DNA of 61,239 nucleotides from Spirochaetota bacterium (GTDB lineage: Bacteria > Spirochaetota > UBA4802 > JAFGJZ01). Shown here piece by piece: positions 1 to 61,239 of the stretch. Every line of letters begins with the position of its first letter. The first letter of the stretch is position 1. Where the stretch lies: positions 1-61,239 of the forward strand of contig JAQIBV010000040.1 of the NCBI GenBank assembly GCA_027858855.1, written 5' to 3'. The notes below the pieces were generated by a model. The model ran no database searches and was not told the origin of the DNA. It saw only the letters and a program-made list of their open reading frames with translations. The translations under genes were made by a program, and so were the position numbers.

Positions 1-1
1 C

Positions 2-61
2 AATAAACTTATTGAGAGTGTTGAACGTTTTTTAAAAAAATTAGACGAAAAAATCAATTAA
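2..61 (+). CDS. C-terminal end of a gene cut by the window edge
   Basis: A reading frame enters the window open and stops at TAA 59-61, giving 19 residues rich in Lys, Glu and Leu that look like the end of a charged amphipathic helix. The next gene starts 19 bases later with its own ribosome site, so the two may form an operon. Too little is present to name a function, and with so few codons a chance frame is possible. Confidence 0.35.
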   Translation, partial: NKLIESVERFLKKLDEKIN

Positions 62-80
62 AAACATGAAGGTAATATAA

Positions 81-527
81 ATGGTTTTTGTAATTATTTC
101 TGCCTCAATTTTACTTGGAGCATATTTTGCTTTTACGATTCAAAGAAAAGAAAATAATGAATTTTCAGAAAATGACGAAATTGTTATTAATGCTATAAAT
201 TCATTAAATAGACTGACCGATTCAAAAATTGATAAATTTATATTAAAAATTAAGAACGAAGATAGTACTCAAAACGACATTACCGGTCTAAAAGCTGGTG
301 CGTATTGGCCACATCATTTACGAGAAAATATTGATTTTATTTCAGAGTATGATTCAATTAAACGTAAACAGTCGCTATTTCAAGTAGAATCAAAAATGAA
401 TTTATTGGATTCAAACCCTACTTATTATCCGAAGTCATCATATAAGGTAGAGAGGAAGTATCAAAAGGAAAGCAAATCATATAGAAAGATGCGTCAGCAC
501 GCTAAAGCAATTTGTCTTTATAATTAG
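81..527 (+). CDS. Hypothetical protein with one N-terminal membrane segment
   Basis: I do not recognise this 148-residue protein. Residues 2-20 are hydrophobic (a membrane anchor or uncleaved signal), followed by a Lys-rich turn, so the remaining roughly 125 charged residues could face either side depending on topology. The tail is strongly basic. An AAGG ribosome site at 69-72 lies 8 bases before the ATG. The gene is AT-rich compared with plsB and mfd, and it follows closely on the cut-off gene at the window edge, so the two may belong to an accessory segment. No catalytic motif is visible. Confidence 0.6.
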   Translation: MVFVIISASILLGAYFAFTIQRKENNEFSENDEIVINAINSLNRLTDSKIDKFILKIKNEDSTQNDITGLKAGAYWPHHLRENIDFISEYDSIKRKQSLFQVESKMNLLDSNPTYYPKSSYKVERKYQKESKSYRKMRQHAKAICLYN

Positions 528-718
528 TATTCAATCTCGCCTTTTATAAAAAGCGCCACTTTCACCTAACTTTTAGTTTTTTCAACCATTTGAAAGCTAC
601 AGGTGATGCAAAAGCATTAAATACAAGGGAACTTTGAAAAATTACCAAAATTTCAAGGATATTCTAACGTTTTAAAGAGTATCAGATTTTCAATACACAA
701 TACTACCAGTTTGCCTGA

Positions 719-3265
719 CTACTGTACCATCAGACGGGCAATCTCTTTCTTAAACAGTACCGCTTTGTCCTTGTCGAGTATTTCAATCATCGTTTTACGT
801 TTTGAAACACTCTTCTCTGAAACTATACCCCTTTCTGATAAAAGACGCATTGAATTTTTAAAAACCGGTACTGATATCGACTCGACAATTGACAGTCGAC
901 CAGTTACAAAAAGAGCCTTGCCATGTTCTGCTAAAACCTTAGTAAATGCGTTTATCTCCATACTCTTCTTCTTTATCTTTTCAATAGAGTGAACAGCACA
1001 GTAATAGGATTCCAGAATATCTTCAACCCCAGTTGCCAGCAATTTAAGATCGTCACAAACCCATGCCTGATCGTTTATTATAATAATGTCACCCTCAACC
1101 TGAACAAATCTATTAGCCACAAAGAAGTCATTGAGTAACAGATCCACCTGCACCCCGATCGCCTCTTCATTATCTTCGGGCAGAACATACTCATATTTTA
1201 AAAGAGTAATCAACTCTGTTAGTGAACTGTTAAAATCGTTACGACTGATTCTGCTATCTTCAACCCTGCAAAAAATATTCGCCATAGAAAATAGCGGCAA
1301 AAAATGGTGGGCAATACTGTTTTTATAAAATGCAATAAGGCGCCTGTTATCATCAGTTATGGTATAAAGCAAATCAGCTGTGTCGGCATCCTCTACTTTT
1401 GTAATTATAGAATCCTTGCTGTACGAGTCCATAACCTGTTCAATTATTGCAGTAATACTCTTACTTGTGAAAACGTCGGAACATCGTATATTCAATGCTT
1501 TAATAACAGAAAAAACGTAATTTGCACTCCGTAATAAATCGTCATGCGAAACTCCCTTTTTTCTGTATAACAGCATTGCTAATGTAACAAAGGCTACCGG
1601 CGAAATAGTCACCGCCTTGGCTATCTCGGTAACAATACGGTTTCCAATTTTAGGAACAAGTTCTGAAACGGTTGATCCATTTCGTATGCCGTTTAATGTA
1701 AAGGGCTTACCTGCATTAACATACACATAACCATAATCTTTCTTTAAGACTTTCCAACCGGAAAGTATAGAACGAAAATTTTCCCGTTGCTTGTCTTTTC
1801 CGTTTATTTCACGAAAATAGGCGCCCTCTTCCAGAACGCGGTCATAGTTAATTGAAATAGGAACGAAGGTGACATCCCCAGCATATCCCTGGTCGGCAGC
1901 TTCAATTATATATGATAAAAGCCCCGGACGCGGATAAAGCAATCTTCCTGTACGTGTACGCCCTCCCTCGATAAAAAATTCAAGCTGATAACGATCCAGC
2001 AACAGTGTCTTCAGATACTGCTTGAAGACCTCGGGATACAGCTTCAGGTTTTTGAAGGTTCGCCGTATAAAAAAAGCACCTGAGTGACGAAAAACCGAAC
2101 CAATTGGGAAAAACGAAAGGTTTACTCCAGCCGCTATATGAGGTGGAATTACCCGTTTCTGGAAAAAAGCATAGGAGAGAATAAGAGAGTCCATATGGCT
2201 GCGATGACATGGAACAAGAACAACCGGGCCGGCCTTTGCAGCCTCTTTTATTACAGGAATAAACTCCTCATCAATTATAAAACCGGAAAATATTTTACGA
2301 AAGATCCAGTTAAGAATTATGCCGAAAAACCTGATATAAGTTATCGAAAAATCGGCTGCTATTTCTCGATAGTAGCTGTAAGCCTTCTTTCGTAATCGTT
2401 TCTTTGAACGATTATCCTCTTGCGAAATCCGGTCGATGGCTTCTCGGACATTGCGATGGTTTAAAACCCGTTCCATCATCTCATTCTTAGGCGCTAACAC
2501 CGGGCCAAGAACAACACGATCCTCTTTCTGCTGCTCTTCAATAAGTGAGTCGCGAATGCTATGCGCTATCTCTTCAGAACTTTTACCCTCATGCTCTGCG
2601 ATATACTCTTTCAGGTTAAGAGGCGTAATCATATGCACATATGATGGAGTTGCAGCGGAGAGGAAAGCGGAAAAGAAACCCTTATCAGAGGAGGAGCGGA
2701 ACGTTTTATCTCCACGCCCCGACTTATCGGGTTTACGTGTCCAGAAGACAGTCTGTGGCATCAGAAAAAACGGCTCTTCACTGTTCTTCTGCATCTCTAT
2801 TAGGTAATAGAGTGTATCATACTTCTGCTCGACATAACGTTTCAAAAAATAGTCGTCTGCCAGCATGGAAAAAAGAATTGGACGTGATTCAGAGAATTCA
2901 TTCTCGACAAATTCAGTGCAGAAAACTGATTCATTTTTTCTTTTAAAGAGATGCCTGATTTTTCCGAAAAACCGCTTAAAAAGATGACTGAAGGATTGCA
3001 AAAGAAATGGCTTGCACTCAAGAGCAAGTCGTGGACGGGCAAGATCATTTTTTTCCAGAAGACGATAGAGCATCATAAGCGCAATATTAGAGCTCTGAAA
3101 AGAGACATAAACCAGCTTTCCTTTCTGGCTATAATCACGGATTATTTTTACCGATTCGTCGTCCAGATCGGCTTTGCGACATAAATAGGCGGCAAGAATA
3201 TATTTAAACCCGGACAATCTTTCAACCAACAGGCCTGAAAGTAATGTATCAAGTTGAGACTTCAT
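719..3265 (-). CDS. plsB: Glycerol-3-phosphate acyltransferase (PlsB family)
   Basis: This enzyme makes 1-acyl-glycerol-3-phosphate, the first step of phospholipid synthesis, at the inner membrane. All four acyltransferase blocks are in order: HRSHMDSL near residue 354 (catalytic His and Asp), GAFFIRRTFK near 396, FFIEGGRTRTGR near 430 and VPISINYDR near 468. The length of 848 residues is normal for long PlsB proteins, whose C-terminal half is poorly conserved. An AGAGG ribosome site precedes the ATG by 6 bases. It is transcribed divergently from mfd. A PlsB rather than only the PlsX/PlsY route fits a diderm organism. Confidence in the family is high; the acyl donor (acyl-CoA or acyl-ACP) cannot be read from the sequence. 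Confidence 0.95.
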   Translation of the reverse strand: MKSQLDTLLSGLLVERLSGFKYILAAYLCRKADLDDESVKIIRDYSQKGKLVYVSFQSSNIALMMLYRLLEKNDLARPRLALECKPFLLQSFSHLFKRFFGKIRHLFKRKNESVFCTEFVENEFSESRPILFSMLADDYFLKRYVEQKYDTLYYLIEMQKNSEEPFFLMPQTVFWTRKPDKSGRGDKTFRSSSDKGFFSAFLSAATPSYVHMITPLNLKEYIAEHEGKSSEEIAHSIRDSLIEEQQKEDRVVLGPVLAPKNEMMERVLNHRNVREAIDRISQEDNRSKKRLRKKAYSYYREIAADFSITYIRFFGIILNWIFRKIFSGFIIDEEFIPVIKEAAKAGPVVLVPCHRSHMDSLILSYAFFQKRVIPPHIAAGVNLSFFPIGSVFRHSGAFFIRRTFKNLKLYPEVFKQYLKTLLLDRYQLEFFIEGGRTRTGRLLYPRPGLLSYIIEAADQGYAGDVTFVPISINYDRVLEEGAYFREINGKDKQRENFRSILSGWKVLKKDYGYVYVNAGKPFTLNGIRNGSTVSELVPKIGNRIVTEIAKAVTISPVAFVTLAMLLYRKKGVSHDDLLRSANYVFSVIKALNIRCSDVFTSKSITAIIEQVMDSYSKDSIITKVEDADTADLLYTITDDNRRLIAFYKNSIAHHFLPLFSMANIFCRVEDSRISRNDFNSSLTELITLLKYEYVLPEDNEEAIGVQVDLLLNDFFVANRFVQVEGDIIIINDQAWVCDDLKLLATGVEDILESYYCAVHSIEKIKKKSMEINAFTKVLAEHGKALFVTGRLSIVESISVPVFKNSMRLLSERGIVSEKSVSKRKTMIEILDKDKAVLFKKEIARLMVQ

Positions 3266-3528
3266 AATAGACCTCTTTGTACTTACAAAAACAGAATAAA
3301 ACCGGAAAGACCGACCATTATCGCGTTAACAGAATCAATAAAAGTCTGCGCGATAAAGCATAAAAATCAAGACGCCAGTTTTTACTGAATCATTCAAGGT
3401 ATCGACTTACTTGTCAACTATTTAGGGAAATTTTAAGTAAAATAGACTACCCGTGTAAAGAATCAAAAAAATTATTTACACTAGAGCTACTTCCCTTTTC
3501 TGTGTATAAATCAGAAAAGGTGGCCGCC

Positions 3529-6500
3529 ATGCTTCTAAAACCAGTAATAGACTCATATATTAAGAGCAGCGAATACAGACAGTTTGCCGAGGCTCTTCAG
3601 GATAATAATGGAGTTCAAACGATTGAAGGCATCTCGTCCTCTGCGTTTCCACTACTCTGTGCGGCCTATTTTACAAATGAACAGAAAAGTGCGTTTATCA
3701 TTGTCTCTTCACCGCAAATGGCAGCCGACTTTGCCGCAAACTGCGAAGCCCTGATGGACACAGCCGACATCTACCGTTTCCCGTCCCTATCGGTACTTCC
3801 CTACGAATTTGTGGCTCCCCCCGACCATATTATCAGAGAGCGAATCCGCACACTGTATCGAATGCTTTCGGGTAAGCCGGCTCTTTTCATCGCTGATACA
3901 GAAGCTGTATTGCGAAACCTGCCCTCACGTGAACGCTTAACTCGCAATATACTGTTACTTGAACCAGGTGAAGAGTACCCTTTCGACGATCTGATTGAAA
4001 CTTTCGTCAACTACGGGTATGAACGTGATATTGCCGTCAGCGCCTACGGCACATTCGCAGTAAAAGGCGGAATCATAGACATTTTTCCACCAGAAACAGA
4101 TGAACCGGTAAGGCTTGACTTCTTTGGAGACACTCTCGAATCCATACGAAGTTTTGACCTGGAAAGCCAGGTATCACTTACTTCAATAGATAGTGTTTCC
4201 ATTTATCCGAGAACCGAATTTCTTATCAGCGATAAAGAGAAGGAGACTCTGATAGACTACATCAAAGAGGCAATTGTCGCAGGAAAACGCATTCCAGAAC
4301 ATCTCAAAAGCATGTATGAAAATGGAACAATTCACGACGGAGCCGGCATCGATGACCTTTTGCCCCATATCTTCGGTTACAACAACATCTCTGACTATAT
4401 TGAAACATCAATCCCCGTTTTTGCCATTGATCCACCCGATATTGCCGTAAAGAGAAACTCAGCCGAACACCAATATCGTGAGCTTTACACCCGCAAATCG
4501 CCACGCGACCTTGCGGTTCCGGTTGAATCACTGATAAACATGGACACACTGCAAAAACTACAGGATCGAGCCTTTGTCATGCAGACCTTTACCGCGACAT
4601 CAGGCTCTATGCGTTTTAACTTGAAGAGCATCCCTACCTTTCACGGCAAGATCAGCGCCCTGAAAGATGACCTTGCCGAGCGCATCGACAACGGATGGAA
4701 AATATATATTTCTACAGCCTTCGAAGGTCAAGTTCGCCGTTTAACTGATCTGCTGCAGGACTTTCAACCGGTAATTGACGAAGACCCTGATACCGAGAAT
4801 GCCGCCCTGGTTATTTCTCTCTCATCCTATTCTGAGGGACTTGAGATTGGTGAAACGAAAACCCTTCTTCTAACAGATCACGATATTTTTGGCAAGTCTT
4901 ACAGGCGGAAACGGTCGTTCAAACGGCGCTCTTCACAGCCACTGAAGTCGTTTATGGATCTTACACAGGGCGATTATGTTGTACACATTAACCATGGAAT
5001 TGGAATTTTTCGCAACATCGAAAGAATGAGTGCCGGCGGTTTCGAAAGAGATTTTCTTCTGATCGAGTATGCCGACGGCGACAAACTGTTTGTTGCACTA
5101 GACCAGTTAACCATGATCCAGAAATATACAGGCGTAGACGGTAAGGTTCCACGAATCGATTCGCTCGGCAAAAAATCGGCCTGGAATCGCATAAAAAAAC
5201 GGGTTCAAGAGTCAGTAGAAGAGCTTGCAGGCGAGCTTATCGAAGTCTACGCACGCCGCCGGGCTCTCAAAGGTTACCAGTACCCACCCGACACACTGTG
5301 GCAGGAGGAGTTCGAGGCCCGTTTTGAGTTTGAAGAGACACCCGATCAGCTAAATTCCATCGAAGATGTTAAGGACGACATGGAGTCGGCACAGCCTATG
5401 GACAGGTTGATATGCGGTGACGTAGGTTTTGGTAAAACCGAGGTTGCCATACGTGCGGCATTCAAAGCCGCAATGGCCGGTCGCCAGACTGCAATACTCG
5501 TCCCTACTACAATTTTAGCCATGCAGCATTATAAGAATTTTTTAGGCCGTTTTTCCGACTATCCAGTATCAATAGAACTGGTATCCCGCTTTCGCTCACG
5601 CAAACAGATAAACGAAACCAAGAGTCGCTTGGCCGGTGGAGATGTAGACATCATCATAGGAACTCACGCTCTTCTTGCAAAGGATGTTGTCTTTAAGAAC
5701 CTGGGGCTGCTTATTATTGATGAGGAGCAACGATTTGGCGTAAAACATAAGGAGAAGCTTAAAGAGCTACGCACACAGGTAGATGTAATGACCATGTCGG
5801 CAACACCCATCCCACGAACACTTCACATGTCTATGGCCGGCATACGCGATCTTTCGACAATTATGACCGCACCGGAAAATCGGCAATCTATCGAAACCTA
5901 TATTCTTGAAGAGAATCCGGATGTGCTTCAGGCAGCTGTACGCAATGAACTGGAGCGGCATGGCCAAATATTCTTTATTCATAACAGAGTTCAGACAATA
6001 GACACTCACGCTGCAATGCTTTCAGAACTTGTTCCCGAAGCCTCTATAGCAGTTGCTCACGGACAGATGAACGAACATGAACTTGAAGACATTCTGATTG
6101 ATTTTATTAATAAAAAATATGACATTCTTGTGGCAACAACCATTCTGGAAAGTGGCATTGACATGCCCGACGTAAATACTATCATCATCAACAGAGCCGA
6201 CACCTTCGGGCTTTCTCAGCTTTATCAGCTTAAGGGACGTGTCGGTCGCTCGTCTAAAAAGGGTTATGCCTACCTGTTCTATCCACGCCATACGGCATTA
6301 AGTGAGGTCGCACAAAAAAGACTGAGGGTAATTTCCGAATACACAGATCTTGGAAGCGGTTTCAAAATTGCCATGAAAGATATGGAGATAAGAGGAGCCG
6401 GAAACCTTCTGGGGAAACAGCAGTCAGGAAATATAATGGACGTCGGCTTCGACCTCTACTGCCAGATGCTCGAAGAGGCTGTCAGTCGCTTAAAAGGTGA

Positions 6501-6954
6501 ACGACACTCAATCTATTTCAGAACCCCCCTGTTTATTAAAACAGATAATTTCATACCCGATGAATATATCAGCGATCAGCGACAGAAGATCGAGTTTTAT
6601 AAGCGTTTCGAGTCCTGTGAAACCATAGAAGAGATAGAACGGTTAACCGCCGAAATGAAAGACCGCTTCGGCCCCTATCCGGCACAGGTTGGTGTCCTTA
6701 TTGAACTTGAACTTATTCGGTCAATCGCCTCCAACATGTACATCGAAGAGATTATTGAAGGGGAAAAGGCGATTCGTATCAGGATATCTGAGCAGACAAG
6801 AATCGATACCGAGACTCTTCTTAAAAACATTAAAGAAGACCCAAGGCTAATGCTGGACCCTCAAAATAATGACACTTTGATCTTTAAGCATACGGAAAAA
6901 GAGACTGAAAAAAAGCTGGAAGAGCTAAAAAAATGGTTGCAGGATATCAGTTGA
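3529..6954 (+). CDS. mfd: Transcription-repair coupling factor Mfd
   Basis: Mfd removes RNA polymerase stalled at DNA lesions and recruits UvrA. The order is: an N-terminal UvrB-homology module (about residues 1-330), a CarD-like RNA-polymerase interaction domain beginning near 475 with GDYVVHINHGIGIF, a RecG-like helicase motor with Walker A GDVGFGKT near 630 and DEEQ box DEEQRFG near 731, and the C-terminal autoinhibitory domain. I choose ATG 3529 because AAAAGG at 3515-3520 lies 8 bases before it; an in-frame GTG at 3502 has no ribosome site. That gives 1141 residues, normal for the family. It stands alone between plsB (divergent) and a lipoprotein gene. Confidence 0.97.
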   Translation: MLLKPVIDSYIKSSEYRQFAEALQDNNGVQTIEGISSSAFPLLCAAYFTNEQKSAFIIVSSPQMAADFAANCEALMDTADIYRFPSLSVLPYEFVAPPDHIIRERIRTLYRMLSGKPALFIADTEAVLRNLPSRERLTRNILLLEPGEEYPFDDLIETFVNYGYERDIAVSAYGTFAVKGGIIDIFPPETDEPVRLDFFGDTLESIRSFDLESQVSLTSIDSVSIYPRTEFLISDKEKETLIDYIKEAIVAGKRIPEHLKSMYENGTIHDGAGIDDLLPHIFGYNNISDYIETSIPVFAIDPPDIAVKRNSAEHQYRELYTRKSPRDLAVPVESLINMDTLQKLQDRAFVMQTFTATSGSMRFNLKSIPTFHGKISALKDDLAERIDNGWKIYISTAFEGQVRRLTDLLQDFQPVIDEDPDTENAALVISLSSYSEGLEIGETKTLLLTDHDIFGKSYRRKRSFKRRSSQPLKSFMDLTQGDYVVHINHGIGIFRNIERMSAGGFERDFLLIEYADGDKLFVALDQLTMIQKYTGVDGKVPRIDSLGKKSAWNRIKKRVQESVEELAGELIEVYARRRALKGYQYPPDTLWQEEFEARFEFEETPDQLNSIEDVKDDMESAQPMDRLICGDVGFGKTEVAIRAAFKAAMAGRQTAILVPTTILAMQHYKNFLGRFSDYPVSIELVSRFRSRKQINETKSRLAGGDVDIIIGTHALLAKDVVFKNLGLLIIDEEQRFGVKHKEKLKELRTQVDVMTMSATPIPRTLHMSMAGIRDLSTIMTAPENRQSIETYILEENPDVLQAAVRNELERHGQIFFIHNRVQTIDTHAAMLSELVPEASIAVAHGQMNEHELEDILIDFINKKYDILVATTILESGIDMPDVNTIIINRADTFGLSQLYQLKGRVGRSSKKGYAYLFYPRHTALSEVAQKRLRVISEYTDLGSGFKIAMKDMEIRGAGNLLGKQQSGNIMDVGFDLYCQMLEEAVSRLKGERHSIYFRTPLFIKTDNFIPDEYISDQRQKIEFYKRFESCETIEEIERLTAEMKDRFGPYPAQVGVLIELELIRSIASNMYIEEIIEGEKAIRIRISEQTRIDTETLLKNIKEDPRLMLDPQNNDTLIFKHTEKETEKKLEELKKWLQDIS

Positions 6955-6988
6955 CTTAATACCACGATGCAACATTGCATTATGCTCG

Positions 6989-7040
6989 AATAGGGTTCTT
7001 AATTAACAAAATTAACAAAATTTTTCTTTGGTTCCCTATT
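6989..7040. repeat. Inverted repeat AATAGGG/CCCTATT downstream of mfd
   Basis: Seven-base arms at 6989-6995 and 7034-7040 enclose an AT-rich stretch containing a direct repeat of AATTAACAAA. There is no T-tract directly after the second arm, so this is not a canonical terminator. It may be a weak mRNA end structure or chance. Confidence 0.25.
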
Positions 7041-7178
7041 GTAACTTTTAAGTAACAGTTGATACTTATTTAAGTGTTATCACTATTCGAAACCTCAGAG
7101 ATTTCCTGTGATATTTCGTTATTAAAACAGATTCATCCCGGTTTTTTCTCTGACTATAATAATTAAAGGATCTAAAAT

Positions 7179-8375
7179 ATGTTTAAACAATTTGTATTTA
7201 CGTTTCTAATACTTTTAGCCGCTTTACCACTGATCTCATGCGGTGACCCTTGGGTTGCCAAAATAAACGGTGAGAAGCTGACTCTCGAAGAGTTGAATAA
7301 TTTTTACTATGCCAATCACGTTCTAACCTATAAAAAAAGCAGCAACGAAGAGGTTGACGAACTTGCCGCAAACCCTGAAGAAGTTCAAAAAAACCCCTAC
7401 TTAAGCAAACAGAAGTTTCTCGAACAAATTATTCGTCAAAAACTGGTTTCCGACATGATCGATGAGGAGGGAATCCTTAAAGATGACCGCGAATATGAGG
7501 CCTTTGTCTATTTCCAACACCTCAATCTAATTGTTAACCGTTTTTCAGAATTGAAATTTGAGAACAAAATTGATGTAACAATGGAAGATATCGACAAAGA
7601 ATTTCAGGCGAACCGTGCAATGTACGAACAGGCACCGCTTGACCAGGCCGAAAAATATATACGTCAAAAAATTCAATATGAAAAGCTACAGGCGCTTTCT
7701 GACGAGGTGCTCTCCGAAATTAAAGGCAAACACAAGATAGTTCGCAACGCCGAGCTGTTAAAGGGTGCAACATCCAAAGACCCTGCCAAAAGACCTTCAG
7801 AAGGTGTTCTTCTGACTGTTGATGAAAAAGAGAAGCTTACCGTTCCCCTTTTCAATGCATTGTATTATGTTCAGCACACAGCAAACTATGACCTGACCAA
7901 CGAAGAGGTCGAAAACCTGGCTACCAATGAAGAATATGTTGCCCAGAACCCGATGCTTGACCGTAAACTGTTCTTTGAGCAGCTTGTACAGATGATACTT
8001 TTTCATGACGAAGCGTTTAATGGTGAAGAATTTAAACTGAAAGATGACAAGAATATTATATACATGCTGAAAATTCAGGAAGATGTCATGAAGGTTGGAT
8101 ACTATATTCGTAAAAAGTTCCGTGACGAGCTTAACCCTACAGATGATGAAATTAACAAGGTTTACAACGAAAACAAAGAACGCTTTAAGGGCGCTCCATT
8201 AGATCAGGCTGCTCAGTATATTCATCAGCAGATTCTTGCACAGCGTCTTCAGCAGAAAGGTAATGAAATTGTGCAGAACGCCAAAGAACAGAGTGTTATA
8301 GAATATAACTTAAAGGCTCTTTCTGACGCAAAAGAGGAAAAAGAAGAAAAAGAGGAAAAAAAAGAAGAAGAGTGA
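7179..8375 (+). CDS. SurA-N-like lipoprotein made of two tandem chaperone repeats
   Basis: The protein begins with a lipoprotein signal ending LPLISC, so Cys21 would be lipidated. Residues about 27-192 and 213-380 are two copies of one helical unit: each carries EEV-LA-N--V--NP-L-----F-EQ and ends in APLDQA--YI-Q-I---LQ. The layout resembles the N-terminal chaperone part of SurA/PpiC foldases, but I see no parvulin domain, so isomerase activity is unlikely. The last 15 residues are a Lys/Glu repeat. The probable role is holding outer-membrane or periplasmic proteins unfolded (inference). The gene stands alone after a 224-base gap. A different helical lipoprotein family remains possible. Confidence 0.7.
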   Translation: MFKQFVFTFLILLAALPLISCGDPWVAKINGEKLTLEELNNFYYANHVLTYKKSSNEEVDELAANPEEVQKNPYLSKQKFLEQIIRQKLVSDMIDEEGILKDDREYEAFVYFQHLNLIVNRFSELKFENKIDVTMEDIDKEFQANRAMYEQAPLDQAEKYIRQKIQYEKLQALSDEVLSEIKGKHKIVRNAELLKGATSKDPAKRPSEGVLLTVDEKEKLTVPLFNALYYVQHTANYDLTNEEVENLATNEEYVAQNPMLDRKLFFEQLVQMILFHDEAFNGEEFKLKDDKNIIYMLKIQEDVMKVGYYIRKKFRDELNPTDDEINKVYNENKERFKGAPLDQAAQYIHQQILAQRLQQKGNEIVQNAKEQSVIEYNLKALSDAKEEKEEKEEKKEEE

Positions 8376-8422
8376 GATTAAAAAGAGCGAATAGCTTTTA
8401 AACTCTTAGATATAATTCTGTT

Positions 8423-8462
8423 CCATACGGTACTATTTTTTTAAAGAGATGGCACCGTATGG
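8423..8462. terminator. Inverted repeat between convergent genes
   Basis: Arms CCATACGGT (8423-8431) and ACCGTATGG (8454-8462) pair perfectly over 9 bases around a 22-base loop containing a T7 run. The element covers the 3' end of the DUF362 gene and lies 47 bases after the upstream convergent gene. It probably serves as a shared transcript end, though the T-tract sits in the loop rather than after the stem. Confidence 0.4.
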
Positions 8463-9533
8463 ACAAACTTCATGACAACAGAAGCATAGTATACAGAGAT
8501 TTCTATCAATCACTATCTTTCCCTCAGAAACCATCAAGGCCTCTGCCGAACATATCTGTGCACACTTAAGACAAAGTCGGCATTTTTTATGTTTAAAAAC
8601 CGGATGCGGAATGAAAAGGTTTCGGACAAAACTGTATATTGATGCCGGAAGCCGATTACGTAAAAAAGCAATATCTCGTACATACTCCACCCTCTTAAAA
8701 TCCAAAAAACGTGACTCATTTGAAAAATCGCCCTTTACAGAGACATCATCCAATCCGTTTATATAAAAACTAGGGCGTTTCAGTGAATCATTAAGTATTG
8801 GGATTTTGAGCGGATCATAGCCGATATAGCGGGCACATGCACAATCAAGCGCAAGAGGGTCGGTTGATACTCCGACAAACCCGGTATAAACAGGTGACCC
8901 ACTTCGAGGTCCATCTCCCTCCATTGCCTGAACTGCATCAATCACAGCACAACCGGGCTTAACAATAGTATTAAGATCAACTATCATTGAAGCAAAATTT
9001 TTACGATCTGTGAAACGCAGATGATATTTGGATTTTTCAAGCCCGGTAATCAAACCGAACATGTTTTTTAAAGCACCGGTATAGTACATCTGCACATGGT
9101 TTTTAAGCTTCGGAACAGAAACTATAAATTCAGCCCAATCCAGATGAGTGGTCAGTTGAAACCTCTTCACCACAAGAGCATCGGCTCCTGTAAATGAACG
9201 CATCTTTTTAAAAGCTACAAGGGTTGCTCCTTCACGCATACAAACTTCGGCCAGACCAGTCTTCTGATAGGCGCGTGCCGGTGAATCAACTGCCGGCGAG
9301 TCGCCAACCCTCACTTCACAATCTCGTGACTTAAAAAAAGCAATGACAGCGCCAACAACTTCCGGATGGGTAGTAACCGCATCATCAGGATGTGAAGCGC
9401 TTAGAACATTCGGTTTTATCAGAACCCTTTTACCTGAAAAGTCGGGAGGCAAAGAGGCCTTAAGCCCTTCAAAAATCGCATCACGAAGCCGCGGATCACT
9501 GTAATTGGCAATATTGTACAGATAAACATTCAT
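8433..9533 (-). CDS. DUF362 protein with C-terminal two-cluster ferredoxin domain
   Basis: The first about 300 residues match the DUF362 family (IKPNVLSASHPDD, GDSPAVDSPAR, VPKLKNHVQMYYTGALKNM). The end carries CRLCLKCAQIC and CILCFCCHEVCP, two sets of cysteines able to hold two [4Fe-4S] clusters. Such proteins are presumed electron-transfer or reductase components; no reaction is established. I choose ATG 9531-9533 (366 residues). A TTG 39 bases upstream would extend it, but its ribosome site is poor and its first residues are a low-quality Lys/Phe string. It faces away from the M15 peptidase gene, with an inverted repeat between the two. Confidence 0.85.
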   Translation of the reverse strand: MNVYLYNIANYSDPRLRDAIFEGLKASLPPDFSGKRVLIKPNVLSASHPDDAVTTHPEVVGAVIAFFKSRDCEVRVGDSPAVDSPARAYQKTGLAEVCMREGATLVAFKKMRSFTGADALVVKRFQLTTHLDWAEFIVSVPKLKNHVQMYYTGALKNMFGLITGLEKSKYHLRFTDRKNFASMIVDLNTIVKPGCAVIDAVQAMEGDGPRSGSPVYTGFVGVSTDPLALDCACARYIGYDPLKIPILNDSLKRPSFYINGLDDVSVKGDFSNESRFLDFKRVEYVRDIAFLRNRLPASIYSFVRNLFIPHPVFKHKKCRLCLKCAQICSAEALMVSEGKIVIDRNLCILCFCCHEVCPYGAISLKK

Positions 9534-9589
9534 ATATACATCCAGTACTCTTTTAAAAAAAAATTTAAGCAAGACATATTGTTGTAAAT

Positions 9590-9631
9590 AAGATTATTTA
9601 GTGCGACATGAACAGAGCACTAAATAATCTT
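9590..9631. repeat. 15-bp inverted repeat in a divergent intergenic region
   Basis: AAGATTATTTAGTGC (9590-9604) and GCACTAAATAATCTT (9617-9631) are perfectly complementary around a 12-base loop. The repeat lies between two genes that point away from each other, where a terminator is not needed unless a leader is attenuated. On the plus strand it is followed by GTATTTTTT, so it would work as a terminator for a short transcript running toward the M15 gene. Confidence 0.5.
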
Positions 9632-9699
9632 GTATTTTTTGCAAAGAAATAGAGTTATTTTTTCTTGACCTGAACATAATAGACAGAAACAGTTAAATC

Positions 9700-10518
9700 A
9701 TGAAACTTAATATCAAAAATATAACACTAATAATTTCGTTACCAGTTATACTGTTAACCTTTTTTTTATACCTAAATAATCAAGCTCACTCTTCACAAAA
9801 AAAGAAGCCCAGCCAGACAAAACGTGAAGCAGATCATCCACTAATACCAGCCTATCCTGACACTATCGTTTCGGTCACAGACAATCGCGTCAACTTTAAA
9901 AATGGAACCGAACTTATCTATGATGATGGTAAAATAAAATCATTCAAAGATATGTTAAAAAACAGTGACATTCATGATATGTTTTATCAGAACTACCCCG
10001 CAGGCAAACTGAGAAAACCAGCCACTAATGAAGACCCGGGGCGTTTTCGCAGCAAGGAATTCTTTAATGCAATGTATGGCGATTCACAAGATGCAATCGA
10101 ACGTAAGCTAACTACCATTACATGGATGCCAGGTATTTCTGATACTAAATTGAGGGTTACTACTGTTAATGATGTTCACAAAAACCTATTACGCATATCA
10201 CAAAAGCTTTCAAATCTGCCATCCCACTATCACAGATTCGTTGACAAACCGGCAGGTACCTTTGTATACAGAAAAATCGCCGGTACTAATCGATTGAGTA
10301 CTCACTCATTCGGTATTGCGATTGACATAAATCTGAATGTTTCCAACTACTGGAGATGGGACTCTGATCCAGTGGCAGATGATATCAGGTACCAAAATAG
10401 AATTCCTGAAGAGATTGTAAATATATTCGAATCAGAGGGCTTCATCTGGGGTGGGCGCTGGTATCATTACGACACTATGCATTTTGAATACCGCCCTGAA
10501 CTACTAATTCAAAACTAA
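9700..10518 (+). CDS. M15-family LD/DD-carboxypeptidase, exported
   Basis: The 272-residue protein has an N-terminal hydrophobic segment (residues 9-27), so it is exported or membrane-anchored. The catalytic part shows STHSFGIAIDIN (likely zinc ligands His202 and Asp209) and WYHYDTMHFEYRPEL (His261 as third ligand, Asp258 or His256 in catalysis). This matches the M15 carboxypeptidases that trim peptidoglycan stem peptides. The cleaved bond (D-Ala-D-Ala or L-Ala-D-Glu) cannot be told from the sequence. It is followed by NamZ and MltG homologues in the same direction, so it fits a cell-wall turnover group. Confidence 0.85.
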   Translation: MKLNIKNITLIISLPVILLTFFLYLNNQAHSSQKKKPSQTKREADHPLIPAYPDTIVSVTDNRVNFKNGTELIYDDGKIKSFKDMLKNSDIHDMFYQNYPAGKLRKPATNEDPGRFRSKEFFNAMYGDSQDAIERKLTTITWMPGISDTKLRVTTVNDVHKNLLRISQKLSNLPSHYHRFVDKPAGTFVYRKIAGTNRLSTHSFGIAIDINLNVSNYWRWDSDPVADDIRYQNRIPEEIVNIFESEGFIWGGRWYHYDTMHFEYRPELLIQN

Positions 10519-10627
10519 GTTTTTTTTGACAGACAAATTCTCAAAAACCATATTACAGACCATTAAAATCTATTTCACTATTACATAGTTGAAAATTCCG
10601 CAAGTACTCTATTACAAGGAAATAAAA

Positions 10628-11845
10628 ATGAGATTCATAACCGATAAAACAACACTTATCATCTGTCTTTTAATTGTCCTGATGACATCAGCAGGCTCTT
10701 CATCGACTCTCTTTTCAAAAGAACCAGTTAAAAGCGGTCTTGATATTTTAACAATGAACTCTTTCAAACAGTTGAAGGGAAAACGAGTGGCTCTTGTTAC
10801 CAACCGTACAGCCGTTAACAGGAAAGAAGAACATCTACTGGATTTATGTTTGAAGAACTCCATAACGGTGGTTAAAATTTTCACTCCCGAACACGGCTTT
10901 TCGGCAGAAAAAGATACGAAAATAGACAACAAGCAAAAGGGAGAGATTCCCCTGATTTCTCTGTACGGAAAACGACGGGAACTCGATCCAAAAGATCTAT
11001 CAGACATCGATGTCATAATTTTTGACATTCAGTCAGTTGGAGCCCGCTATTACACCTATATTGCGACCATGGTCTACACCATGCGCGCAGCTGCCGCTGC
11101 AAATAAAGAGATGATAGTCCTTGATCGACCTAACCCGTCAGGTGGAGTTATTGTATCTGGCTTTATGCCCGAAGAGGGACTTACCGGCAAATTTACATCT
11201 ATCTATCCCATTCCGATTCGTCATGGCATGACTCCTGGAGAACTGGCATTAATGTTTAACAGTGAACATGGCATTGACTGCCCGTTAACCGTAATTAAAA
11301 TGAAGGGGTGGAACCGTTCAATGCTCTTTTCGGATACAAATCTTCCGTGGATAAATCCATCACCCAATATCCGACGGGAGGAGGCAGCAATTCTTTACAA
11401 CGGTTTAGGCTGGCTTGAAACTACCAACATTTCTATGGCGCGTGGAACCGATTACGCCTTCGAAATGCTGGGTGCTCCCTATATTGATTCTAAACTGTTT
11501 GTCAAAAAACTGGGCACTGTTGCAGGGGTTGTAATCAAGCCCGTCTTGTTTACACCACGCGCGAAGTACCACAAACATTTCGAAAAAAAGTGTCACGGCA
11601 TACAGATCTTTATGACCGACAAACATAACTTCGATGGTTTTACTCTTGGACTGACAATCTACAAAACATTAAACGAGATGTACCCCAAAGAGTACTCATC
11701 TTTTTCAGGATTAATAACCAGCAGCGGCCGTCGTGACCTGAAGAGCATCATGAAGAAAAAAAATGTAAGTGCTGTTGTTTCAGGTACCACAAAGGAACTT
11801 ACCGCCTTTAAAAAAATACGCTCAAAATATCTTCTTTACAAATAG
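10628..11845 (+). CDS. namZ: Exo-beta-N-acetylmuramidase NamZ (DUF1343)
   Basis: The DUF1343 family contains NamZ, which removes terminal MurNAc residues from peptidoglycan fragments. Family landmarks are visible: GKRVALVTNRTAVN, FTPEHGF, SLYGKRREL, FDIQSVGARYYTYIATM and DRPNPSGG. A signal peptide covers roughly residues 1-26. ATG 10628 is chosen because ACAAGGA lies just before it; an in-frame TTG at 10589 has no ribosome site and would bury the signal peptide. Between the M15 peptidase and MltG, it suggests coordinated muropeptide release and recycling. Confidence 0.88.
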   Translation: MRFITDKTTLIICLLIVLMTSAGSSSTLFSKEPVKSGLDILTMNSFKQLKGKRVALVTNRTAVNRKEEHLLDLCLKNSITVVKIFTPEHGFSAEKDTKIDNKQKGEIPLISLYGKRRELDPKDLSDIDVIIFDIQSVGARYYTYIATMVYTMRAAAAANKEMIVLDRPNPSGGVIVSGFMPEEGLTGKFTSIYPIPIRHGMTPGELALMFNSEHGIDCPLTVIKMKGWNRSMLFSDTNLPWINPSPNIRREEAAILYNGLGWLETTNISMARGTDYAFEMLGAPYIDSKLFVKKLGTVAGVVIKPVLFTPRAKYHKHFEKKCHGIQIFMTDKHNFDGFTLGLTIYKTLNEMYPKEYSSFSGLITSSGRRDLKSIMKKKNVSAVVSGTTKELTAFKKIRSKYLLYK

Positions 11846-11897
11846 TCATCGTTTATAATTAAACAGTAAAATTTTAAAAAAAGAAAATCAAAACCAT

Positions 11898-12929
11898 ATG
11901 AAAAAATTAAGAAAAATTATTCTTCTGTTGTTCATCTTCGGCATCACGATGACTTTAGCTTCAACCGCTATATTCGTCTTCATGAACTCGGCGCCTATGT
12001 CAGACAGATCTGCACAAACTACTGAATTCATGGTGCAACAAGGATCGACTGTACGCATGAATGCCGCCGAATTAAAGAGATCCGGTCTTATTCGAAACAC
12101 CGACTTTTTTGTGGCACTCTCGTATCTGTTCAAGAAACAGAAGCTGCTCACTGGGAATTACACTATCGAAAAAACGAACACAAATCTGGAAATTCTGGAT
12201 AAACTCTCAAGCGGTTCGGTTATAACCGTATGGGTGACCATACCTGAAGGCTTTAACCTCTTTTCGATAGCACCGCGTCTTGAACAAGAAGGTATTTGTG
12301 AGAAAGAACGGTTTCTTTACTACGCCTTTGATCAAGATTTTCTGGAATCACTGGGAATTAATGCTCCTTCGGCCGAAGGATATCTTTTTCCTGACACCTA
12401 CTCGTTCGCCCCCGGAAGTGACCCACGTGATGTGATAAAACATCTTCACAACAGAATGATACTGGAGCTTGAATCTCTTGATTATGAGAAGAAGATGCTC
12501 CCGTCATTTAACCTGAACAAGCTGCTCTTTTTATCATCGATTATCGAGGCCGAAGCACAAATAAAAAGCGAGCAGCGACGGATATCCTCCGTCTTTCATA
12601 ATCGTATAAAACGCAACATGCGCTTCGATTCAGACCCTACGGTACGATACGCCGTAAAAAAATTCTCAGGGCGCATAAGATATCGTGATCTGGAATCACC
12701 CTCACCCTACAATACATACCGACGAACCGGTTTTCCGCCGGGACCGATAGCCTCGCCAGGACGCGGGGCACTGTACGCAGCGTTAAACCCTGAAGATAGT
12801 GATTACCTCTACTTTGTTGCCCGAAATGACGGATCGCACTATTTTTCAAAGACGCTGTCGCAGCATAACCGCGCAGTGGAATATTATCAGAAAAATATGA
12901 GTAACGGATTTATTGATGACCAACTGTGA
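11898..12929 (+). CDS. mltG: Endolytic murein transglycosylase MltG
   Basis: MltG cuts nascent glycan strands at the inner membrane and so helps set chain length. The protein has one N-terminal membrane helix (residues 7-29), a LysM-like segment, and the YceG catalytic domain: SSIIEAEA with Glu217 as the expected catalytic acid, VFHNRIKRNMRFDSDPTVRYA, and YNTYRRTGFPPGPIASPG near 271-288. Its 343 residues are normal. The ribosome site is weak. Its 3' end overlaps the U32 gene by about 14 bases, implying translational coupling. Confidence 0.95.
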   Translation: MKKLRKIILLLFIFGITMTLASTAIFVFMNSAPMSDRSAQTTEFMVQQGSTVRMNAAELKRSGLIRNTDFFVALSYLFKKQKLLTGNYTIEKTNTNLEILDKLSSGSVITVWVTIPEGFNLFSIAPRLEQEGICEKERFLYYAFDQDFLESLGINAPSAEGYLFPDTYSFAPGSDPRDVIKHLHNRMILELESLDYEKKMLPSFNLNKLLFLSSIIEAEAQIKSEQRRISSVFHNRIKRNMRFDSDPTVRYAVKKFSGRIRYRDLESPSPYNTYRRTGFPPGPIASPGRGALYAALNPEDSDYLYFVARNDGSHYFSKTLSQHNRAVEYYQKNMSNGFIDDQL

Positions 12930-14136
12930 AATCGTAGCCCCGGGGGGCAGTCTTGAAAAACTGAAGTTTGCCGTTTTGTACGGAGCACATAGCGTCTACT
13001 TTGGCGGCGATATGTTTAACCTGCGTGATAAATCCAGGAATTTTTCTGCAGATGAAATTGAAGAGGCTGTAAAATTTTGTGCTGCACATGGAGTAAAGAC
13101 AACCTTCTTACTAAACTCTTTCGTGCACGAAGGCGACATTAATCAATTACGAGACTACATCGCCTCTGTCGAGCATCACCCCTTTGATGCTGTAATGATA
13201 TCCGACCCGGCTACACTTGAAGCGGTACAAGACTCGAAGCTTAATTCCAGAATTTATCTATCCACACAAATGTCTACACTGAACCACCTGAGCGCAAACT
13301 TCTGGCAACGAAACGGTGTTTCACGTATTGTACTGGCACGTGAAACAACCCTGGATGATATAAAACGCATTCGTGATGCAACGAGTGTTGAGCTCGAAAT
13401 TTTTGCTCACGGGGCGGTCTGTATTTCATACTCTGGACGATGTCTGCTGAGCCGCTACCTTTCAGGGCGCGATGCCAATCAGGGAGCATGTTCACATCCC
13501 TGCCGCTGGAACTTCGCTTTAGTTGAAGAGAAACGCCCCGGTTTTCATCTGGAAATCATTGAGCATAAACGTGATACTCACATTCTTTCATCTAAAGATC
13601 TTTGCCTGATTCACAAATTACAACAATTCAAAGAAGCAGGCGTTAATGCCTTCAAACTTGAAGGCCGTATGAAATCACTCTACTACGCGGCAAATGTTAC
13701 ACGAATTTACAGACATGCCCTGGAAAACCCAAAACTGTACGACTCTTTTAAGGATTTCTACTCGCAGGAACTTGACATGGTAAGCCATCGTCCTTATACA
13801 GAAGATCTTTTTAACGAATTTGATGACATGGAAAACAGAGATGTCCCCTACATAAAGAATGTAATGTTTCTTGGCTACAGCAGTACTTCTGAATCGACCG
13901 ACACACCTCGAGTGAAGGTCTTTAACCCGATCAGACCAGGAGATACTGTAGAAGTTATCTCGCCATTGAATGCCGACATTATACTTGACACAAAAGCTCA
14001 AGTATTGGATATTCAAAACATTGAAACTGGTATTGCTGATAACATGGCTCGCCCGAACAGCGAATCTCTTATTCACTTCGATGCGCAGATTCCTGCAAAC
14101 AGTATTCTGCGAAAAAAACAGGCGGTAAAAGAATGA
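12916..14136 (+). CDS. U32-family protein, likely RNA-hydroxylating (TrhP/RlhA type)
   Basis: Members of this family that have been studied (TrhP, RlhA) hydroxylate tRNA or rRNA and appear to need an iron-sulphur cluster, rather than acting as proteases. The core motif EIFAHGAVCISYSGRCLLS plus GACSHPCRW supplies the four conserved cysteines, and FKLEGRMKS follows. About 406 residues are present, with a small C-terminal beta domain (RVKVFNPIRPGDTVEVISP). ATG 12916 follows a TTG that is also possible; neither has a strong ribosome site because the start lies inside mltG. Which RNA is modified is not decidable here. Confidence 0.85.
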   Translation: MTNCEIVAPGGSLEKLKFAVLYGAHSVYFGGDMFNLRDKSRNFSADEIEEAVKFCAAHGVKTTFLLNSFVHEGDINQLRDYIASVEHHPFDAVMISDPATLEAVQDSKLNSRIYLSTQMSTLNHLSANFWQRNGVSRIVLARETTLDDIKRIRDATSVELEIFAHGAVCISYSGRCLLSRYLSGRDANQGACSHPCRWNFALVEEKRPGFHLEIIEHKRDTHILSSKDLCLIHKLQQFKEAGVNAFKLEGRMKSLYYAANVTRIYRHALENPKLYDSFKDFYSQELDMVSHRPYTEDLFNEFDDMENRDVPYIKNVMFLGYSSTSESTDTPRVKVFNPIRPGDTVEVISPLNADIILDTKAQVLDIQNIETGIADNMARPNSESLIHFDAQIPANSILRKKQAVKE

Positions 14137-14477
14137 TAAACACACAAGCAATACTGGATATTCTCTTCATGGCAATTACAATCGATAACGAGATTCACTC
14201 TTCAGAGATAACTACAATCAAAGAAATAATTTATAAATCGCCCTACACCTTCCCTGCCGATGTTAATGAGCAGATCGACTCTTTACACACACTTGATGTT
14301 AATACACTTTCAACACGCTTTAACGCAGCAATTACAAAGTTATCTAACGAACCTGAAGTTGATAAACGCACCATTTTAAGGCTCGTGATGAGAATTGTGG
14401 ATGCCGACAATATTATGCATGAAACCGAGGTACGTCTTCTGTCCAGAATTATCAAAGAGTGGAAGATAGATGTCTAA
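14133..14477 (+). CDS. TerB-like small helical protein
   Basis: The 114 residues are entirely helical in pattern, with two acidic helix pairs, LFMAITIDNEIHSSE and VMRIVDADNIMHETEV, typical of the TerB/DjlA N-terminal fold, which can bind metal. The start ATGA overlaps the stop of the U32 gene, so translation is coupled. No function is assigned; TerB-like domains often sit with envelope or stress proteins. It converges on the next gene, whose stop directly abuts its own stop. Confidence 0.6.
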   Translation: MINTQAILDILFMAITIDNEIHSSEITTIKEIIYKSPYTFPADVNEQIDSLHTLDVNTLSTRFNAAITKLSNEPEVDKRTILRLVMRIVDADNIMHETEVRLLSRIIKEWKIDV

Positions 14478-15536
14478 TTATTTCGTTAACAGGCGTATAC
14501 GGGTGAATATGTACTCCAAGGAATCCTGCTTTAAAACCTTGCGATAAACACTGCTTTTACTGAAATTAAAAATCTGATCATTAACCTGACTGTAATATTT
14601 CTCTTTCTGCGAGGTTGAGTACCAACGCACCAGCGCTATAGAGTCGTTCTCTATCTCTATGCCGGTAGCCCCCTTTGGTCCTATCACACAACCCGAATTA
14701 AATATAACGGGAATTATCATCTCCTGGTTATAGATGCTGCCTATGGCACCCTCCATCGAATCATAGGCAAGTATACGTCGTAAATGCTTACGGTTGTCAC
14801 TAATTTCATGTTCAAGCCTCAAACGTTCACGCTTGCCCGCACCAAGATAGTCACGCAGAAGACGCTCAATTGTGAAAAGAATGATATCAATATCCGAGAA
14901 AGACTCGAATAGCGGGCGATGTGTGTGCCCTATAATCGAGACAAGCCCTTTCTTCTGCGAATAGAGATAGACCCGCTCTTCGGTTTTATGTACCTTGATA
15001 TTACCATAATCACGCACTATGTTTTTAATACCCAATGGCTTAGCCAAATAGCGCAGAATAATTCCGATCATTTTATTCAGGTGACCGCTATAACGGGAAG
15101 CCTGATGTCCGTGAAAAATGAAGATAGAGTTGCCCTGATAATCCAGAACAAGCCCGTCGTACAGACGGGAATTCACAGAGTCTGTAAAATTCCGAGTATA
15201 GAGGCGATAGTCGTGGTTTCCAACAATTTTAAAGAGACGATTATCTTCGGCAAACAGGGTAAAGACTGCATACAGATCCTTCCAGCGCTTTAAAACGGTA
15301 TCAATACTGTTCTTCTGTAACTCCTCAACGTCACCATTGAGCACAAGAATATAACCTCGTGGGTAGTAATACTCGGTGAGTACTTTCATCATGAATTCTG
15401 AGTTTTTCAAAAAATCGTCACGCGACTTACGCTTACCCAGATGAAAGTCGCTGAAAATAATATACTTCTCTTTATTGAGCGGCAGGTGGAGCGCGTGTTT
15501 GAACGTATTGTCTATTTCAGAAAAAAAGCGATGCAT
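14478..15536 (-). CDS. Calcineurin-like metallophosphoesterase
   Basis: Five metallophosphoesterase motifs appear in order: SDFHLGKR, LNGDVEEL, VGNHDYR, FHGHQASR and GHTHRP. The length of 352 residues is longer than LpxH (about 240), and about 60 residues between the last motif and a distinct C-terminal region are extra, so this is not a standard LpxH, although the N-terminal half resembles the UDP-diacylglucosamine hydrolase group. No signal peptide is present, so it is cytoplasmic. AGAGGG precedes the ATG. The substrate is unknown. Confidence 0.8.
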   Translation of the reverse strand: MHRFFSEIDNTFKHALHLPLNKEKYIIFSDFHLGKRKSRDDFLKNSEFMMKVLTEYYYPRGYILVLNGDVEELQKNSIDTVLKRWKDLYAVFTLFAEDNRLFKIVGNHDYRLYTRNFTDSVNSRLYDGLVLDYQGNSIFIFHGHQASRYSGHLNKMIGIILRYLAKPLGIKNIVRDYGNIKVHKTEERVYLYSQKKGLVSIIGHTHRPLFESFSDIDIILFTIERLLRDYLGAGKRERLRLEHEISDNRKHLRRILAYDSMEGAIGSIYNQEMIIPVIFNSGCVIGPKGATGIEIENDSIALVRWYSTSQKEKYYSQVNDQIFNFSKSSVYRKVLKQDSLEYIFTRIRLLTK

Positions 15537-15756
15537 AGTCCCTCTCTATTGTCGAATCAAACAAATATAACTACCCTCCCTCTTGACTACAACCAAAAGC
15601 GCTAACAACTACTTTTTTTTGCTTCGTTTTCACAAATCAAGGACTTCTTACTTTGCCAGGGGCGGAGGGAGTCAAGATACGGACGCATTTGCTACGCCCA
15701 GGTCAACGGCTCACCCCAACAGTGGCTAAAAAGTAAACTCAGATAACAAAAAAAGA

Positions 15757-15785
15757 TTGACATAATAACAGGTCTAAACTTTATT
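15757..15785 (+). promoter_or_regulatory. Promoter of the leader peptide-ABC exporter operon
   Basis: A perfect -35 box TTGACA (15757-15762) is followed after 17 bases by TTTATT (15780-15785), a four-of-six -10 match. Transcription would start near 15792, about 23 bases before the leader GTG. Confidence 0.55.
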
Positions 15786-15814
15786 ACATTTTATAAAATT
15801 TCAGGAGAACCTTT

Positions 15815-15904
15815 GTGAAGCTTAAATCGATTATGAATCTGATTTTTACTATTTCAGGTAACTGGGCCTATACGGCTACAGGTGCGTCCACGTGTTCGAT
15901 TTAA
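15815..15904 (+). CDS. 29-codon leader peptide upstream of the ABC exporter
   Basis: A GTG preceded by AGGAG at 15803-15807 (7-base spacing) opens a 29-residue frame. It begins M-K-L-K-S-I-M, continues through a hydrophobic stretch NLIFTI, and ends in a small-residue tail, SGNWAYTATGASTCSI. It stops 26 bases before the first of two intrinsic terminators. The position matches translation-controlled attenuators such as BmrB ahead of bmrCD in Bacillus subtilis. I therefore call it a regulatory leader peptide (inference). Two alternatives are a small secreted peptide exported by the neighbouring transporter, though no modifying enzyme is nearby, or a membrane microprotein. Confidence 0.65.
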   Translation: MKLKSIMNLIFTISGNWAYTATGASTCSI

Positions 15905-15930
15905 CTCTATAACATAAAGAAAACAATCAA

Positions 15931-15959
15931 CCGCGGACGAAACTGTCCGCGGTTTTTTT
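15931..15959 (+). terminator. Intrinsic terminator 1 after the leader peptide
   Basis: CCGCGGAC (15931-15938) pairs with GTCCGCGG (15945-15952) around a 6-base loop and is followed directly by seven Ts. With flanking AA/TT the stem reaches ten pairs. This is an excellent Rho-independent terminator placed between the leader peptide and the exporter genes. GGACG in its 5' arm could instead pair with CGTCC at 15885-15889, inside leader codons 24-25. Confidence 0.85.
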
Positions 15960-15960
15960 A

Positions 15961-15976
15961 TCCCCAAATATGGGGA
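15961..15976. repeat. Small hairpin between the two terminators
   Basis: TCCCC and GGGGA pair over 5 bases around a 6-base loop. No T-tract follows. It may shape folding between the two terminators. Confidence 0.4.
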
Positions 15977-15980
15977 GCAG

Positions 15981-16016
15981 AAGCCGCTTTTTTGATAAAG
16001 GCGGCTTTTTTATTTT
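15981..16016 (+). terminator. Intrinsic terminator 2, just before the exporter start
   Basis: AAGCCGCTTTT (15981-15991) pairs with AAAGGCGGCTT (15997-16007, one G-U) around a 5-base loop, followed by TTTTATTTTT. It ends just before the TAGGAGA ribosome site of the first exporter gene, so transcripts must read through two terminators to reach it. AGCCG in the 5' arm could pair with CGGCT at 15873-15877 in the leader frame. Confidence 0.8.
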
Positions 16017-16028
16017 TAGGAGAATAGT

Positions 16029-17795
16029 ATGAAAACACTTCACTCACTCATAAGACTTATTGGAAATCACAAGCGTTTATTTGCTGCGGCATTAGGCGCT
16101 CTACTGCTTGGAGTTCTTTTCGAAGCTGCTGGGCGCCTAGTTATTCGTGACATTGTCGATTCAGCACTGAAGGAAAATGTCAGTTTTGCTGATATAAACC
16201 GTCAAATACTGATCTTTATCGCCTGTACGGTATTTTTAGGGTTCTTTCACTTTCTAAGCGGTCGCTGGAAAACTGCAACAACTGAAAAGATCACCCGGGA
16301 AATCCGGGAGAAGCTCTACAACCATATTCAAAGGCTAACATTTCACTATCATGACCATACACCGGTTGGCGAGCTTGTGCAAAGAGCCACTTCGGATGTC
16401 GATACAATACGACGCTTTTACGGCGAACAGATACCTGGATTTTTACAGATTGTCTTTAGATGCATAATCTTTTTCATCGCGCTCGCCCTGCTTGATATAA
16501 GACTGGCTCTTATCTCATCCGTGGTTGTTCCAGTTCTTACACTGGTTTCGACATTCTTCTTTTCACGGATTCATACGGCCTACGAAATTCATCAGAACTG
16601 TGAAGGAGATGTATCAAACGCCGTTCAAGAAAATATTCACGGTATACGTGTTGTTCGCGCTTTCGCACAACAGGATCGTGAAAACGACATGTTCGAAATT
16701 AAAAATCTGAAGCAACGTGAAGCAGGCATGAATGTAGTCTTCTGGCACTCAGCCTACTGGCCAGTTGCACACATTCTTTGCGGCATACAATTAACAGTAT
16801 CAATACTATATTCGGGCATGCTGGTAATAAACGGTGTTCACACAATCGGAACAATGGTCGCTGCTACATTTCTTTTTAACGGGCTGATCTGGCCTCTTCA
16901 AGACATGGGGCGACTTATTACTGAAATAAGCCACAGCTATGTTTCATTTAACCGTGTTGATGAAGTCATGAAACAGGCTCCTGAAGAGCTTAAAAGCAAT
17001 GTGCCTGTACCGGAAGAACCGATCAAAGGCAAGGTTGAGTTCCGCAATTTAAGCTTCAGTTATACGGATGATGAATCTGTGTTGAAAGACATTTCGTTTA
17101 TCTGTAATCCGGGAGAGACCATTGCTCTTGTTGGTGAGACCGGTTCAGGAAAGACTTCGATCGTGAACCTGCTTCCCAGGTTTTACCCCTATCAGAGTGG
17201 AGAACTACTTATTGATGACAGAGTGGTAACAGACTATTCTCGCGCCTTTCTGCGTAAGAATATCGGTATCGTAGAGCAGGATCCTTTTCTGTTTACCATG
17301 ACAGTTCGTGAAAACATTGAGTATGGAACAGACCGGGAGGTCAGTCTTGATGAGGTTATCGAAGTCGCACGAGCTGCAGCTGTTCACGATAGTATTATGG
17401 ATTTTCCCGAAAAGTACGATACCATTGTCGGCGAAAAGGGAGTTAGTCTTTCCGGAGGTCAGAAACAGAGAATAGCCATAGCTCGTATTTTGCTTAAAAA
17501 TCCGCATATTCTGATTCTGGATGACTCTACCTCGGCTGTGGATGCAGGAACCGAACAGTCAATCCGAGAGGCTCTGAAAAAACAGTTAAAGGACCGCACA
17601 ACCTTTGTTATCGCTCACCGGATTCAGACTCTCCAAGAGGCAGATCAGATTCTGGTGCTTAAGGAAGGTGAAATTGTACAGAAGGGAACCCATGAAGAGC
17701 TGATTGCCAATGATGGTTTCTACAGTACTGTTTTTAAACTTCAAACTGAACTTGAAAGCCAACTGGCTAACGAAATTAATTCAGAATATTTTTAG
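16029..17795 (+). CDS. ABC exporter half, degenerate-site subunit
   Basis: This is a type IV ABC half-transporter of 588 residues: a six-helix membrane domain (about 15-320) and a nucleotide-binding domain. Walker A is GETGSGKT (369-376), the signature is LSGGQ (474-478) and the switch histidine is His530. Walker B reads LILDD, so Asp499 replaces the catalytic glutamate. In heterodimeric exporters such as BmrC/BmrD and TM287/288 this marks the subunit forming the non-hydrolysing site. Its partner follows 29 bases later. The likely substrates are amphipathic drugs or lipids, unproven. Expression is probably set by the attenuator immediately upstream. Confidence 0.92.
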   Translation: MKTLHSLIRLIGNHKRLFAAALGALLLGVLFEAAGRLVIRDIVDSALKENVSFADINRQILIFIACTVFLGFFHFLSGRWKTATTEKITREIREKLYNHIQRLTFHYHDHTPVGELVQRATSDVDTIRRFYGEQIPGFLQIVFRCIIFFIALALLDIRLALISSVVVPVLTLVSTFFFSRIHTAYEIHQNCEGDVSNAVQENIHGIRVVRAFAQQDRENDMFEIKNLKQREAGMNVVFWHSAYWPVAHILCGIQLTVSILYSGMLVINGVHTIGTMVAATFLFNGLIWPLQDMGRLITEISHSYVSFNRVDEVMKQAPEELKSNVPVPEEPIKGKVEFRNLSFSYTDDESVLKDISFICNPGETIALVGETGSGKTSIVNLLPRFYPYQSGELLIDDRVVTDYSRAFLRKNIGIVEQDPFLFTMTVRENIEYGTDREVSLDEVIEVARAAAVHDSIMDFPEKYDTIVGEKGVSLSGGQKQRIAIARILLKNPHILILDDSTSAVDAGTEQSIREALKKQLKDRTTFVIAHRIQTLQEADQILVLKEGEIVQKGTHEELIANDGFYSTVFKLQTELESQLANEINSEYF

Positions 17796-17824
17796 CATAT
17801 TTTGAATATAAGGAGCAAAATATA

Positions 17825-19624
17825 ATGAGTGATAAAAGAAGCCGTGAAGACGAACTCTTTAAAAAACATTTCAGTGGTAAAATATACAAACCACTCCTGA
17901 AAATCGCGCTGGAAAACAAAAGACTTCTATTCGGCTTTTTGGGAGCGGTTATTGTTACCGCAATTATAGATTCGACCAACACCTATATCAGCAAATTTAT
18001 AATAGACGAAGGTGTAATTCCACGGGATGTCTCTGTTTTATTGAAATATAGTACGATCATGTTTACTCTGTTCATTTTGAACAGCATTACTATTTTCATC
18101 TTTATTATTTGTGCCGGCCGGCTGGGAGAGTATATGCAATACACCCTCCGCAAGCAGCAGTTTAACCATCTGCAGGAACTCTCGTTTTCGTTTTTTGACA
18201 AGATTTCAAGCGGATGGCTGCTTTCACGAATCACCAGTGACTCACGAAGGATTGCCGAACTGTGCACCTGGATGTTTCTGGATATGACATGGGGAGCCGT
18301 GAACATTGTGGTTGCTCTCATTTTCATGGCGACAATTAATGTTAAGCTTATGGGAGTTGTCGCAATAATGACCCCGCTTTTGGTCATTGCCTCTATTAAA
18401 TTCAGAACACTCATCCTGAAGGAGTACCGCAAGGTTCGTTCGATTAATGCCAGTATAACTGGAGCCTTCTCTGAAAACATATCAGGAGTCCGGATTGTTA
18501 AGGCTCTGAACCGTGAGGAGAAAAACCTTAACGACTTCTCTAAAATTACCGGGTCAATGTATAAGGCATCATTTAGGGCTGGATGGCTGTCGGCCTTTTT
18601 TCTACCGATAGTACAGATGATTACCACACTAGCTGTAGCTGCGATTCTTTATGTTGGTACAGCACAGATTTCGATTGGTGTTTTATCTGTCGGTGAAATG
18701 AGAGCCTTTATCGGCTACGTGCTCTTCATGATGTGGCCGATCGAAAATTTGTCGCGCGTCTTCAGTGAAATGCAGCGCTCCATTGCAAGCGCCGAACGGG
18801 TATTTTCGCTGCTGGATACTCCGCCCGATATAACAGACAAAAAGGAGAGCAGAAAAACAGCCGAATTTTCGGGTCACATTGAATTCAGGTCAGTCTCATT
18901 CTACTATACCTCCGAGACTCCTGTAATTTCAGATCTGAATCTAACGGTATCACCGGGAGAGGTCATTGCCATTGTAGGCCCAACCGGTGGAGGGAAAACC
19001 ACGCTGGTTAATCTGGCAGCGCGATTTTACGAGCCACGGGAGGGTACTATTCTCTTTGATGGTGAAGACTATCGTAACTGGACACAACAGGCCTTACAGC
19101 GGCGTATTGGTGTGGTTTTACAGGATCCTCACCTATTTTCGGGAACGATACGTGAAAACATTCTGTATGGTTGTCCCGATGCAACAGAGAAGCTGATTAT
19201 TGCCGCGGCTAAACAGGCTCAGGCTCATGGAATGATTCTGCGGTTACCAAATGGCTATGATGAGAATGTCGGAGAGGCAGGTAACCTTTTATCGGTTGGT
19301 CAAAAACAGCTGATAAGCCTGGCGCGCACAATTATTTCTGATCCGGATATTATCATCATGGATGAAGCTACGAGTTCCATCGACTCGATCACCGAGCATC
19401 TGATTCAAGAAGGAATGCACCGCCTGATGAGGGGGCGCACCAGCTTTATAATCGCACACAGGCTCTCTACTATCAGGGAAGCAGATCGGATTCTGGTTCT
19501 TGAGGCCGGGCGAATACGTGAATCAGGGACGCACAAAGAGCTGTTGCAGAATCATGGTCACTATTACGAGCTTTATACTAGCCAGATGCGAGTTGAAAAG
19601 GAGCACGAACTGGGACTGGCATAA
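17825..19624 (+). CDS. ABC exporter half, catalytic-site subunit
   Basis: This 599-residue partner has six membrane helices (about 30-325) after a charged N-terminal extension. Walker A is GPTGGGKT (385-392), Walker B ends IIMDE with catalytic Glu514, and His545 is the switch residue. Its signature is altered to LSVGQ (489-493). The pairing is self-consistent: its intact Walker motifs face the canonical LSGGQ of the first subunit, while the first subunit's defective Walker B faces this altered signature. AGGAGC lies before the ATG. It is one operon with the previous gene and probably with the spoIIM-like gene 34 bases further on. Confidence 0.92.
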   Translation: MSDKRSREDELFKKHFSGKIYKPLLKIALENKRLLFGFLGAVIVTAIIDSTNTYISKFIIDEGVIPRDVSVLLKYSTIMFTLFILNSITIFIFIICAGRLGEYMQYTLRKQQFNHLQELSFSFFDKISSGWLLSRITSDSRRIAELCTWMFLDMTWGAVNIVVALIFMATINVKLMGVVAIMTPLLVIASIKFRTLILKEYRKVRSINASITGAFSENISGVRIVKALNREEKNLNDFSKITGSMYKASFRAGWLSAFFLPIVQMITTLAVAAILYVGTAQISIGVLSVGEMRAFIGYVLFMMWPIENLSRVFSEMQRSIASAERVFSLLDTPPDITDKKESRKTAEFSGHIEFRSVSFYYTSETPVISDLNLTVSPGEVIAIVGPTGGGKTTLVNLAARFYEPREGTILFDGEDYRNWTQQALQRRIGVVLQDPHLFSGTIRENILYGCPDATEKLIIAAAKQAQAHGMILRLPNGYDENVGEAGNLLSVGQKQLISLARTIISDPDIIIMDEATSSIDSITEHLIQEGMHRLMRGRTSFIIAHRLSTIREADRILVLEAGRIRESGTHKELLQNHGHYYELYTSQMRVEKEHELGLA

Positions 19625-19658
19625 AACCACCCATTCTATGTGAAAAAAGGTTGATTTA

Positions 19659-20702
19659 TTGAGGCGCCAACTCTATAAAGAAGCCGAGATGAAAGAGACA
19701 GACTTTATAAAAAGATACAGTGACCGCTGGAAAGAGGCGGAGAGTCTGCTAAAAAGCAGACTCTCTGTATCTCCAGAAACCATTGCAAAACACTATACCG
19801 AAATCAGTGATGATCTTTCATACTCGGCCACCTTTTTCCCAGAAAGCCAGACAACGCTGTACTTGAACAACCTGGCCTCTGCCTTTCACCGTACAATTTA
19901 CAGCCGTAAATTTGAAAAACGCAGCCGTCTTATTACCTTCTGGAAAAACGAGCAACCCCTGCTTATTCGAAAACATGCACGTTCACTGATAACAGCCTTC
20001 CTGATTTTTTCATTTGCCGTCTTTATAGGAGCGTTATCAAGCCGGTACGACAAACGATTTTCACGTGTTGTACTTGGTGAAACCTACACCCGTATGACCG
20101 AACAGAATATTGAAAACGAAGATCCACTGGCTGTCTATAAACAGAGTCACCAGATTAACATGTTTTTGGGTATTACATTCAACAACATCCGAGTAGCTCT
20201 TACAGTTTTCGCTCTGGGTGTTTTACTTTCAGCAGGTAGCGCGATTCTGCTTTTTTACAACGGCATAATGATTGGCACATTTCACTATATCTTTTACGAG
20301 CATAATCTTCTGGCCGAATCGTTAAAAACGGTCTGGATTCACGGCTCTCTCGAAATACCGGCTATAATCATCGCTGCCGGTGCCGGAATTGTAATTGGTA
20401 ACAGCGTTCTTTTTCCGGGAACTTTCAGCCGTACCCACTCGTTTCAAACTGGCGCAGCCGATGGACTGAAGCTACTGATTGGTGTTTTACCACTTTTTGT
20501 TGTCGCAGGTTTTCTTGAAGGCTTTGTTACCCGTCTCACAGAGCTTCCTGACTTCATACGTTTATTCATAATCTTTATATCTCTCGGGTTTATTCTCTTT
20601 TTTTATCTCATATACCCGCTTTACTATGGTGGGCACTACAAAACCATAACTTTACAAAAACAGACACAAAATTCCGAACCTGATGCGGACAGACAATGTT
20701 AA
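19659..20702 (+). CDS. SpoIIM-family (DUF95) membrane protein
   Basis: The 347-residue protein has a soluble helical N-terminus of about 105 residues and five or six membrane helices. HGSLEIPAIIIAAGAGIVIG near 225 is the SpoIIM family hallmark. Outside spore formers this family accompanies RDD, DUF4129, MoxR and DUF58 genes, exactly as here, so sporulation need not be inferred. The start is TTG at 19659, chosen because AAAAAAGG lies 8 bases before it. ATG 19689 is an alternative lacking such a site. It is the first gene of a seven-gene membrane cluster. Confidence 0.85.
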   Translation: MRRQLYKEAEMKETDFIKRYSDRWKEAESLLKSRLSVSPETIAKHYTEISDDLSYSATFFPESQTTLYLNNLASAFHRTIYSRKFEKRSRLITFWKNEQPLLIRKHARSLITAFLIFSFAVFIGALSSRYDKRFSRVVLGETYTRMTEQNIENEDPLAVYKQSHQINMFLGITFNNIRVALTVFALGVLLSAGSAILLFYNGIMIGTFHYIFYEHNLLAESLKTVWIHGSLEIPAIIIAAGAGIVIGNSVLFPGTFSRTHSFQTGAADGLKLLIGVLPLFVVAGFLEGFVTRLTELPDFIRLFIIFISLGFILFFYLIYPLYYGGHYKTITLQKQTQNSEPDADRQC

Positions 20703-20769
20703 AGTATCCTTAAAAAATAGATCTTGAAACCAGATATTGTAAATAATTTGAAAATTACAGGAGCAGTCA

Positions 20770-21729
20770 ATGAGTCAAAACCTGAACCTCTTTTCTCTTC
20801 GTAAAAACACATCTATTATAGACGATGCCTTTACCATATTTAAACAGAACTATCGGCTGATACTTAAAAAAATATTTATCTATCTTTTACCGGCCTACCT
20901 TATAAATTCAATATTTACAGTCTACCTGGTAAAGAGCTATGTCAAATTTCTGCTCAATATTTCAGAAAATCCTGAAGCCCTGGACAGGAACTCCCAGAAC
21001 TTTATGGAGGGGCATAATATACCATTTACGATTTTGTCAGCTTTGATGGTCATTCTAATTTATGCTGCCATCAATATTATTTTTGACACATTACTTCTTC
21101 GTTATTTAGCGCTTTACACCCGTAAGGACTTTAAGCAAATCTCTTCAGAGGATATAACCCAGGAATTTCGTTCGAATATTAAACACATAGCCATTCGTAC
21201 AATACAATTCACTCTTGTTGTTATGGTGATATATCTTGCTTATTATTCTTTTATCTTTATTGTAATGATTAACCTTGCCTTTGTAGCCGTTTTTTATGCG
21301 ATAAATATTCTCTATTACGCATTCGCCTTGGCTCTGCCAATATTTACAATGATGTACGGTTGTGTTGTTGCCTTTGAAAGGCTCAGCTTTTATCAATCGC
21401 TGAAGCGTACCTTTCAGCTGCTCAAGAAAGAGTGGCTCTCATGCGTAGGTCTTTTATATTTGGCAGCATTCATCTCTTATATTTTTATGATGTACCTTGT
21501 TCTCCCAGCCGGGATAATCACAGCAATAGGAGTTGCCCTGAATATCAGCGAAACAGTTACTCCTATTACGGCCACACTCATCTACTGTATAGCTTCGGTT
21601 GTTTCTATTTTAAGTTATGCCGCCATGATACTGCCTAAATTTGCCTTCGGCATAAAGTATCACCAACTGCGTGAAAAGAAAGAGGCTGTGTCTCTCAGCA
21701 AGGCTGTTGACGGTTTAACAAATGCGTAG
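20770..21729 (+). CDS. Polytopic membrane protein of the MoxR-DUF58 cluster
   Basis: The 319-residue protein has about six membrane helices in three pairs and a short charged start with INDxAF-like pattern IIDDAFTIFKQNY, as in the glycerophosphodiester-phosphodiesterase membrane domain and DUF975 families. No catalytic residues are evident. CAGGAG precedes the ATG, and the end overlaps the next start by 8 bases. It is likely a structural or assembly partner of SpoIIM and RDD (inference from context). Confidence 0.65.
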   Translation: MSQNLNLFSLRKNTSIIDDAFTIFKQNYRLILKKIFIYLLPAYLINSIFTVYLVKSYVKFLLNISENPEALDRNSQNFMEGHNIPFTILSALMVILIYAAINIIFDTLLLRYLALYTRKDFKQISSEDITQEFRSNIKHIAIRTIQFTLVVMVIYLAYYSFIFIVMINLAFVAVFYAINILYYAFALALPIFTMMYGCVVAFERLSFYQSLKRTFQLLKKEWLSCVGLLYLAAFISYIFMMYLVLPAGIITAIGVALNISETVTPITATLIYCIASVVSILSYAAMILPKFAFGIKYHQLREKKEAVSLSKAVDGLTNA

Positions 21730-22432
21730 ATTTGCCACCCATCTTTTACAACCGATTCTCACTATAACCCTGGTTGTACAGAGTACAGTTATGGCTTATG
21801 CCAAAAATTCACATCGAATCCCGTCAGACGAAGTAGTAGAGAAACTCTATCTGCGCGAAAATCTGAACTACTCCTCTGAAACGAATACTGCAGCAAACAG
21901 TTTTTTCAAAATGATAATCGAGAAAATATCAGAATTCTTCAACATGTTGTCATCTCCACTTGATAAATTAGAGTTCGATTCAATACCGAACCTTCTTGTT
22001 TCAGCATTATTAATAATTCTGCTTATGATAGTTATCCTCTTTATGTACAAAATATTACGCAAGATCTGGTTCACCTACTCTCCGGGATCTATGAATCGCG
22101 AAATCATTAATTCGACCAGTTTCCCAATTCATAAATCAGATGAGTACCTGCAGCTTTATGAAAATTCATACAGATCGTCAGACAACCGTTTTGCAATGCG
22201 CTATCTGTATCTTTTTACATTATCATCTCTCGCAGATGCTGGTATTTTAAGCCTACGAAAAGATAAAACAAACAGAGCCTATCTTTCAGAAATTAATGAA
22301 AGTTATACTCGGGAAATATTCTCAAAGATAGCAGGCACATTCGACTATGTCTGGTATGGTGATAAAAAGATTACAACCAAAGAGACAGAAGAGCTCAAAG
22401 AGTTGAGTCTTAAGATTGCGGGTACACCATGA
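21722..22432 (+). CDS. DUF4129-domain membrane protein
   Basis: An N-terminal signal-like helix, a periplasmic segment and a membrane helix near 95-117 precede a cytoplasmic DUF4129 region (FAMRYLYLFTLSSLADAGIL). In other genomes this short domain sits at the C-terminus of transglutaminase-like proteins in MoxR clusters, where it seems to be a regulatory or assembly piece. Here it stands without a transglutaminase domain. It overlaps both neighbours, so translation is coupled through the cluster. Confidence 0.75.
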   Translation: MRRFATHLLQPILTITLVVQSTVMAYAKNSHRIPSDEVVEKLYLRENLNYSSETNTAANSFFKMIIEKISEFFNMLSSPLDKLEFDSIPNLLVSALLIILLMIVILFMYKILRKIWFTYSPGSMNREIINSTSFPIHKSDEYLQLYENSYRSSDNRFAMRYLYLFTLSSLADAGILSLRKDKTNRAYLSEINESYTREIFSKIAGTFDYVWYGDKKITTKETEELKELSLKIAGTP

Positions 22433-23607
22433 GAGTTAAACGTTCTACATCGATCTATTTTTTTATAATTACTGCACTGTTTATCATTTTTTTCTTCGCG
22501 GTGATGTTCGCCCCTAAAGAGTATGATTGGAACGAGAGCTACTCATATTCTGAAAAGAAGCCATATGGCTGTTATGCTCTCTACGCGATAATGAAAGAAA
22601 ACGAACTCCAAAAAAATCTTGGAATTTCTCAAACTTCGCTTTATGATGATGTAAAGGGTTTTAACGTATCATACAATGATATAAGTAAGAATAACTATAT
22701 TATCATAACCGACAAAGCCGGCATGGACATGTACGATTCGGAGGTAATTCTTTCGGCGATTTACAGAGGAGCAAATGTTCTGATTGCTGCACGTTCATTT
22801 CAGGACAATACAATTCCAACACGACTGGGTTTCGATATTGAGGCCCGCTACCTGAGCAATGATGGATTAGGAAGACTTTATCATACTGGCGAAAAGAGAT
22901 ATTACGACTATTCACGCCCACTAAGAGATTCCTTTATATCTGAATTTCGTGATTCGATATCCGAAATATTAGCAGTAAACGAAACGAAGGAGCCGGTCGC
23001 AGTTTCAATCCGTTACGGCAAGGGACGCCTGATTCTAAATACTACCCCACATATATTCACAACATATCATCTACGCGAGAATTACCGGCTTCCCTTTTTA
23101 CTATTAGCACAGTTACCCTATCGTAACACAATCTGGAACGAATACTATAAACCGGGAACTGTAAACGAACGCAATGTACTTACCTTCATAGACAGCAACC
23201 GACTGCTCTCTATCTCATTTTATTCATCACTTGTTTTTATAGTTCTGTTCATACTTTTTAATGCAAAACGACGTCAAAGAATCATTCCCACCGTAAAGCC
23301 TATGACAAACAGCACGCTTAAGTTTGCCGAATCTATCGCCGCACTCTATCTGATACGTGGTGCAAATCGTACTATTGCCAAAAAATTACGGCAATACTTC
23401 TATTCAAATTTCCGGCACAGCATTGGCCAAGAAGATACTGTAAACTCTGCTGAATCAATCGCCGCTATCTGCTCAGCTAAATGCGGCCTTAGCTATGAAG
23501 AGACATACAAAAACATATCGTTCATTGATAGTTGCTGTGAAACAGACAGCACTGAAACCAGTGACCTTGTAAAACTACACAAAACAATACGAAAACTGCA
23601 TAATTAA
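22429..23607 (+). CDS. DUF4350-domain membrane protein
   Basis: A membrane helix at about 9-27 and another near 263-281 enclose a Rossmann-like extracytoplasmic domain. KKPYGCYALYAIMKE followed by YIIITDKAGMDMYDSEVIL-A-YRGANVLIAA is the DUF4350 pattern of a nucleotide-binding-like fold without a known activity. It overlaps DUF4129 (ATGA) and lies 11 bases before the MoxR gene. DUF4129-DUF4350-MoxR-DUF58 is a recurrent order in bacteria. Confidence 0.75.
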   Translation: MRVKRSTSIYFFIITALFIIFFFAVMFAPKEYDWNESYSYSEKKPYGCYALYAIMKENELQKNLGISQTSLYDDVKGFNVSYNDISKNNYIIITDKAGMDMYDSEVILSAIYRGANVLIAARSFQDNTIPTRLGFDIEARYLSNDGLGRLYHTGEKRYYDYSRPLRDSFISEFRDSISEILAVNETKEPVAVSIRYGKGRLILNTTPHIFTTYHLRENYRLPFLLLAQLPYRNTIWNEYYKPGTVNERNVLTFIDSNRLLSISFYSSLVFIVLFILFNAKRRQRIIPTVKPMTNSTLKFAESIAALYLIRGANRTIAKKLRQYFYSNFRHSIGQEDTVNSAESIAAICSAKCGLSYEETYKNISFIDSCCETDSTETSDLVKLHKTIRKLHN

Positions 23608-23618
23608 AGGAGATCGCA

Positions 23619-24593
23619 ATGCCAGGTAGAACAAAGAGCACCGTAACCAACGAAGAGGCGGCAACGATTATTTCCGCCATACGGGATAACATATCATCAG
23701 TTATTACTGGACACAATGAAGCTGTGGATCTGATCCTCTCGGCTCTGCTTGTACAGGGACATATACTTCTTGAAGGAGTTCCCGGAGTTGCGAAGACGCT
23801 TCTGGCAAAGATGTTCGCCGCTTCACTGGGTATAAACTATTCACGAATACAGTTTACACCGGATCTTATGCCAAGCGACATTACCGGCACATCCGTTTTT
23901 AACCCTAAGAACCTCGAATTCAACTTTCAACACGGCCCTGTTTTTTCGCAACTGTTGCTGATAGATGAGATCAACCGTTCACCGGCCAAGACACAGGCTG
24001 CACTGTTTGAAGCAATGCAGGAGTACCAGGTTACAGCCGATGGAAAATCTTATAAACTGCCCGACCCATTTCTGGTAATCGCAACACAGAATCCGGTCGA
24101 GTACGAGGGGACTTACCGTCTTCCTGAAGCTCAGCTTGACCGCTTTCTCTTCAAAATTGCTGTTGGGTACCCATCTCTTGATGAGGAGATCAAAATTCTT
24201 TCAGACTCGCACGGACGTGGATTTCAGTCACCCTCTGATAATATAAAACCGGTCGCTACAGAAAAACAGATCTTTAAAATACGGGATCTTGCTGCACAGG
24301 TAACTGTTTCTGAGGATCTAATAAAGTATACCGCTAATATCATTCAGGCCACAAGAACCGAGAGTTCACTATACTTAGGAGCATCACCCAGAGCCGGTGT
24401 GGCTCTCCTGAATGGAGCCAAAGGTTATGCCGTACTTCAGGGCCGAAACTTTGTGCTGCCAGATGACATTCAGACTGTGTTGATGCCAGCCCTTGCTCAC
24501 CGTGTTATTGTTTCACCTGAAAGTGAGATGGAGGGGCAAACTGTTCAGGACATTCTCTCAATAATAATTAAGCGGGTATCTGTTCCAAAATGA
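23619..24593 (+). CDS. MoxR-family AAA+ ATPase
   Basis: MoxR ATPases act as chaperones that insert metal ions or remodel complexes, often together with VWA-domain partners. Walker A is GVPGVAKT (53-60), Walker B LLIDEINRSPAKTQAALFEAMQE, sensor 1 VIATQNPVEYEGTYRLPEAQLDRF, and a lid domain follows. Its 324 residues are typical. AAAGGAG precedes the ATG. Its stop overlaps the start of the DUF58 gene, its usual partner. Confidence 0.95.
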   Translation: MPGRTKSTVTNEEAATIISAIRDNISSVITGHNEAVDLILSALLVQGHILLEGVPGVAKTLLAKMFAASLGINYSRIQFTPDLMPSDITGTSVFNPKNLEFNFQHGPVFSQLLLIDEINRSPAKTQAALFEAMQEYQVTADGKSYKLPDPFLVIATQNPVEYEGTYRLPEAQLDRFLFKIAVGYPSLDEEIKILSDSHGRGFQSPSDNIKPVATEKQIFKIRDLAAQVTVSEDLIKYTANIIQATRTESSLYLGASPRAGVALLNGAKGYAVLQGRNFVLPDDIQTVLMPALAHRVIVSPESEMEGQTVQDILSIIIKRVSVPK

Positions 24594-25933
24594 AAACCTT
24601 ACTATTTTTTGTAAAAAATCTCTATCTTGAAAGAAACTTTTTTCTATGCGCGGGCGCACTATGCGTATTTGGATTTGTTGCTTTCTTTTTTGAGGAGTTT
24701 CTGAACCCGCTTATTCTATTAACAATTATATTCATACCATTATCACTAGTTGAAATAGTCCATACAGCAATCATATCTGGCCGTTTTTCGGCCAGACGAA
24801 TAATGAGCACAAAACTATCTAATGGAGAGTTTAACCCGGTTACAATCGAGATACGTTCTGATCATTCACGCAAAACAGATATCGACTGTATTGATGAAGC
24901 TCCGATTCAGCTTCAAATTAGGGATGCACGCTTTTCCGTAAAGGCAGGTCCGCATACCCTCACCACGATAACCTATAAAGTTCGCCCAGTAAAACGGGGG
25001 CTATACACATTCGGATCTGTTTACCTTTTCATTCGAAGCCCGCTTGGTTTCGCCTCCTTCAGGCGCGAGTTTGAAGCCGGAAGATCGGTTCCTGTTTACC
25101 CATCCATCATGGCCCTGAAAGAGTATGACTTTTATGCATCATCACATAATTTGCGTGACCCTGGGCTAAAACAGGTTCGTCGCAGTGCCGTGGCTCATGA
25201 ATTTGACGCATTGCGCAACTATCGTTATGGCGACGAATTTCGGGCCATTAACTGGAAAGCAACCGCCCGCAAGTCACATCTGATTGTTAATAACTACATG
25301 GAGGATCGATCTCAACCGATCTATTCGGTTCTGGACACAGGTCGTTCTATGGAGATGCCCTTTAACGGAATGAGTCTCATCGATTATGCGGTGAACTCGG
25401 CACTTATCCTCTCAAACGTTGCCCTTAAACGCCACGACAAGGCGGGAATCATAACCTTTAACGCAGACGGATGCAATACCCTGAAGGCGGATAACCACAG
25501 CTCGCAGCTCTCGAAGATACTCAATCAGCTGTATAATTGTATAAACGACCACCGTGAGGTCAGTTACGAGAAATTGTTTATAACCGTTAATCGCCAACTA
25601 CATCATAGAAGTCTGCTGTTGATCTATACAAATTTTGAAACTGTCTACTCCATGCACCGGGCTCTGCCCCTGCTTCGTCTTCTTTCCCGTAAACATCTGC
25701 TAGTTGTTATTACCTTTCGCAATACAGAGATGGAGAAGTGCATACTTGAACCGGCCGATTCTGTCGAAAAGATTTACCGGAGTGCGATTGCTTCGGAATT
25801 TACCCGGAATAAGGAGTTGATTCACAAGGAATTCATTAAAAACGGTATTCACTCGATTGTTACCAGTTACAATAAACTTACCGTTCAACTAATAAACAAA
25901 TATCTGGAACTTAAAGCAGGAGGTCTTCTGTAA
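24590..25933 (+). CDS. DUF58 / VWA-like partner of MoxR
   Basis: Two N-terminal membrane helices lead to the DUF58 signature EFDALRNYRYGDEFRAINWKATAR, then a von Willebrand-like metal site beginning SVLDTGRSM (the usual DxSxS has Gly at the third position). Such proteins bind MoxR and are membrane-tethered adaptors. The length of 447 residues is normal. The start overlaps moxR by 4 bases and the stop TAATG overlaps the RDD gene. Confidence 0.9.
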   Translation: MKTLLFFVKNLYLERNFFLCAGALCVFGFVAFFFEEFLNPLILLTIIFIPLSLVEIVHTAIISGRFSARRIMSTKLSNGEFNPVTIEIRSDHSRKTDIDCIDEAPIQLQIRDARFSVKAGPHTLTTITYKVRPVKRGLYTFGSVYLFIRSPLGFASFRREFEAGRSVPVYPSIMALKEYDFYASSHNLRDPGLKQVRRSAVAHEFDALRNYRYGDEFRAINWKATARKSHLIVNNYMEDRSQPIYSVLDTGRSMEMPFNGMSLIDYAVNSALILSNVALKRHDKAGIITFNADGCNTLKADNHSSQLSKILNQLYNCINDHREVSYEKLFITVNRQLHHRSLLLIYTNFETVYSMHRALPLLRLLSRKHLLVVITFRNTEMEKCILEPADSVEKIYRSAIASEFTRNKELIHKEFIKNGIHSIVTSYNKLTVQLINKYLELKAGGLL

Positions 25934-26673
25934 TGAGCAGTATAACAATTACAACAGCACACAACGTCAGAATAGTGCATAAAACAGCACCGGTCGCTTC
26001 ACGCATACTGGCCTTTCTATTGGATACAATTATCATCTTAAGCGTTGCTTTTATTTTAGCTATTATAGTATCACTTACTTATGCACTTAGTGATGAGAGT
26101 TTTGACATTAGCTCTCCCCAGAATATAGCACTTATATTTTTTATCTCGTTACCTCTTCTACTTTACTACCTGCTATGCGAAATTGGCATGAATGGGCAGA
26201 CCATCGGCAAGAGTGTTATGAAAATCCGGGTTATTTCAAGTGACGGCTCACCACTCTCGGTAGGGCAATGTCTGATTCGCTGGGTTTTACGCCTGATAGA
26301 TATTCATCTGTTTACGGGGCTTCCGGCGATCTGTATGATAGCACTTAGAGGATCGGGTCAAAGAATCGGTGATATTGCAGCGAAAACTTCGGTAGTTGTC
26401 GACAATAAAAGCAAACCTCCCCTTATTCCAGAAGCCGGTTACAGCCCCAAAATTCTTAAGGAGGCGGTTTTAACAACCCGGGAAACTGAAGTTATACAGA
26501 AAATTCTTGCTTATCAAAATGCAGGAGGTAATGTCCAAATGAGTGAAGAGAACGCAGAAAAATTGCGGAAATATCTGATAGAGAAATATTCCCTTGAAAC
26601 AGACGATAAGGGTCTGGCTTTTTTGCGCATTTTACTGAAAGATCAGATCAGTTTTTCTGCATCACATCAATAG
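25933..26673 (+). CDS. RDD-family membrane protein
   Basis: The RDD region runs from about residue 18 to 145 with APVASRILAFLLDTIII, GQTIGKSVMKIRVI and IGDIAAKTSVVV, giving three to four membrane helices. A cytoplasmic tail of about 95 residues follows with helical, charged sequence and no known domain. RDD proteins are proposed membrane transport or regulatory partners; some act as Na+/H+ antiporters. It closes the seven-gene cluster and converges on the response regulator gene nine bases away. Confidence 0.85.
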   Translation: MSSITITTAHNVRIVHKTAPVASRILAFLLDTIIILSVAFILAIIVSLTYALSDESFDISSPQNIALIFFISLPLLLYYLLCEIGMNGQTIGKSVMKIRVISSDGSPLSVGQCLIRWVLRLIDIHLFTGLPAICMIALRGSGQRIGDIAAKTSVVVDNKSKPPLIPEAGYSPKILKEAVLTTRETEVIQKILAYQNAGGNVQMSEENAEKLRKYLIEKYSLETDDKGLAFLRILLKDQISFSASHQ

Positions 26674-26682
26674 TTGAAACCA

Positions 26683-27576
26683 CTACCCAATAACTATCTG
26701 GTTACGACCCTCATCTTTGGCTTCATAAAGACGGTGGTCGGCCAGTTTGAGTATCTCATTATACAGGTCATTTCGTGATTCAGATTCGCGACTGTCGGCA
26801 ATGCCCGCACTAAAGGAGAGATGAATCTCGTTACCCTCGAAGATGAAGGTTCGCTTATCGATCTCATCGCGCAGTCGGTCCATTATGGTGTATGAACACT
26901 CCTTGCAGCAGTCGATAAAGGCGACTACGAACTCCTCTCCACCGAAACGTCCCATCAGGTCGTACTTACGAAGACTATCTGAAACATGGGAAGAAAAGGT
27001 CTGCAGAATATAGTCTCCGGCCAAATGCGAGAAACTATCATTAATCTGTTTAAAATTATCAAGATCTATCATTACCAGTGAGAGTTTCATACTCTTACGG
27101 TTACAAAAGTTTATCTTTTGCTCGACTAAATCCTGAAAATACTTACGGTTATAAACCCGTGTCAGCGAATCTAAAGACGCATCGGACTTCAACTTATGTT
27201 CACGATCAAGACGCTCAAGCTGATTTTTTACACGGGCTATCAGTTCAAGGCTGTCGAAGGGTTTCTTCACATAATCGTAACCACCCGAATCGAAACCCTC
27301 TTTAACGGCGTGCCCCTCCGTTCGTGATGTCACAAAGATTATACCGACATCCTGGTTACGAAACTCCTGATGCAGGGCGCGCGCAGCCTCAAAACCACTC
27401 ACTTCGGGAAGCATAACATCCAGCAGAATAAGATCGGGGAGACCGCCCTCTTTTATCAACTGGTACATAGTCTTAATATCAGGTGCGGCTAAAATAATAT
27501 ATTCTTGTAAAACCGAACTTATCAGAGTCCGGTTAACCGGATCATCGTCTACAACGATTATTCTTTTATTACTCAT
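26683..27576 (-). CDS. Response regulator with GGDEF output (diguanylate cyclase)
   Basis: The N-terminal receiver domain has the acidic pocket VVDDDPVN and phospho-acceptor Asp53 (LLDVMLPE). A GGDEF domain follows, with the active loop GGEEF at 212-216 and an inhibitory RxxD site at 203-206 (RKYD), so it should make cyclic di-GMP under product control. PleD-type proteins have two receivers; this has one. Its ATG overlaps the lysA stop by one base, so it is co-transcribed with threonine and lysine biosynthesis genes. No histidine kinase is nearby. Confidence 0.92.
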   Translation of the reverse strand: MSNKRIIVVDDDPVNRTLISSVLQEYIILAAPDIKTMYQLIKEGGLPDLILLDVMLPEVSGFEAARALHQEFRNQDVGIIFVTSRTEGHAVKEGFDSGGYDYVKKPFDSLELIARVKNQLERLDREHKLKSDASLDSLTRVYNRKYFQDLVEQKINFCNRKSMKLSLVMIDLDNFKQINDSFSHLAGDYILQTFSSHVSDSLRKYDLMGRFGGEEFVVAFIDCCKECSYTIMDRLRDEIDKRTFIFEGNEIHLSFSAGIADSRESESRNDLYNEILKLADHRLYEAKDEGRNQIVIG

Positions 27577-28826
27577 TAAAAGTTCCTCATTAAATCTTCA
27601 AGGGTATCGCGGCGCCTTATCAGGCGGTCACTCCCATCAGCTGCAATAAGTACTTCGGCCGGTTTTAAACGATTATTATAGTTAGAGCTCATACAGAATC
27701 CGTAGGCTCCGGCATCCAGAACTGCTATGATATCTTTTTCGACCATGACCGGAAGATCGCGATCATCAGCCAGGATGTCTCCTGTTTCACAGATATTACC
27801 CACTATTTTTACAGACTCTGTTTTTTTATTATGTTCGCCATCTGGACGAAAAATTTCTATTTCATGATGTGAGTCATACATTACAGGTCGCGATAAAACA
27901 TTGAAACCGACATCTGTGCCCACATAACGTGAACCATAGTTCTCTTTCACTGAATGAACCGTCCCAAGAATGACTCCACACTCAGCCGCTATGTATCGCC
28001 CTGGCTCTATCTTGATAGTAATTTTTCGACCGTAATCTTTAATGAAGTCATCTACATTTTTAGAAAGGGAGAGACGCATTGCATCAAGGTCAAGACGTTT
28101 TTCACCTTCTGATTTGCGGTATGGTATGCCAAAGCCGCCTCCGAAATCGACAAACTCAAGTGAATCAAAGTTCTTTGCAATGGAAAGAATTGAGCATGTA
28201 CTTTTAACATAGGCGTCGGGATCCATAAAAAGTGAACCAATGTGCTGGTTAATACCGGCAACTGTCAGGGAGTGCTCCTCAACGATAGCCTTCACCTGAT
28301 CCATGCTTTCCGGAGCTATACCAAACTTTGTCTTTTTACCGGCCGTTACAACTTTTTCATGATGGCCGGCGCCAACCCCAGGGTTAAAACGCAATGCGAC
28401 CTTTGTTCCTGGAAAGTTTACTCCATATAATTTCAGCTGTGAAAGAGAGTCTAAACTGACCATGATGCCCTGTTCAACTGCAAAACGCATCTCTTCTGCC
28501 GAAACGTTATTACTGATGTACAAAATCCGGTCGGGTGTGAAACCCGCAGCAAGCTCGACATGAATTTCACCAGGACTCATTGCATCAACCGAAAGGCCCT
28601 CTTCATTTACAATCTTTAAAAGCTCAAGGTTAGAGTTTGCCTTAGCGGAGTAGTTTACAGAAAAATTTTCATAATCGATAAGGTTTTTGAGTTCACGGCA
28701 CCGTTCGCGTAATATGGACTCATTATATACAAAAAGTGGTGAACCATATTTTTCAACAAGCAAAACGGGTGTAGCAGATCCGAAAAACCTGACCGAATCG
28801 GTAACTGGTGTATGTACTTTAATCAT
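27576..28826 (-). CDS. lysA: Diaminopimelate decarboxylase
   Basis: LysA converts meso-diaminopimelate to lysine with PLP. The Schiff-base lysine is Lys62 in NYSAKANSN, with HIGSLF, FGGGFGIPY (phosphate binding), EPGRYIAAECG and CETGDILADDRDLP (active-site Cys donated across the dimer) all present. Its 416 residues are normal. AGAGG precedes the ATG. It follows thrC by 48 bases in an aspartate-family operon. Confidence 0.96.
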   Translation of the reverse strand: MIKVHTPVTDSVRFFGSATPVLLVEKYGSPLFVYNESILRERCRELKNLIDYENFSVNYSAKANSNLELLKIVNEEGLSVDAMSPGEIHVELAAGFTPDRILYISNNVSAEEMRFAVEQGIMVSLDSLSQLKLYGVNFPGTKVALRFNPGVGAGHHEKVVTAGKKTKFGIAPESMDQVKAIVEEHSLTVAGINQHIGSLFMDPDAYVKSTCSILSIAKNFDSLEFVDFGGGFGIPYRKSEGEKRLDLDAMRLSLSKNVDDFIKDYGRKITIKIEPGRYIAAECGVILGTVHSVKENYGSRYVGTDVGFNVLSRPVMYDSHHEIEIFRPDGEHNKKTESVKIVGNICETGDILADDRDLPVMVEKDIIAVLDAGAYGFCMSSNYNNRLKPAEVLIAADGSDRLIRRRDTLEDLMRNF

Positions 28827-28874
28827 ATTTACCTCTGATAATCAAATTTTTAACTAAAACTGCGGTGCCCGATA

Positions 28875-30233
<1,359 letters not shown>

Positions 30234-30285
30234 TTAACTGCATAGGTACACACAGTTTAATTTAATCTATTTTTTTCTTACCCTT

Positions 30286-31566
30286 TTAACTCTCTTCGAT
30301 TCGGATCATCATCGCAGCTTCTGTTACAAAATCAAAATTATTAATGTCAGCTATTGCTTTTTTGATGTCGGCCTCACAACAGTTGTGGGTCACGAAAAGA
30401 AGAGGTACAGTATCATCGCCGGTCTCGTGCTGCTCGACCGAACTGACAGATATATTATTTGCAGCGAAGGTATGAGCCACCTTTTCGAGTATTCCCGGAC
30501 GATCCTGAGTATGAAGGCGCAGATAAAATCGTGAGGAGCGTTTGTCAGGTGTAACAAGTGTCGCATCACCTTTGGTAAGAATCGCGCTTTCGGCAACATC
30601 CTGTTTTAAAGCTATTTGAACTATATCGGAAACAACAGCCGAAGCAGTTGGCAAAGAGCCTGCGCCGCGACCATACAGAAGAACCTCACCGGTCATGTCT
30701 GTATCAAAAACAACAGCATTAAATTCATGGCTGACCGATGCGATCAGGTGTGATTCGCGTATCATAACCGGATGCACCCGCACGTCGATAGAACCGTTCT
30801 GCTCTCGGGCAATACCCAGCAACTTAACGGCATACCCCATTCGGCGTGCAAACTCTATGTCGGTAGTCTTTATTCTGGTAATACCCTCGATTTCGATTGC
30901 CTTGTAGTCGACCTTTTTGTTAAAGGCAAGCATGGCCAGAAGACAGATCTTGTGACCGGCATCAAAGCCCTCAATGTCAAATGTCGGGTCAACCTCCGCA
31001 AAACCCTCGGCCTGAGCCTCGTCAAGGGCGTCATTGAATGAAAGACCGGCAAGTTCCATTCGTGTTAATATATAGTTTGTAGTACCGTTTAAGATACCAA
31101 GTATATTTTTTACATTGTTTGCAACAAGTCCGTTTTTCAGATCCTCGATACAGGGAATCCCCCCGCCTACGGCCGCCTCAAAACCGAGCTTGACATCCGT
31201 ACGGTCGACAAGTTCAAAAATCTCAGCTCCGGTTTCGGCCAGGAGTTTCTTATTTGCCGTAACCACATTCTTGCCAGACCTCAAAGCCGCCTCTACAACA
31301 CTCTTTGCGGGCTCAATACCACCAATCAATTCAACTATGGTGTCGATACTGCTGTCTTCTATCAGACTCTTCCAGTTGTCAGTAACCGTTACATCATCCG
31401 AAACAGCTTTTTTAACAAGATCCACACGCAAATCGCAGATTGACTTAACAACCAGCTTGATGCCTGTACGCTCTTCTATCAGGGCACCGTTTTTTGTAAT
31501 AACGGTGTACACACCGCTTCCCACAGTTCCAAAACCAACCAGGCCAACATTAATTATCTTTTCCAT
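30286..31566 (-). CDS. hom: Homoserine dehydrogenase with ACT domain
   Basis: This enzyme reduces aspartate semialdehyde to homoserine. The nucleotide-binding start is VGLVGFGTVGSGV, the catalytic domain contains GILNGTTNYILTRM and DPTFDIEGFDAGHK, and a C-terminal ACT domain (RFYLRLHTQDRPGILEKVA, residues about 350-426) likely senses threonine. GGAG precedes the ATG. The 276-base gap upstream probably holds the operon promoter, but I could not settle its -10 box. Confidence 0.96.
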   Translation of the reverse strand: MEKIINVGLVGFGTVGSGVYTVITKNGALIEERTGIKLVVKSICDLRVDLVKKAVSDDVTVTDNWKSLIEDSSIDTIVELIGGIEPAKSVVEAALRSGKNVVTANKKLLAETGAEIFELVDRTDVKLGFEAAVGGGIPCIEDLKNGLVANNVKNILGILNGTTNYILTRMELAGLSFNDALDEAQAEGFAEVDPTFDIEGFDAGHKICLLAMLAFNKKVDYKAIEIEGITRIKTTDIEFARRMGYAVKLLGIAREQNGSIDVRVHPVMIRESHLIASVSHEFNAVVFDTDMTGEVLLYGRGAGSLPTASAVVSDIVQIALKQDVAESAILTKGDATLVTPDKRSSRFYLRLHTQDRPGILEKVAHTFAANNISVSSVEQHETGDDTVPLLFVTHNCCEADIKKAIADINNFDFVTEAAMMIRIEES

Positions 31567-31842
31567 TATATTCGGACTCCATTTACATTGCGACAGTTTT
31601 TTAAAATTACATAGTTACACATGGCACTAAAAAACCAAGGATACGATGTTAAACCATAGCTTTTTAGTCAAGAAATTTAGGGTAGAGCTCAGAAACTGAT
31701 CATGATCCAGCAAATCAAAGGGAAACAAACTGCTGCAATAATGCCTGTTCTTTGAGGCCAACGGAGAAAAAAGTTTGCGGGGATTACAGAGAAAATAGAG
31801 TCCAGAATTACCTATTATTTTTTTTACTTTGCCCAACTTCAA

Positions 31843-32655
31843 TTAAAACTGTAAAAACTGTTCACATCCATGTTTCTTAAGAAGCATCAGTATATTGCCC
31901 GACAATATCTTCTGTGTATCGTCTGCACTAAAAATAGAGCGAATATAGTCAATTTGATCTTTTTGATCCTGCCAGGGGAAATCACTGCCATAGACAATAC
32001 GGTCTGTCCCCTGTTTCTCAATAATTTTACAGACAAGATCCTTATCAATATGTGTAATAAAAGAAGTATCAAACCAGCAGTTGGCACCGGCAAGATCATC
32101 TGAAACCTGTTCCCAGACCTCCCAGCCCCCCATATGAGCAGCAATTACATCAAGAGACGGCACACGATCCAAAAGCCTGGCAATCCTTACGGGGGATGCA
32201 TTATCCGCATCGGGATAAGCAATATCATTACCGGCATGCAATAACACAAACATACCACTCTGTTCAAGCTCCTTAAAGAAAGGCACTATCTGTTTATCAT
32301 CAACATAAAAGTCCTGATAAAGGGGATGCAATTTAACTCCGCAGAAACCATTCTCAACAAGACTAGATATCTCTGTTGCAAAATCTGGGCTTTCAGGATG
32401 TACCAAACCTAAAGGGAAAATTCTTTCAGAACGTATTGACACAGACCAGTCTATAATAGGCTTAAACTGTTGTGGCTTTGTAGCTATGTTTGCGACAAAA
32501 GCTGTATCAACACCAGCTCTATCCATATTAACTAAAAGGTTTTCAAGAGTACCGTCTCCAAACGGTTTGTATTCACCAGAGTTAGCCGCAAGTGAGCCGA
32601 TCGCCTTTGAAGCAATTTTGTCGGGGAAAATATGAGCATGCACATCTATTATCAT
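31843..32655 (-). CDS. Amidohydrolase-family (PF04909) metal-dependent hydrolase
   Basis: The start IIDVHAHIFPDK gives the HxH metal motif, GVKLHPLYQDFYVDD supplies a further His, VIAAHMGG another, and YGSDFPWQ the conserved Asp. This fits the amidohydrolase_2 group (aminocarboxymuconate decarboxylase-like), which performs decarboxylations or hydrolyses of small rings. Length 270 residues. AGAGG lies before the ATG. The substrate is unknown. It may be read with the hom operon, but 276 bases separate them. Confidence 0.85.
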   Translation of the reverse strand: MIIDVHAHIFPDKIASKAIGSLAANSGEYKPFGDGTLENLLVNMDRAGVDTAFVANIATKPQQFKPIIDWSVSIRSERIFPLGLVHPESPDFATEISSLVENGFCGVKLHPLYQDFYVDDKQIVPFFKELEQSGMFVLLHAGNDIAYPDADNASPVRIARLLDRVPSLDVIAAHMGGWEVWEQVSDDLAGANCWFDTSFITHIDKDLVCKIIEKQGTDRIVYGSDFPWQDQKDQIDYIRSIFSADDTQKILSGNILMLLKKHGCEQFLQF

Positions 32656-32850
32656 TGTAAACCTCTTTACTTTTCTAAATGTTACGGAATATCTTCATAT
32701 TCTTCTTCACAAGCATTTTTAGGGTTTCTGAATTACAGAATATTGCAATCACACTATCTATCGTCAACAATTTATTAAAGAAGCGCATAACATCATTAAC
32801 CGATATAACTTGCTTTTACACTTGTTACCACCTATATTAAATATAAACTT

Positions 32851-33185
32851 AAAATCCCTGATACACCGATTTACTGTACAGCAAATGCAATAAGCTCGCT
32901 TAAAGGATAATACCACAAATACTGGAACTTTAATGAAGTAAAAACAGATGACAAATTAGACATAGGGAATGGAAAACAGCTGATATTTGTAGAGATGAAA
33001 ATGCTGCAGCTTTCGGATGCTATGGTTAAAGTGGAGAGTCGGTGAAAATATTGAACACTCTATTGGCCGATGCCAGTTTTGACCTTATTGGAGAAGGTTA
33101 TAAGAATATGTGGAATCCTGATGAAAAAGCAAGATCTGAAGCCGATAAGTTTGGGAAACTGATAGCAGAAGCATCAAAAATATAG
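32851..33185 (+). pseudogene. Collapsed flavodiiron protein (FprA/ROO type) gene
   Basis: Frame 1 reads TPIYCTANAISSLKG, a TAA stop, then [18 protein letters not shown] and [17 protein letters not shown]. This matches the metallo-beta-lactamase part of flavodiiron proteins, where VKTGDTLDLG precedes a PMLHWPDSM motif. At a GTGA overlap (33042-33045) the frame changes and reads LLADASFDLIGEG, then WNPDEKARSEADKFGKLIAEA, which looks like the flavodoxin C-terminus of the same family. Roughly 250 codons between them are gone, along with the N-terminus, and the His of HWPDS is lost. These enzymes reduce oxygen or nitric oxide. I see no intact copy here. The remaining bases of the 590-base gap hold nothing I recognise. 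Confidence 0.7.
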
Positions 33186-33245
33186 AAGAGAAATCAAGAA
33201 ATATTATTTCACAATATGCTATAAAAACAAATCGAGGAAGTATGT

Positions 33246-33770
33246 ATGAAACTAAAAGGTAAAAAATTGGCCATGCTTGTTGGCCCGGAATTTGAGGATC
33301 TGGAGTTCTGGGTTGTTCAAATGAGAATGATTGAAGAGGGAGCAGAGGTAAAGGTGGTTGGTCTTGAGAAAGGGGAAGCCTACATTAGCAAAAATGGTGG
33401 ATTGGATGCAACTGCAGAATTCGGTCCCGGAGATATAATTCCAAATGATGTGGATGCAATTCTTGTTCCGGGGGGATGGGCACCCGACAAGCTTAGACGG
33501 GATACCCAGTTGCTGGATCTGATCCGGGCAGTTCATAAAAAAGGCGGCATTATCGGGCTTATCTGTCATGCCGGGTTGGTGGGCATTTCGGCTGGTATTA
33601 TAGGTAACGGGAAAGCTACGGGGTCTTTGGGTATAAAAGATGATCTTGTAAATGCTGGCGCTATATGGACCGATGAAGCGGCCTTCCGGGTGGGCAATAT
33701 TGTCTGGGGTCGTGTAGTAAAAGATATTCCGGATTACTGCAGAGAGCTTGTTTCCGCTATTTCAGGATAA
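33246..33770 (+). CDS. DJ-1/PfpI-family protein
   Basis: The 174-residue protein carries the PfpI core with the nucleophile elbow GLICHAG, giving Cys107 next to His108, and VLVPGGWAPDKLR before it. PfpI members include proteases, glyoxalase-like deglycases and stress proteins; activity cannot be assigned. GAGGAAG precedes the ATG. It lies directly after the dead flavodiiron gene, so the two may once have been a stress pair, and it converges on the transketolase-like gene. Confidence 0.88.
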   Translation: MKLKGKKLAMLVGPEFEDLEFWVVQMRMIEEGAEVKVVGLEKGEAYISKNGGLDATAEFGPGDIIPNDVDAILVPGGWAPDKLRRDTQLLDLIRAVHKKGGIIGLICHAGLVGISAGIIGNGKATGSLGIKDDLVNAGAIWTDEAAFRVGNIVWGRVVKDIPDYCRELVSAISG

Positions 33771-33796
33771 TCAGGACTTTAAACTGTGAAAAGAAG

Positions 33797-33814
33797 TGCC
33801 GCCTGAAGGCGGCA
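33797..33814 (-). terminator. Hairpin between convergent genes
   Basis: TGCCGCC and GGCGGCA pair over 7 bases around a TGAA loop. On the minus strand the stem is followed by CTTCTTTTC, so it probably ends the transketolase-like transcript. On the plus strand there is no T-tract. Confidence 0.55.
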
Positions 33815-33839
33815 TAGAAAGTGCTGAAGTATTAAGAGA

Positions 33840-35744
33840 TCAGTTCTGGCTCTGTTGAACCATTGCCTTAACCTCTTTCATAATATCATCCGGAGCAAGA
33901 TGCTGAAATAATATCTGTTCATGCAGCCCCCCCTGCCCTGGCCGGTTGGTACCCATATGCCTGTATATTCCGTGAAACCCGTACTGTAAAAGCCATGTGC
34001 CAAACCTAATACCCAGACCGGTCTTTTTGTTCAGTGATTCGACAACAAGAACAGCGTCGGCATCCGCAAGGCGCTTCATCATAGCTTCATCCGGAATATT
34101 AAGAAGAGGTTTGTTCACCAAAACCGGATTGATGCCCTCATCACGTAGCCGTTCTACCGCATCCAGGGCTCGATACAGCATATCTCCAAAGGTAATTATA
34201 TAGATATTTTTACCAGTTCGAATTATCTCATCGTTTCCGGTAAAACGGTACCTTTCACCGAAATAGGTCGAACCGTCCTCGGCAAGAATTTCAGGAAGTG
34301 CACTGCGGGTTGAAAATATAAATCGTATTCCCTTTTCATGGAAAACTTTCGGCATCAACGCCTCGAGCTGATTTACATCGGCAGGGAAATAGAGCATGGT
34401 TGTATCAGCATCCTGAAAGGCGTTGTCAAGAAAAAAGGTGTTAACACCAAAATGGCATGTATTGTCCGCCATGTCGTCAACCCCGGAATGTGAAAAGTGT
34501 ACAAGCACACGCGCCTCATTCAATCGAGCCATAGTGAGTTCGGATATAATCATCTCAGAAAATGCACTGAATGTTGCAAATACTCCCTGATGTCCCTCTT
34601 TCGATCCGAATCCAGCCGCAACACTGAAATTATTCCGTTCCATAATACCACCCGAAATAAGAACTTCGGGTGTCATCTTTCTGACATGCTGCAGGCCGCA
34701 TGACCCTTCAAGATCACTATCGATTACCAGAATACTATTTTTTCGCTCTTCAGAAGGAATTGTCTGTATCTGTTTACTTAGCTGGATACCAAAGTCGTTT
34801 CTCACCTTACCCCATGAGTCAGATGAACCACGGTATGATTTCGGAGCAGCACCCTTTTGAACATCATCAATGTACCTGACTGCATCTGTATAACCACGTG
34901 CAGCCAGATATTTTTTTGCCACTTCTGGCGGAACTGCTTCATGACCGTCAGTTGTTCCCTCGATCTCGGGTATTCCTTCAGCCATTGCCCGTTTTGTAAC
35001 CAGTGCGGTCGGGCCGTCGTGCGACAGCACTGCACGGATTTTATCATACATAATATCTATCTTAGTTCCATCACAGACATCAACTTTTAAGCCATGCCCG
35101 TTAAGAGTTTGTTCTACAGAAAAACCCTTCATATAAACAGATGGGTGTCCAGAGATGGTAACATCGTTATCGTCGACAAACATGTGAACATCAAGAGACT
35201 GTGCAACAGCATAACGGGCAGCTTCGGCATCATTCCCCTCCATCTGGGAACCGTCACTACCCAGAATAACTATTCTGTGCTCAGGATGTGCGTGTGCAAC
35301 TCCGTTAACGAAATTCCACATATGCCCTAAACGCCCCGAACTGAAGAATATTCCATTCTGCACATCAAGTTCTGGGTGACCATAAAGCCCACCCTTATAT
35401 TCACGATATTCAAGAAGCCGCTCATCATTCATATGTCCATTAAGGACCGCGAAAATATACTGCAATGCAACCCGGTGTCCCGCCTCATCAAAAAGAACCG
35501 GTAAGACCCTGTTTTCAGAATTGTTCATGAACCCGGTCAGAATCATAGCCTCCGGTACCATGTCGTATGCACCGCCCGTATGTCCAGAGAGGCCCTTCTT
35601 TGCCGCAACTGAGGTAAAGAAGACTATGGCATCACGAACCAGTTGAATATTAGTCTGTAATGTTTCAAGCTCCTCCTGGTTTAACTCTTGTTCCAAAGAA
35701 AATTCCTGTTTTGTATATTTACTTAAATCAATTGGAAAACTCAT
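33840..35744 (-). CDS. Transketolase-like thiamine-diphosphate enzyme
   Basis: One 634-residue chain has all three transketolase regions: a TPP domain with SGHTGG, LYGHPE, and a metal-TPP motif running from GSDGSQMEG to DDNDVTISGH; a pyrimidine domain with GGIMERNN (catalytic Glu) and FATFSAF; and a C-terminal domain DAVERLRDEGINPVLVNKPLL. The canonical DGPTHQ is replaced by DDMADNTCHFG and phosphate-binding residues differ, so the sugar substrate is uncertain. GGAGG precedes the ATG. It has its own promoter with a stem-loop at the start of the transcript. Confidence 0.82.
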   Translation of the reverse strand: MSFPIDLSKYTKQEFSLEQELNQEELETLQTNIQLVRDAIVFFTSVAAKKGLSGHTGGAYDMVPEAMILTGFMNNSENRVLPVLFDEAGHRVALQYIFAVLNGHMNDERLLEYREYKGGLYGHPELDVQNGIFFSSGRLGHMWNFVNGVAHAHPEHRIVILGSDGSQMEGNDAEAARYAVAQSLDVHMFVDDNDVTISGHPSVYMKGFSVEQTLNGHGLKVDVCDGTKIDIMYDKIRAVLSHDGPTALVTKRAMAEGIPEIEGTTDGHEAVPPEVAKKYLAARGYTDAVRYIDDVQKGAAPKSYRGSSDSWGKVRNDFGIQLSKQIQTIPSEERKNSILVIDSDLEGSCGLQHVRKMTPEVLISGGIMERNNFSVAAGFGSKEGHQGVFATFSAFSEMIISELTMARLNEARVLVHFSHSGVDDMADNTCHFGVNTFFLDNAFQDADTTMLYFPADVNQLEALMPKVFHEKGIRFIFSTRSALPEILAEDGSTYFGERYRFTGNDEIIRTGKNIYIITFGDMLYRALDAVERLRDEGINPVLVNKPLLNIPDEAMMKRLADADAVLVVESLNKKTGLGIRFGTWLLQYGFHGIYRHMGTNRPGQGGLHEQILFQHLAPDDIMKEVKAMVQQSQN

Positions 35745-35833
35745 TTATTCCTCCATTCTATTTATAATTCACTACTTGGGTATTCACAAATGATTAACCG
35801 AAAACCAGATCAGGATCGGCACTTATTCGAACA

Positions 35834-35853
35834 GACAGTTTCAAATGACTGTC
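35834..35853 (-). promoter_or_regulatory. Stem-loop at the 5' end of the transketolase-like mRNA
   Basis: GACAGT (35834-35839) and ACTGTC (35848-35853) pair around an 8-base loop. The predicted transcript start is near 35855, so the hairpin would sit at the extreme 5' end, where such structures commonly protect mRNA. It could equally be an operator. Confidence 0.4.
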
Positions 35854-35861
35854 CTCATATA

Positions 35862-35890
35862 AGTATACTAGCAACCAGTTGCAATTTCAA
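35862..35890 (-). promoter_or_regulatory. Promoter for the transketolase-like gene
   Basis: On the minus strand TTGAAA (35885-35890) is separated by 17 bases from TATACT (35862-35867). The leader to the ATG is about 110 bases. Confidence 0.55.
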
Positions 35891-35963
35891 GTTGTATAGA
35901 AAAGGATCATAACCAATCACTACGCAGCTTGAAAGATCAGCATGCACCAGGATGGCATAAATA

Positions 35964-36185
35964 TCACTTTGGATTAATAATCAAGACCTCTTCGTTAAAA
36001 CTTTCGGACATCCATGATCTGCCGAAATGTGTCATCTCAAACATAAGTTTGCGCATCTCGTTTCGACTGATCCTGTTCCAAAGGCCATTGTCAAAATATC
36101 TTAATGCAAATTCATTTTTACCCGAGCCGTAAAGTCCGCAAACAAGCAGAATATCAAGTGATTTGAGTCGCTCAATAGTTTTCAT
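35964..36185 (-). pseudogene. Truncated P-loop kinase (AAA_33/zeta-like), N-terminal piece
   Basis: The 73 residues contain Walker A GLYGSGKNEFA followed by a RNEMRKLMFEM segment, as in small polynucleotide-kinase-like ATPases that are usually 150-190 residues. Here a TGA cuts the protein right after VLIINPK, and no continuation is found in other frames, so it lacks the lid and later motifs. ATG 36185 follows GGAG with good spacing; a TTG four codons earlier has none. It is either a gene remnant or a domain stub. Confidence 0.55.
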
Positions 36186-36357
36186 CGGTTTCTCCAAATC
36201 CTTTGCCCATAATCGCCTCGTAATTGAGTAGGAGCCTTTGTAAAAATAATTATTTCAGGTTTAGCAGAACCAGATATTTCAGCTATATCTATATTTTAGT
36301 TTTTGTCGGCTGATTCATTTTTTTAAGTAAGATTAATAATTATTGGAATATTCATAA

Positions 36358-36392
36358 AAAAAGCTCTTCAGCCGGTAGCCAAAGAGCTTTTT
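36358..36392. terminator. Bidirectional intrinsic terminator
   Basis: AAAAAGCTCTT (36358-36368) pairs perfectly with AAGAGCTTTTT (36382-36392) around a 13-base loop. A- and T-tracts on both sides make it work in either direction. It lies 21 bases after the stop of the lipoprotein gene on the minus strand. Confidence 0.8.
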
Positions 36393-36412
36393 AGGTTTTA
36401 AGTCTTTTCAGT

Positions 36413-37447
36413 CTATTCGGTAAAACTATTAAGAGTCATCCTGTATGTGTCTCCAGTACTGCTGTATGAATGGGAGGAACCACTGCTGCTGGTCCAGTAA
36501 TAGGGGCCGATGCCACTTTTATATTTTTCTGTGTTACTCGAGTAACCACTGTATGGATCCGGATCATAAATGGTACCTGTTCCCGGATAGTATACAGAAT
36601 CGTTATCACTCCAGGACCACCCTTCACTCATAACAAATTCTTCACTTAAATAGGAGACCGCAAGCGGCTGATCCTCATCAAATTTAGAGAAGAATCCTTT
36701 TCCATACCAAAATCCATACCAGGCATCAAAGATGATTGTGTATGAAGAGCCATCATCTGACGCCAGTAACTGTTTTTTGTCTTCGAGGTAAGCCAGATAG
36801 CTCCATTGTATTATTCCGCTTGCATCCTCACCGGCGTATGTACCAGATGTATAAACACAGTCAAGTTGATAAAAGCTGATATCATCAATGACATGCGGTT
36901 CTCCAAGCGTAATCGTAAGGTCGTTTTCCACAGTAAAGGGAGTATCTGTATAGGAGTAGTTTACATAGTGGTACCAATACCAGTGAAAACTCCATGTGGT
37001 GCCGGTACGCAGTGACAGTGTGAAATCCGAATAACAGGCGGTTATCGTATACTCATTTGTGATAATATTGGATTTAGCTGTTTCATTTATAGCGATAGCC
37101 TTGATTGTAACATCTTCAACCAAATCTATGCTATTTTCGAACAGTGCTGAACCACTGTCAGGATCGGTTCCATCAATGGTATAGTAAATTGAAGACTCAT
37201 AATTACTACTTAATGAGAGCGTCGTTGTCGCGGGATAGCTGCCTGAATCAAGAGAGAAAACCGGGTCGTCTGCGGTATAGCTCGGTTCGGAACCGGAAGT
37301 AGTTTCAGAACCGGTAGTTTCGGTTTCAGATGACGGTTCATCGTCGCCAGTAGAGATCTCACAACCAGATACTAATATTAGCGGCACAATAAGCATGATT
37401 AATAATATGATTCGAAAAACTTTTTGAAACTGTTTTAGTATTTTCAT
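36413..37447 (-). CDS. Lipoprotein with chitobiase-like beta-sandwich domain
   Basis: A signal ending LILVSGC points to a surface or periplasmic lipoprotein. A Ser/Thr/Glu-rich linker follows, then FSLDSGSYPATTTLSLS with YYTIDGTDP, the signature of the CHB_HEX_C_1 fold found as an adhesion or carbohydrate-associated module. The C-terminal about 210 residues are rich in Tyr, Trp, Ser and Asp and are not recognised. ATG 37447 has GGAG close before it; an ATG 45 bases upstream has none. A strong -10 box and a dyad lie upstream, next to a LuxR gene. Confidence 0.75.
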   Translation of the reverse strand: MKILKQFQKVFRIILLIMLIVPLILVSGCEISTGDDEPSSETETTGSETTSGSEPSYTADDPVFSLDSGSYPATTTLSLSSNYESSIYYTIDGTDPDSGSALFENSIDLVEDVTIKAIAINETAKSNIITNEYTITACYSDFTLSLRTGTTWSFHWYWYHYVNYSYTDTPFTVENDLTITLGEPHVIDDISFYQLDCVYTSGTYAGEDASGIIQWSYLAYLEDKKQLLASDDGSSYTIIFDAWYGFWYGKGFFSKFDEDQPLAVSYLSEEFVMSEGWSWSDNDSVYYPGTGTIYDPDPYSGYSSNTEKYKSGIGPYYWTSSSGSSHSYSSTGDTYRMTLNSFTE

Positions 37448-37580
37448 CTTCTTCTCCAATATTAACCGGCTTCTCCGGTATTTAAAGATCAAAGCAACAG
37501 TGCGACTTAATCACACCGACTCTAAAAAAATAAAATTTTAATTTCTGAGCAATACTACTATTTCCCTTAACTGTGTAATG

Positions 37581-37623
37581 ATTATATAGTAAACGGAAGA
37601 AAATGCATCATACTTAGGTATGA
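37581..37623 (-). promoter_or_regulatory. Activator-type promoter with TCATAC-N4-GTATGA dyad
   Basis: On the minus strand a perfect -10 box TATAAT occupies 37581-37586, and no -35 box exists at the proper spacing. Instead, TCATAC (37608-37613) and GTATGA (37618-37623) form a dyad centred at 37615.5. With transcription starting at 37574 (seven bases past the -10 box), the centre falls at -41.5, the standard class II activator position. It drives the chitobiase-like lipoprotein gene, and the LuxR gene beside it is the obvious candidate activator. Confidence 0.55.
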
Positions 37624-37723
37624 CACTACAATAATTTAAAAAAACTGGAGGTCTAAAAGAAGTCGTAACAGTCGGATGGTACACGGCTTGTCCTGCTTTT
37701 TTTATAACAGGATACAAAGGGTT

Positions 37724-39007
37724 CTACGAGCGATTAAACAGAAGTCCATCATTAAAAGAAATGTCTGAGTTATAATCCGCCAGCATTCTCATGATCTCGA
37801 GCCGGCTATTAGTACCGGTTTTATTGTATATATGTGTGCAATGGCTTTTTACCGTGGCAAGTGTAATCGAATGACGTACTGCAATATCCTTGCCGGATAG
37901 ACCATTGCATAAATCGTGTAAAATTTCCATTTCTCTGTCTGTTAATGAATACTGTTTTTGTAAGCAGTTGAATTCTTTGATCTCGATACCTGCCAGAAGA
38001 TATCCATAAAAATCATTGTAAGAGTCATACATTGGAGTGAGTTTAAAGCGAAACGAGTGTTCACTGTTACTGCTATCCTTTATCCGGGTAAAGAAAATTT
38101 GTTTTTTTATTCTGCGACCATTATCGACGGCGGTGTTGAGGTTTCGAATAAGTGATATTACCCCGGGCATACATAGCCTGCTATGTCTAAGGTCGAGTAC
38201 TTGCGAAGCAGGTTTATTACCGACAATAATGGATAAATCACCGTCAAGCAGAAGGATAACCTGGTCAACTTCGTTGAATATCTCATGTAACAGACGGTCG
38301 GTCTCCCAGGTGAAAAGGTGATACCGGATAATCGCAATCCAGAAACCTGTTACCCATAAAATACCGGCATTAACGCTTAAAACTAATGTTTTGTAATCAG
38401 TAAAAAAAGGAAGTATAAGAGACTCCAGATTGTAAATCAAAATTGTTCCGCAGATAGATATGAGTAGAAGGATTCCCTGTTTTCGTATCCGATTACTGTT
38501 TTTATTGTAAATCCATCGTATAATAATTACCGCCGCAATAAAATAATAGAGCATGTATTGCATCATAAACAGAATAAATATGGGTGAATCTAGCATAGGC
38601 CTACCTATCCAGAAATTGCCAACACGGGTAAATACATCAAAGACAAAGGGATGTGTCATCCCATACCATGTAAAATAAACCGATGGAATATACAACAGGG
38701 CCAATACAGAGTTCTTTATTTTGCAGGAATTATCAGTTATTACCAGAATAAAATGTAGTGTGAAGACATGAAGAAAGGCAAACCCTGGAGTAGATAGACG
38801 AAGCCAGGAGAATACCTCAGCCACAGTATTTGCTGAGTAACCGAATACTGCACAGAATGACCAGTAACTAAGACAAATTGTTACAAAAAAGAAAAGTATA
38901 TGGATTTTTGATCGGCAATTGAGATACAATACAAAAAGTCCCTGGAAAAGAGCGAACAGAGCAGAAAAAAAGGCAAACATGGATAAAATATTCACAAATT
39001 TCTCCAT
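37724..39007 (-). CDS. LuxR-family regulator with N-terminal seven-helix membrane domain
   Basis: About seven membrane helices fill residues 1-225, in the style of the 7TM region of histidine kinases. A PAS-like segment (about 235-340) follows, then a LuxR/NarL helix-turn-helix: LTDREMEILHDLCNGLSGKDIA with TVKSHCTHIYNKT (358-415). The protein could sense a membrane or external signal and bind DNA while anchored. There is no receiver domain. It is oriented like the downstream lipoprotein gene, whose promoter carries a dyad. A second protein of this design lies near the end of the window. Confidence 0.85.
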   Translation of the reverse strand: MEKFVNILSMFAFFSALFALFQGLFVLYLNCRSKIHILFFFVTICLSYWSFCAVFGYSANTVAEVFSWLRLSTPGFAFLHVFTLHFILVITDNSCKIKNSVLALLYIPSVYFTWYGMTHPFVFDVFTRVGNFWIGRPMLDSPIFILFMMQYMLYYFIAAVIIIRWIYNKNSNRIRKQGILLLISICGTILIYNLESLILPFFTDYKTLVLSVNAGILWVTGFWIAIIRYHLFTWETDRLLHEIFNEVDQVILLLDGDLSIIVGNKPASQVLDLRHSRLCMPGVISLIRNLNTAVDNGRRIKKQIFFTRIKDSSNSEHSFRFKLTPMYDSYNDFYGYLLAGIEIKEFNCLQKQYSLTDREMEILHDLCNGLSGKDIAVRHSITLATVKSHCTHIYNKTGTNSRLEIMRMLADYNSDISFNDGLLFNRS

Positions 39008-39162
39008 TGCACAATAATATTTTTCTATACTGCTCTTATTAATTCATTTAAAACAGAGTATTGTCAACCGGTAATTACAACAATTTTCATTAATGAAACG
39101 CCCTTATAAAGTTTATCCTTTTTATATATTGTACTATGTCTCATAATACTCGTGATTTTCCT

Positions 39163-39190
39163 TTGACAAATAAATATAAATGAGTATCTT
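39163..39190 (+). promoter_or_regulatory. Possible promoter of the SHOCT gene
   Basis: TTGACA (39163-39168) is followed after 16 bases by TATCTT (39185-39190). The predicted start is about 120 bases before the ATG. Confidence 0.4.
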
Positions 39191-39317
39191 CAATAGTATG
39201 ATTGCAAAAAAAATCCAGCAAAAGTAATGAGGAATGACTTATATGAAGCCCCATTGATACTGGAAAAAAGATAAATGCAGATCTGAAAAAATTTAGATGC
39301 AATCAACGGGAGGAAAC

Positions 39318-39557
39318 ATGATGCATGACTGGAATATACCATGGCGATTTATGCACTTCGGGTTTGGAGGTCTTTTTATGTGGATAATTTTTATTGCTAT
39401 ACTCGCGCTTGTAATATATGTCGTTGTTAGAATGAGTAAGAGCACCCCAACATTCAAAAATCACGAAGATGCTCCCCTTGATATCTTAAAGAAAAGATAT
39501 GCAAGAGGAGAAATTTCTAAAGATGATTTTGACAATATGAAAAAAGATCTCATGTGA
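39318..39557 (+). CDS. Small membrane protein with C-terminal SHOCT domain
   Basis: A short aromatic-rich start is followed by one membrane helix (about residues 15-36), a linker, and a SHOCT motif APLDILKKRYARGEISKDDF, a short oligomerisation or targeting module. GGGAGG at 39308-39313 fits ATG 39318 or 39321 and rules out ATG 39297, which lies upstream of it. SHOCT proteins are common next to transporters and in envelope stress, with no defined activity. A decayed relative is present at 48050-48148. Confidence 0.8.
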   Translation: MMHDWNIPWRFMHFGFGGLFMWIIFIAILALVIYVVVRMSKSTPTFKNHEDAPLDILKKRYARGEISKDDFDNMKKDLM

Positions 39558-39597
39558 AAATTGTCGATTACCTACTTTAATTTACACCCTCATCGAC

Positions 39598-40746
39598 CTA
39601 CAGTATCTCATCCACCGTATTGACTTCGGTGGTTTTTTCTTTTTCTTTGTGCTGCTTTTGTTTCAGCTTATCATTTTTGAAAACAAATACAGAACTGCCA
39701 ACAAAATTAAATACCATACCAACCAGTATTCCGCATAGTGTGGCAGGAATATAATGAAATCCGGCTGTAGAAACGAGGTAGACAGAAAGTAACCAGTTTC
39801 CAAGCGCACCAACCGAACAGATAGCTACAAAAGAGAAATATGCTGTAATCAATCGTTGCGGCGGTCTTTCTTCAAACGTGATAAATCTATTGAGCATATA
39901 GTTGCTGCTCATTGCACAGAGTATGCTTGCGATACGTGCATAGACAAATTGAAGATCAAAGAATCGTATCAAGAGAATTTGTATGCCAATATCCACAATC
40001 ACTCCAGTCGCGCCTACCGCACCGAACACAAGGAAACGAGCCAGAACCTTATACTTGTAACAATACAGACGCTTCAGGTGCAACAGATAATTCCACTGTT
40101 CGCGCAAAGTCAACTTGCTTTCACCGTACATACGATCAGCAAAAACAATAGGCAGCTCAATAACCTTTTCGGGATTCATCTTCACTAATATTTCCAGACC
40201 GATCTTCCATCCAACAGGATTAAGACGTTCTACAAGATCCGAGGTATAGAGCTTTGCGGGGAAAGCAAAGAAACCGGCCATTGGATCACTTATTTTTTTT
40301 AAAGGCAACGCAAGTACGCGAGAAACAAAAGCATTAAGCCGTCTGTACAAGGAGAAACTATCAGCTGATCCCCCCGGCAGGTTTCGGCTTCCAACAACAA
40401 AATCCGCGTCATTTTGAAATATTACGTCACACATCTGAACAGCCTTTTCAGGCGGATGCGAAAGATCTGCATCCATGCAAATATAAACATCACCAGTAGC
40501 AAGTTGAAATCCTTTCAATACAGCAGAAGAGAGACCCCTCACATTTTCCCTAACATGGATTTGTACCGGATACAGTTTGGAAAGCATGTCAACTGTCTCT
40601 TTACTTCCATCGTCTGAATTATCATCAACAAATATTATTTCGTAAGAATAAGAAGATCGAAAAAAACTCTTTTCGATTCGCTCGACAAGCACTGGAATAT
40701 TGTCTGCTTCTTTATATGTTGGTACTACAATACTTACCTTTTTCAC
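39598..40746 (-). CDS. Polyprenyl-phosphate glycosyltransferase fused to GtrA domain
   Basis: Residues 1-230 are a GT2 domain like dolichol-phosphate mannose synthase: VVPTYKEADNI, DDNSDDGS and the metal-binding DADLSHP near 92. Residues about 240-365 form a four-helix GtrA domain (FGAVGATGVIVDIGIQ), which may flip or anchor the lipid-linked sugar. It should make the polyprenyl-phosphate sugar used by the GT39 enzyme encoded just upstream in the same direction. The start is GTG after AGAGGG. A plus-strand terminator overlaps its last codons. Confidence 0.9.
   Translation of the reverse strand: MKKVSIVVPTYKEADNIPVLVERIEKSFFRSSYSYEIIFVDDNSDDGSKETVDMLSKLYPVQIHVRENVRGLSSAVLKGFQLATGDVYICMDADLSHPPEKAVQMCDVIFQNDADFVVGSRNLPGGSADSFSLYRRLNAFVSRVLALPLKKISDPMAGFFAFPAKLYTSDLVERLNPVGWKIGLEILVKMNPEKVIELPIVFADRMYGESKLTLREQWNYLLHLKRLYCYKYKVLARFLVFGAVGATGVIVDIGIQILLIRFFDLQFVYARIASILCAMSSNYMLNRFITFEERPPQRLITAYFSFVAICSVGALGNWLLSVYLVSTAGFHYIPATLCGILVGMVFNFVGSSVFVFKNDKLKQKQHKEKEKTTEVNTVDEIL
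39612..39638 (+). terminator. Terminator for the SHOCT gene inside the opposing gene's 3' end
   Basis: CCACCG (39612-39617) pairs with CGGTGG (39627-39632), followed by TTTTTT on the plus strand. It lies 55 bases after the SHOCT stop but within the last codons of the convergent glycosyltransferase. Confidence 0.5.
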
Positions 40747-40828
40747 TGTGCCCTCTTTTTATATTGTGTTAATTAGCAACCTGTATTACCGCCAGGGAAA
40801 AAAACTAAATTATTTATAGTAAATTTTA

Positions 40829-42712
40829 TCATTTTGGATAGACCATCTCTATCTGAAATTCCTGATGATCCTCGTCAAAATCAAAACCGTTTTCTGCAAA
40901 AGTCATAGAAAATCCACTTCCTGATGTAGCAGATCCAAATATCGCAACTCCCTCTTTTTTTTCATCCCAATTTATATTGCCATCACTATCTTCCCAACAA
41001 AATATCGCATATCTTGCATATTCAAGTCCTGTAAAATTTAAAGTTACCGTACCATCTTCGACACTCCCCATTCCACGAGAAATAGTATTATCCCGACCAA
41101 TCGGATCACTGTTATAGAATCCCCAATATATTTTTCCACCACCCTTGACTCCGGTAATAGTAATTTTTAAATCGCCAAACTCCACTTCATCAGAAGCATC
41201 TTTCTCGGATACATACTGAAATGAACTAAGCTCAACTTCAAACCAGCTTTTCGGCATACGGAACGAAGACACCTTCCCTTCGCTTTTCATATGTGGATGA
41301 GACTTTAGCTCAACCGGAGGAAGCCGCATCGGGTCACCGGTACGGTTTACCAGCCATACACGACCTCTTGCTTTATCCAGATATTCCTCATAATTATCAC
41401 CATAATCGCCATGCTTACTAAATACCTCATAATTTGAATAGGCGTGTTGATCCGATGAAATATACAGATAATGATGATTATTCGGAAAATAGTGATAAAA
41501 CGTACCAAACGTGTGCTCACTACCATGGATAAAAATATCATCAGACTTTACTTCATCTTTTATTTGATAATGAACCTTATCCATCGGCCCGTTAAAGTTA
41601 TACGAATAGATACCATATAATACCGGTAATGTTACAGTGGCATAAATCAGAAGCGCAATGGATATCACGTATCGATTCTTCATACTGTTAATACCGTAGG
41701 CAACGGCAAACAAAAAAGGCCCTAAAACCGCAGTAAGGTAACGCCCTGTAAGGATCGGCCTGAAAAGAAGGCTTAACACAAAACCTGCAATAATTGTTAA
41801 AAAAAACATAGTTATAGAAATAAGCGCAAACTGGTCTTCTACCCGTTTTTTTAATATAAACGAGACAATACCGACAACAATACTTCCAAGTGCTACAGTC
41901 GAACCAAGCAACATAAACACTGTAAAGGGCATTCCAAACTTGAATCCGTAAAAATAGGAAAAGAGCGTCAAAGTCTGTGTAAAGGGCATAGGCTTTATCC
42001 AAAAACCTTTAGATATTCGTGAAGTCTGATATGCCAGCATAAAGAAAACGGGTGTATAACAGACAAGTAACGTAACGCAGGTAACCAGAATCCTTACTAT
42101 ATGCTCGCGTTGTTGTATTAACGCACGCAAGAATAACAGGCCATACAGAATTGTAACAGCTATAAGTCCATAATAATGAATCATTGCTGCTGCGTATGCA
42201 CACACTGATCCGATAATCCAGTTTTTCAGGCTTTCATTTTTGATTGCATCAAAAAGAAACACCAGAGCAACCATTACCATAGCTCCACACCAGCTGTACA
42301 TTCGCGTTTCCTGTGCCTGGAATATTGAAACAGGTGTAATAAAAACCAGTATCGAATAAATCAAACCTGCACGATTTGAAACAAGACGCCTTATATGTGT
42401 AAAGCCCATGACACCCATCAAAATAATTGCAAGTGCCGAAAAAAGACGAAAGACGAAGATAGATTCCCCGAAAAGTGTGATGAAACTTTTTAACATAAGA
42501 AAATAGAGTGGCGGATGGCTATCCCTACCGATCATACCAAACATATCACTGAAGCTGTTCTGAACCGCAGCAATTGTGTAAGATTCATCATACCAGACTC
42601 CTTCATGGGTTATTCTAAACAAAACCAGGAACAATCCAGCAAGAAAAACCATACCCCATAGAAAATAGTCATGTGTTGACAGTTCTTTGCCGTCAGAATT
42701 TTTAAATTTCAT
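40829..42712 (-). CDS. GT39-type membrane glycosyltransferase fused to a DUF2141 domain
   Basis: Residues about 15-375 form a multi-helix GT39/ArnT-like enzyme with the lumenal DE pair (VWYDESYT, Asp43-Glu44) and RDSHPPLYF. A periplasmic segment follows, and residues about 510-627 read as a DUF2141 domain (FGDLKITITGVKGGGKIYWGF, then YAIFCWEDSDGNINWDEKKEG). The enzyme would transfer a sugar from the polyprenyl carrier made by the neighbouring GT2-GtrA protein to lipid or protein. AAGGAG precedes the ATG. The C-terminal fusion is unusual. Confidence 0.85.
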   Translation of the reverse strand: MKFKNSDGKELSTHDYFLWGMVFLAGLFLVLFRITHEGVWYDESYTIAAVQNSFSDMFGMIGRDSHPPLYFLMLKSFITLFGESIFVFRLFSALAIILMGVMGFTHIRRLVSNRAGLIYSILVFITPVSIFQAQETRMYSWCGAMVMVALVFLFDAIKNESLKNWIIGSVCAYAAAMIHYYGLIAVTILYGLLFLRALIQQREHIVRILVTCVTLLVCYTPVFFMLAYQTSRISKGFWIKPMPFTQTLTLFSYFYGFKFGMPFTVFMLLGSTVALGSIVVGIVSFILKKRVEDQFALISITMFFLTIIAGFVLSLLFRPILTGRYLTAVLGPFLFAVAYGINSMKNRYVISIALLIYATVTLPVLYGIYSYNFNGPMDKVHYQIKDEVKSDDIFIHGSEHTFGTFYHYFPNNHHYLYISSDQHAYSNYEVFSKHGDYGDNYEEYLDKARGRVWLVNRTGDPMRLPPVELKSHPHMKSEGKVSSFRMPKSWFEVELSSFQYVSEKDASDEVEFGDLKITITGVKGGGKIYWGFYNSDPIGRDNTISRGMGSVEDGTVTLNFTGLEYARYAIFCWEDSDGNINWDEKKEGVAIFGSATSGSGFSMTFAENGFDFDEDHQEFQIEMVYPK

Positions 42713-42903
42713 ACTTTTCTCCTTATCTAGTAGTTATCCTTTTAATAAAACTGAAGATTCAGTTTTTCGTCAAGCTTTTTTAGACTTTTGTTTTGGAAAA
42801 ATCACTACTTATTTGACTCATATGGAAAACTTGAGATATAATCTTTCAATATTTATCTAAATCCTTCATTGTAATAACCGTTCGATCACACGTGATAACA
42901 TAA

Positions 42904-43506
42904 TCAGGATTTGAAAATTCCATTTTGTAAAAGATCAAGGGCGAAATTTACAGCCTTCATTATATCTTCATCTTTTATATTTTTCTGGCCGTAATGATGC
43001 TGTAAATTACCTCTGATAAATTCTCCCTGTAAAAAAACCACAAACGGAACCTCTTCTTGCCCTATTCTAAATTCATTTTTAAACGGTGAAAGTAATTTTA
43101 CAAAATTTTCCATAATTGAATTAATTATCGGTTTTAATTCATTATCATCAAAAAACATATTACCACTCGCCATATTGAGTGCTACCATATCAAACGTATT
43201 AAAGTAGAGTCTGTTTAATCGGAAATATGCCTCTTTTATAACACTACGGCAATCTTTATTCTTAACATCAATTGAATTAAAAACCGCCTCTATCTCTATA
43301 TTTGAGTACGATAACAGCTCTTGTAAAAGCCCAAGTTTACCATCAAAATATTGGTACATCGTTCCTTTTGCAATACCGAGCCCATCTATGATATCATCTA
43401 CTGAAACTGCATGATACCCTTTGTTGGCAAACAAACGTCCGGCTCTGAAAAAAATCCTGTCTCGTGTTCGCTCACCTTTTTTATTTTTCTCCATGTCTCT
43501 ATCCAT
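42904..43506 (-). CDS. TetR-family transcriptional repressor
   Basis: The N-terminal helix-turn-helix is clear: FANKGYHAVSVDDIIDGLGIAKGTMYQYFDGK. The remaining all-helical ligand domain (about 70-200) gives no hint of its effector. It lies divergently to the DsrE lipoprotein gene and upstream of the two glycosyltransferases on the same strand, any of which could be its target. A fifth-codon ATG is an alternative start. Confidence 0.9.
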   Translation of the reverse strand: MDRDMEKNKKGERTRDRIFFRAGRLFANKGYHAVSVDDIIDGLGIAKGTMYQYFDGKLGLLQELLSYSNIEIEAVFNSIDVKNKDCRSVIKEAYFRLNRLYFNTFDMVALNMASGNMFFDDNELKPIINSIMENFVKLLSPFKNEFRIGQEEVPFVVFLQGEFIRGNLQHHYGQKNIKDEDIMKAVNFALDLLQNGIFKS

Positions 43507-43779
43507 TTAATTAGTCTTAACCACTGGTAAAACTTGTAGTTTGCCCCCCTTTTAAAGAGTAACTTTATCGTATTTATTAAGTAGTTATCATCAAAGTTTA
43601 TTCAACATGAATTTCATGATTCAAATTTTCTTAATAACTCGAACATGCTCTCATCAAATACTCTTACAGGCATATTTGTAAAGTTTTTTTATTCCATTTT
43701 TCCATGTGCCAAGTGTTGCGTGGTCATGTCGGAAATCGTAGAGGTGATAAACTGATTCACAACAACAATTTTTAATTTT

Positions 43780-43822
43780 TGTGACATTAATCACTGAATT
43801 GCTTTTTTATCTAGGTTACAAT
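43780..43822 (+). promoter_or_regulatory. CRP-type site and -10 box before the DsrE lipoprotein gene
   Basis: TGTGACATTAATCACT (43780-43795) matches the Escherichia coli CRP consensus TGTGA-N6-TCACA at nine of ten positions. TACAAT (43817-43822) is a five-of-six -10 box, and no -35 box is present. With a start at 43829 the dyad centre is at -41.5, the class II position. A Crp/Fnr gene whose recognition helix has the CRP-type R-E-x-x-x-R lies 1.6 kb downstream. The rest of the 346-base gap (43507-43852) holds only short unrecognised frames. Confidence 0.55.
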
Positions 43823-43852
43823 TGGTTAAATTAAAAAACAAATGAGGTAATA

Positions 43853-44299
43853 ATGAAAACAAAATCTACTCTTTTAATCTGTGTATCTACTCTGTTTTGT
43901 CTTATAATGATTTCCTGCAGCAACAATACTCAACCAGAGAGTAGTCAAATGCCGGGGCTTAGCGGTGAAGAAAAGCTGGTTGTACTATGGACAAGTGCTG
44001 ACCGTGAAGTAGCCTTGAAGATGGCGTTTATGTATACCCTTAATTCAAAGAATTTTGGCTGGTGGGAGGACATAACGCTTGTAGTTTGGGGGCCATCCGC
44101 TAAACTTTTATCCGAAGATACCGAACTGCAGGATTATATCAAGCGAATGTTATCTCTCGGCATTACTGTTAAAGCCTGCAAGATGTGTGCGGATTCCTAC
44201 GGCGTAACTCCTCAGCTCGAAGAGCTGGGTATCACCGTTAAACTTATGAGCGAACTTACAGATTATCTTAAAGAAGGAAGAAAGATTTTGACACTGTAA
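43853..44299 (+). CDS. DsrE-like lipoprotein
   Basis: The signal ends LIMISC, so Cys22 would be lipidated. The rest resembles the DsrE/DsrF sulphur-relay fold: LVVLWTSADREVALKMAF, LVVWGPSAKLLSED, and a conserved Cys in VKACKMCADSYGV. Most DsrE proteins act in the cytoplasm; an exported, lipid-anchored form suggests periplasmic sulphur or redox handling (inference). GAGG precedes the ATG. A CRP-like dyad lies at -41.5 of the predicted promoter. Confidence 0.82.
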   Translation: MKTKSTLLICVSTLFCLIMISCSNNTQPESSQMPGLSGEEKLVVLWTSADREVALKMAFMYTLNSKNFGWWEDITLVVWGPSAKLLSEDTELQDYIKRMLSLGITVKACKMCADSYGVTPQLEELGITVKLMSELTDYLKEGRKILTL

Positions 44300-44392
44300 T
44301 TGTATTACAGGGGAACTAAACTCAATAATGACTATGTAAATTATATCTAACAGAGAGAAAAACAACTATTAGGAACCTTTATTCACAAAGTT

Positions 44393-44437
44393 GAAAGATT
44401 TGAGCTGTCCTCAAAGATCAAATCTTTCAGCGTTTTT
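44393..44437 (+). repeat. Structured repeat, copy 1 (GCTGTCCTCAAAG loop)
   Basis: GAAAGATTTGA (44393-44403) and TCAAATCTTTC (44418-44428) form a perfect 11-base stem whose 14-base loop begins GCTGTCCTCAAAG; AGCGTTTTT follows. An alternative hairpin is possible: TTTGAG (44399-44404) with CTCAAA (44410-44415). Position and T-run suit a terminator for the DsrE gene. Confidence 0.6.
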
Positions 44438-44479
44438 CCGAATCTTTACGAGAAAAATTATCAATAAGCTTAAATATTT

Positions 44480-44513
44480 GCGCTGTCCTCAAAGCGACAT
44501 TGAGCGCTTTTTC
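44480..44513 (+). repeat. Structured repeat, copy 2 (GCTGTCCTCAAAG loop)
   Basis: The same 13 bases GCTGTCCTCAAAG recur 78 bases later, enclosed by a different stem GCGCT/AGCGC and again followed by a CTTTTTCGAA stretch like that of copy 1. CTCAA and TTGAG inside can also pair. Confidence 0.55.
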
Positions 44514-44614
44514 GAAGTTCTTTATAAAAAAAAACCGGCTTGATTATTTCTTTGTGTGGATTGTTATTCCTTACAGTTTATATAATCACTATACAGACCA
44601 ATCAGGAGATCTTA

Positions 44615-45319
44615 ATGAAAAAACCTATGCACGACTACATTGAAGGATGGTATGATAAAGATGGGGCTCGAATGAAGGAGGGCTTACATGACTTACTGGC
44701 AAAAAGGCATCCTGATAATAATTCAACAAATGGAGTTGCAGGTATAAACCTGCAATCTCTTTTAAGTGTCGTTCCTCAATATGGCGGTCAAAAAGGAGAG
44801 CAAAGAAGAGCTGATATTGCGATACTGGATTCATTGGATACTATTGCTACAGCAAAAATTACAAGTAATGAATATATCGATTATGTTCATCTTGTGTTTA
44901 TTGATAATAAATGGACAATTATTAATGTTCTTTGGGATTATCATAACGATGCTCCTGAGAAGTTAAGCGATCAGCAAATAATGGCAATAAAAAAGCCAAT
45001 ACATGATTATGTCGAAGGATGGTACGACAAGGACGCAGATAGAATAAAAAAAGGATTACATCCGGATCTGGCAAAACGAAGCATAAATCCTCAAAACCCT
45101 GCTGGTATTGATCAGTATACACGATCTTCACTTTTAGAAGTTGTCGAACAATACGGAGGTCAAAATGGAGATGAACGGATACTGGATATAGAACTACTGG
45201 ATGTTCAGAAGAATATTGCATCTGCAAAAGTTATATCAAATTCTTTTGTCGACTACATTCAGCTCTGCTATGTAGATAATCAATGGTTAATACTTAACGT
45301 TCTTTGGAGTTTTAAATAA
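44615..45319 (+). CDS. Tandem NTF2-like (lumazine-binding-like) protein
   Basis: Two copies of one roughly 115-residue domain lie in tandem: residues 1-112 and 118-234. Each starts KKP-HDY-EGWYDKD, has a middle YGGQ-G--R and ends W-I-NVLW. This is the NTF2/SnoaL-like cone fold of the Lumazine_bd_2 group, which binds small molecules but often has unknown activity. AGGAG at 44604-44608 fixes ATG 44615. A TTG at 44540 would add a hydrophobic helix but lacks a ribosome site. The duplication is still visible at DNA level, so it is fairly recent. Confidence 0.75.
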   Translation: MKKPMHDYIEGWYDKDGARMKEGLHDLLAKRHPDNNSTNGVAGINLQSLLSVVPQYGGQKGEQRRADIAILDSLDTIATAKITSNEYIDYVHLVFIDNKWTIINVLWDYHNDAPEKLSDQQIMAIKKPIHDYVEGWYDKDADRIKKGLHPDLAKRSINPQNPAGIDQYTRSSLLEVVEQYGGQNGDERILDIELLDVQKNIASAKVISNSFVDYIQLCYVDNQWLILNVLWSFK

Positions 45320-45349
45320 AATAGACAATTAGCTGTTTATTGACAAACA

Positions 45350-45385
45350 AATCAAGCCCATATTAGATAATATTTGCTTGATTTC
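45350..45385. repeat. Long interrupted hairpin upstream of the Crp/Fnr gene
   Basis: AAATCAAGC (45350-45358) pairs with GCTTGATTT (45377-45385), and inside it ATATTA (45361-45366) pairs with TAATAT (45369-45374), leaving a CC/TT mismatch between. The T-run after the stem is poor, so it may be either a weak terminator for the NTF2-like gene or an operator. Confidence 0.45.
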
Positions 45386-45410
45386 TTGTGTTTTCGATGC
45401 ATATTTTCGT

Positions 45411-45439
45411 TGACATTGTCTCTTTCAATATTTATATAT
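45411..45439 (+). promoter_or_regulatory. Promoter of the Crp/Fnr gene, apparently leaderless
   Basis: A perfect TTGACA (45411-45416) is followed after 17 bases by TATATA (45434-45439). Transcription would begin at about 45445-45447, at the ATG itself, and there is no ribosome site before that ATG. Confidence 0.6.
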
Positions 45440-45444
45440 GATCA

Positions 45445-46179
45445 ATGAAAACAGATATAATTGATACTGAAAAAATATCTTTGCTATCGTTAATGAAAGC
45501 GAATTACAGATTACAATACGTTCAGGATGATGACCTTCTTGAATTTTTGTCTTATAGCCACTTTAGAAAATTCAGAAAAGGCTCCTATATTTTTATGGAA
45601 GGTGAAGATGTAGAGAGTCTTTATATAGTATCTTCCGGTAAGATCGAGCTTAATATGAATAACCACAAGTTTCAGGAAAAAATATTCAGCATTATCGGGC
45701 CCGGACAACTGCTAGGTCTTTCCGAGATTTTTAATTGTCACCAGATACATACAACAAATGCTCTTTGCGAGAAAGACTGTACAGTAGCTGTCGTATCGCG
45801 GGAGAAGTTTCGTTCAATTATTACCACTCTTCCATCTTTATCTTTTGCAATTTGCATTATAATGGGAAATATGATCGGAGAGTTAAGACACGAGCTATCT
45901 CTGTCCAGTGCCGAGGCGAAAATCATGAGTTATCTCAAAAATCTTATGAATAATTCATTAACAACAATAGATGGCCATATACAGATACCACGAGAAGTCA
46001 GATATGATAAGCTGGCAAAAATTCTTAACATTACAAGAGAGACTACAAGCCGTGTTTTTAAAACTCTTAAAGACAGAAAAATCATTGATATACATAAAGA
46101 TTATTACATAATACTTGATGAAGAAAAAATTAGGGGCATTGTTCCCCACTACTCCTGTTTGTCACAAAGCTACAACTAA
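45445..46179 (+). CDS. Crp/Fnr-family transcription regulator
   Basis: A cyclic-nucleotide-like sensor domain (about 30-140; RKGSYIFMEGEDVESLYIVSSGKIEL) is joined by a long dimer helix to a winged helix (about 165-230). The recognition helix reads TRETTSRVFKTL: Arg198, Glu199 and Arg203 align with CRP Arg180, Glu181 and Arg185, so it should prefer TGTGA-type half sites. The N-terminal FNR cysteine cluster is absent, so it is not a [4Fe-4S] oxygen sensor. Its effector is unknown. Its promoter overlaps the start, implying a leaderless message. Confidence 0.9.
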   Translation: MKTDIIDTEKISLLSLMKANYRLQYVQDDDLLEFLSYSHFRKFRKGSYIFMEGEDVESLYIVSSGKIELNMNNHKFQEKIFSIIGPGQLLGLSEIFNCHQIHTTNALCEKDCTVAVVSREKFRSIITTLPSLSFAICIIMGNMIGELRHELSLSSAEAKIMSYLKNLMNNSLTTIDGHIQIPREVRYDKLAKILNITRETTSRVFKTLKDRKIIDIHKDYYIILDEEKIRGIVPHYSCLSQSYN

Positions 46180-46199
46180 TTGTTTATTTCACTCTCGCA

Positions 46200-47048
46200 T
46201 CAAAGCGCAGATAACGTATTAATCAATTTGTCACATCCACCATTTTTAATGAATTCTGAATGTTGCTCCACGTTATCGAAATGCTTGCCGGATATTTTGC
46301 TACATAGCATTTCAGAATCGGTTTGAGAGTAAAAAGCTCTCAATACTTTTTTTGCATCAGGATTATTAAAATAGGAAGGTGTTCGTCCGAGATTATCCCG
46401 ACACCAGAGAAGCATTTTATACCAGATAACGGCACTCAATGCTCCGCACGCATGACCGCTTAACCCTATACCTCCCGCAAAACCGGCAACCGACATGGTG
46501 TCTTCATCAGATGCCCCCATTTTTTTTAAGACCTCGGACGCGCAGCTTACACACGGGGTTTTGCACTTTTTCTGATCGGTCAAGCCCTCATTCGCGGCAA
46601 TTAGAACTTCCGGAGTCCACCTCGCAATCAGATTAAAGCATGGACTGAATACAAAACCATGGATAATTACCTTAAACATGAAGACAAAAAACTGCCACTT
46701 ATTTTGCAAGTTAGTGTTTGTAATATCCTGGCAATTAACCGAACCAGCTCTTTTTTGAAAAGATTCAATCATGATCTTTGAGGCGTTTATCACCGCTTTA
46801 ACCGCTGCGTCACTGCTACCGTATCTTCGGTATGATTCAATCCCGCATGCCAGAGAAGCCCCCCAAAGCATACCACACTGGTGTCCCTTCTGGGCGATGC
46901 CTCCGGCTAAAAGGCAGAGAGCATCTTCTTCTGACACTCTTTCGTTTGTAAATTCACGGTTTATAAGATGACACATCGCGGTCGAGCAGGCTCCGCGTTT
47001 CCAGAATACCATTCTTGGGCTGGTCTGTTTTGCTTTATCGTTTTTCAT
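46200..47048 (-). CDS. C_GCAxxG_C_C family protein
   Basis: The 282-residue protein shows two C_GCAxxG_C_C-type redox motif regions: AGGIAQKGHQCGMLWGASLACG near residue 50 and AGFAGGIGLSGHACGALSAVIW near 200, plus further cysteines (GACSTAMC, TPCVSCASEVL). The repeated pattern suggests an internal duplication. The family is thought to be redox- or metal-active and is common in anaerobes, but without a proven reaction. AAGGAGA precedes the ATG. It converges on the Crp/Fnr gene with only 20 bases between stops. Confidence 0.82.
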   Translation of the reverse strand: MKNDKAKQTSPRMVFWKRGACSTAMCHLINREFTNERVSEEDALCLLAGGIAQKGHQCGMLWGASLACGIESYRRYGSSDAAVKAVINASKIMIESFQKRAGSVNCQDITNTNLQNKWQFFVFMFKVIIHGFVFSPCFNLIARWTPEVLIAANEGLTDQKKCKTPCVSCASEVLKKMGASDEDTMSVAGFAGGIGLSGHACGALSAVIWYKMLLWCRDNLGRTPSYFNNPDAKKVLRAFYSQTDSEMLCSKISGKHFDNVEQHSEFIKNGGCDKLINTLSAL

Positions 47049-47101
47049 CTGTTGTCTCCTTCGACTGCTTTTTCTTCAGATATTTATTATAAAAAGAAGT
47101 T

Positions 47102-47335
47102 TTAATCATTTTGATCAGATTCCATCTGGAAACTAAACACCTGGTCAATTTTTACGTCAAAGGCATATGCGATCTTGAAAGCCAGTTCGAGCGACGGCGA
47201 ATACTTACCGGCTTCGATGGCGATTATTGTCTGTCGTGAAACACCAGTTTTCTCTGCAAGCTGTTGCTGGGTCATTTCACTTGCAAAAAACCGGTGTTCC
47301 CTGATTTTATTAGTTATTGTACATTTGTTTTTCAT
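47102..47335 (-). CDS. Small XRE-family regulator
   Basis: The 77 residues are nearly all one helix-turn-helix domain (TQQQLAEKTGVSRQTIIAIEAG), close to the YozG-like regulators. I start at ATG 47335, where MKNKCTITNKIREHR is the usual beginning; a longer upstream frame lies inside the neighbouring gene. It follows the DUF2178 gene by 7 bases, a common two-gene arrangement in which the regulator probably controls the pair. Confidence 0.88.
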   Translation of the reverse strand: MKNKCTITNKIREHRFFASEMTQQQLAEKTGVSRQTIIAIEAGKYSPSLELAFKIAYAFDVKIDQVFSFQMESDQND

Positions 47336-47342
47336 AATATAT

Positions 47343-47834
47343 TTACCGGCTATAATAGTATAGACGTGTAAAACCCTCCAGAATCGATCCCAGGCTAAAA
47401 GATATAAAGATAATATTGAGCAAATAGATCGCTGATCCATCCATAACCAGCCAGACAAGGGCCGATACAAATCCGATTCCGGCAAAGACAAAACCGACCC
47501 GCAAAGATTTAAGCTCAATTATTTTGTCACGCTCATCTTCGACAACCTCCAAAGCTATCATCTTTTCTATCTCTTTGTCATTACAGTTGCCTGTTTTTAT
47601 TTGAGAGGCTATAGCGAGAGAGATCGAATATAGAATATGAAAGAGTATCTGTATAACAATCATGGCAACAATGCCAATTCCGATAAATTTGAGCATTGTA
47701 ATAGCCTGGTGCTGTAAAATCGCATCTGTATCTGTTAATGCTATAGTGCTACCAAACGAATAATAACAGTATGCCGCCAATACTGCTATTCCGGTTACAA
47801 TCGTTGTAATCGTCTTTTTCTCTTTGTACGCCAT
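47343..47834 (-). CDS. DUF2178-like four-helix membrane protein
   Basis: Two pairs of membrane helices (about 10-25/45-70 and 110-130/135-155) flank a central charged segment with EMIALEVVEDERDKIIELKS-like order (KMIALEVVEDERDKI), which is typical of DUF2178 membrane proteins. AAAGGAGG is a strong ribosome site. The function is unknown; such proteins are usually controlled by the partner XRE repressor encoded downstream. Confidence 0.75.
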   Translation of the reverse strand: MAYKEKKTITTIVTGIAVLAAYCYYSFGSTIALTDTDAILQHQAITMLKFIGIGIVAMIVIQILFHILYSISLAIASQIKTGNCNDKEIEKMIALEVVEDERDKIIELKSLRVGFVFAGIGFVSALVWLVMDGSAIYLLNIIFISFSLGSILEGFTRLYYYSR

Positions 47835-48049
47835 ATAAGCCTCCTTTACATCATGTTCAACTTTATTAACACAATGTACAAAATACTTTACATTTAGTCA
47901 ACTAAATTTAACTTGTATTAGATAAATATCCTTTTAAACAAAAACTTTCGGTTTTGTATTACATATTTATCAGATTAAGAGGAGTTTTATCCGCACTTTC
48001 TGCGGTTTAACCAAAGTTGTTTCACATTAATCTGGAAATCCGGGGGAAT

Positions 48050-48148
48050 GATACTCCTCTTGATACTTAAAAAAGAAATGCAAGAGGAGCAGTCTCGAAA
48101 GAAGATTTGAATAAAAAAGCTGAAAGGCAAGAAATCTATACAGCTATG
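48050..48148 (+). pseudogene. Decayed SHOCT-domain gene fragment
   Basis: One frame reads NDTPLDT, a TAA stop (48068-48070), then KRNARGAVSKEDLNKKAERQEI. This parallels APLDILKKRYARGEISKDDF of the SHOCT gene at 39318-39557, with a stop and one codon less in the middle, and no N-terminal helix remains. It runs into the 3' end of the RND gene on the other strand. The rest of the 309-base gap is AT-rich with nothing recognisable. Confidence 0.6.
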
Positions 48149-51100
48149 ACCTCGCGAAAACCTGCGGCAGATCATTACTTATTGCAACAACTACCGGGAT
48201 AACCACCAGCGTTATAGCAGCACCGAAAAGAAGACCATAAGCCAGAACAAGCGACATCTGAGATAAAAACGGATCGCTTCCGCCAATACCATATCCAGTG
48301 GGCAGTACGCCCAATACTGTTGTAATGGTACTCATCATAATCGGCCTCAAACGTGAAACAGCGCCATCTACAATCTTTTTTTGCGGATCAGTTTTTTTGC
48401 CAGGTTTATCCTTAGCGCCAATCGTATGTATTAGTAAAATCGAGTTATTTACAACAACACCCATAAGGCCTATCATGGCGATACCCGACATCATGGAAAT
48501 TGGAATACGGTGCGTCAAGAGCACAAAGGCAAACCCTGCGACCAATAGTGGTATAGCCAGAAGCACCATAAATGGCCGCTTAAATGAGTTAAATATAAGC
48601 ACTATAACAAGATATATACCGGCAAAAGCTAAAAGTGCAGCTGATGAAAGCCCGGAAAATATCAGGGCCGACTCTACAGGCTGACCGGAAAACTCTATCG
48701 AAACCTGTTCGTCAGATTGAAAATTTTGTTTAACAAGCTGCATCACCTTCATAGGATTAATCACCTGCAGATCCGTGTTACCGAAAACAGTAACAGCTCT
48801 GATTCCGTTTACATGCCTTACGGTTCCCCTTCCCGGCTTTTCACTAAGAGAGATAAAATTCTCTATATTAATAATCTGTCCTGATCTATTAGCAACCGGC
48901 AGATCCGTTAAAAAATCCTCATCGGTACGGGCATCTTCATCAAGACGGACTCTTATATTTATGCTCTCATCCAGGGTAACCATTTTTGATATAATCTGAC
49001 CATCAAAGGCAATTCGCAGAGCCGAAAGTACATCCTCAACAGTGAGTCCTGTACGTGAAAGAATATCATAATCGATTTTTAAATCTACCTCGTTTTTGCC
49101 ATCAATATCGTCATTCTCAACATCGTAGACCCCCGCTATCCCGTCGACAAAACTGTGTACCTTTTTTTCCATTGCAATACGGACATCATCATCATTAGAG
49201 ATAATTCTAATTTCAAAAGGCTTACCCATAGGCGGTCCCTGCCGCTTGATCTCTCCGGTTACAACTGTTTTACTATCGATGACTTTATTAATCGGATCCT
49301 GAAGCGCATCGATTATCTGCTGAGCACTCCGCTCACGCTGCGAATAGGGATGGAGATAAACAAACATTATGGCAAGATTATTCTGAGTACCGCGGTTTAC
49401 TGTAGTTAACTCGTTATGAGTTCCGATGCGGGTATTATAGCCAACGATCTCTTCGCGCGCCAATTTAGCAACCAGATCCTCAATTGCGGAAATCTCTTTT
49501 TCGGTTTCACTTGCCGGTGTACCCGGAACCGCAGTCAGCTTGAGGGTAAAACCTTCTGACGCCTCCTGAGGAAAAGGATCTTTTTTTGCAAACTTTCCTA
49601 ATGCAGCAATGGAAATGATACAAAGGATAATTGCCGCAACTACAACCAGATACCGCTTTTTTACAGCATATGTTACCAGCTTTCTATATCCGTTTTCCAT
49701 TTTACTGATTACTTTACGTTTTACAGGTTTTTCACTTCTACTATGAGCAAGATGAGTCGGAAGAACGAAAAAACTCTCGAAAAGAGAAACTGTAAGCCCT
49801 ACAATAACCATAAGGGGGATTGCCCAGATAAATTTACCGGGAAACCCGTTAAGAAAAAAGAGAGGCGAAAAAGCGATCATCGTCGTTAACGAAGAGGCCA
49901 AAACGGGCATCCACATACTCTTTACAGCCTCTTTGGCAGCCTCGGCAGGATCGAGTCCCCGTTCTCTGTTGGTGTTAGTCTCCTCTGAAATAACTATCGC
50001 GTCATCCACAAGCATACCGATAATTATTATAAACCCGCCCAGTGAAATCAGATTGATTGACAAACCTATAAACTTCATAAAAATAAACAGGGCAAACAGA
50101 GTAAAAGGGATACCAAAGGCTGTCCAGAGTGCAGTGCGATAATTAAAAATACCGATTAAAATTATTATTACAAGCGCAAAACCCATTAGGGCATTTCCAG
50201 CAAGGAGTGAGATTCTGTTACGAGTCAATCCTGACTGATCAAACAGGATTTTCACCTCAACACCGTCGGGGACTGTCTCGGTATTTAATAGCTCAATAAT
50301 CGAATCGACAGTTTTAATAAGGTCCGAACTTCCAGTTTTTTTAACCGTTAGCGACGCCCCCCTACGACCGTTGTTGCGCACGATTAGATTGCGCTCCTCA
50401 GGCACCATAATAACTTCGGCCATCTGACTAAGCTTTATCCCGTAGCCATCACTGTTCATAATAACGTTTGTATTAAGCACCTCACGGTAATCATCAAACT
50501 TGCTGAACAGCACAACCTTGCGCTCACCCACAAAAGATTCAAGTGTTCCTCCCGAGCCTTCCAGATTACGTTTTTGAACAGCCGCAGATATCATCCGCAA
50601 ATCAACATTGTAGCTTTTTGCCTTAACCGGATCGATAAGAATCTGCACCTCCATATCCGGTACACCGGCAACGCTTATCTCTCCTACACCCGAGATTCGT
50701 CTGAGTTTGACTTCAAGCTGATCGAGATACGGCTTTAAAAGCTCATACTCTCCAGCATAACCGATCTCAAGCACCGGAACATCTGACGATGTAAACTCAC
50801 GGATTACAGGACGTCCCTCTATATTATCCGGAAGATCCATCGAAGACTGTACTGCGCGATCGATATCGTCAAAGAGTTTGGCAAAATCTCGGTCAGTCGC
50901 ATTATCATCAGCTCTTACCTCAACAATCGAAAATCCCTCCTCGGATATAGAGAGAATCTCTTTTATTCCATCAATCGTCAGGAGCTCATTTTCAATTGGA
51001 ACCGTTACATTAAGCTCAACATCACTTACAGCAGCACCTGGATAGCGGGTCTCGATTGTGATACGGTTCATGGATACTTCGGGAAACCCCTCCTTACGTG

Positions 51101-51197
51101 AGTTATAAGCAGATACAGCACCTCCGATAAATACTGTCAAAACAAGAATGTTTACAAACATCCGGTGCGAAATAAAAAAAGTCACTAATCGCTGCAT
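48144..51197 (-). CDS. RND-family efflux transporter (AcrB/CusA-like)
   Basis: The 1017 residues show the full RND plan: two sets of six membrane helices each with a large periplasmic loop. The proton-relay pair lies in GMLVDDAIVISEE (Asp398-Asp399), and YPGAAVSDVELNVTVPIE marks the porter domain. No membrane-fusion protein or outer-membrane channel gene is adjacent, so it must work alone or with partners from elsewhere. AGGAG precedes the ATG, two bases after the cupin stop. Substrates are unknown; it groups more with hydrophobe pumps of anaerobes than with metal pumps (inference). Confidence 0.93.
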   Translation of the reverse strand: MQRLVTFFISHRMFVNILVLTVFIGGAVSAYNSRKEGFPEVSMNRITIETRYPGAAVSDVELNVTVPIENELLTIDGIKEILSISEEGFSIVEVRADDNATDRDFAKLFDDIDRAVQSSMDLPDNIEGRPVIREFTSSDVPVLEIGYAGEYELLKPYLDQLEVKLRRISGVGEISVAGVPDMEVQILIDPVKAKSYNVDLRMISAAVQKRNLEGSGGTLESFVGERKVVLFSKFDDYREVLNTNVIMNSDGYGIKLSQMAEVIMVPEERNLIVRNNGRRGASLTVKKTGSSDLIKTVDSIIELLNTETVPDGVEVKILFDQSGLTRNRISLLAGNALMGFALVIIILIGIFNYRTALWTAFGIPFTLFALFIFMKFIGLSINLISLGGFIIIIGMLVDDAIVISEETNTNRERGLDPAEAAKEAVKSMWMPVLASSLTTMIAFSPLFFLNGFPGKFIWAIPLMVIVGLTVSLFESFFVLPTHLAHSRSEKPVKRKVISKMENGYRKLVTYAVKKRYLVVVAAIILCIISIAALGKFAKKDPFPQEASEGFTLKLTAVPGTPASETEKEISAIEDLVAKLAREEIVGYNTRIGTHNELTTVNRGTQNNLAIMFVYLHPYSQRERSAQQIIDALQDPINKVIDSKTVVTGEIKRQGPPMGKPFEIRIISNDDDVRIAMEKKVHSFVDGIAGVYDVENDDIDGKNEVDLKIDYDILSRTGLTVEDVLSALRIAFDGQIISKMVTLDESINIRVRLDEDARTDEDFLTDLPVANRSGQIINIENFISLSEKPGRGTVRHVNGIRAVTVFGNTDLQVINPMKVMQLVKQNFQSDEQVSIEFSGQPVESALIFSGLSSAALLAFAGIYLVIVLIFNSFKRPFMVLLAIPLLVAGFAFVLLTHRIPISMMSGIAMIGLMGVVVNNSILLIHTIGAKDKPGKKTDPQKKIVDGAVSRLRPIMMSTITTVLGVLPTGYGIGGSDPFLSQMSLVLAYGLLFGAAITLVVIPVVVAISNDLPQVFARS

Positions 51198-51199
51198 CC

Positions 51200-51520
51200 T
51201 TAACTCCTAATAAGCTCATAAATTTTAGCGTTTTTTTGAGTCTTTGCGAGAACAAATGTCACTACTAATCTAAAATTTTGATTTAATGAATAACTGAAAT
51301 TTTTGCAGGCAATAGCTCTCTCTTCACCAACCTCCACTACGCCCTCACCCTGCAAAACAAAAAAGGCGACATTAACCGGTGTTATATGCTTCTTTAAAGA
51401 CTGACCGGGTTTAAGTCTGATTATCGTTACCATCGCATCTTCTGTATTATAAACATTTCTCGCGTCCACATTATGAGCCGTGTCCATTACCGGCGTATCT
51501 TCAACTTTTGTTATTACCAT
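51200..51520 (-). CDS. Cupin-domain protein
   Basis: The 106 residues form one cupin barrel (RLKPGQSLKKHITPVNVAFFVLQGEGVVEVGEE), with a single His and a Glu in the first motif and a degenerate second motif, so metal binding may be lost. AAAGGAG lies before the ATG. It is co-transcribed with the RND gene and could act as its ligand sensor or as a small enzyme. The neighbourhood does not decide. Confidence 0.78.
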   Translation of the reverse strand: MVITKVEDTPVMDTAHNVDARNVYNTEDAMVTIIRLKPGQSLKKHITPVNVAFFVLQGEGVVEVGEERAIACKNFSYSLNQNFRLVVTFVLAKTQKNAKIYELIRS

Positions 51521-52018
51521 ATCAAACTCTCCTTTAGTGACTATTTTGTATTTTAGAAGCCTATTCAGGATTATTAATAATCAACTCAAATTGAATCTGA
51601 TTACGGTTCTTAAGACTTCCCTGATCAAAATTTCCTTTTTTTTTGAAATATTCACAAGTCGATTGTAACTAAAATGGATATATGCGTAATTGACATAAGT
51701 CAAGAATATCAAAACAGGACTAATTGCTCAAAATCGAAATCATAAAAAATAATATTATTATCCGTTATAGAATCGGTTGCACACGACAAACCAAACGAAT
51801 TCAGAAAATATGTTGACTAACCACTTAGGGCGATTTACTAAATAGGAATGTTATATTATAGGAATAAACGTTTAACCTAAAAATATAATTGAAAATTATT
51901 AATATCCCGATTTATTCTAGTTTATAAACACACAGAACAATTTCCAAACTTTATTTTTCGGGATTTCGCAAATTAAAGGCTGATATGACCGAACACATAG
52001 TGGCCAATGAGGTATTCC
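51521..52018. other. Gene-free divergent intergenic region
   Basis: This 498-base AT-rich stretch separates the cupin-RND operon from the MMPL operon. It contains AATAATATTATT and a TTGACT at 51813-51818 with only a poor -10 partner (TACTAA). Both promoters must lie here, but I cannot fix them, and I see no gene or structured RNA. Confidence 0.5.
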
Positions 52019-54208
52019 ATGAAGAAGCATATGTTCCTGCTTGTGATGGCGTTGCTTTTAGCTGTTTTCTTTACATTTTCTTTGACTAACCCGGATTCCA
52101 AAAGTAACGATGCATACGCAGAGCAAGAGGGAGAACTTCTTGTTCCACAAAGCAATGTGGCTATAGCCATTGTAGACCTGACAAATGCCGGGCTGTCCTT
52201 GACCCGTATGTCCGATATTCCCCAGATGAAGGCTCTGCACGAAGATTTTAGACAAATTCCCGACGTCACCAAGGTGGAGTCCCTTATCAATGCCTTCAGG
52301 GTAATCGCCGAAGAAGAAGAAATTATAGTCAAACGTGTAATTCCTGAAAACATTGAGGAACTCACCAATACCTACCTTCTTAAGCTTAACTCGGAAATGA
52401 GTGATTTTCCCGAGTTAACCCCATACATTAACAAAAAACACGACACATTAATCTATTATATATACTTTGCCAATAATACACCGTCAGCAGAAATATATGC
52501 CAATTTAACCAATTTACAAAAAAAGTGGAAAGATCGGCTATATTTTGATTTTACAGGCCGGGCTCCCGTTATAGCTGCTACTGAATCATTATTAACCAGA
52601 GATCTCGAGATTACCTTCCCAATTCTGGCATTGATGGTAATCTGCATCCTGCTTGTTTTCAAAAGTAAAAAAGTGATATATGTCTCACTACCACTCATAA
52701 TGATCTCGATGGCTGTAGCCTACGGATTTTCACATTTTTTGGGCCTTCCAGACACACAGCTGGTTTTACTGATTCCGGTTTTTTGCCTCGGGCTTCTGAG
52801 CGACTACCTGATCCACTTCTTTTACCACTCATTTCACACGCCACATATGGTTAAAGGCAAAACGCTCCGACAACAGCTGATTTTCCCTCTTTCACTGACG
52901 GCAATATCTACAATTACAGGCTTTCTTTCACTTGGTCTGATCAAAGGCTCGGGGCATGTCCAGCTTGGTATAATAATTGCAACCTCAATTGCGGTTGTCT
53001 GGCTTGGTGTCTTTTTTTGGCTCAACTACCAAAATTTTCCTCAACAGACCAGGGACATGTTTCCCCAATTTCAAAGAATTCAGACCACCTTCTTCACCAA
53101 TATTTTTAAATTCAGATATCTTCTCTTTTTTGCTCTGACTGTCAGCGTCATATGGGGAGCTCTTCAGTTGCAAAATCTTGTAGTTGAACCTTATCCGATT
53201 AGTCAACTTCCTGAAACAACTACCATACAAAAGGCCGACAGTAAAATAAATGAAGAATTTTCAGGAACACTGCCCTTTTTTATAGAAATCGATACCGGTA
53301 AAAAGAACGGCATTCTGAAAAAGAGCACCCTACAGGAGCTGCAAAAGATTCACAAGGCTATGGATGACTCTTCTGCCGGATACGCATTTTCACTGTTAAC
53401 AGTTCTGAAACGAATGCACTATTATTTCATGGGGTCAGAAGAGACACTACTGTCGGGAACTGAATTTGATGACAATTACGATGCTCTAATCGAACAGTAT
53501 CTTCTCTACTTTTCATCCAGTGTCGATCCGCTTGAGTACGAGGCGCTGTTAAACAACTCATACAGGATTTTTTCAATTAAAGGCCTTATTTACTACGAAA
53601 ACTATAACGACCTTAAACGATTCTCCGATTTGTTGACAGACCTGAAGAAAGATATGCCTGAAGACTGGTCGTTGGGGTTTTACGGAATGGCAGCAGAACT
53701 TCAAACAGAACACGACAACCTGCGTAACAACTGGATAATCTCGTTTTTCACATCGGCTTTTCTTATATTTATAACTGTTCTTCTTTTTTACAGAAAATTT
53801 AATCTTGCAATTATTAGCATATTACCCGGAATTATCAGCATGATAATCTCTTTCGGACTGATAAACTTGGCCGGTATTTCCATAGACGCTTTTTCTATTA
53901 TTTTTGTGGCAATCATTACAGGACTTGTTGTAGATTACAGCATACACACCCTGGCCGCAATAGACAGAATTGAAAAAGTCACCAATCTTCAGGACAGTTT
54001 TCGTGAAGTTATTGGATACAGCGGATTACCGATCTTCCTTAGCTTCATAACTTCTCTACTCTCTTTCATGGTGTTATTTCTCTCTTCTTTTAGCGGAGCC
54101 CGCAACCTGGGATTTATTCTGATAACATCTCTGTTACTCTCTTTCTTTTTAAGTTTATATCTAATCCCCCTTATAGTATTACCCATAAGATTAAAAAAGG
54201 AGTCTTAA
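52019..54208 (+). CDS. MMPL/RND-superfamily exporter (HpnN-like)
   Basis: About 729 residues give two repeats of a lead helix, a periplasmic loop and a five-helix bundle (helices clustered near 190-330 and 570-720). GLLSDYLIHFFYH in the first bundle and GLVVDYSIHTLAA in the second place the conserved Asp-Tyr motif in equivalent helices. Such MMPL proteins move lipids or hopanoids across the inner membrane. GAGG at 52009-52012 selects ATG 52019 over an ATG four codons earlier. It is followed directly by a LolA-like and a beta-barrel gene. Confidence 0.88.
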   Translation: MKKHMFLLVMALLLAVFFTFSLTNPDSKSNDAYAEQEGELLVPQSNVAIAIVDLTNAGLSLTRMSDIPQMKALHEDFRQIPDVTKVESLINAFRVIAEEEEIIVKRVIPENIEELTNTYLLKLNSEMSDFPELTPYINKKHDTLIYYIYFANNTPSAEIYANLTNLQKKWKDRLYFDFTGRAPVIAATESLLTRDLEITFPILALMVICILLVFKSKKVIYVSLPLIMISMAVAYGFSHFLGLPDTQLVLLIPVFCLGLLSDYLIHFFYHSFHTPHMVKGKTLRQQLIFPLSLTAISTITGFLSLGLIKGSGHVQLGIIIATSIAVVWLGVFFWLNYQNFPQQTRDMFPQFQRIQTTFFTNIFKFRYLLFFALTVSVIWGALQLQNLVVEPYPISQLPETTTIQKADSKINEEFSGTLPFFIEIDTGKKNGILKKSTLQELQKIHKAMDDSSAGYAFSLLTVLKRMHYYFMGSEETLLSGTEFDDNYDALIEQYLLYFSSSVDPLEYEALLNNSYRIFSIKGLIYYENYNDLKRFSDLLTDLKKDMPEDWSLGFYGMAAELQTEHDNLRNNWIISFFTSAFLIFITVLLFYRKFNLAIISILPGIISMIISFGLINLAGISIDAFSIIFVAIITGLVVDYSIHTLAAIDRIEKVTNLQDSFREVIGYSGLPIFLSFITSLLSFMVLFLSSFSGARNLGFILITSLLLSFFLSLYLIPLIVLPIRLKKES

Positions 54209-54988
54209 ATGCAAAAACTAATGATATTAGCTGCAGCATTAACAATCCTGATCACCCCATTAAGCGCTGAAAAATCGGTAGAACAAATACTGAGCGAGTT
54301 TAACAAAACATTTTCCATTCCGTCGATTCAGGGAACCTTCACCATTAAACTGATCTCTAAAAACGGAGATGTCCGTGAAATAAAGGCACGTGCCTACCAG
54401 AAGATAGTCAGCAAAAAACAGAATAACAGACTTTTTATTTTTGATTTCCCCCCACGCGTACGGGGAACCGGACTTCTTGTTCACTCCTATAGTGATGAGC
54501 GGGAAAACAATATGTGGATATATCTACCAACAGTAAAAAGGGTAAAAAGAATATCTCTTGAAAGCTCGGGCGGAGGCTATTTTATGGGTAGTGACTTCAC
54601 CTATAGCGATCTGATTGATGCAAATCTTAATAACATGAAATTTGAACAACTTGAAAGCAAAACCACCAACGGCATTGACAATTACGTAATCAAATCATGG
54701 GGAAAGAATGAAGAGATAATTCAAGAACTGGGCTATGGACACATCATAAGCTATTACAACAAAGAAACTTCAGTAATGCATCGTCGTGATTTCTACGATC
54801 TGAATAATAAACTCCTGAAAATATACAAAGTCGAGGATTACTTTATTTCAGGGCCTTACCACTATCCAACCAAAATGACAATGACGAACGTTCAGACAGA
54901 ACATAAGTCAGTCATAGAGGTGACTGAAACCAGTACCAAAGAAATTCCTGACAGATATTTTACAACACGTTATTTGAGTGACAACTAA
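54209..54988 (+). CDS. LolA-like outer-membrane lipoprotein-sorting protein (PF17131)
   Basis: A signal peptide (about 1-20) precedes the PF17131 pattern: VRGTGLLVHSYSDERENNMWIYLP, VKRVKRIS and GGYFMGSDFTYSDL. LolA-type folds ferry lipids or lipoproteins through the periplasm. This family usually partners MMPL/RND transporters, as here, and differs from true LolA of the Lol pathway. AAAGGAG precedes the ATG, and the gene abuts the MMPL stop. Cargo is unknown. Confidence 0.88.
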   Translation: MQKLMILAAALTILITPLSAEKSVEQILSEFNKTFSIPSIQGTFTIKLISKNGDVREIKARAYQKIVSKKQNNRLFIFDFPPRVRGTGLLVHSYSDERENNMWIYLPTVKRVKRISLESSGGGYFMGSDFTYSDLIDANLNNMKFEQLESKTTNGIDNYVIKSWGKNEEIIQELGYGHIISYYNKETSVMHRRDFYDLNNKLLKIYKVEDYFISGPYHYPTKMTMTNVQTEHKSVIEVTETSTKEIPDRYFTTRYLSDN

Positions 54989-54999
54989 AAGGTACATTT

Positions 55000-56286
55000 A
55001 TGCGTATACGATCACTGCTTCTTTTTTTTTGTGGCTTTACATTTATTTTTTACGGACATTTAAAAGCCGAACCTGAATTTCAGTTTGTATCATTTGCTGA
55101 TTACTACGGAGGCATAGAGCAAAGCGAGGGTTATGAAAATCTTCGCGCACGCCTTTTTTTCAGCCCCCGTTGCTTTGGCACTATTGATAAATTTGATACA
55201 GATTATGTTGTCTCTGCAACGTTATGGGGGCAACCCATAGGCTCTCCAGGATTCATAGATGCCTATGACATCCCTAACGAGGTCTATCTTTCTAAGAGCA
55301 GCGCGCGCTTTGACCTTTCGGTAGGACAAAAATTGATAACTTATGGTTTCGCGGATGTATATGGTCCGTTAAACGCTCCGCACAGCAGCTACAGCGATAT
55401 ATTAAGCCTTGACGACCAGTTCGAGGGTCGACGCCCCGACCCACTTATTCAACTTCGCTTTTACCCTACAACTGATGACTGCATCGAACTGACATATATC
55501 CCGATTACTCGCCCCGACAAAGAGCGCGACGACAACGTATATCTTCATAAAACGATGGATACTGTCATCTGGAATGATGATCCTTATCTTGTAAACAATC
55601 TTCATTCGATATTTATCAACTACAGCCGGTACGCACAAAAATTCGATCTTCAACTCTTGTACGGTTGGTACACAGAACACACTCCCGATTTTAAAATTGA
55701 TACGATTGACGACAGCATTGCCACAGATATTGATGTAGTATATAACAGAAAACAGACCTTTGGCGCAGCCTATGCAACACGTCTCGGAAGTGCCACATTA
55801 AGTCAGGACTTTGCCTTCAACTTAACCAGTGATTTTTCCGGAACAGATATTGGTGCCCAGGATTCAGACATCACCGTCAACACACAAATTCTTGTCAACC
55901 TGCCATGGAACATATTGAGCCAGCATTCTATTGTATACGCCTACTTTTTTAATCATGATAAATACGATACCGGAAGTGACAAAGTGGCGGCCAATGCCCT
56001 GGCAGAAGAGATCCACGATTTTCACATACAGCCATATCAGCATATTTTATTCTACGTAGGGCACTTCGAACGCAGCTTTCTTAGAGAAAAGCTTAAGGCA
56101 CAGCTTAATGTGGGTTTCTTTTTTTCACCGAACATCTACGTTGCGCCCCGTCTTTCATACAGTATAACCGATCGAAGCAGGTGGGAGGCCGGTATAGACT
56201 ACACTTTCGGAGATCCTCCCAATATCGACCTTCGCAGAAATCCATCAAATGACAACTTCTTCACCAGATTCGTAATGCAGTATTAA
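55000..56286 (+). CDS. Outer-membrane beta-barrel protein of the MMPL operon
   Basis: A signal peptide (about 1-23, ending LKAEP) leads to about 400 residues of alternating, aromatic-rich strands typical of barrels: FDLSVGQKLITYGFADVYGP, HSSYSDILSLDDQFEG and WEAGIDYTFGD. The C-terminus FTRFVMQY ends in an aromatic residue, as the BAM machinery expects. Similar barrels (DUF1302-like) are often encoded beside MMPL transporters, which suggests an outer-membrane end point for the same cargo. It starts 11 bases after the LolA-like gene. Confidence 0.72.
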   Translation: MRIRSLLLFFCGFTFIFYGHLKAEPEFQFVSFADYYGGIEQSEGYENLRARLFFSPRCFGTIDKFDTDYVVSATLWGQPIGSPGFIDAYDIPNEVYLSKSSARFDLSVGQKLITYGFADVYGPLNAPHSSYSDILSLDDQFEGRRPDPLIQLRFYPTTDDCIELTYIPITRPDKERDDNVYLHKTMDTVIWNDDPYLVNNLHSIFINYSRYAQKFDLQLLYGWYTEHTPDFKIDTIDDSIATDIDVVYNRKQTFGAAYATRLGSATLSQDFAFNLTSDFSGTDIGAQDSDITVNTQILVNLPWNILSQHSIVYAYFFNHDKYDTGSDKVAANALAEEIHDFHIQPYQHILFYVGHFERSFLREKLKAQLNVGFFFSPNIYVAPRLSYSITDRSRWEAGIDYTFGDPPNIDLRRNPSNDNFFTRFVMQY

Positions 56287-56518
56287 TATTTATTGTAAAA
56301 TAACGAAATTATTCAATTTTAACGTCTACACTGTTATGGACCTGCACTTAACAGAGGTAACTTCAAAATATCATCATAAAATTAATTCGGTGAAACAACA
56401 ACTTGAATTTGATATACCATAATCATTAATCCTTAAAGACGATCAGTAATCAGATCCGATTACTAATTGTCTTCAAGTAGTTTAAACCCTTAATTTGAGC
56501 TTAACGAGGTATATTTTA

Positions 56519-57205
56519 ATGAAGAAGAAACTGACTGTACTCACAGGTGCGGGTATGAGTGCCGAAAGCGGACTGAGCACCTTCCGTGACAGCGGCGGAC
56601 TATGGGAAGAGTATGATGTGATGAAAGTTGCCAGCATCAGAGGCTGGCAGGAAGACCCTGCGATGGTGCTCCGTTTTTACAATGAACGGCGTAAACAGCT
56701 CGCCACGGTAAAACCGAACGCCGGACACAATGGACTCGCTAGTTTAGAAGAGTTCTATGATGTCGCGCTCATTACACAAAATGTAGATGATCTTCACGAA
56801 AGAGCCGGTAGCAGTCATGTTCTGCATCTTCATGGCAAGCTCACCTCAGCATGCTCTGCTACCGATAAAACCTTGATTTACGATATAGGCTATAAAGAAA
56901 TCAATACAGGTGATGTTGCTGAAGACGGCGGGCAACTGCGTCCGGATATTGTCTGGTTTGGAGAACAGGTTCCAGCCATGGACATGGCCATTCTGCTTAT
57001 TTCAAAAGCCGATATCGTAGTTGTAATCGGTACCTCTCTTAATGTGTATCCGGCGGCAGGACTCGTGCACTACGTCAGTCCAGGTACGCCCTTATATATC
57101 ATCGACCCGGCTAATGTTACTATTCCCCTTCCTAAGGCTCATCACATTAAAGAACCCGCCAGCCGCGGAGTTGTGCTGCTTACAAAGATTCTGCTTAAGT
57201 TATGA
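56519..57205 (+). CDS. Sirtuin deacylase without zinc-binding cysteines
   Basis: The NAD-binding start GAGMSAESGLSTFRD, TQNVDDLHERAG and the catalytic His105 (HLHGKL) identify a Sir2 enzyme. Tyr54 and Arg57 in FYNERR match the class III pair that favours succinyl or malonyl lysine, as in CobB. The zinc ribbon is missing: after His105 only one Cys (Cys112) occurs in the whole protein, where two CxxC pairs are usual. ATG 56519 is preceded by GAGG nine bases away; an in-frame TTG upstream is not. It stands alone. Confidence 0.9.
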   Translation: MKKKLTVLTGAGMSAESGLSTFRDSGGLWEEYDVMKVASIRGWQEDPAMVLRFYNERRKQLATVKPNAGHNGLASLEEFYDVALITQNVDDLHERAGSSHVLHLHGKLTSACSATDKTLIYDIGYKEINTGDVAEDGGQLRPDIVWFGEQVPAMDMAILLISKADIVVVIGTSLNVYPAAGLVHYVSPGTPLYIIDPANVTIPLPKAHHIKEPASRGVVLLTKILLKL

Positions 57206-57419
57206 CAACCCTTTATGATAAGTTATCAGTAATAGAATCAAATATATCCGAATTATAAAATTGACTCGTAAAATTTCAAAAATTTCAAACGCTCCGAAAT
57301 TAAAAGTGTCCACAGCACAATACCACCAAAAATACTTGACTGAAGTCCAATAAAAATTAAAAATGAACAATTGAATAGTTGACATGATTGCAAATCAGGG
57401 GAACAGGTAATAAAAGTAG

Positions 57420-58346
57420 ATGATTCGAAGTGCAATTCTTTTTAATATTATTACTTTTGCCCTAGGAGTAATCGCAAGTTATTCTATTGCCCTACTTGCC
57501 AATAGATACAAGCAAAAAATTCTCAAGTACATAGCGATTTCTCTTACTGTGACACTTTCCACAATAATTGTATCTACATTTTTTCTTGTAGAGCAAAATT
57601 ATCTTTTCAAAACTGCGACATTTGATGAAATACTCTATCTTTATTGTGCAACACACACTTTTACGACTCTTTTTAACACCTGCCTTCATCTGATTGTAAT
57701 AGCTACTTTTCTAAATTCCAGGTTCTGGTCTTCAAAAAAGCTAACTGTATTATCCTTTGCTCTTTTTTCTTTTTTGATACCTCTTTCTGTGTACGTTTCC
57801 ATTACATCAACACCATGGATTGCAGCAAAAAAATTCATGATCGGTTCTTCTCTGTTGAGTTTTTCTGTTTATCTCTTAATAATTTTTATTTCGATTTATA
57901 ATATGAAAGAAGAGAAATTTTTTCGTAAAAAAGTAATAATACTCATTATTGTGTTGTGTGTATTGGCAATAATAACTGGTGTGATTGATTATTCAGTCAC
58001 GGTCAGATGGTCGAAAATCTACAGGCGGGACTATTTCCCACCGGTTTTTATGTTCTCGATGATTTATTACTTCTTTCTATTTGTCACAACCATTACAGTC
58101 GCACTGCCGTATTTAATACGCCCCGATATTTATCACCGTAATTTAAATTATGGACAAATTATCAAACGTTACTCAATAACCAGGCGTGAACGTGAAATAC
58201 TCGACTGCATAGTAAATGGTTACAGTAATTTACAAATCGGTGCTGAATTAAACATTTCGATTTCAACCGTTAAAACCCACGTATATAATCTCTTTCAAAA
58301 AACATCTTCCGAAAACAGAATTGAACTCATTAATGTTTTCAAATAA
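57420..58346 (+). CDS. Second LuxR-family regulator with a membrane N-terminus
   Basis: Residues 1-235 contain about seven membrane helices, followed directly by a LuxR helix-turn-helix (TRREREILDCIVNGYSNLQIG with STVKTHVYNLFQK) at about 245-305. Compared with the 37724-39007 protein it lacks the PAS-like middle region. No receiver is present, so the signal is likely sensed in the membrane. There is no good ribosome site before the ATG. It may control the adjacent metallophosphoesterase lipoprotein gene. Confidence 0.82.
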   Translation: MIRSAILFNIITFALGVIASYSIALLANRYKQKILKYIAISLTVTLSTIIVSTFFLVEQNYLFKTATFDEILYLYCATHTFTTLFNTCLHLIVIATFLNSRFWSSKKLTVLSFALFSFLIPLSVYVSITSTPWIAAKKFMIGSSLLSFSVYLLIIFISIYNMKEEKFFRKKVIILIIVLCVLAIITGVIDYSVTVRWSKIYRRDYFPPVFMFSMIYYFFLFVTTITVALPYLIRPDIYHRNLNYGQIIKRYSITRREREILDCIVNGYSNLQIGAELNISISTVKTHVYNLFQKTSSENRIELINVFK

Positions 58347-58492
58347 GGAACAACTCGAAAACAACTATATCAAAAGAAGTTATTGTCCGTCTTTTTCATC
58401 CGAAAGAAATTTCAAGAAAATTCCATTAATGAATAATTGTAATTTTTTTATAATCTGAATTTTAGTACGAAACCATTATCAACAGGATGAAC

Positions 58493-59434
58493 ATGACAAC
58501 TCATAAGCTTGTTATTACAATGTTATTATATTTGTTTATGCTTTCAGTTATATCATGTACAACGACAATAATAATTCCGGAACCAACATCTCGAAACGAA
58601 ATGTTTATTGTGTGGGCACATTCCGATATCCAGCCTAAAAAACCTGAAGAAAAATTTCATTATGAAGATGCTATAAAGGATGTTACAGGACTTTCGTTTG
58701 TTCCAGATATGGCAATTGTTGCAGGTGATCTGGTTAACAGAAAAAATTCGCAGATGTACTGGGACTGGATGAAGCAGCTGAGGCAAAAAACAGCGATTCC
58801 CTATTGGTATGAAATTTCTGGAAACCATGATCACAACGACATTGAGTCCTATCTACGGAACAGCGGAAAACCAATGCACTATACAGTCCGCTACGGAAAC
58901 CTTCTATTTATATTCCTCTCAGATGAAACAAAACGGGCAGTAACACATATCTCTGATGAAGTATTTCAATGGTGGAAAGAAATAGTGATACAAAATAGCG
59001 ACTCAATTATCATAACAATTACCCACGCTCCTCTTAAACAGAGTCAACTGATTTCGACATATAACTGGACAATGCGTATTGACAGGTCTGAACGATTCTG
59101 GGAAATTATAAAAAAGCACAATGTCGATATATGGATATCGGCTCATGACCATCTTCCCGGTTTTCTTTCAATAAAAAGCACCACTCCTGAAGGATGTAAT
59201 ACTCTATTTCTTGATGTCTCTTCTATTCACAAGACTAGGGGTTCACCAATAGAATCATGGATGTTGTTTTTTAAGAACAATAGCAATAAACTGACCTGTG
59301 CAGCGCGAAGTCATGAAAAAGGCAAGTTTTATACCACAACTTTTGATCGCCGACTCTCACGCCCTTTTATTAATGATGGGGGGAAACCGGTAATCAAATC
59401 AAAATTTGAAAAGCAAAATATTAAGTCTAATTAA
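58493..59434 (+). CDS. Metallophosphoesterase lipoprotein
   Basis: The signal ends SVISC, so the protein is probably lipid-anchored outside the inner membrane. Calcineurin-type motifs follow: HSDIQP (weakened first motif), VAGDLVNR, SGNHDH, ITHAPL and SAHDHLPG. The DxH of motif one reads HSD, so metal site 1 may be altered. Substrates are unknown; exported members include nucleotidases and phosphodiesterases. ATG 58493 with AGGA before it is chosen over 58487. Its end overlaps the convergent gene by 8 bases. Confidence 0.8.
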   Translation: MTTHKLVITMLLYLFMLSVISCTTTIIIPEPTSRNEMFIVWAHSDIQPKKPEEKFHYEDAIKDVTGLSFVPDMAIVAGDLVNRKNSQMYWDWMKQLRQKTAIPYWYEISGNHDHNDIESYLRNSGKPMHYTVRYGNLLFIFLSDETKRAVTHISDEVFQWWKEIVIQNSDSIIITITHAPLKQSQLISTYNWTMRIDRSERFWEIIKKHNVDIWISAHDHLPGFLSIKSTTPEGCNTLFLDVSSIHKTRGSPIESWMLFFKNNSNKLTCAARSHEKGKFYTTTFDRRLSRPFINDGGKPVIKSKFEKQNIKSN

Positions 59435-61055
59435 ATTGATACATAGTCAGCATCTTAAAAGCGTTCTCTGACCCGGAACGCGAAAAGTTATCTGAAAAGC
59501 CATAAAGATCGCGCCTTATAAACTGTGTCGATACTCTCAAATTACGTGGTAGTTCATATGAAGCCCAACAGGTATATACTGAACGAGTATCCTTTAAAGA
59601 GACGCTTTCTCCTGTGGCATCTTCACGATTTATCCATCCGTCAGTATTGATTGACTTGTAATTTTTTCTAGCGATACTGCCTCCCACCTCAAGCATCTTA
59701 TAAGCGACAGTAACTGCAGCTTTTCTTGCTGCTCCATAAGCATAGTAGTATCCCTCACGCGCAAGAACCCGATTACCCCTGAAACGAAAATACTCTGGAG
59801 CGTATCCATTCAAATACATTTCGTAGGCTCCATATGATTGAACCTGCGAAAAAACAGCTGAAACAGTTGCATTGAAATTTATAGAAAAGTTTTTTGAAGT
59901 TAAAAGAAGATCAGTATTCAATTTTAATGGATGTAGAGAGCCTGTACGATCCGTAAAAACATTTAGGTCATAGTAATCATATTCAATGGCAGTACTCAAA
60001 GTAGCAATAAATGCATAACCTGTTGAAGCACGATTGATATGCTGATTAACATAAGATAGATGTCCAGTTTCAAAGTTCAGATATATATTCTTTAAGTTTT
60101 GGTTTCCTGCTCCTAAATCTATTTGTATCTTTGTATAGGGAGAGTTTGCATAAAATCCGTTCATTCTGCCCGTCTGCTTTACTCTTCGTGCTCCATAAAA
60201 TTCGGTATTCATTCCGATGTGCGCTGTATAATGATCAGAATCGGTTATAGAACCACCACCGAACACATAGAGATTATGCCAATATGGTGATGGTAATGTG
60301 CCACCATTAATTGTTTTATTATATCTTCCGTTTTGAGAAATTGTATTCGCGAGAATCAATTGCCTTAACCAGCTGTCCTGTGCATTATCTGCATAGATAT
60401 TTAATAACTGGAAAATAGATTCACCAATAGCAAATCCACCCAAAGGTGTATAGAGCATATCGTTAATACTAATTATTTCCTGAAATTCGCAGAAATATTC
60501 CCAAAACAGGGAACCACCGACTGCGAAGAGAAAGGACTGGTATTGATTATAATTGCTTACACGTGCAGATAAATAGTAACCACTACCGGCAAATGAGTGA
60601 GAAACTGAATTCGTTTCGAAATAGTTATCATCAAACTTCCATGAATCAAACGATTTAAAACGATTTTTTATCTCCTGACCAGAATTAAAAAACTGATCAC
60701 GTTTATTTGTCTGATCATAATAGTACCATGTAGTACCAATGCCCAGAATTATCCCAACACCCTTTAATGTTTTTTTAATATTTGTTTTTAGTGGATAACT
60801 GTCAGGATGTTGCGGTTGATATTTATCATAAACCTGTTCATTATCAGAAAATAGTTCAGAATCAGAATTTAATTCTGATTCTGAACTATTTTCTTTATTA
60901 ACAGGATTTTTAACACCACCAGCTGCATCATCCTGATCAACACAACTAGCGTGCATAATCACAATGAAACATAGAATTAATTGAAAATATAATTTTAAAT
61001 TTCTAATTAAAAAAATTAAGCTTTTTCTATATACTATCATTAAAAAGTAACACAT
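59427..61055 (-). CDS. DUF3943-like outer-membrane protein
   Basis: An N-terminal signal ending MHASC is followed by a Ser/Glu/Asp-rich linker (about 40-75). The rest is strand-rich and matches DUF3943: VGGSLFWEYFCEF, INDMLYTPLGGFAIGE, and a long barrel-like C-terminus ending MLTMYQFN. This suggests an outer-membrane barrel, possibly with an added lipid anchor. No ribosome site is visible for either ATG (61055 or 61040). A perfect long palindrome lies in the linker codons. Function is unknown. Confidence 0.7.
   Translation of the reverse strand: MCYFLMIVYRKSLIFLIRNLKLYFQLILCFIVIMHASCVDQDDAAGGVKNPVNKENSSESELNSDSELFSDNEQVYDKYQPQHPDSYPLKTNIKKTLKGVGIILGIGTTWYYYDQTNKRDQFFNSGQEIKNRFKSFDSWKFDDNYFETNSVSHSFAGSGYYLSARVSNYNQYQSFLFAVGGSLFWEYFCEFQEIISINDMLYTPLGGFAIGESIFQLLNIYADNAQDSWLRQLILANTISQNGRYNKTINGGTLPSPYWHNLYVFGGGSITDSDHYTAHIGMNTEFYGARRVKQTGRMNGFYANSPYTKIQIDLGAGNQNLKNIYLNFETGHLSYVNQHINRASTGYAFIATLSTAIEYDYYDLNVFTDRTGSLHPLKLNTDLLLTSKNFSINFNATVSAVFSQVQSYGAYEMYLNGYAPEYFRFRGNRVLAREGYYYAYGAARKAAVTVAYKMLEVGGSIARKNYKSINTDGWINREDATGESVSLKDTRSVYTCWASYELPRNLRVSTQFIRRDLYGFSDNFSRSGSENAFKMLTMYQFN
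60847..60893. repeat. Perfect palindrome, 23-bp arms, one-base centre, inside a coding region
   Basis: Positions 60847-60869 and 60871-60893 are exact inverted copies around a single T at 60870. The palindrome encodes part of the Ser/Glu/Asp linker (ESELNSDSELF) of the DUF3943-like protein. In mRNA it would form a 22-23-base stem about 160 bases after the start codon. Confidence 0.9.
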
Positions 61056-61239
61056 AATTATATACCATTATTGTAAAGTCAAATTGATAATTAATTCGTT
61101 AATAATTTCTAACAACCATCAAGTTTAATAAAAACGGATTGTATTTTGATTCTTTTCATTGTCGTCTTCTTAAATATGTGTGATTTTATATAAACCAGTT
61201 TACATAAATTGTTTTCTTAAAAATACATATGTTACTGAG

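Follow-up and report, generated by a model that had tools for sequence, protein, structure and literature searches.

The window, the 61,239-nucleotide contig of a Spirochaetota bacterium analyzed here, carries a short leader frame and two terminators ahead of a pair of ABC exporter genes, which raises the question of how transcription might pass both terminators to reach the exporter. From sequence comparison, we think it likely that the leader senses translation and thereby attenuates transcription of the exporter operon, with RNA near the leader end (segment 2) set against the first terminator. The elements are as follows.

15757-15762, + strand: promoter-like -35 box TTGACA, read from the sequence.
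15780-15785, + strand: weak -10 box TTTATT, 17-nt spacer to TTGACA.
15803-15807, + strand: leader Shine-Dalgarno AGGAG, from the sequence.
15815-15904, + strand: leader ORF, GTG at 15815 to TAA at 15904, 29 codons plus stop, MKLKSIMNLIFTISGNWAYTATGASTCSI, from the sequence; nine other exporter loci likewise have a short ORF at this position.
15822-15830, + strand: segment 1, UUAAAUCGA, complementary to the leader end at 15896-15904; seen in the window only.
15881-15889, + strand: segment 2, GGUGCGUCC, the putative antiterminator strand, within the final codons of the leader; a motif common to 10 exporter and 14 ABC ATPase leaders.
15929-15959, + strand: terminator 1, hairpin 3:4 plus U tract, with an 11-pair stem at 15929-15954, from terminator scan and covariation.
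15935-15939, + strand: segment 3, GGACG, in the terminator 1 5' arm; pairs with CGTCC at 15885-15889.
15949-15957, + strand: segment 4, GCGGUUUUU, terminator 1 3' arm and U tract, the proposed relay strand.
15962-15975, + strand: small CCCC/GGGG hairpin, lying in the loop that the proposed 4:5 relay stem would enclose, from sequence and fold.
15979-15987, + strand: segment 5, AGAAGCCGC, terminator 2 5' arm, complementary to segment 4 over 9 pairs.
15979-16016, + strand: terminator 2, hairpin 5:6 plus U-rich tail, with a 13-pair stem at 15979-16009, from sequence and terminator scan.
16018-16022, + strand: exporter Shine-Dalgarno AGGAG, followed by ATG at 16029, from the sequence.
16029-17795, + strand: ABC exporter subunit 1, ABC_membrane plus ABC_tran, with degenerate Walker B LILDDS.
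17825-19624, + strand: ABC exporter subunit 2, with canonical Walker B IIMDEA and altered signature LSVGQ.

Sequence inspection, a terminator scan and folding placed the leader ORF, its AGGAG, both terminators, the small hairpin and the exporter ribosome site where an earlier note on this DNA had read them. The promoter proposed there held up in part: TTGACA is clear, but the -10 is poor, and TTTATT is missing from the list of a consensus promoter scan. TTGAC-type boxes lie at a similar distance ahead of most related leaders. The leader RNA folds with z = -5.3 against dinucleotide shuffles (0/200 shuffles as good), and both leader terminators are among the 10 terminator-like sites of a 6 kb region in which shuffles predict 4.8. 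The window gave only sub-threshold hits, and no match at gathering score, to the curated covariance models of Rfam. Downstream, LILDDS occupies the position of the expected catalytic glutamate in subunit 1, a degeneracy complementary to subunit 2, and the subunit 1 sequence matches TM_0288, YheH (BmrD) and related structures. The two subunits look like a heterodimeric exporter.

The arrangement recurs: the leader and tandem terminators precede orthologous exporter genes in nine other Spirochaetota-like genomes, ten with the window, including its congener (G001) and a metagenome-assembled genome labelled Spirochaetales (L010). At the threshold used, no subunit 1 ortholog was found beyond the genus in same-order genomes. 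A profile search for the exporter defines a subfamily, set off by a clear gap in scores, and members occur in 14 of the 26 genomes of L010's order, with the element at eight genes there (L010, L076, L080, L082, L083, L085, L086 and L087). In other subfamily members (L044, L045, L047, L048, L049, L055, L068 and L069/L070), the short leader ORFs are different ones, the 5' regions are long and the shared RNA motif, approximately AGGUSYGYCC, is absent.

A covariance model, R2, comprising the leader end and terminator 1 (the window scores 49.5 bits) also gave high-scoring hits ahead of ABC-F genes. Two ABC-F proteins used as queries had 14 relatives in the phylum sample, 10 of them with the leader element, and a class-level scan added four more leaders (L157, L158, L160 and L162). 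Fourteen ABC ATPase genes thus have a single-terminator leader ahead of them: 13 ABC-F-like genes and one that encodes an ABC ATPase of unclear family. For all nine full-length proteins tested, the best NCBIfam family was NF000355, ribosomal protection-like ABC-F, with three of the nine above its cut-off; the same family came first, below cut-off, for the L157, L158 and L162 proteins, which are partial and stop at the locus end. The L160 protein had no NCBIfam match at the threshold used, and L144, which lay outside that scan, was counted as ABC-F-like from its close match to an ABC-F profile. L159 has the leader motif and terminator and no clear downstream target gene. We judged L121, L122, L163 and most hits below ~33 bits to be chance matches or ordinary terminators.

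In all 24 leaders (10 exporter, 14 ABC ATPase), the RNA motif lies near the leader end and can pair with the terminator 1 5' arm. In an alignment of 10 sequences (A4), the terminator 1 stem is 91.4% paired, with two-sided changes at 6 pairs, and none of 500 shuffles was as high in percent paired. In the same alignment, 83.8% of the segment 2:3 cells are paired and 3 pairs show two-sided changes, above all slid registers; 5/500 shuffles were as high on covariation score and two-sided changes, and 46/500 on percent paired. We also compared cognate 2:3 duplexes with swapped ones, using sequences that had been selected for having the motif. Across the ten exporters, cognate duplexes averaged -15.6 kcal/mol and swapped duplexes -13.5 kcal/mol (p = 0.005, by a permutation that ignores phylogeny); across all 24 leaders, the values were -16.5 and -14.0 kcal/mol (0/20,000 permutations, phylogeny again ignored). 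The cognate advantage also held in the ABC-F set when phylogeny was likewise ignored (p = 0.00015). Comparison therefore shows the predicted pairing between segment 2 and the terminator 1 5' arm to be conserved and covarying. The CGTCC/GGACG pairing that the earlier note had picked out in the window is borne out by these data, and covarying stems, which it had proposed to seek by aligning related leaders, are found in both terminator 1 and 2:3.

How might this pairing act as a switch? Under normal-speed translation of the leader, a ribosome arriving at its stop codon would cover segment 2, terminator 1 would fold and the exporter would stay off. If the ribosome were slowed or blocked early in the leader, or were absent, segment 2 would be free; it could then capture segment 3 once transcribed, so that terminator 1 could not form. 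Less certainly, the freed segment 4, which includes the U tract, might pair with segment 5 and so disarm terminator 2. In simple folding of nascent transcripts ending at segment 3, with ribosomes modeled by approximate masks, a free leader or an early-stalled ribosome allows the 2:3 pairing to form. A ribosome placed on the stop codon abolishes this pairing in most copies and weakens it in the others (0-2.7 expected pairs). The number of 2:3 pairs exceeds the mean of shuffled leaders in 10/10 exporter copies, and in each of the ten the observed pairing was reached by 0-7% of dinucleotide-shuffled leaders. At equilibrium, nearly every predicted state of the full-length leader favors the two terminators; the switch must therefore be kinetic. 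The window fold also contains a possible anti-antiterminator pairing, UUAAAUCGA/UCGAUUUAA, which we saw in the window sequence only.

What, then, would relieve terminator 2? The earlier note had proposed a second pairing between leader and terminator, CGGCT/AGCCG. It is present in the window, but CGGCT was not found in the congener leader, so this pairing is not conserved. We infer that a relay, in which the two terminators are linked by pairing of segment 4 with segment 5, is better supported, and we regard the relay itself as a hypothesis about as likely to be right as wrong. Capture of segment 3 lets segments 4 and 5 pair in 10/10 folded copies, and the 4:5 complementarity is available in all ten, at -12.4 to -19.8 kcal/mol. 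The same switch at terminator 1 could also operate with terminator 2 as a fail-safe that is leaky or otherwise overcome, with no relay, and we consider this possible, if on the doubtful side. In its favor, any two terminators are partly complementary because of their U tracts and GC arms: random pairs average -12.2 kcal/mol with a wide spread, and the mean pairing of the ten is only modestly stronger (P = 0.01, with the copies treated as independent although they are not). Moreover, cognate-versus-swapped covariation of 4:5 was not significant among the ten exporter copies (p = 0.16; further tests 0.13-0.36), the GCGG/CCGC core being nearly invariant, so the relay remains inferred. Two adjacent terminators also have a reported precedent in erm(K), as cited in PMC4335068. 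On the other side, a strong terminator 2, if unrelieved, would hold the pump off. The L082 copy bears on the same point: its hairpin 1 has lost the U tract (GCCGCGGTTAATAATTG), yet 4:5 complementarity and terminator 2 are kept. Upkeep of such a hairpin would be sensible mainly as part of a relay, and in sequence terms this copy argues for one.

We then asked whether the conserved entity is the RNA or the peptide. By the earlier note, terminators conserved without the leader frame would count against its reading, and this is half the case. A short ORF does persist in 10/10 exporter copies, where it overlaps the motif or ends at the pairing segment or immediately upstream of it, but its peptide is not conserved; window and congener leader peptides share little beyond TGAS. 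Nine exporter leaders read the motif as GGU GYG YCC-like codons. Elsewhere it is read in other frames, as AGG UGU GCC in L119 and GAG GUG UGC in L160, without loss of the pairing; the L080 ORF ends immediately upstream of the motif, and there motif and terminator change together (GAGGCACGC/GCGUGGCUC). Since the pairing survives these frame shifts and the early ORF end, the RNA rather than the peptide is conserved. For the same reasons, we rejected an arrest peptide conserved where the leader ends (G-V/A-P/S) as the main exporter signal, and we found no arrest motif shared among the exporter-class leader peptides. Strong, conserved RNA pairing and a varying motif frame would also suit a riboswitch, in which a structured RNA binds the exporter substrate directly and the ORF is incidental. 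We regard this as quite unlikely: no conserved aptamer-like fold was seen besides the terminators and the motif, Rfam offers no match, and an ORF that overlaps the motif or ends just short of it persists in every exporter copy.

For the translation-coupled attenuator, the most likely inducer is a ribosome-targeting drug, as judged from the target genes: ribosome-protection ABC-F genes have the same leader motif ahead of them. A leader that senses a particular amino acid, as in trp/his-type attenuation, rather than drug-slowed ribosomes would share the anatomy of a leader ORF with antiterminator and terminator. It is less likely still, as the leaders have no run of one repeated regulatory codon in common and the downstream genes encode exporters and ABC-F proteins, not biosynthesis. 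That these are ordinary tandem terminators ending an unrelated small transcript, without regulation, is hardly credible: terminators are common and the leader peptide is not conserved, but the same layout stands ahead of orthologous genes in 10 genomes and its antiterminator pairing covaries.

The translation-coupled attenuator thus preferred has a close parallel in the bmrB leader of bmrCD in Bacillus subtilis, where an antiterminator was proposed to form when ribosomes slow and induction by lincomycin and others was measured (PMC4191407). In both, a small ORF, whose translation in the window is predicted only, stands ahead of a heterodimeric drug exporter, and the antiterminator overlaps the terminator 5' arm, as covarying 2:3 in the window (PMC4191407); the match of window subunit 1 to YheH (BmrD) is a further likeness. 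By analogy, the window switch would work like the bmrB model (PMC4191407). "BmrB-like", the label used by the earlier note, is fair as a working analogy. However, bmrB has a single terminator, inside its coding region (PMC4191407), whereas the window has two, both after the leader stop at 15904, and its antiterminator strand is the leader end. A terminator inside the leader ORF being a defining feature of bmrB, we do not file the window leader as a member. The drug response, too, was measured for bmrB (PMC4191407), whereas the window switch is a prediction from sequence. The broader claim of the earlier note, that an ABC exporter of a diderm lineage is preceded by a translation-coupled attenuator, gains support from the conserved, covarying 2:3 pairing.

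Other systems share single features. As cited in PMC4335068, the erm(K) attenuator of Bacillus is a drug-inducible leader with two adjacent intrinsic terminators controlling an rRNA methylase. It is a precedent for the neighboring pair of intrinsic terminators that the window has between its leader ORF and the exporter gene; unlike erm(K), the window target is an exporter, and the likeness is one of terminator number, not of pairing details. Leader-peptide transcription attenuation also controls macrolide efflux and ABC-F genes in the streptococcal mef(E)/mel and msrD leaders, which have one terminator each and the leader peptides MTASMRLR and MYLIFM (PMC4335068, PMC10314930). Like these, the present leaders stand ahead of efflux or ABC-F genes; unlike them, the exporter-class leaders share an RNA motif, not a peptide. 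Naville and Gautheret (2010) predicted attenuators named rimP-leader and ABC-leaders, one upstream of a multidrug export operon, with a tandem-terminator variant of rimP-leader, in the available part of PMC2965389; that part describes no leader-peptide or relay scheme, and its text does not mention Spirochaetes or Treponema.

We place at about an even chance the full reading, in which the window switch is a two-terminator relay attenuator and its leader module, with one or two terminators, joins exporter genes and ribosome-protection ABC-F genes in a Spirochaetota-wide drug-response regulon. The data suggest that a diderm phylum controls resistance-type genes by ribosome sensing. No such switch was described for Spirochaetota in the literature searched, an absence that is weak evidence as subscription papers fell mostly outside the search. 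AGGUSYGYCC followed by a terminator offers a sequence signature for finding inducible exporters and ABC-F genes. The relay, if true, would let one ribosome event disarm two terminators in series, a testable joint switching of tandem terminators.

The ABC-F leaders have several features of their own. In eight of them (L145, L149, L150, L154, L155, L157, L158 and L162), a -10-like box ends ~5-8 nt before the leader ATG, so close that these leaders look leaderless; unlike them, the exporter leaders carry a Shine-Dalgarno and a 5' UTR. By eye, a (V/I)R(S/T)xG-like string is seen in the ABC-F leader peptides L144-L146, L148, L149, L154, L157 and L158, and also in L151 and L153, where the RNA motif is absent. 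This string could possibly be a drug-dependent arrest motif, through which the nascent peptide may contribute. Finally, a small hairpin (e.g., CAGTATTTTGAATACTG and GAGATATTTAATATATCTC) surrounds the stop codon of the leader in L144, L145, L148, L149, L150, L154, L157 and L158 and seems to covary.
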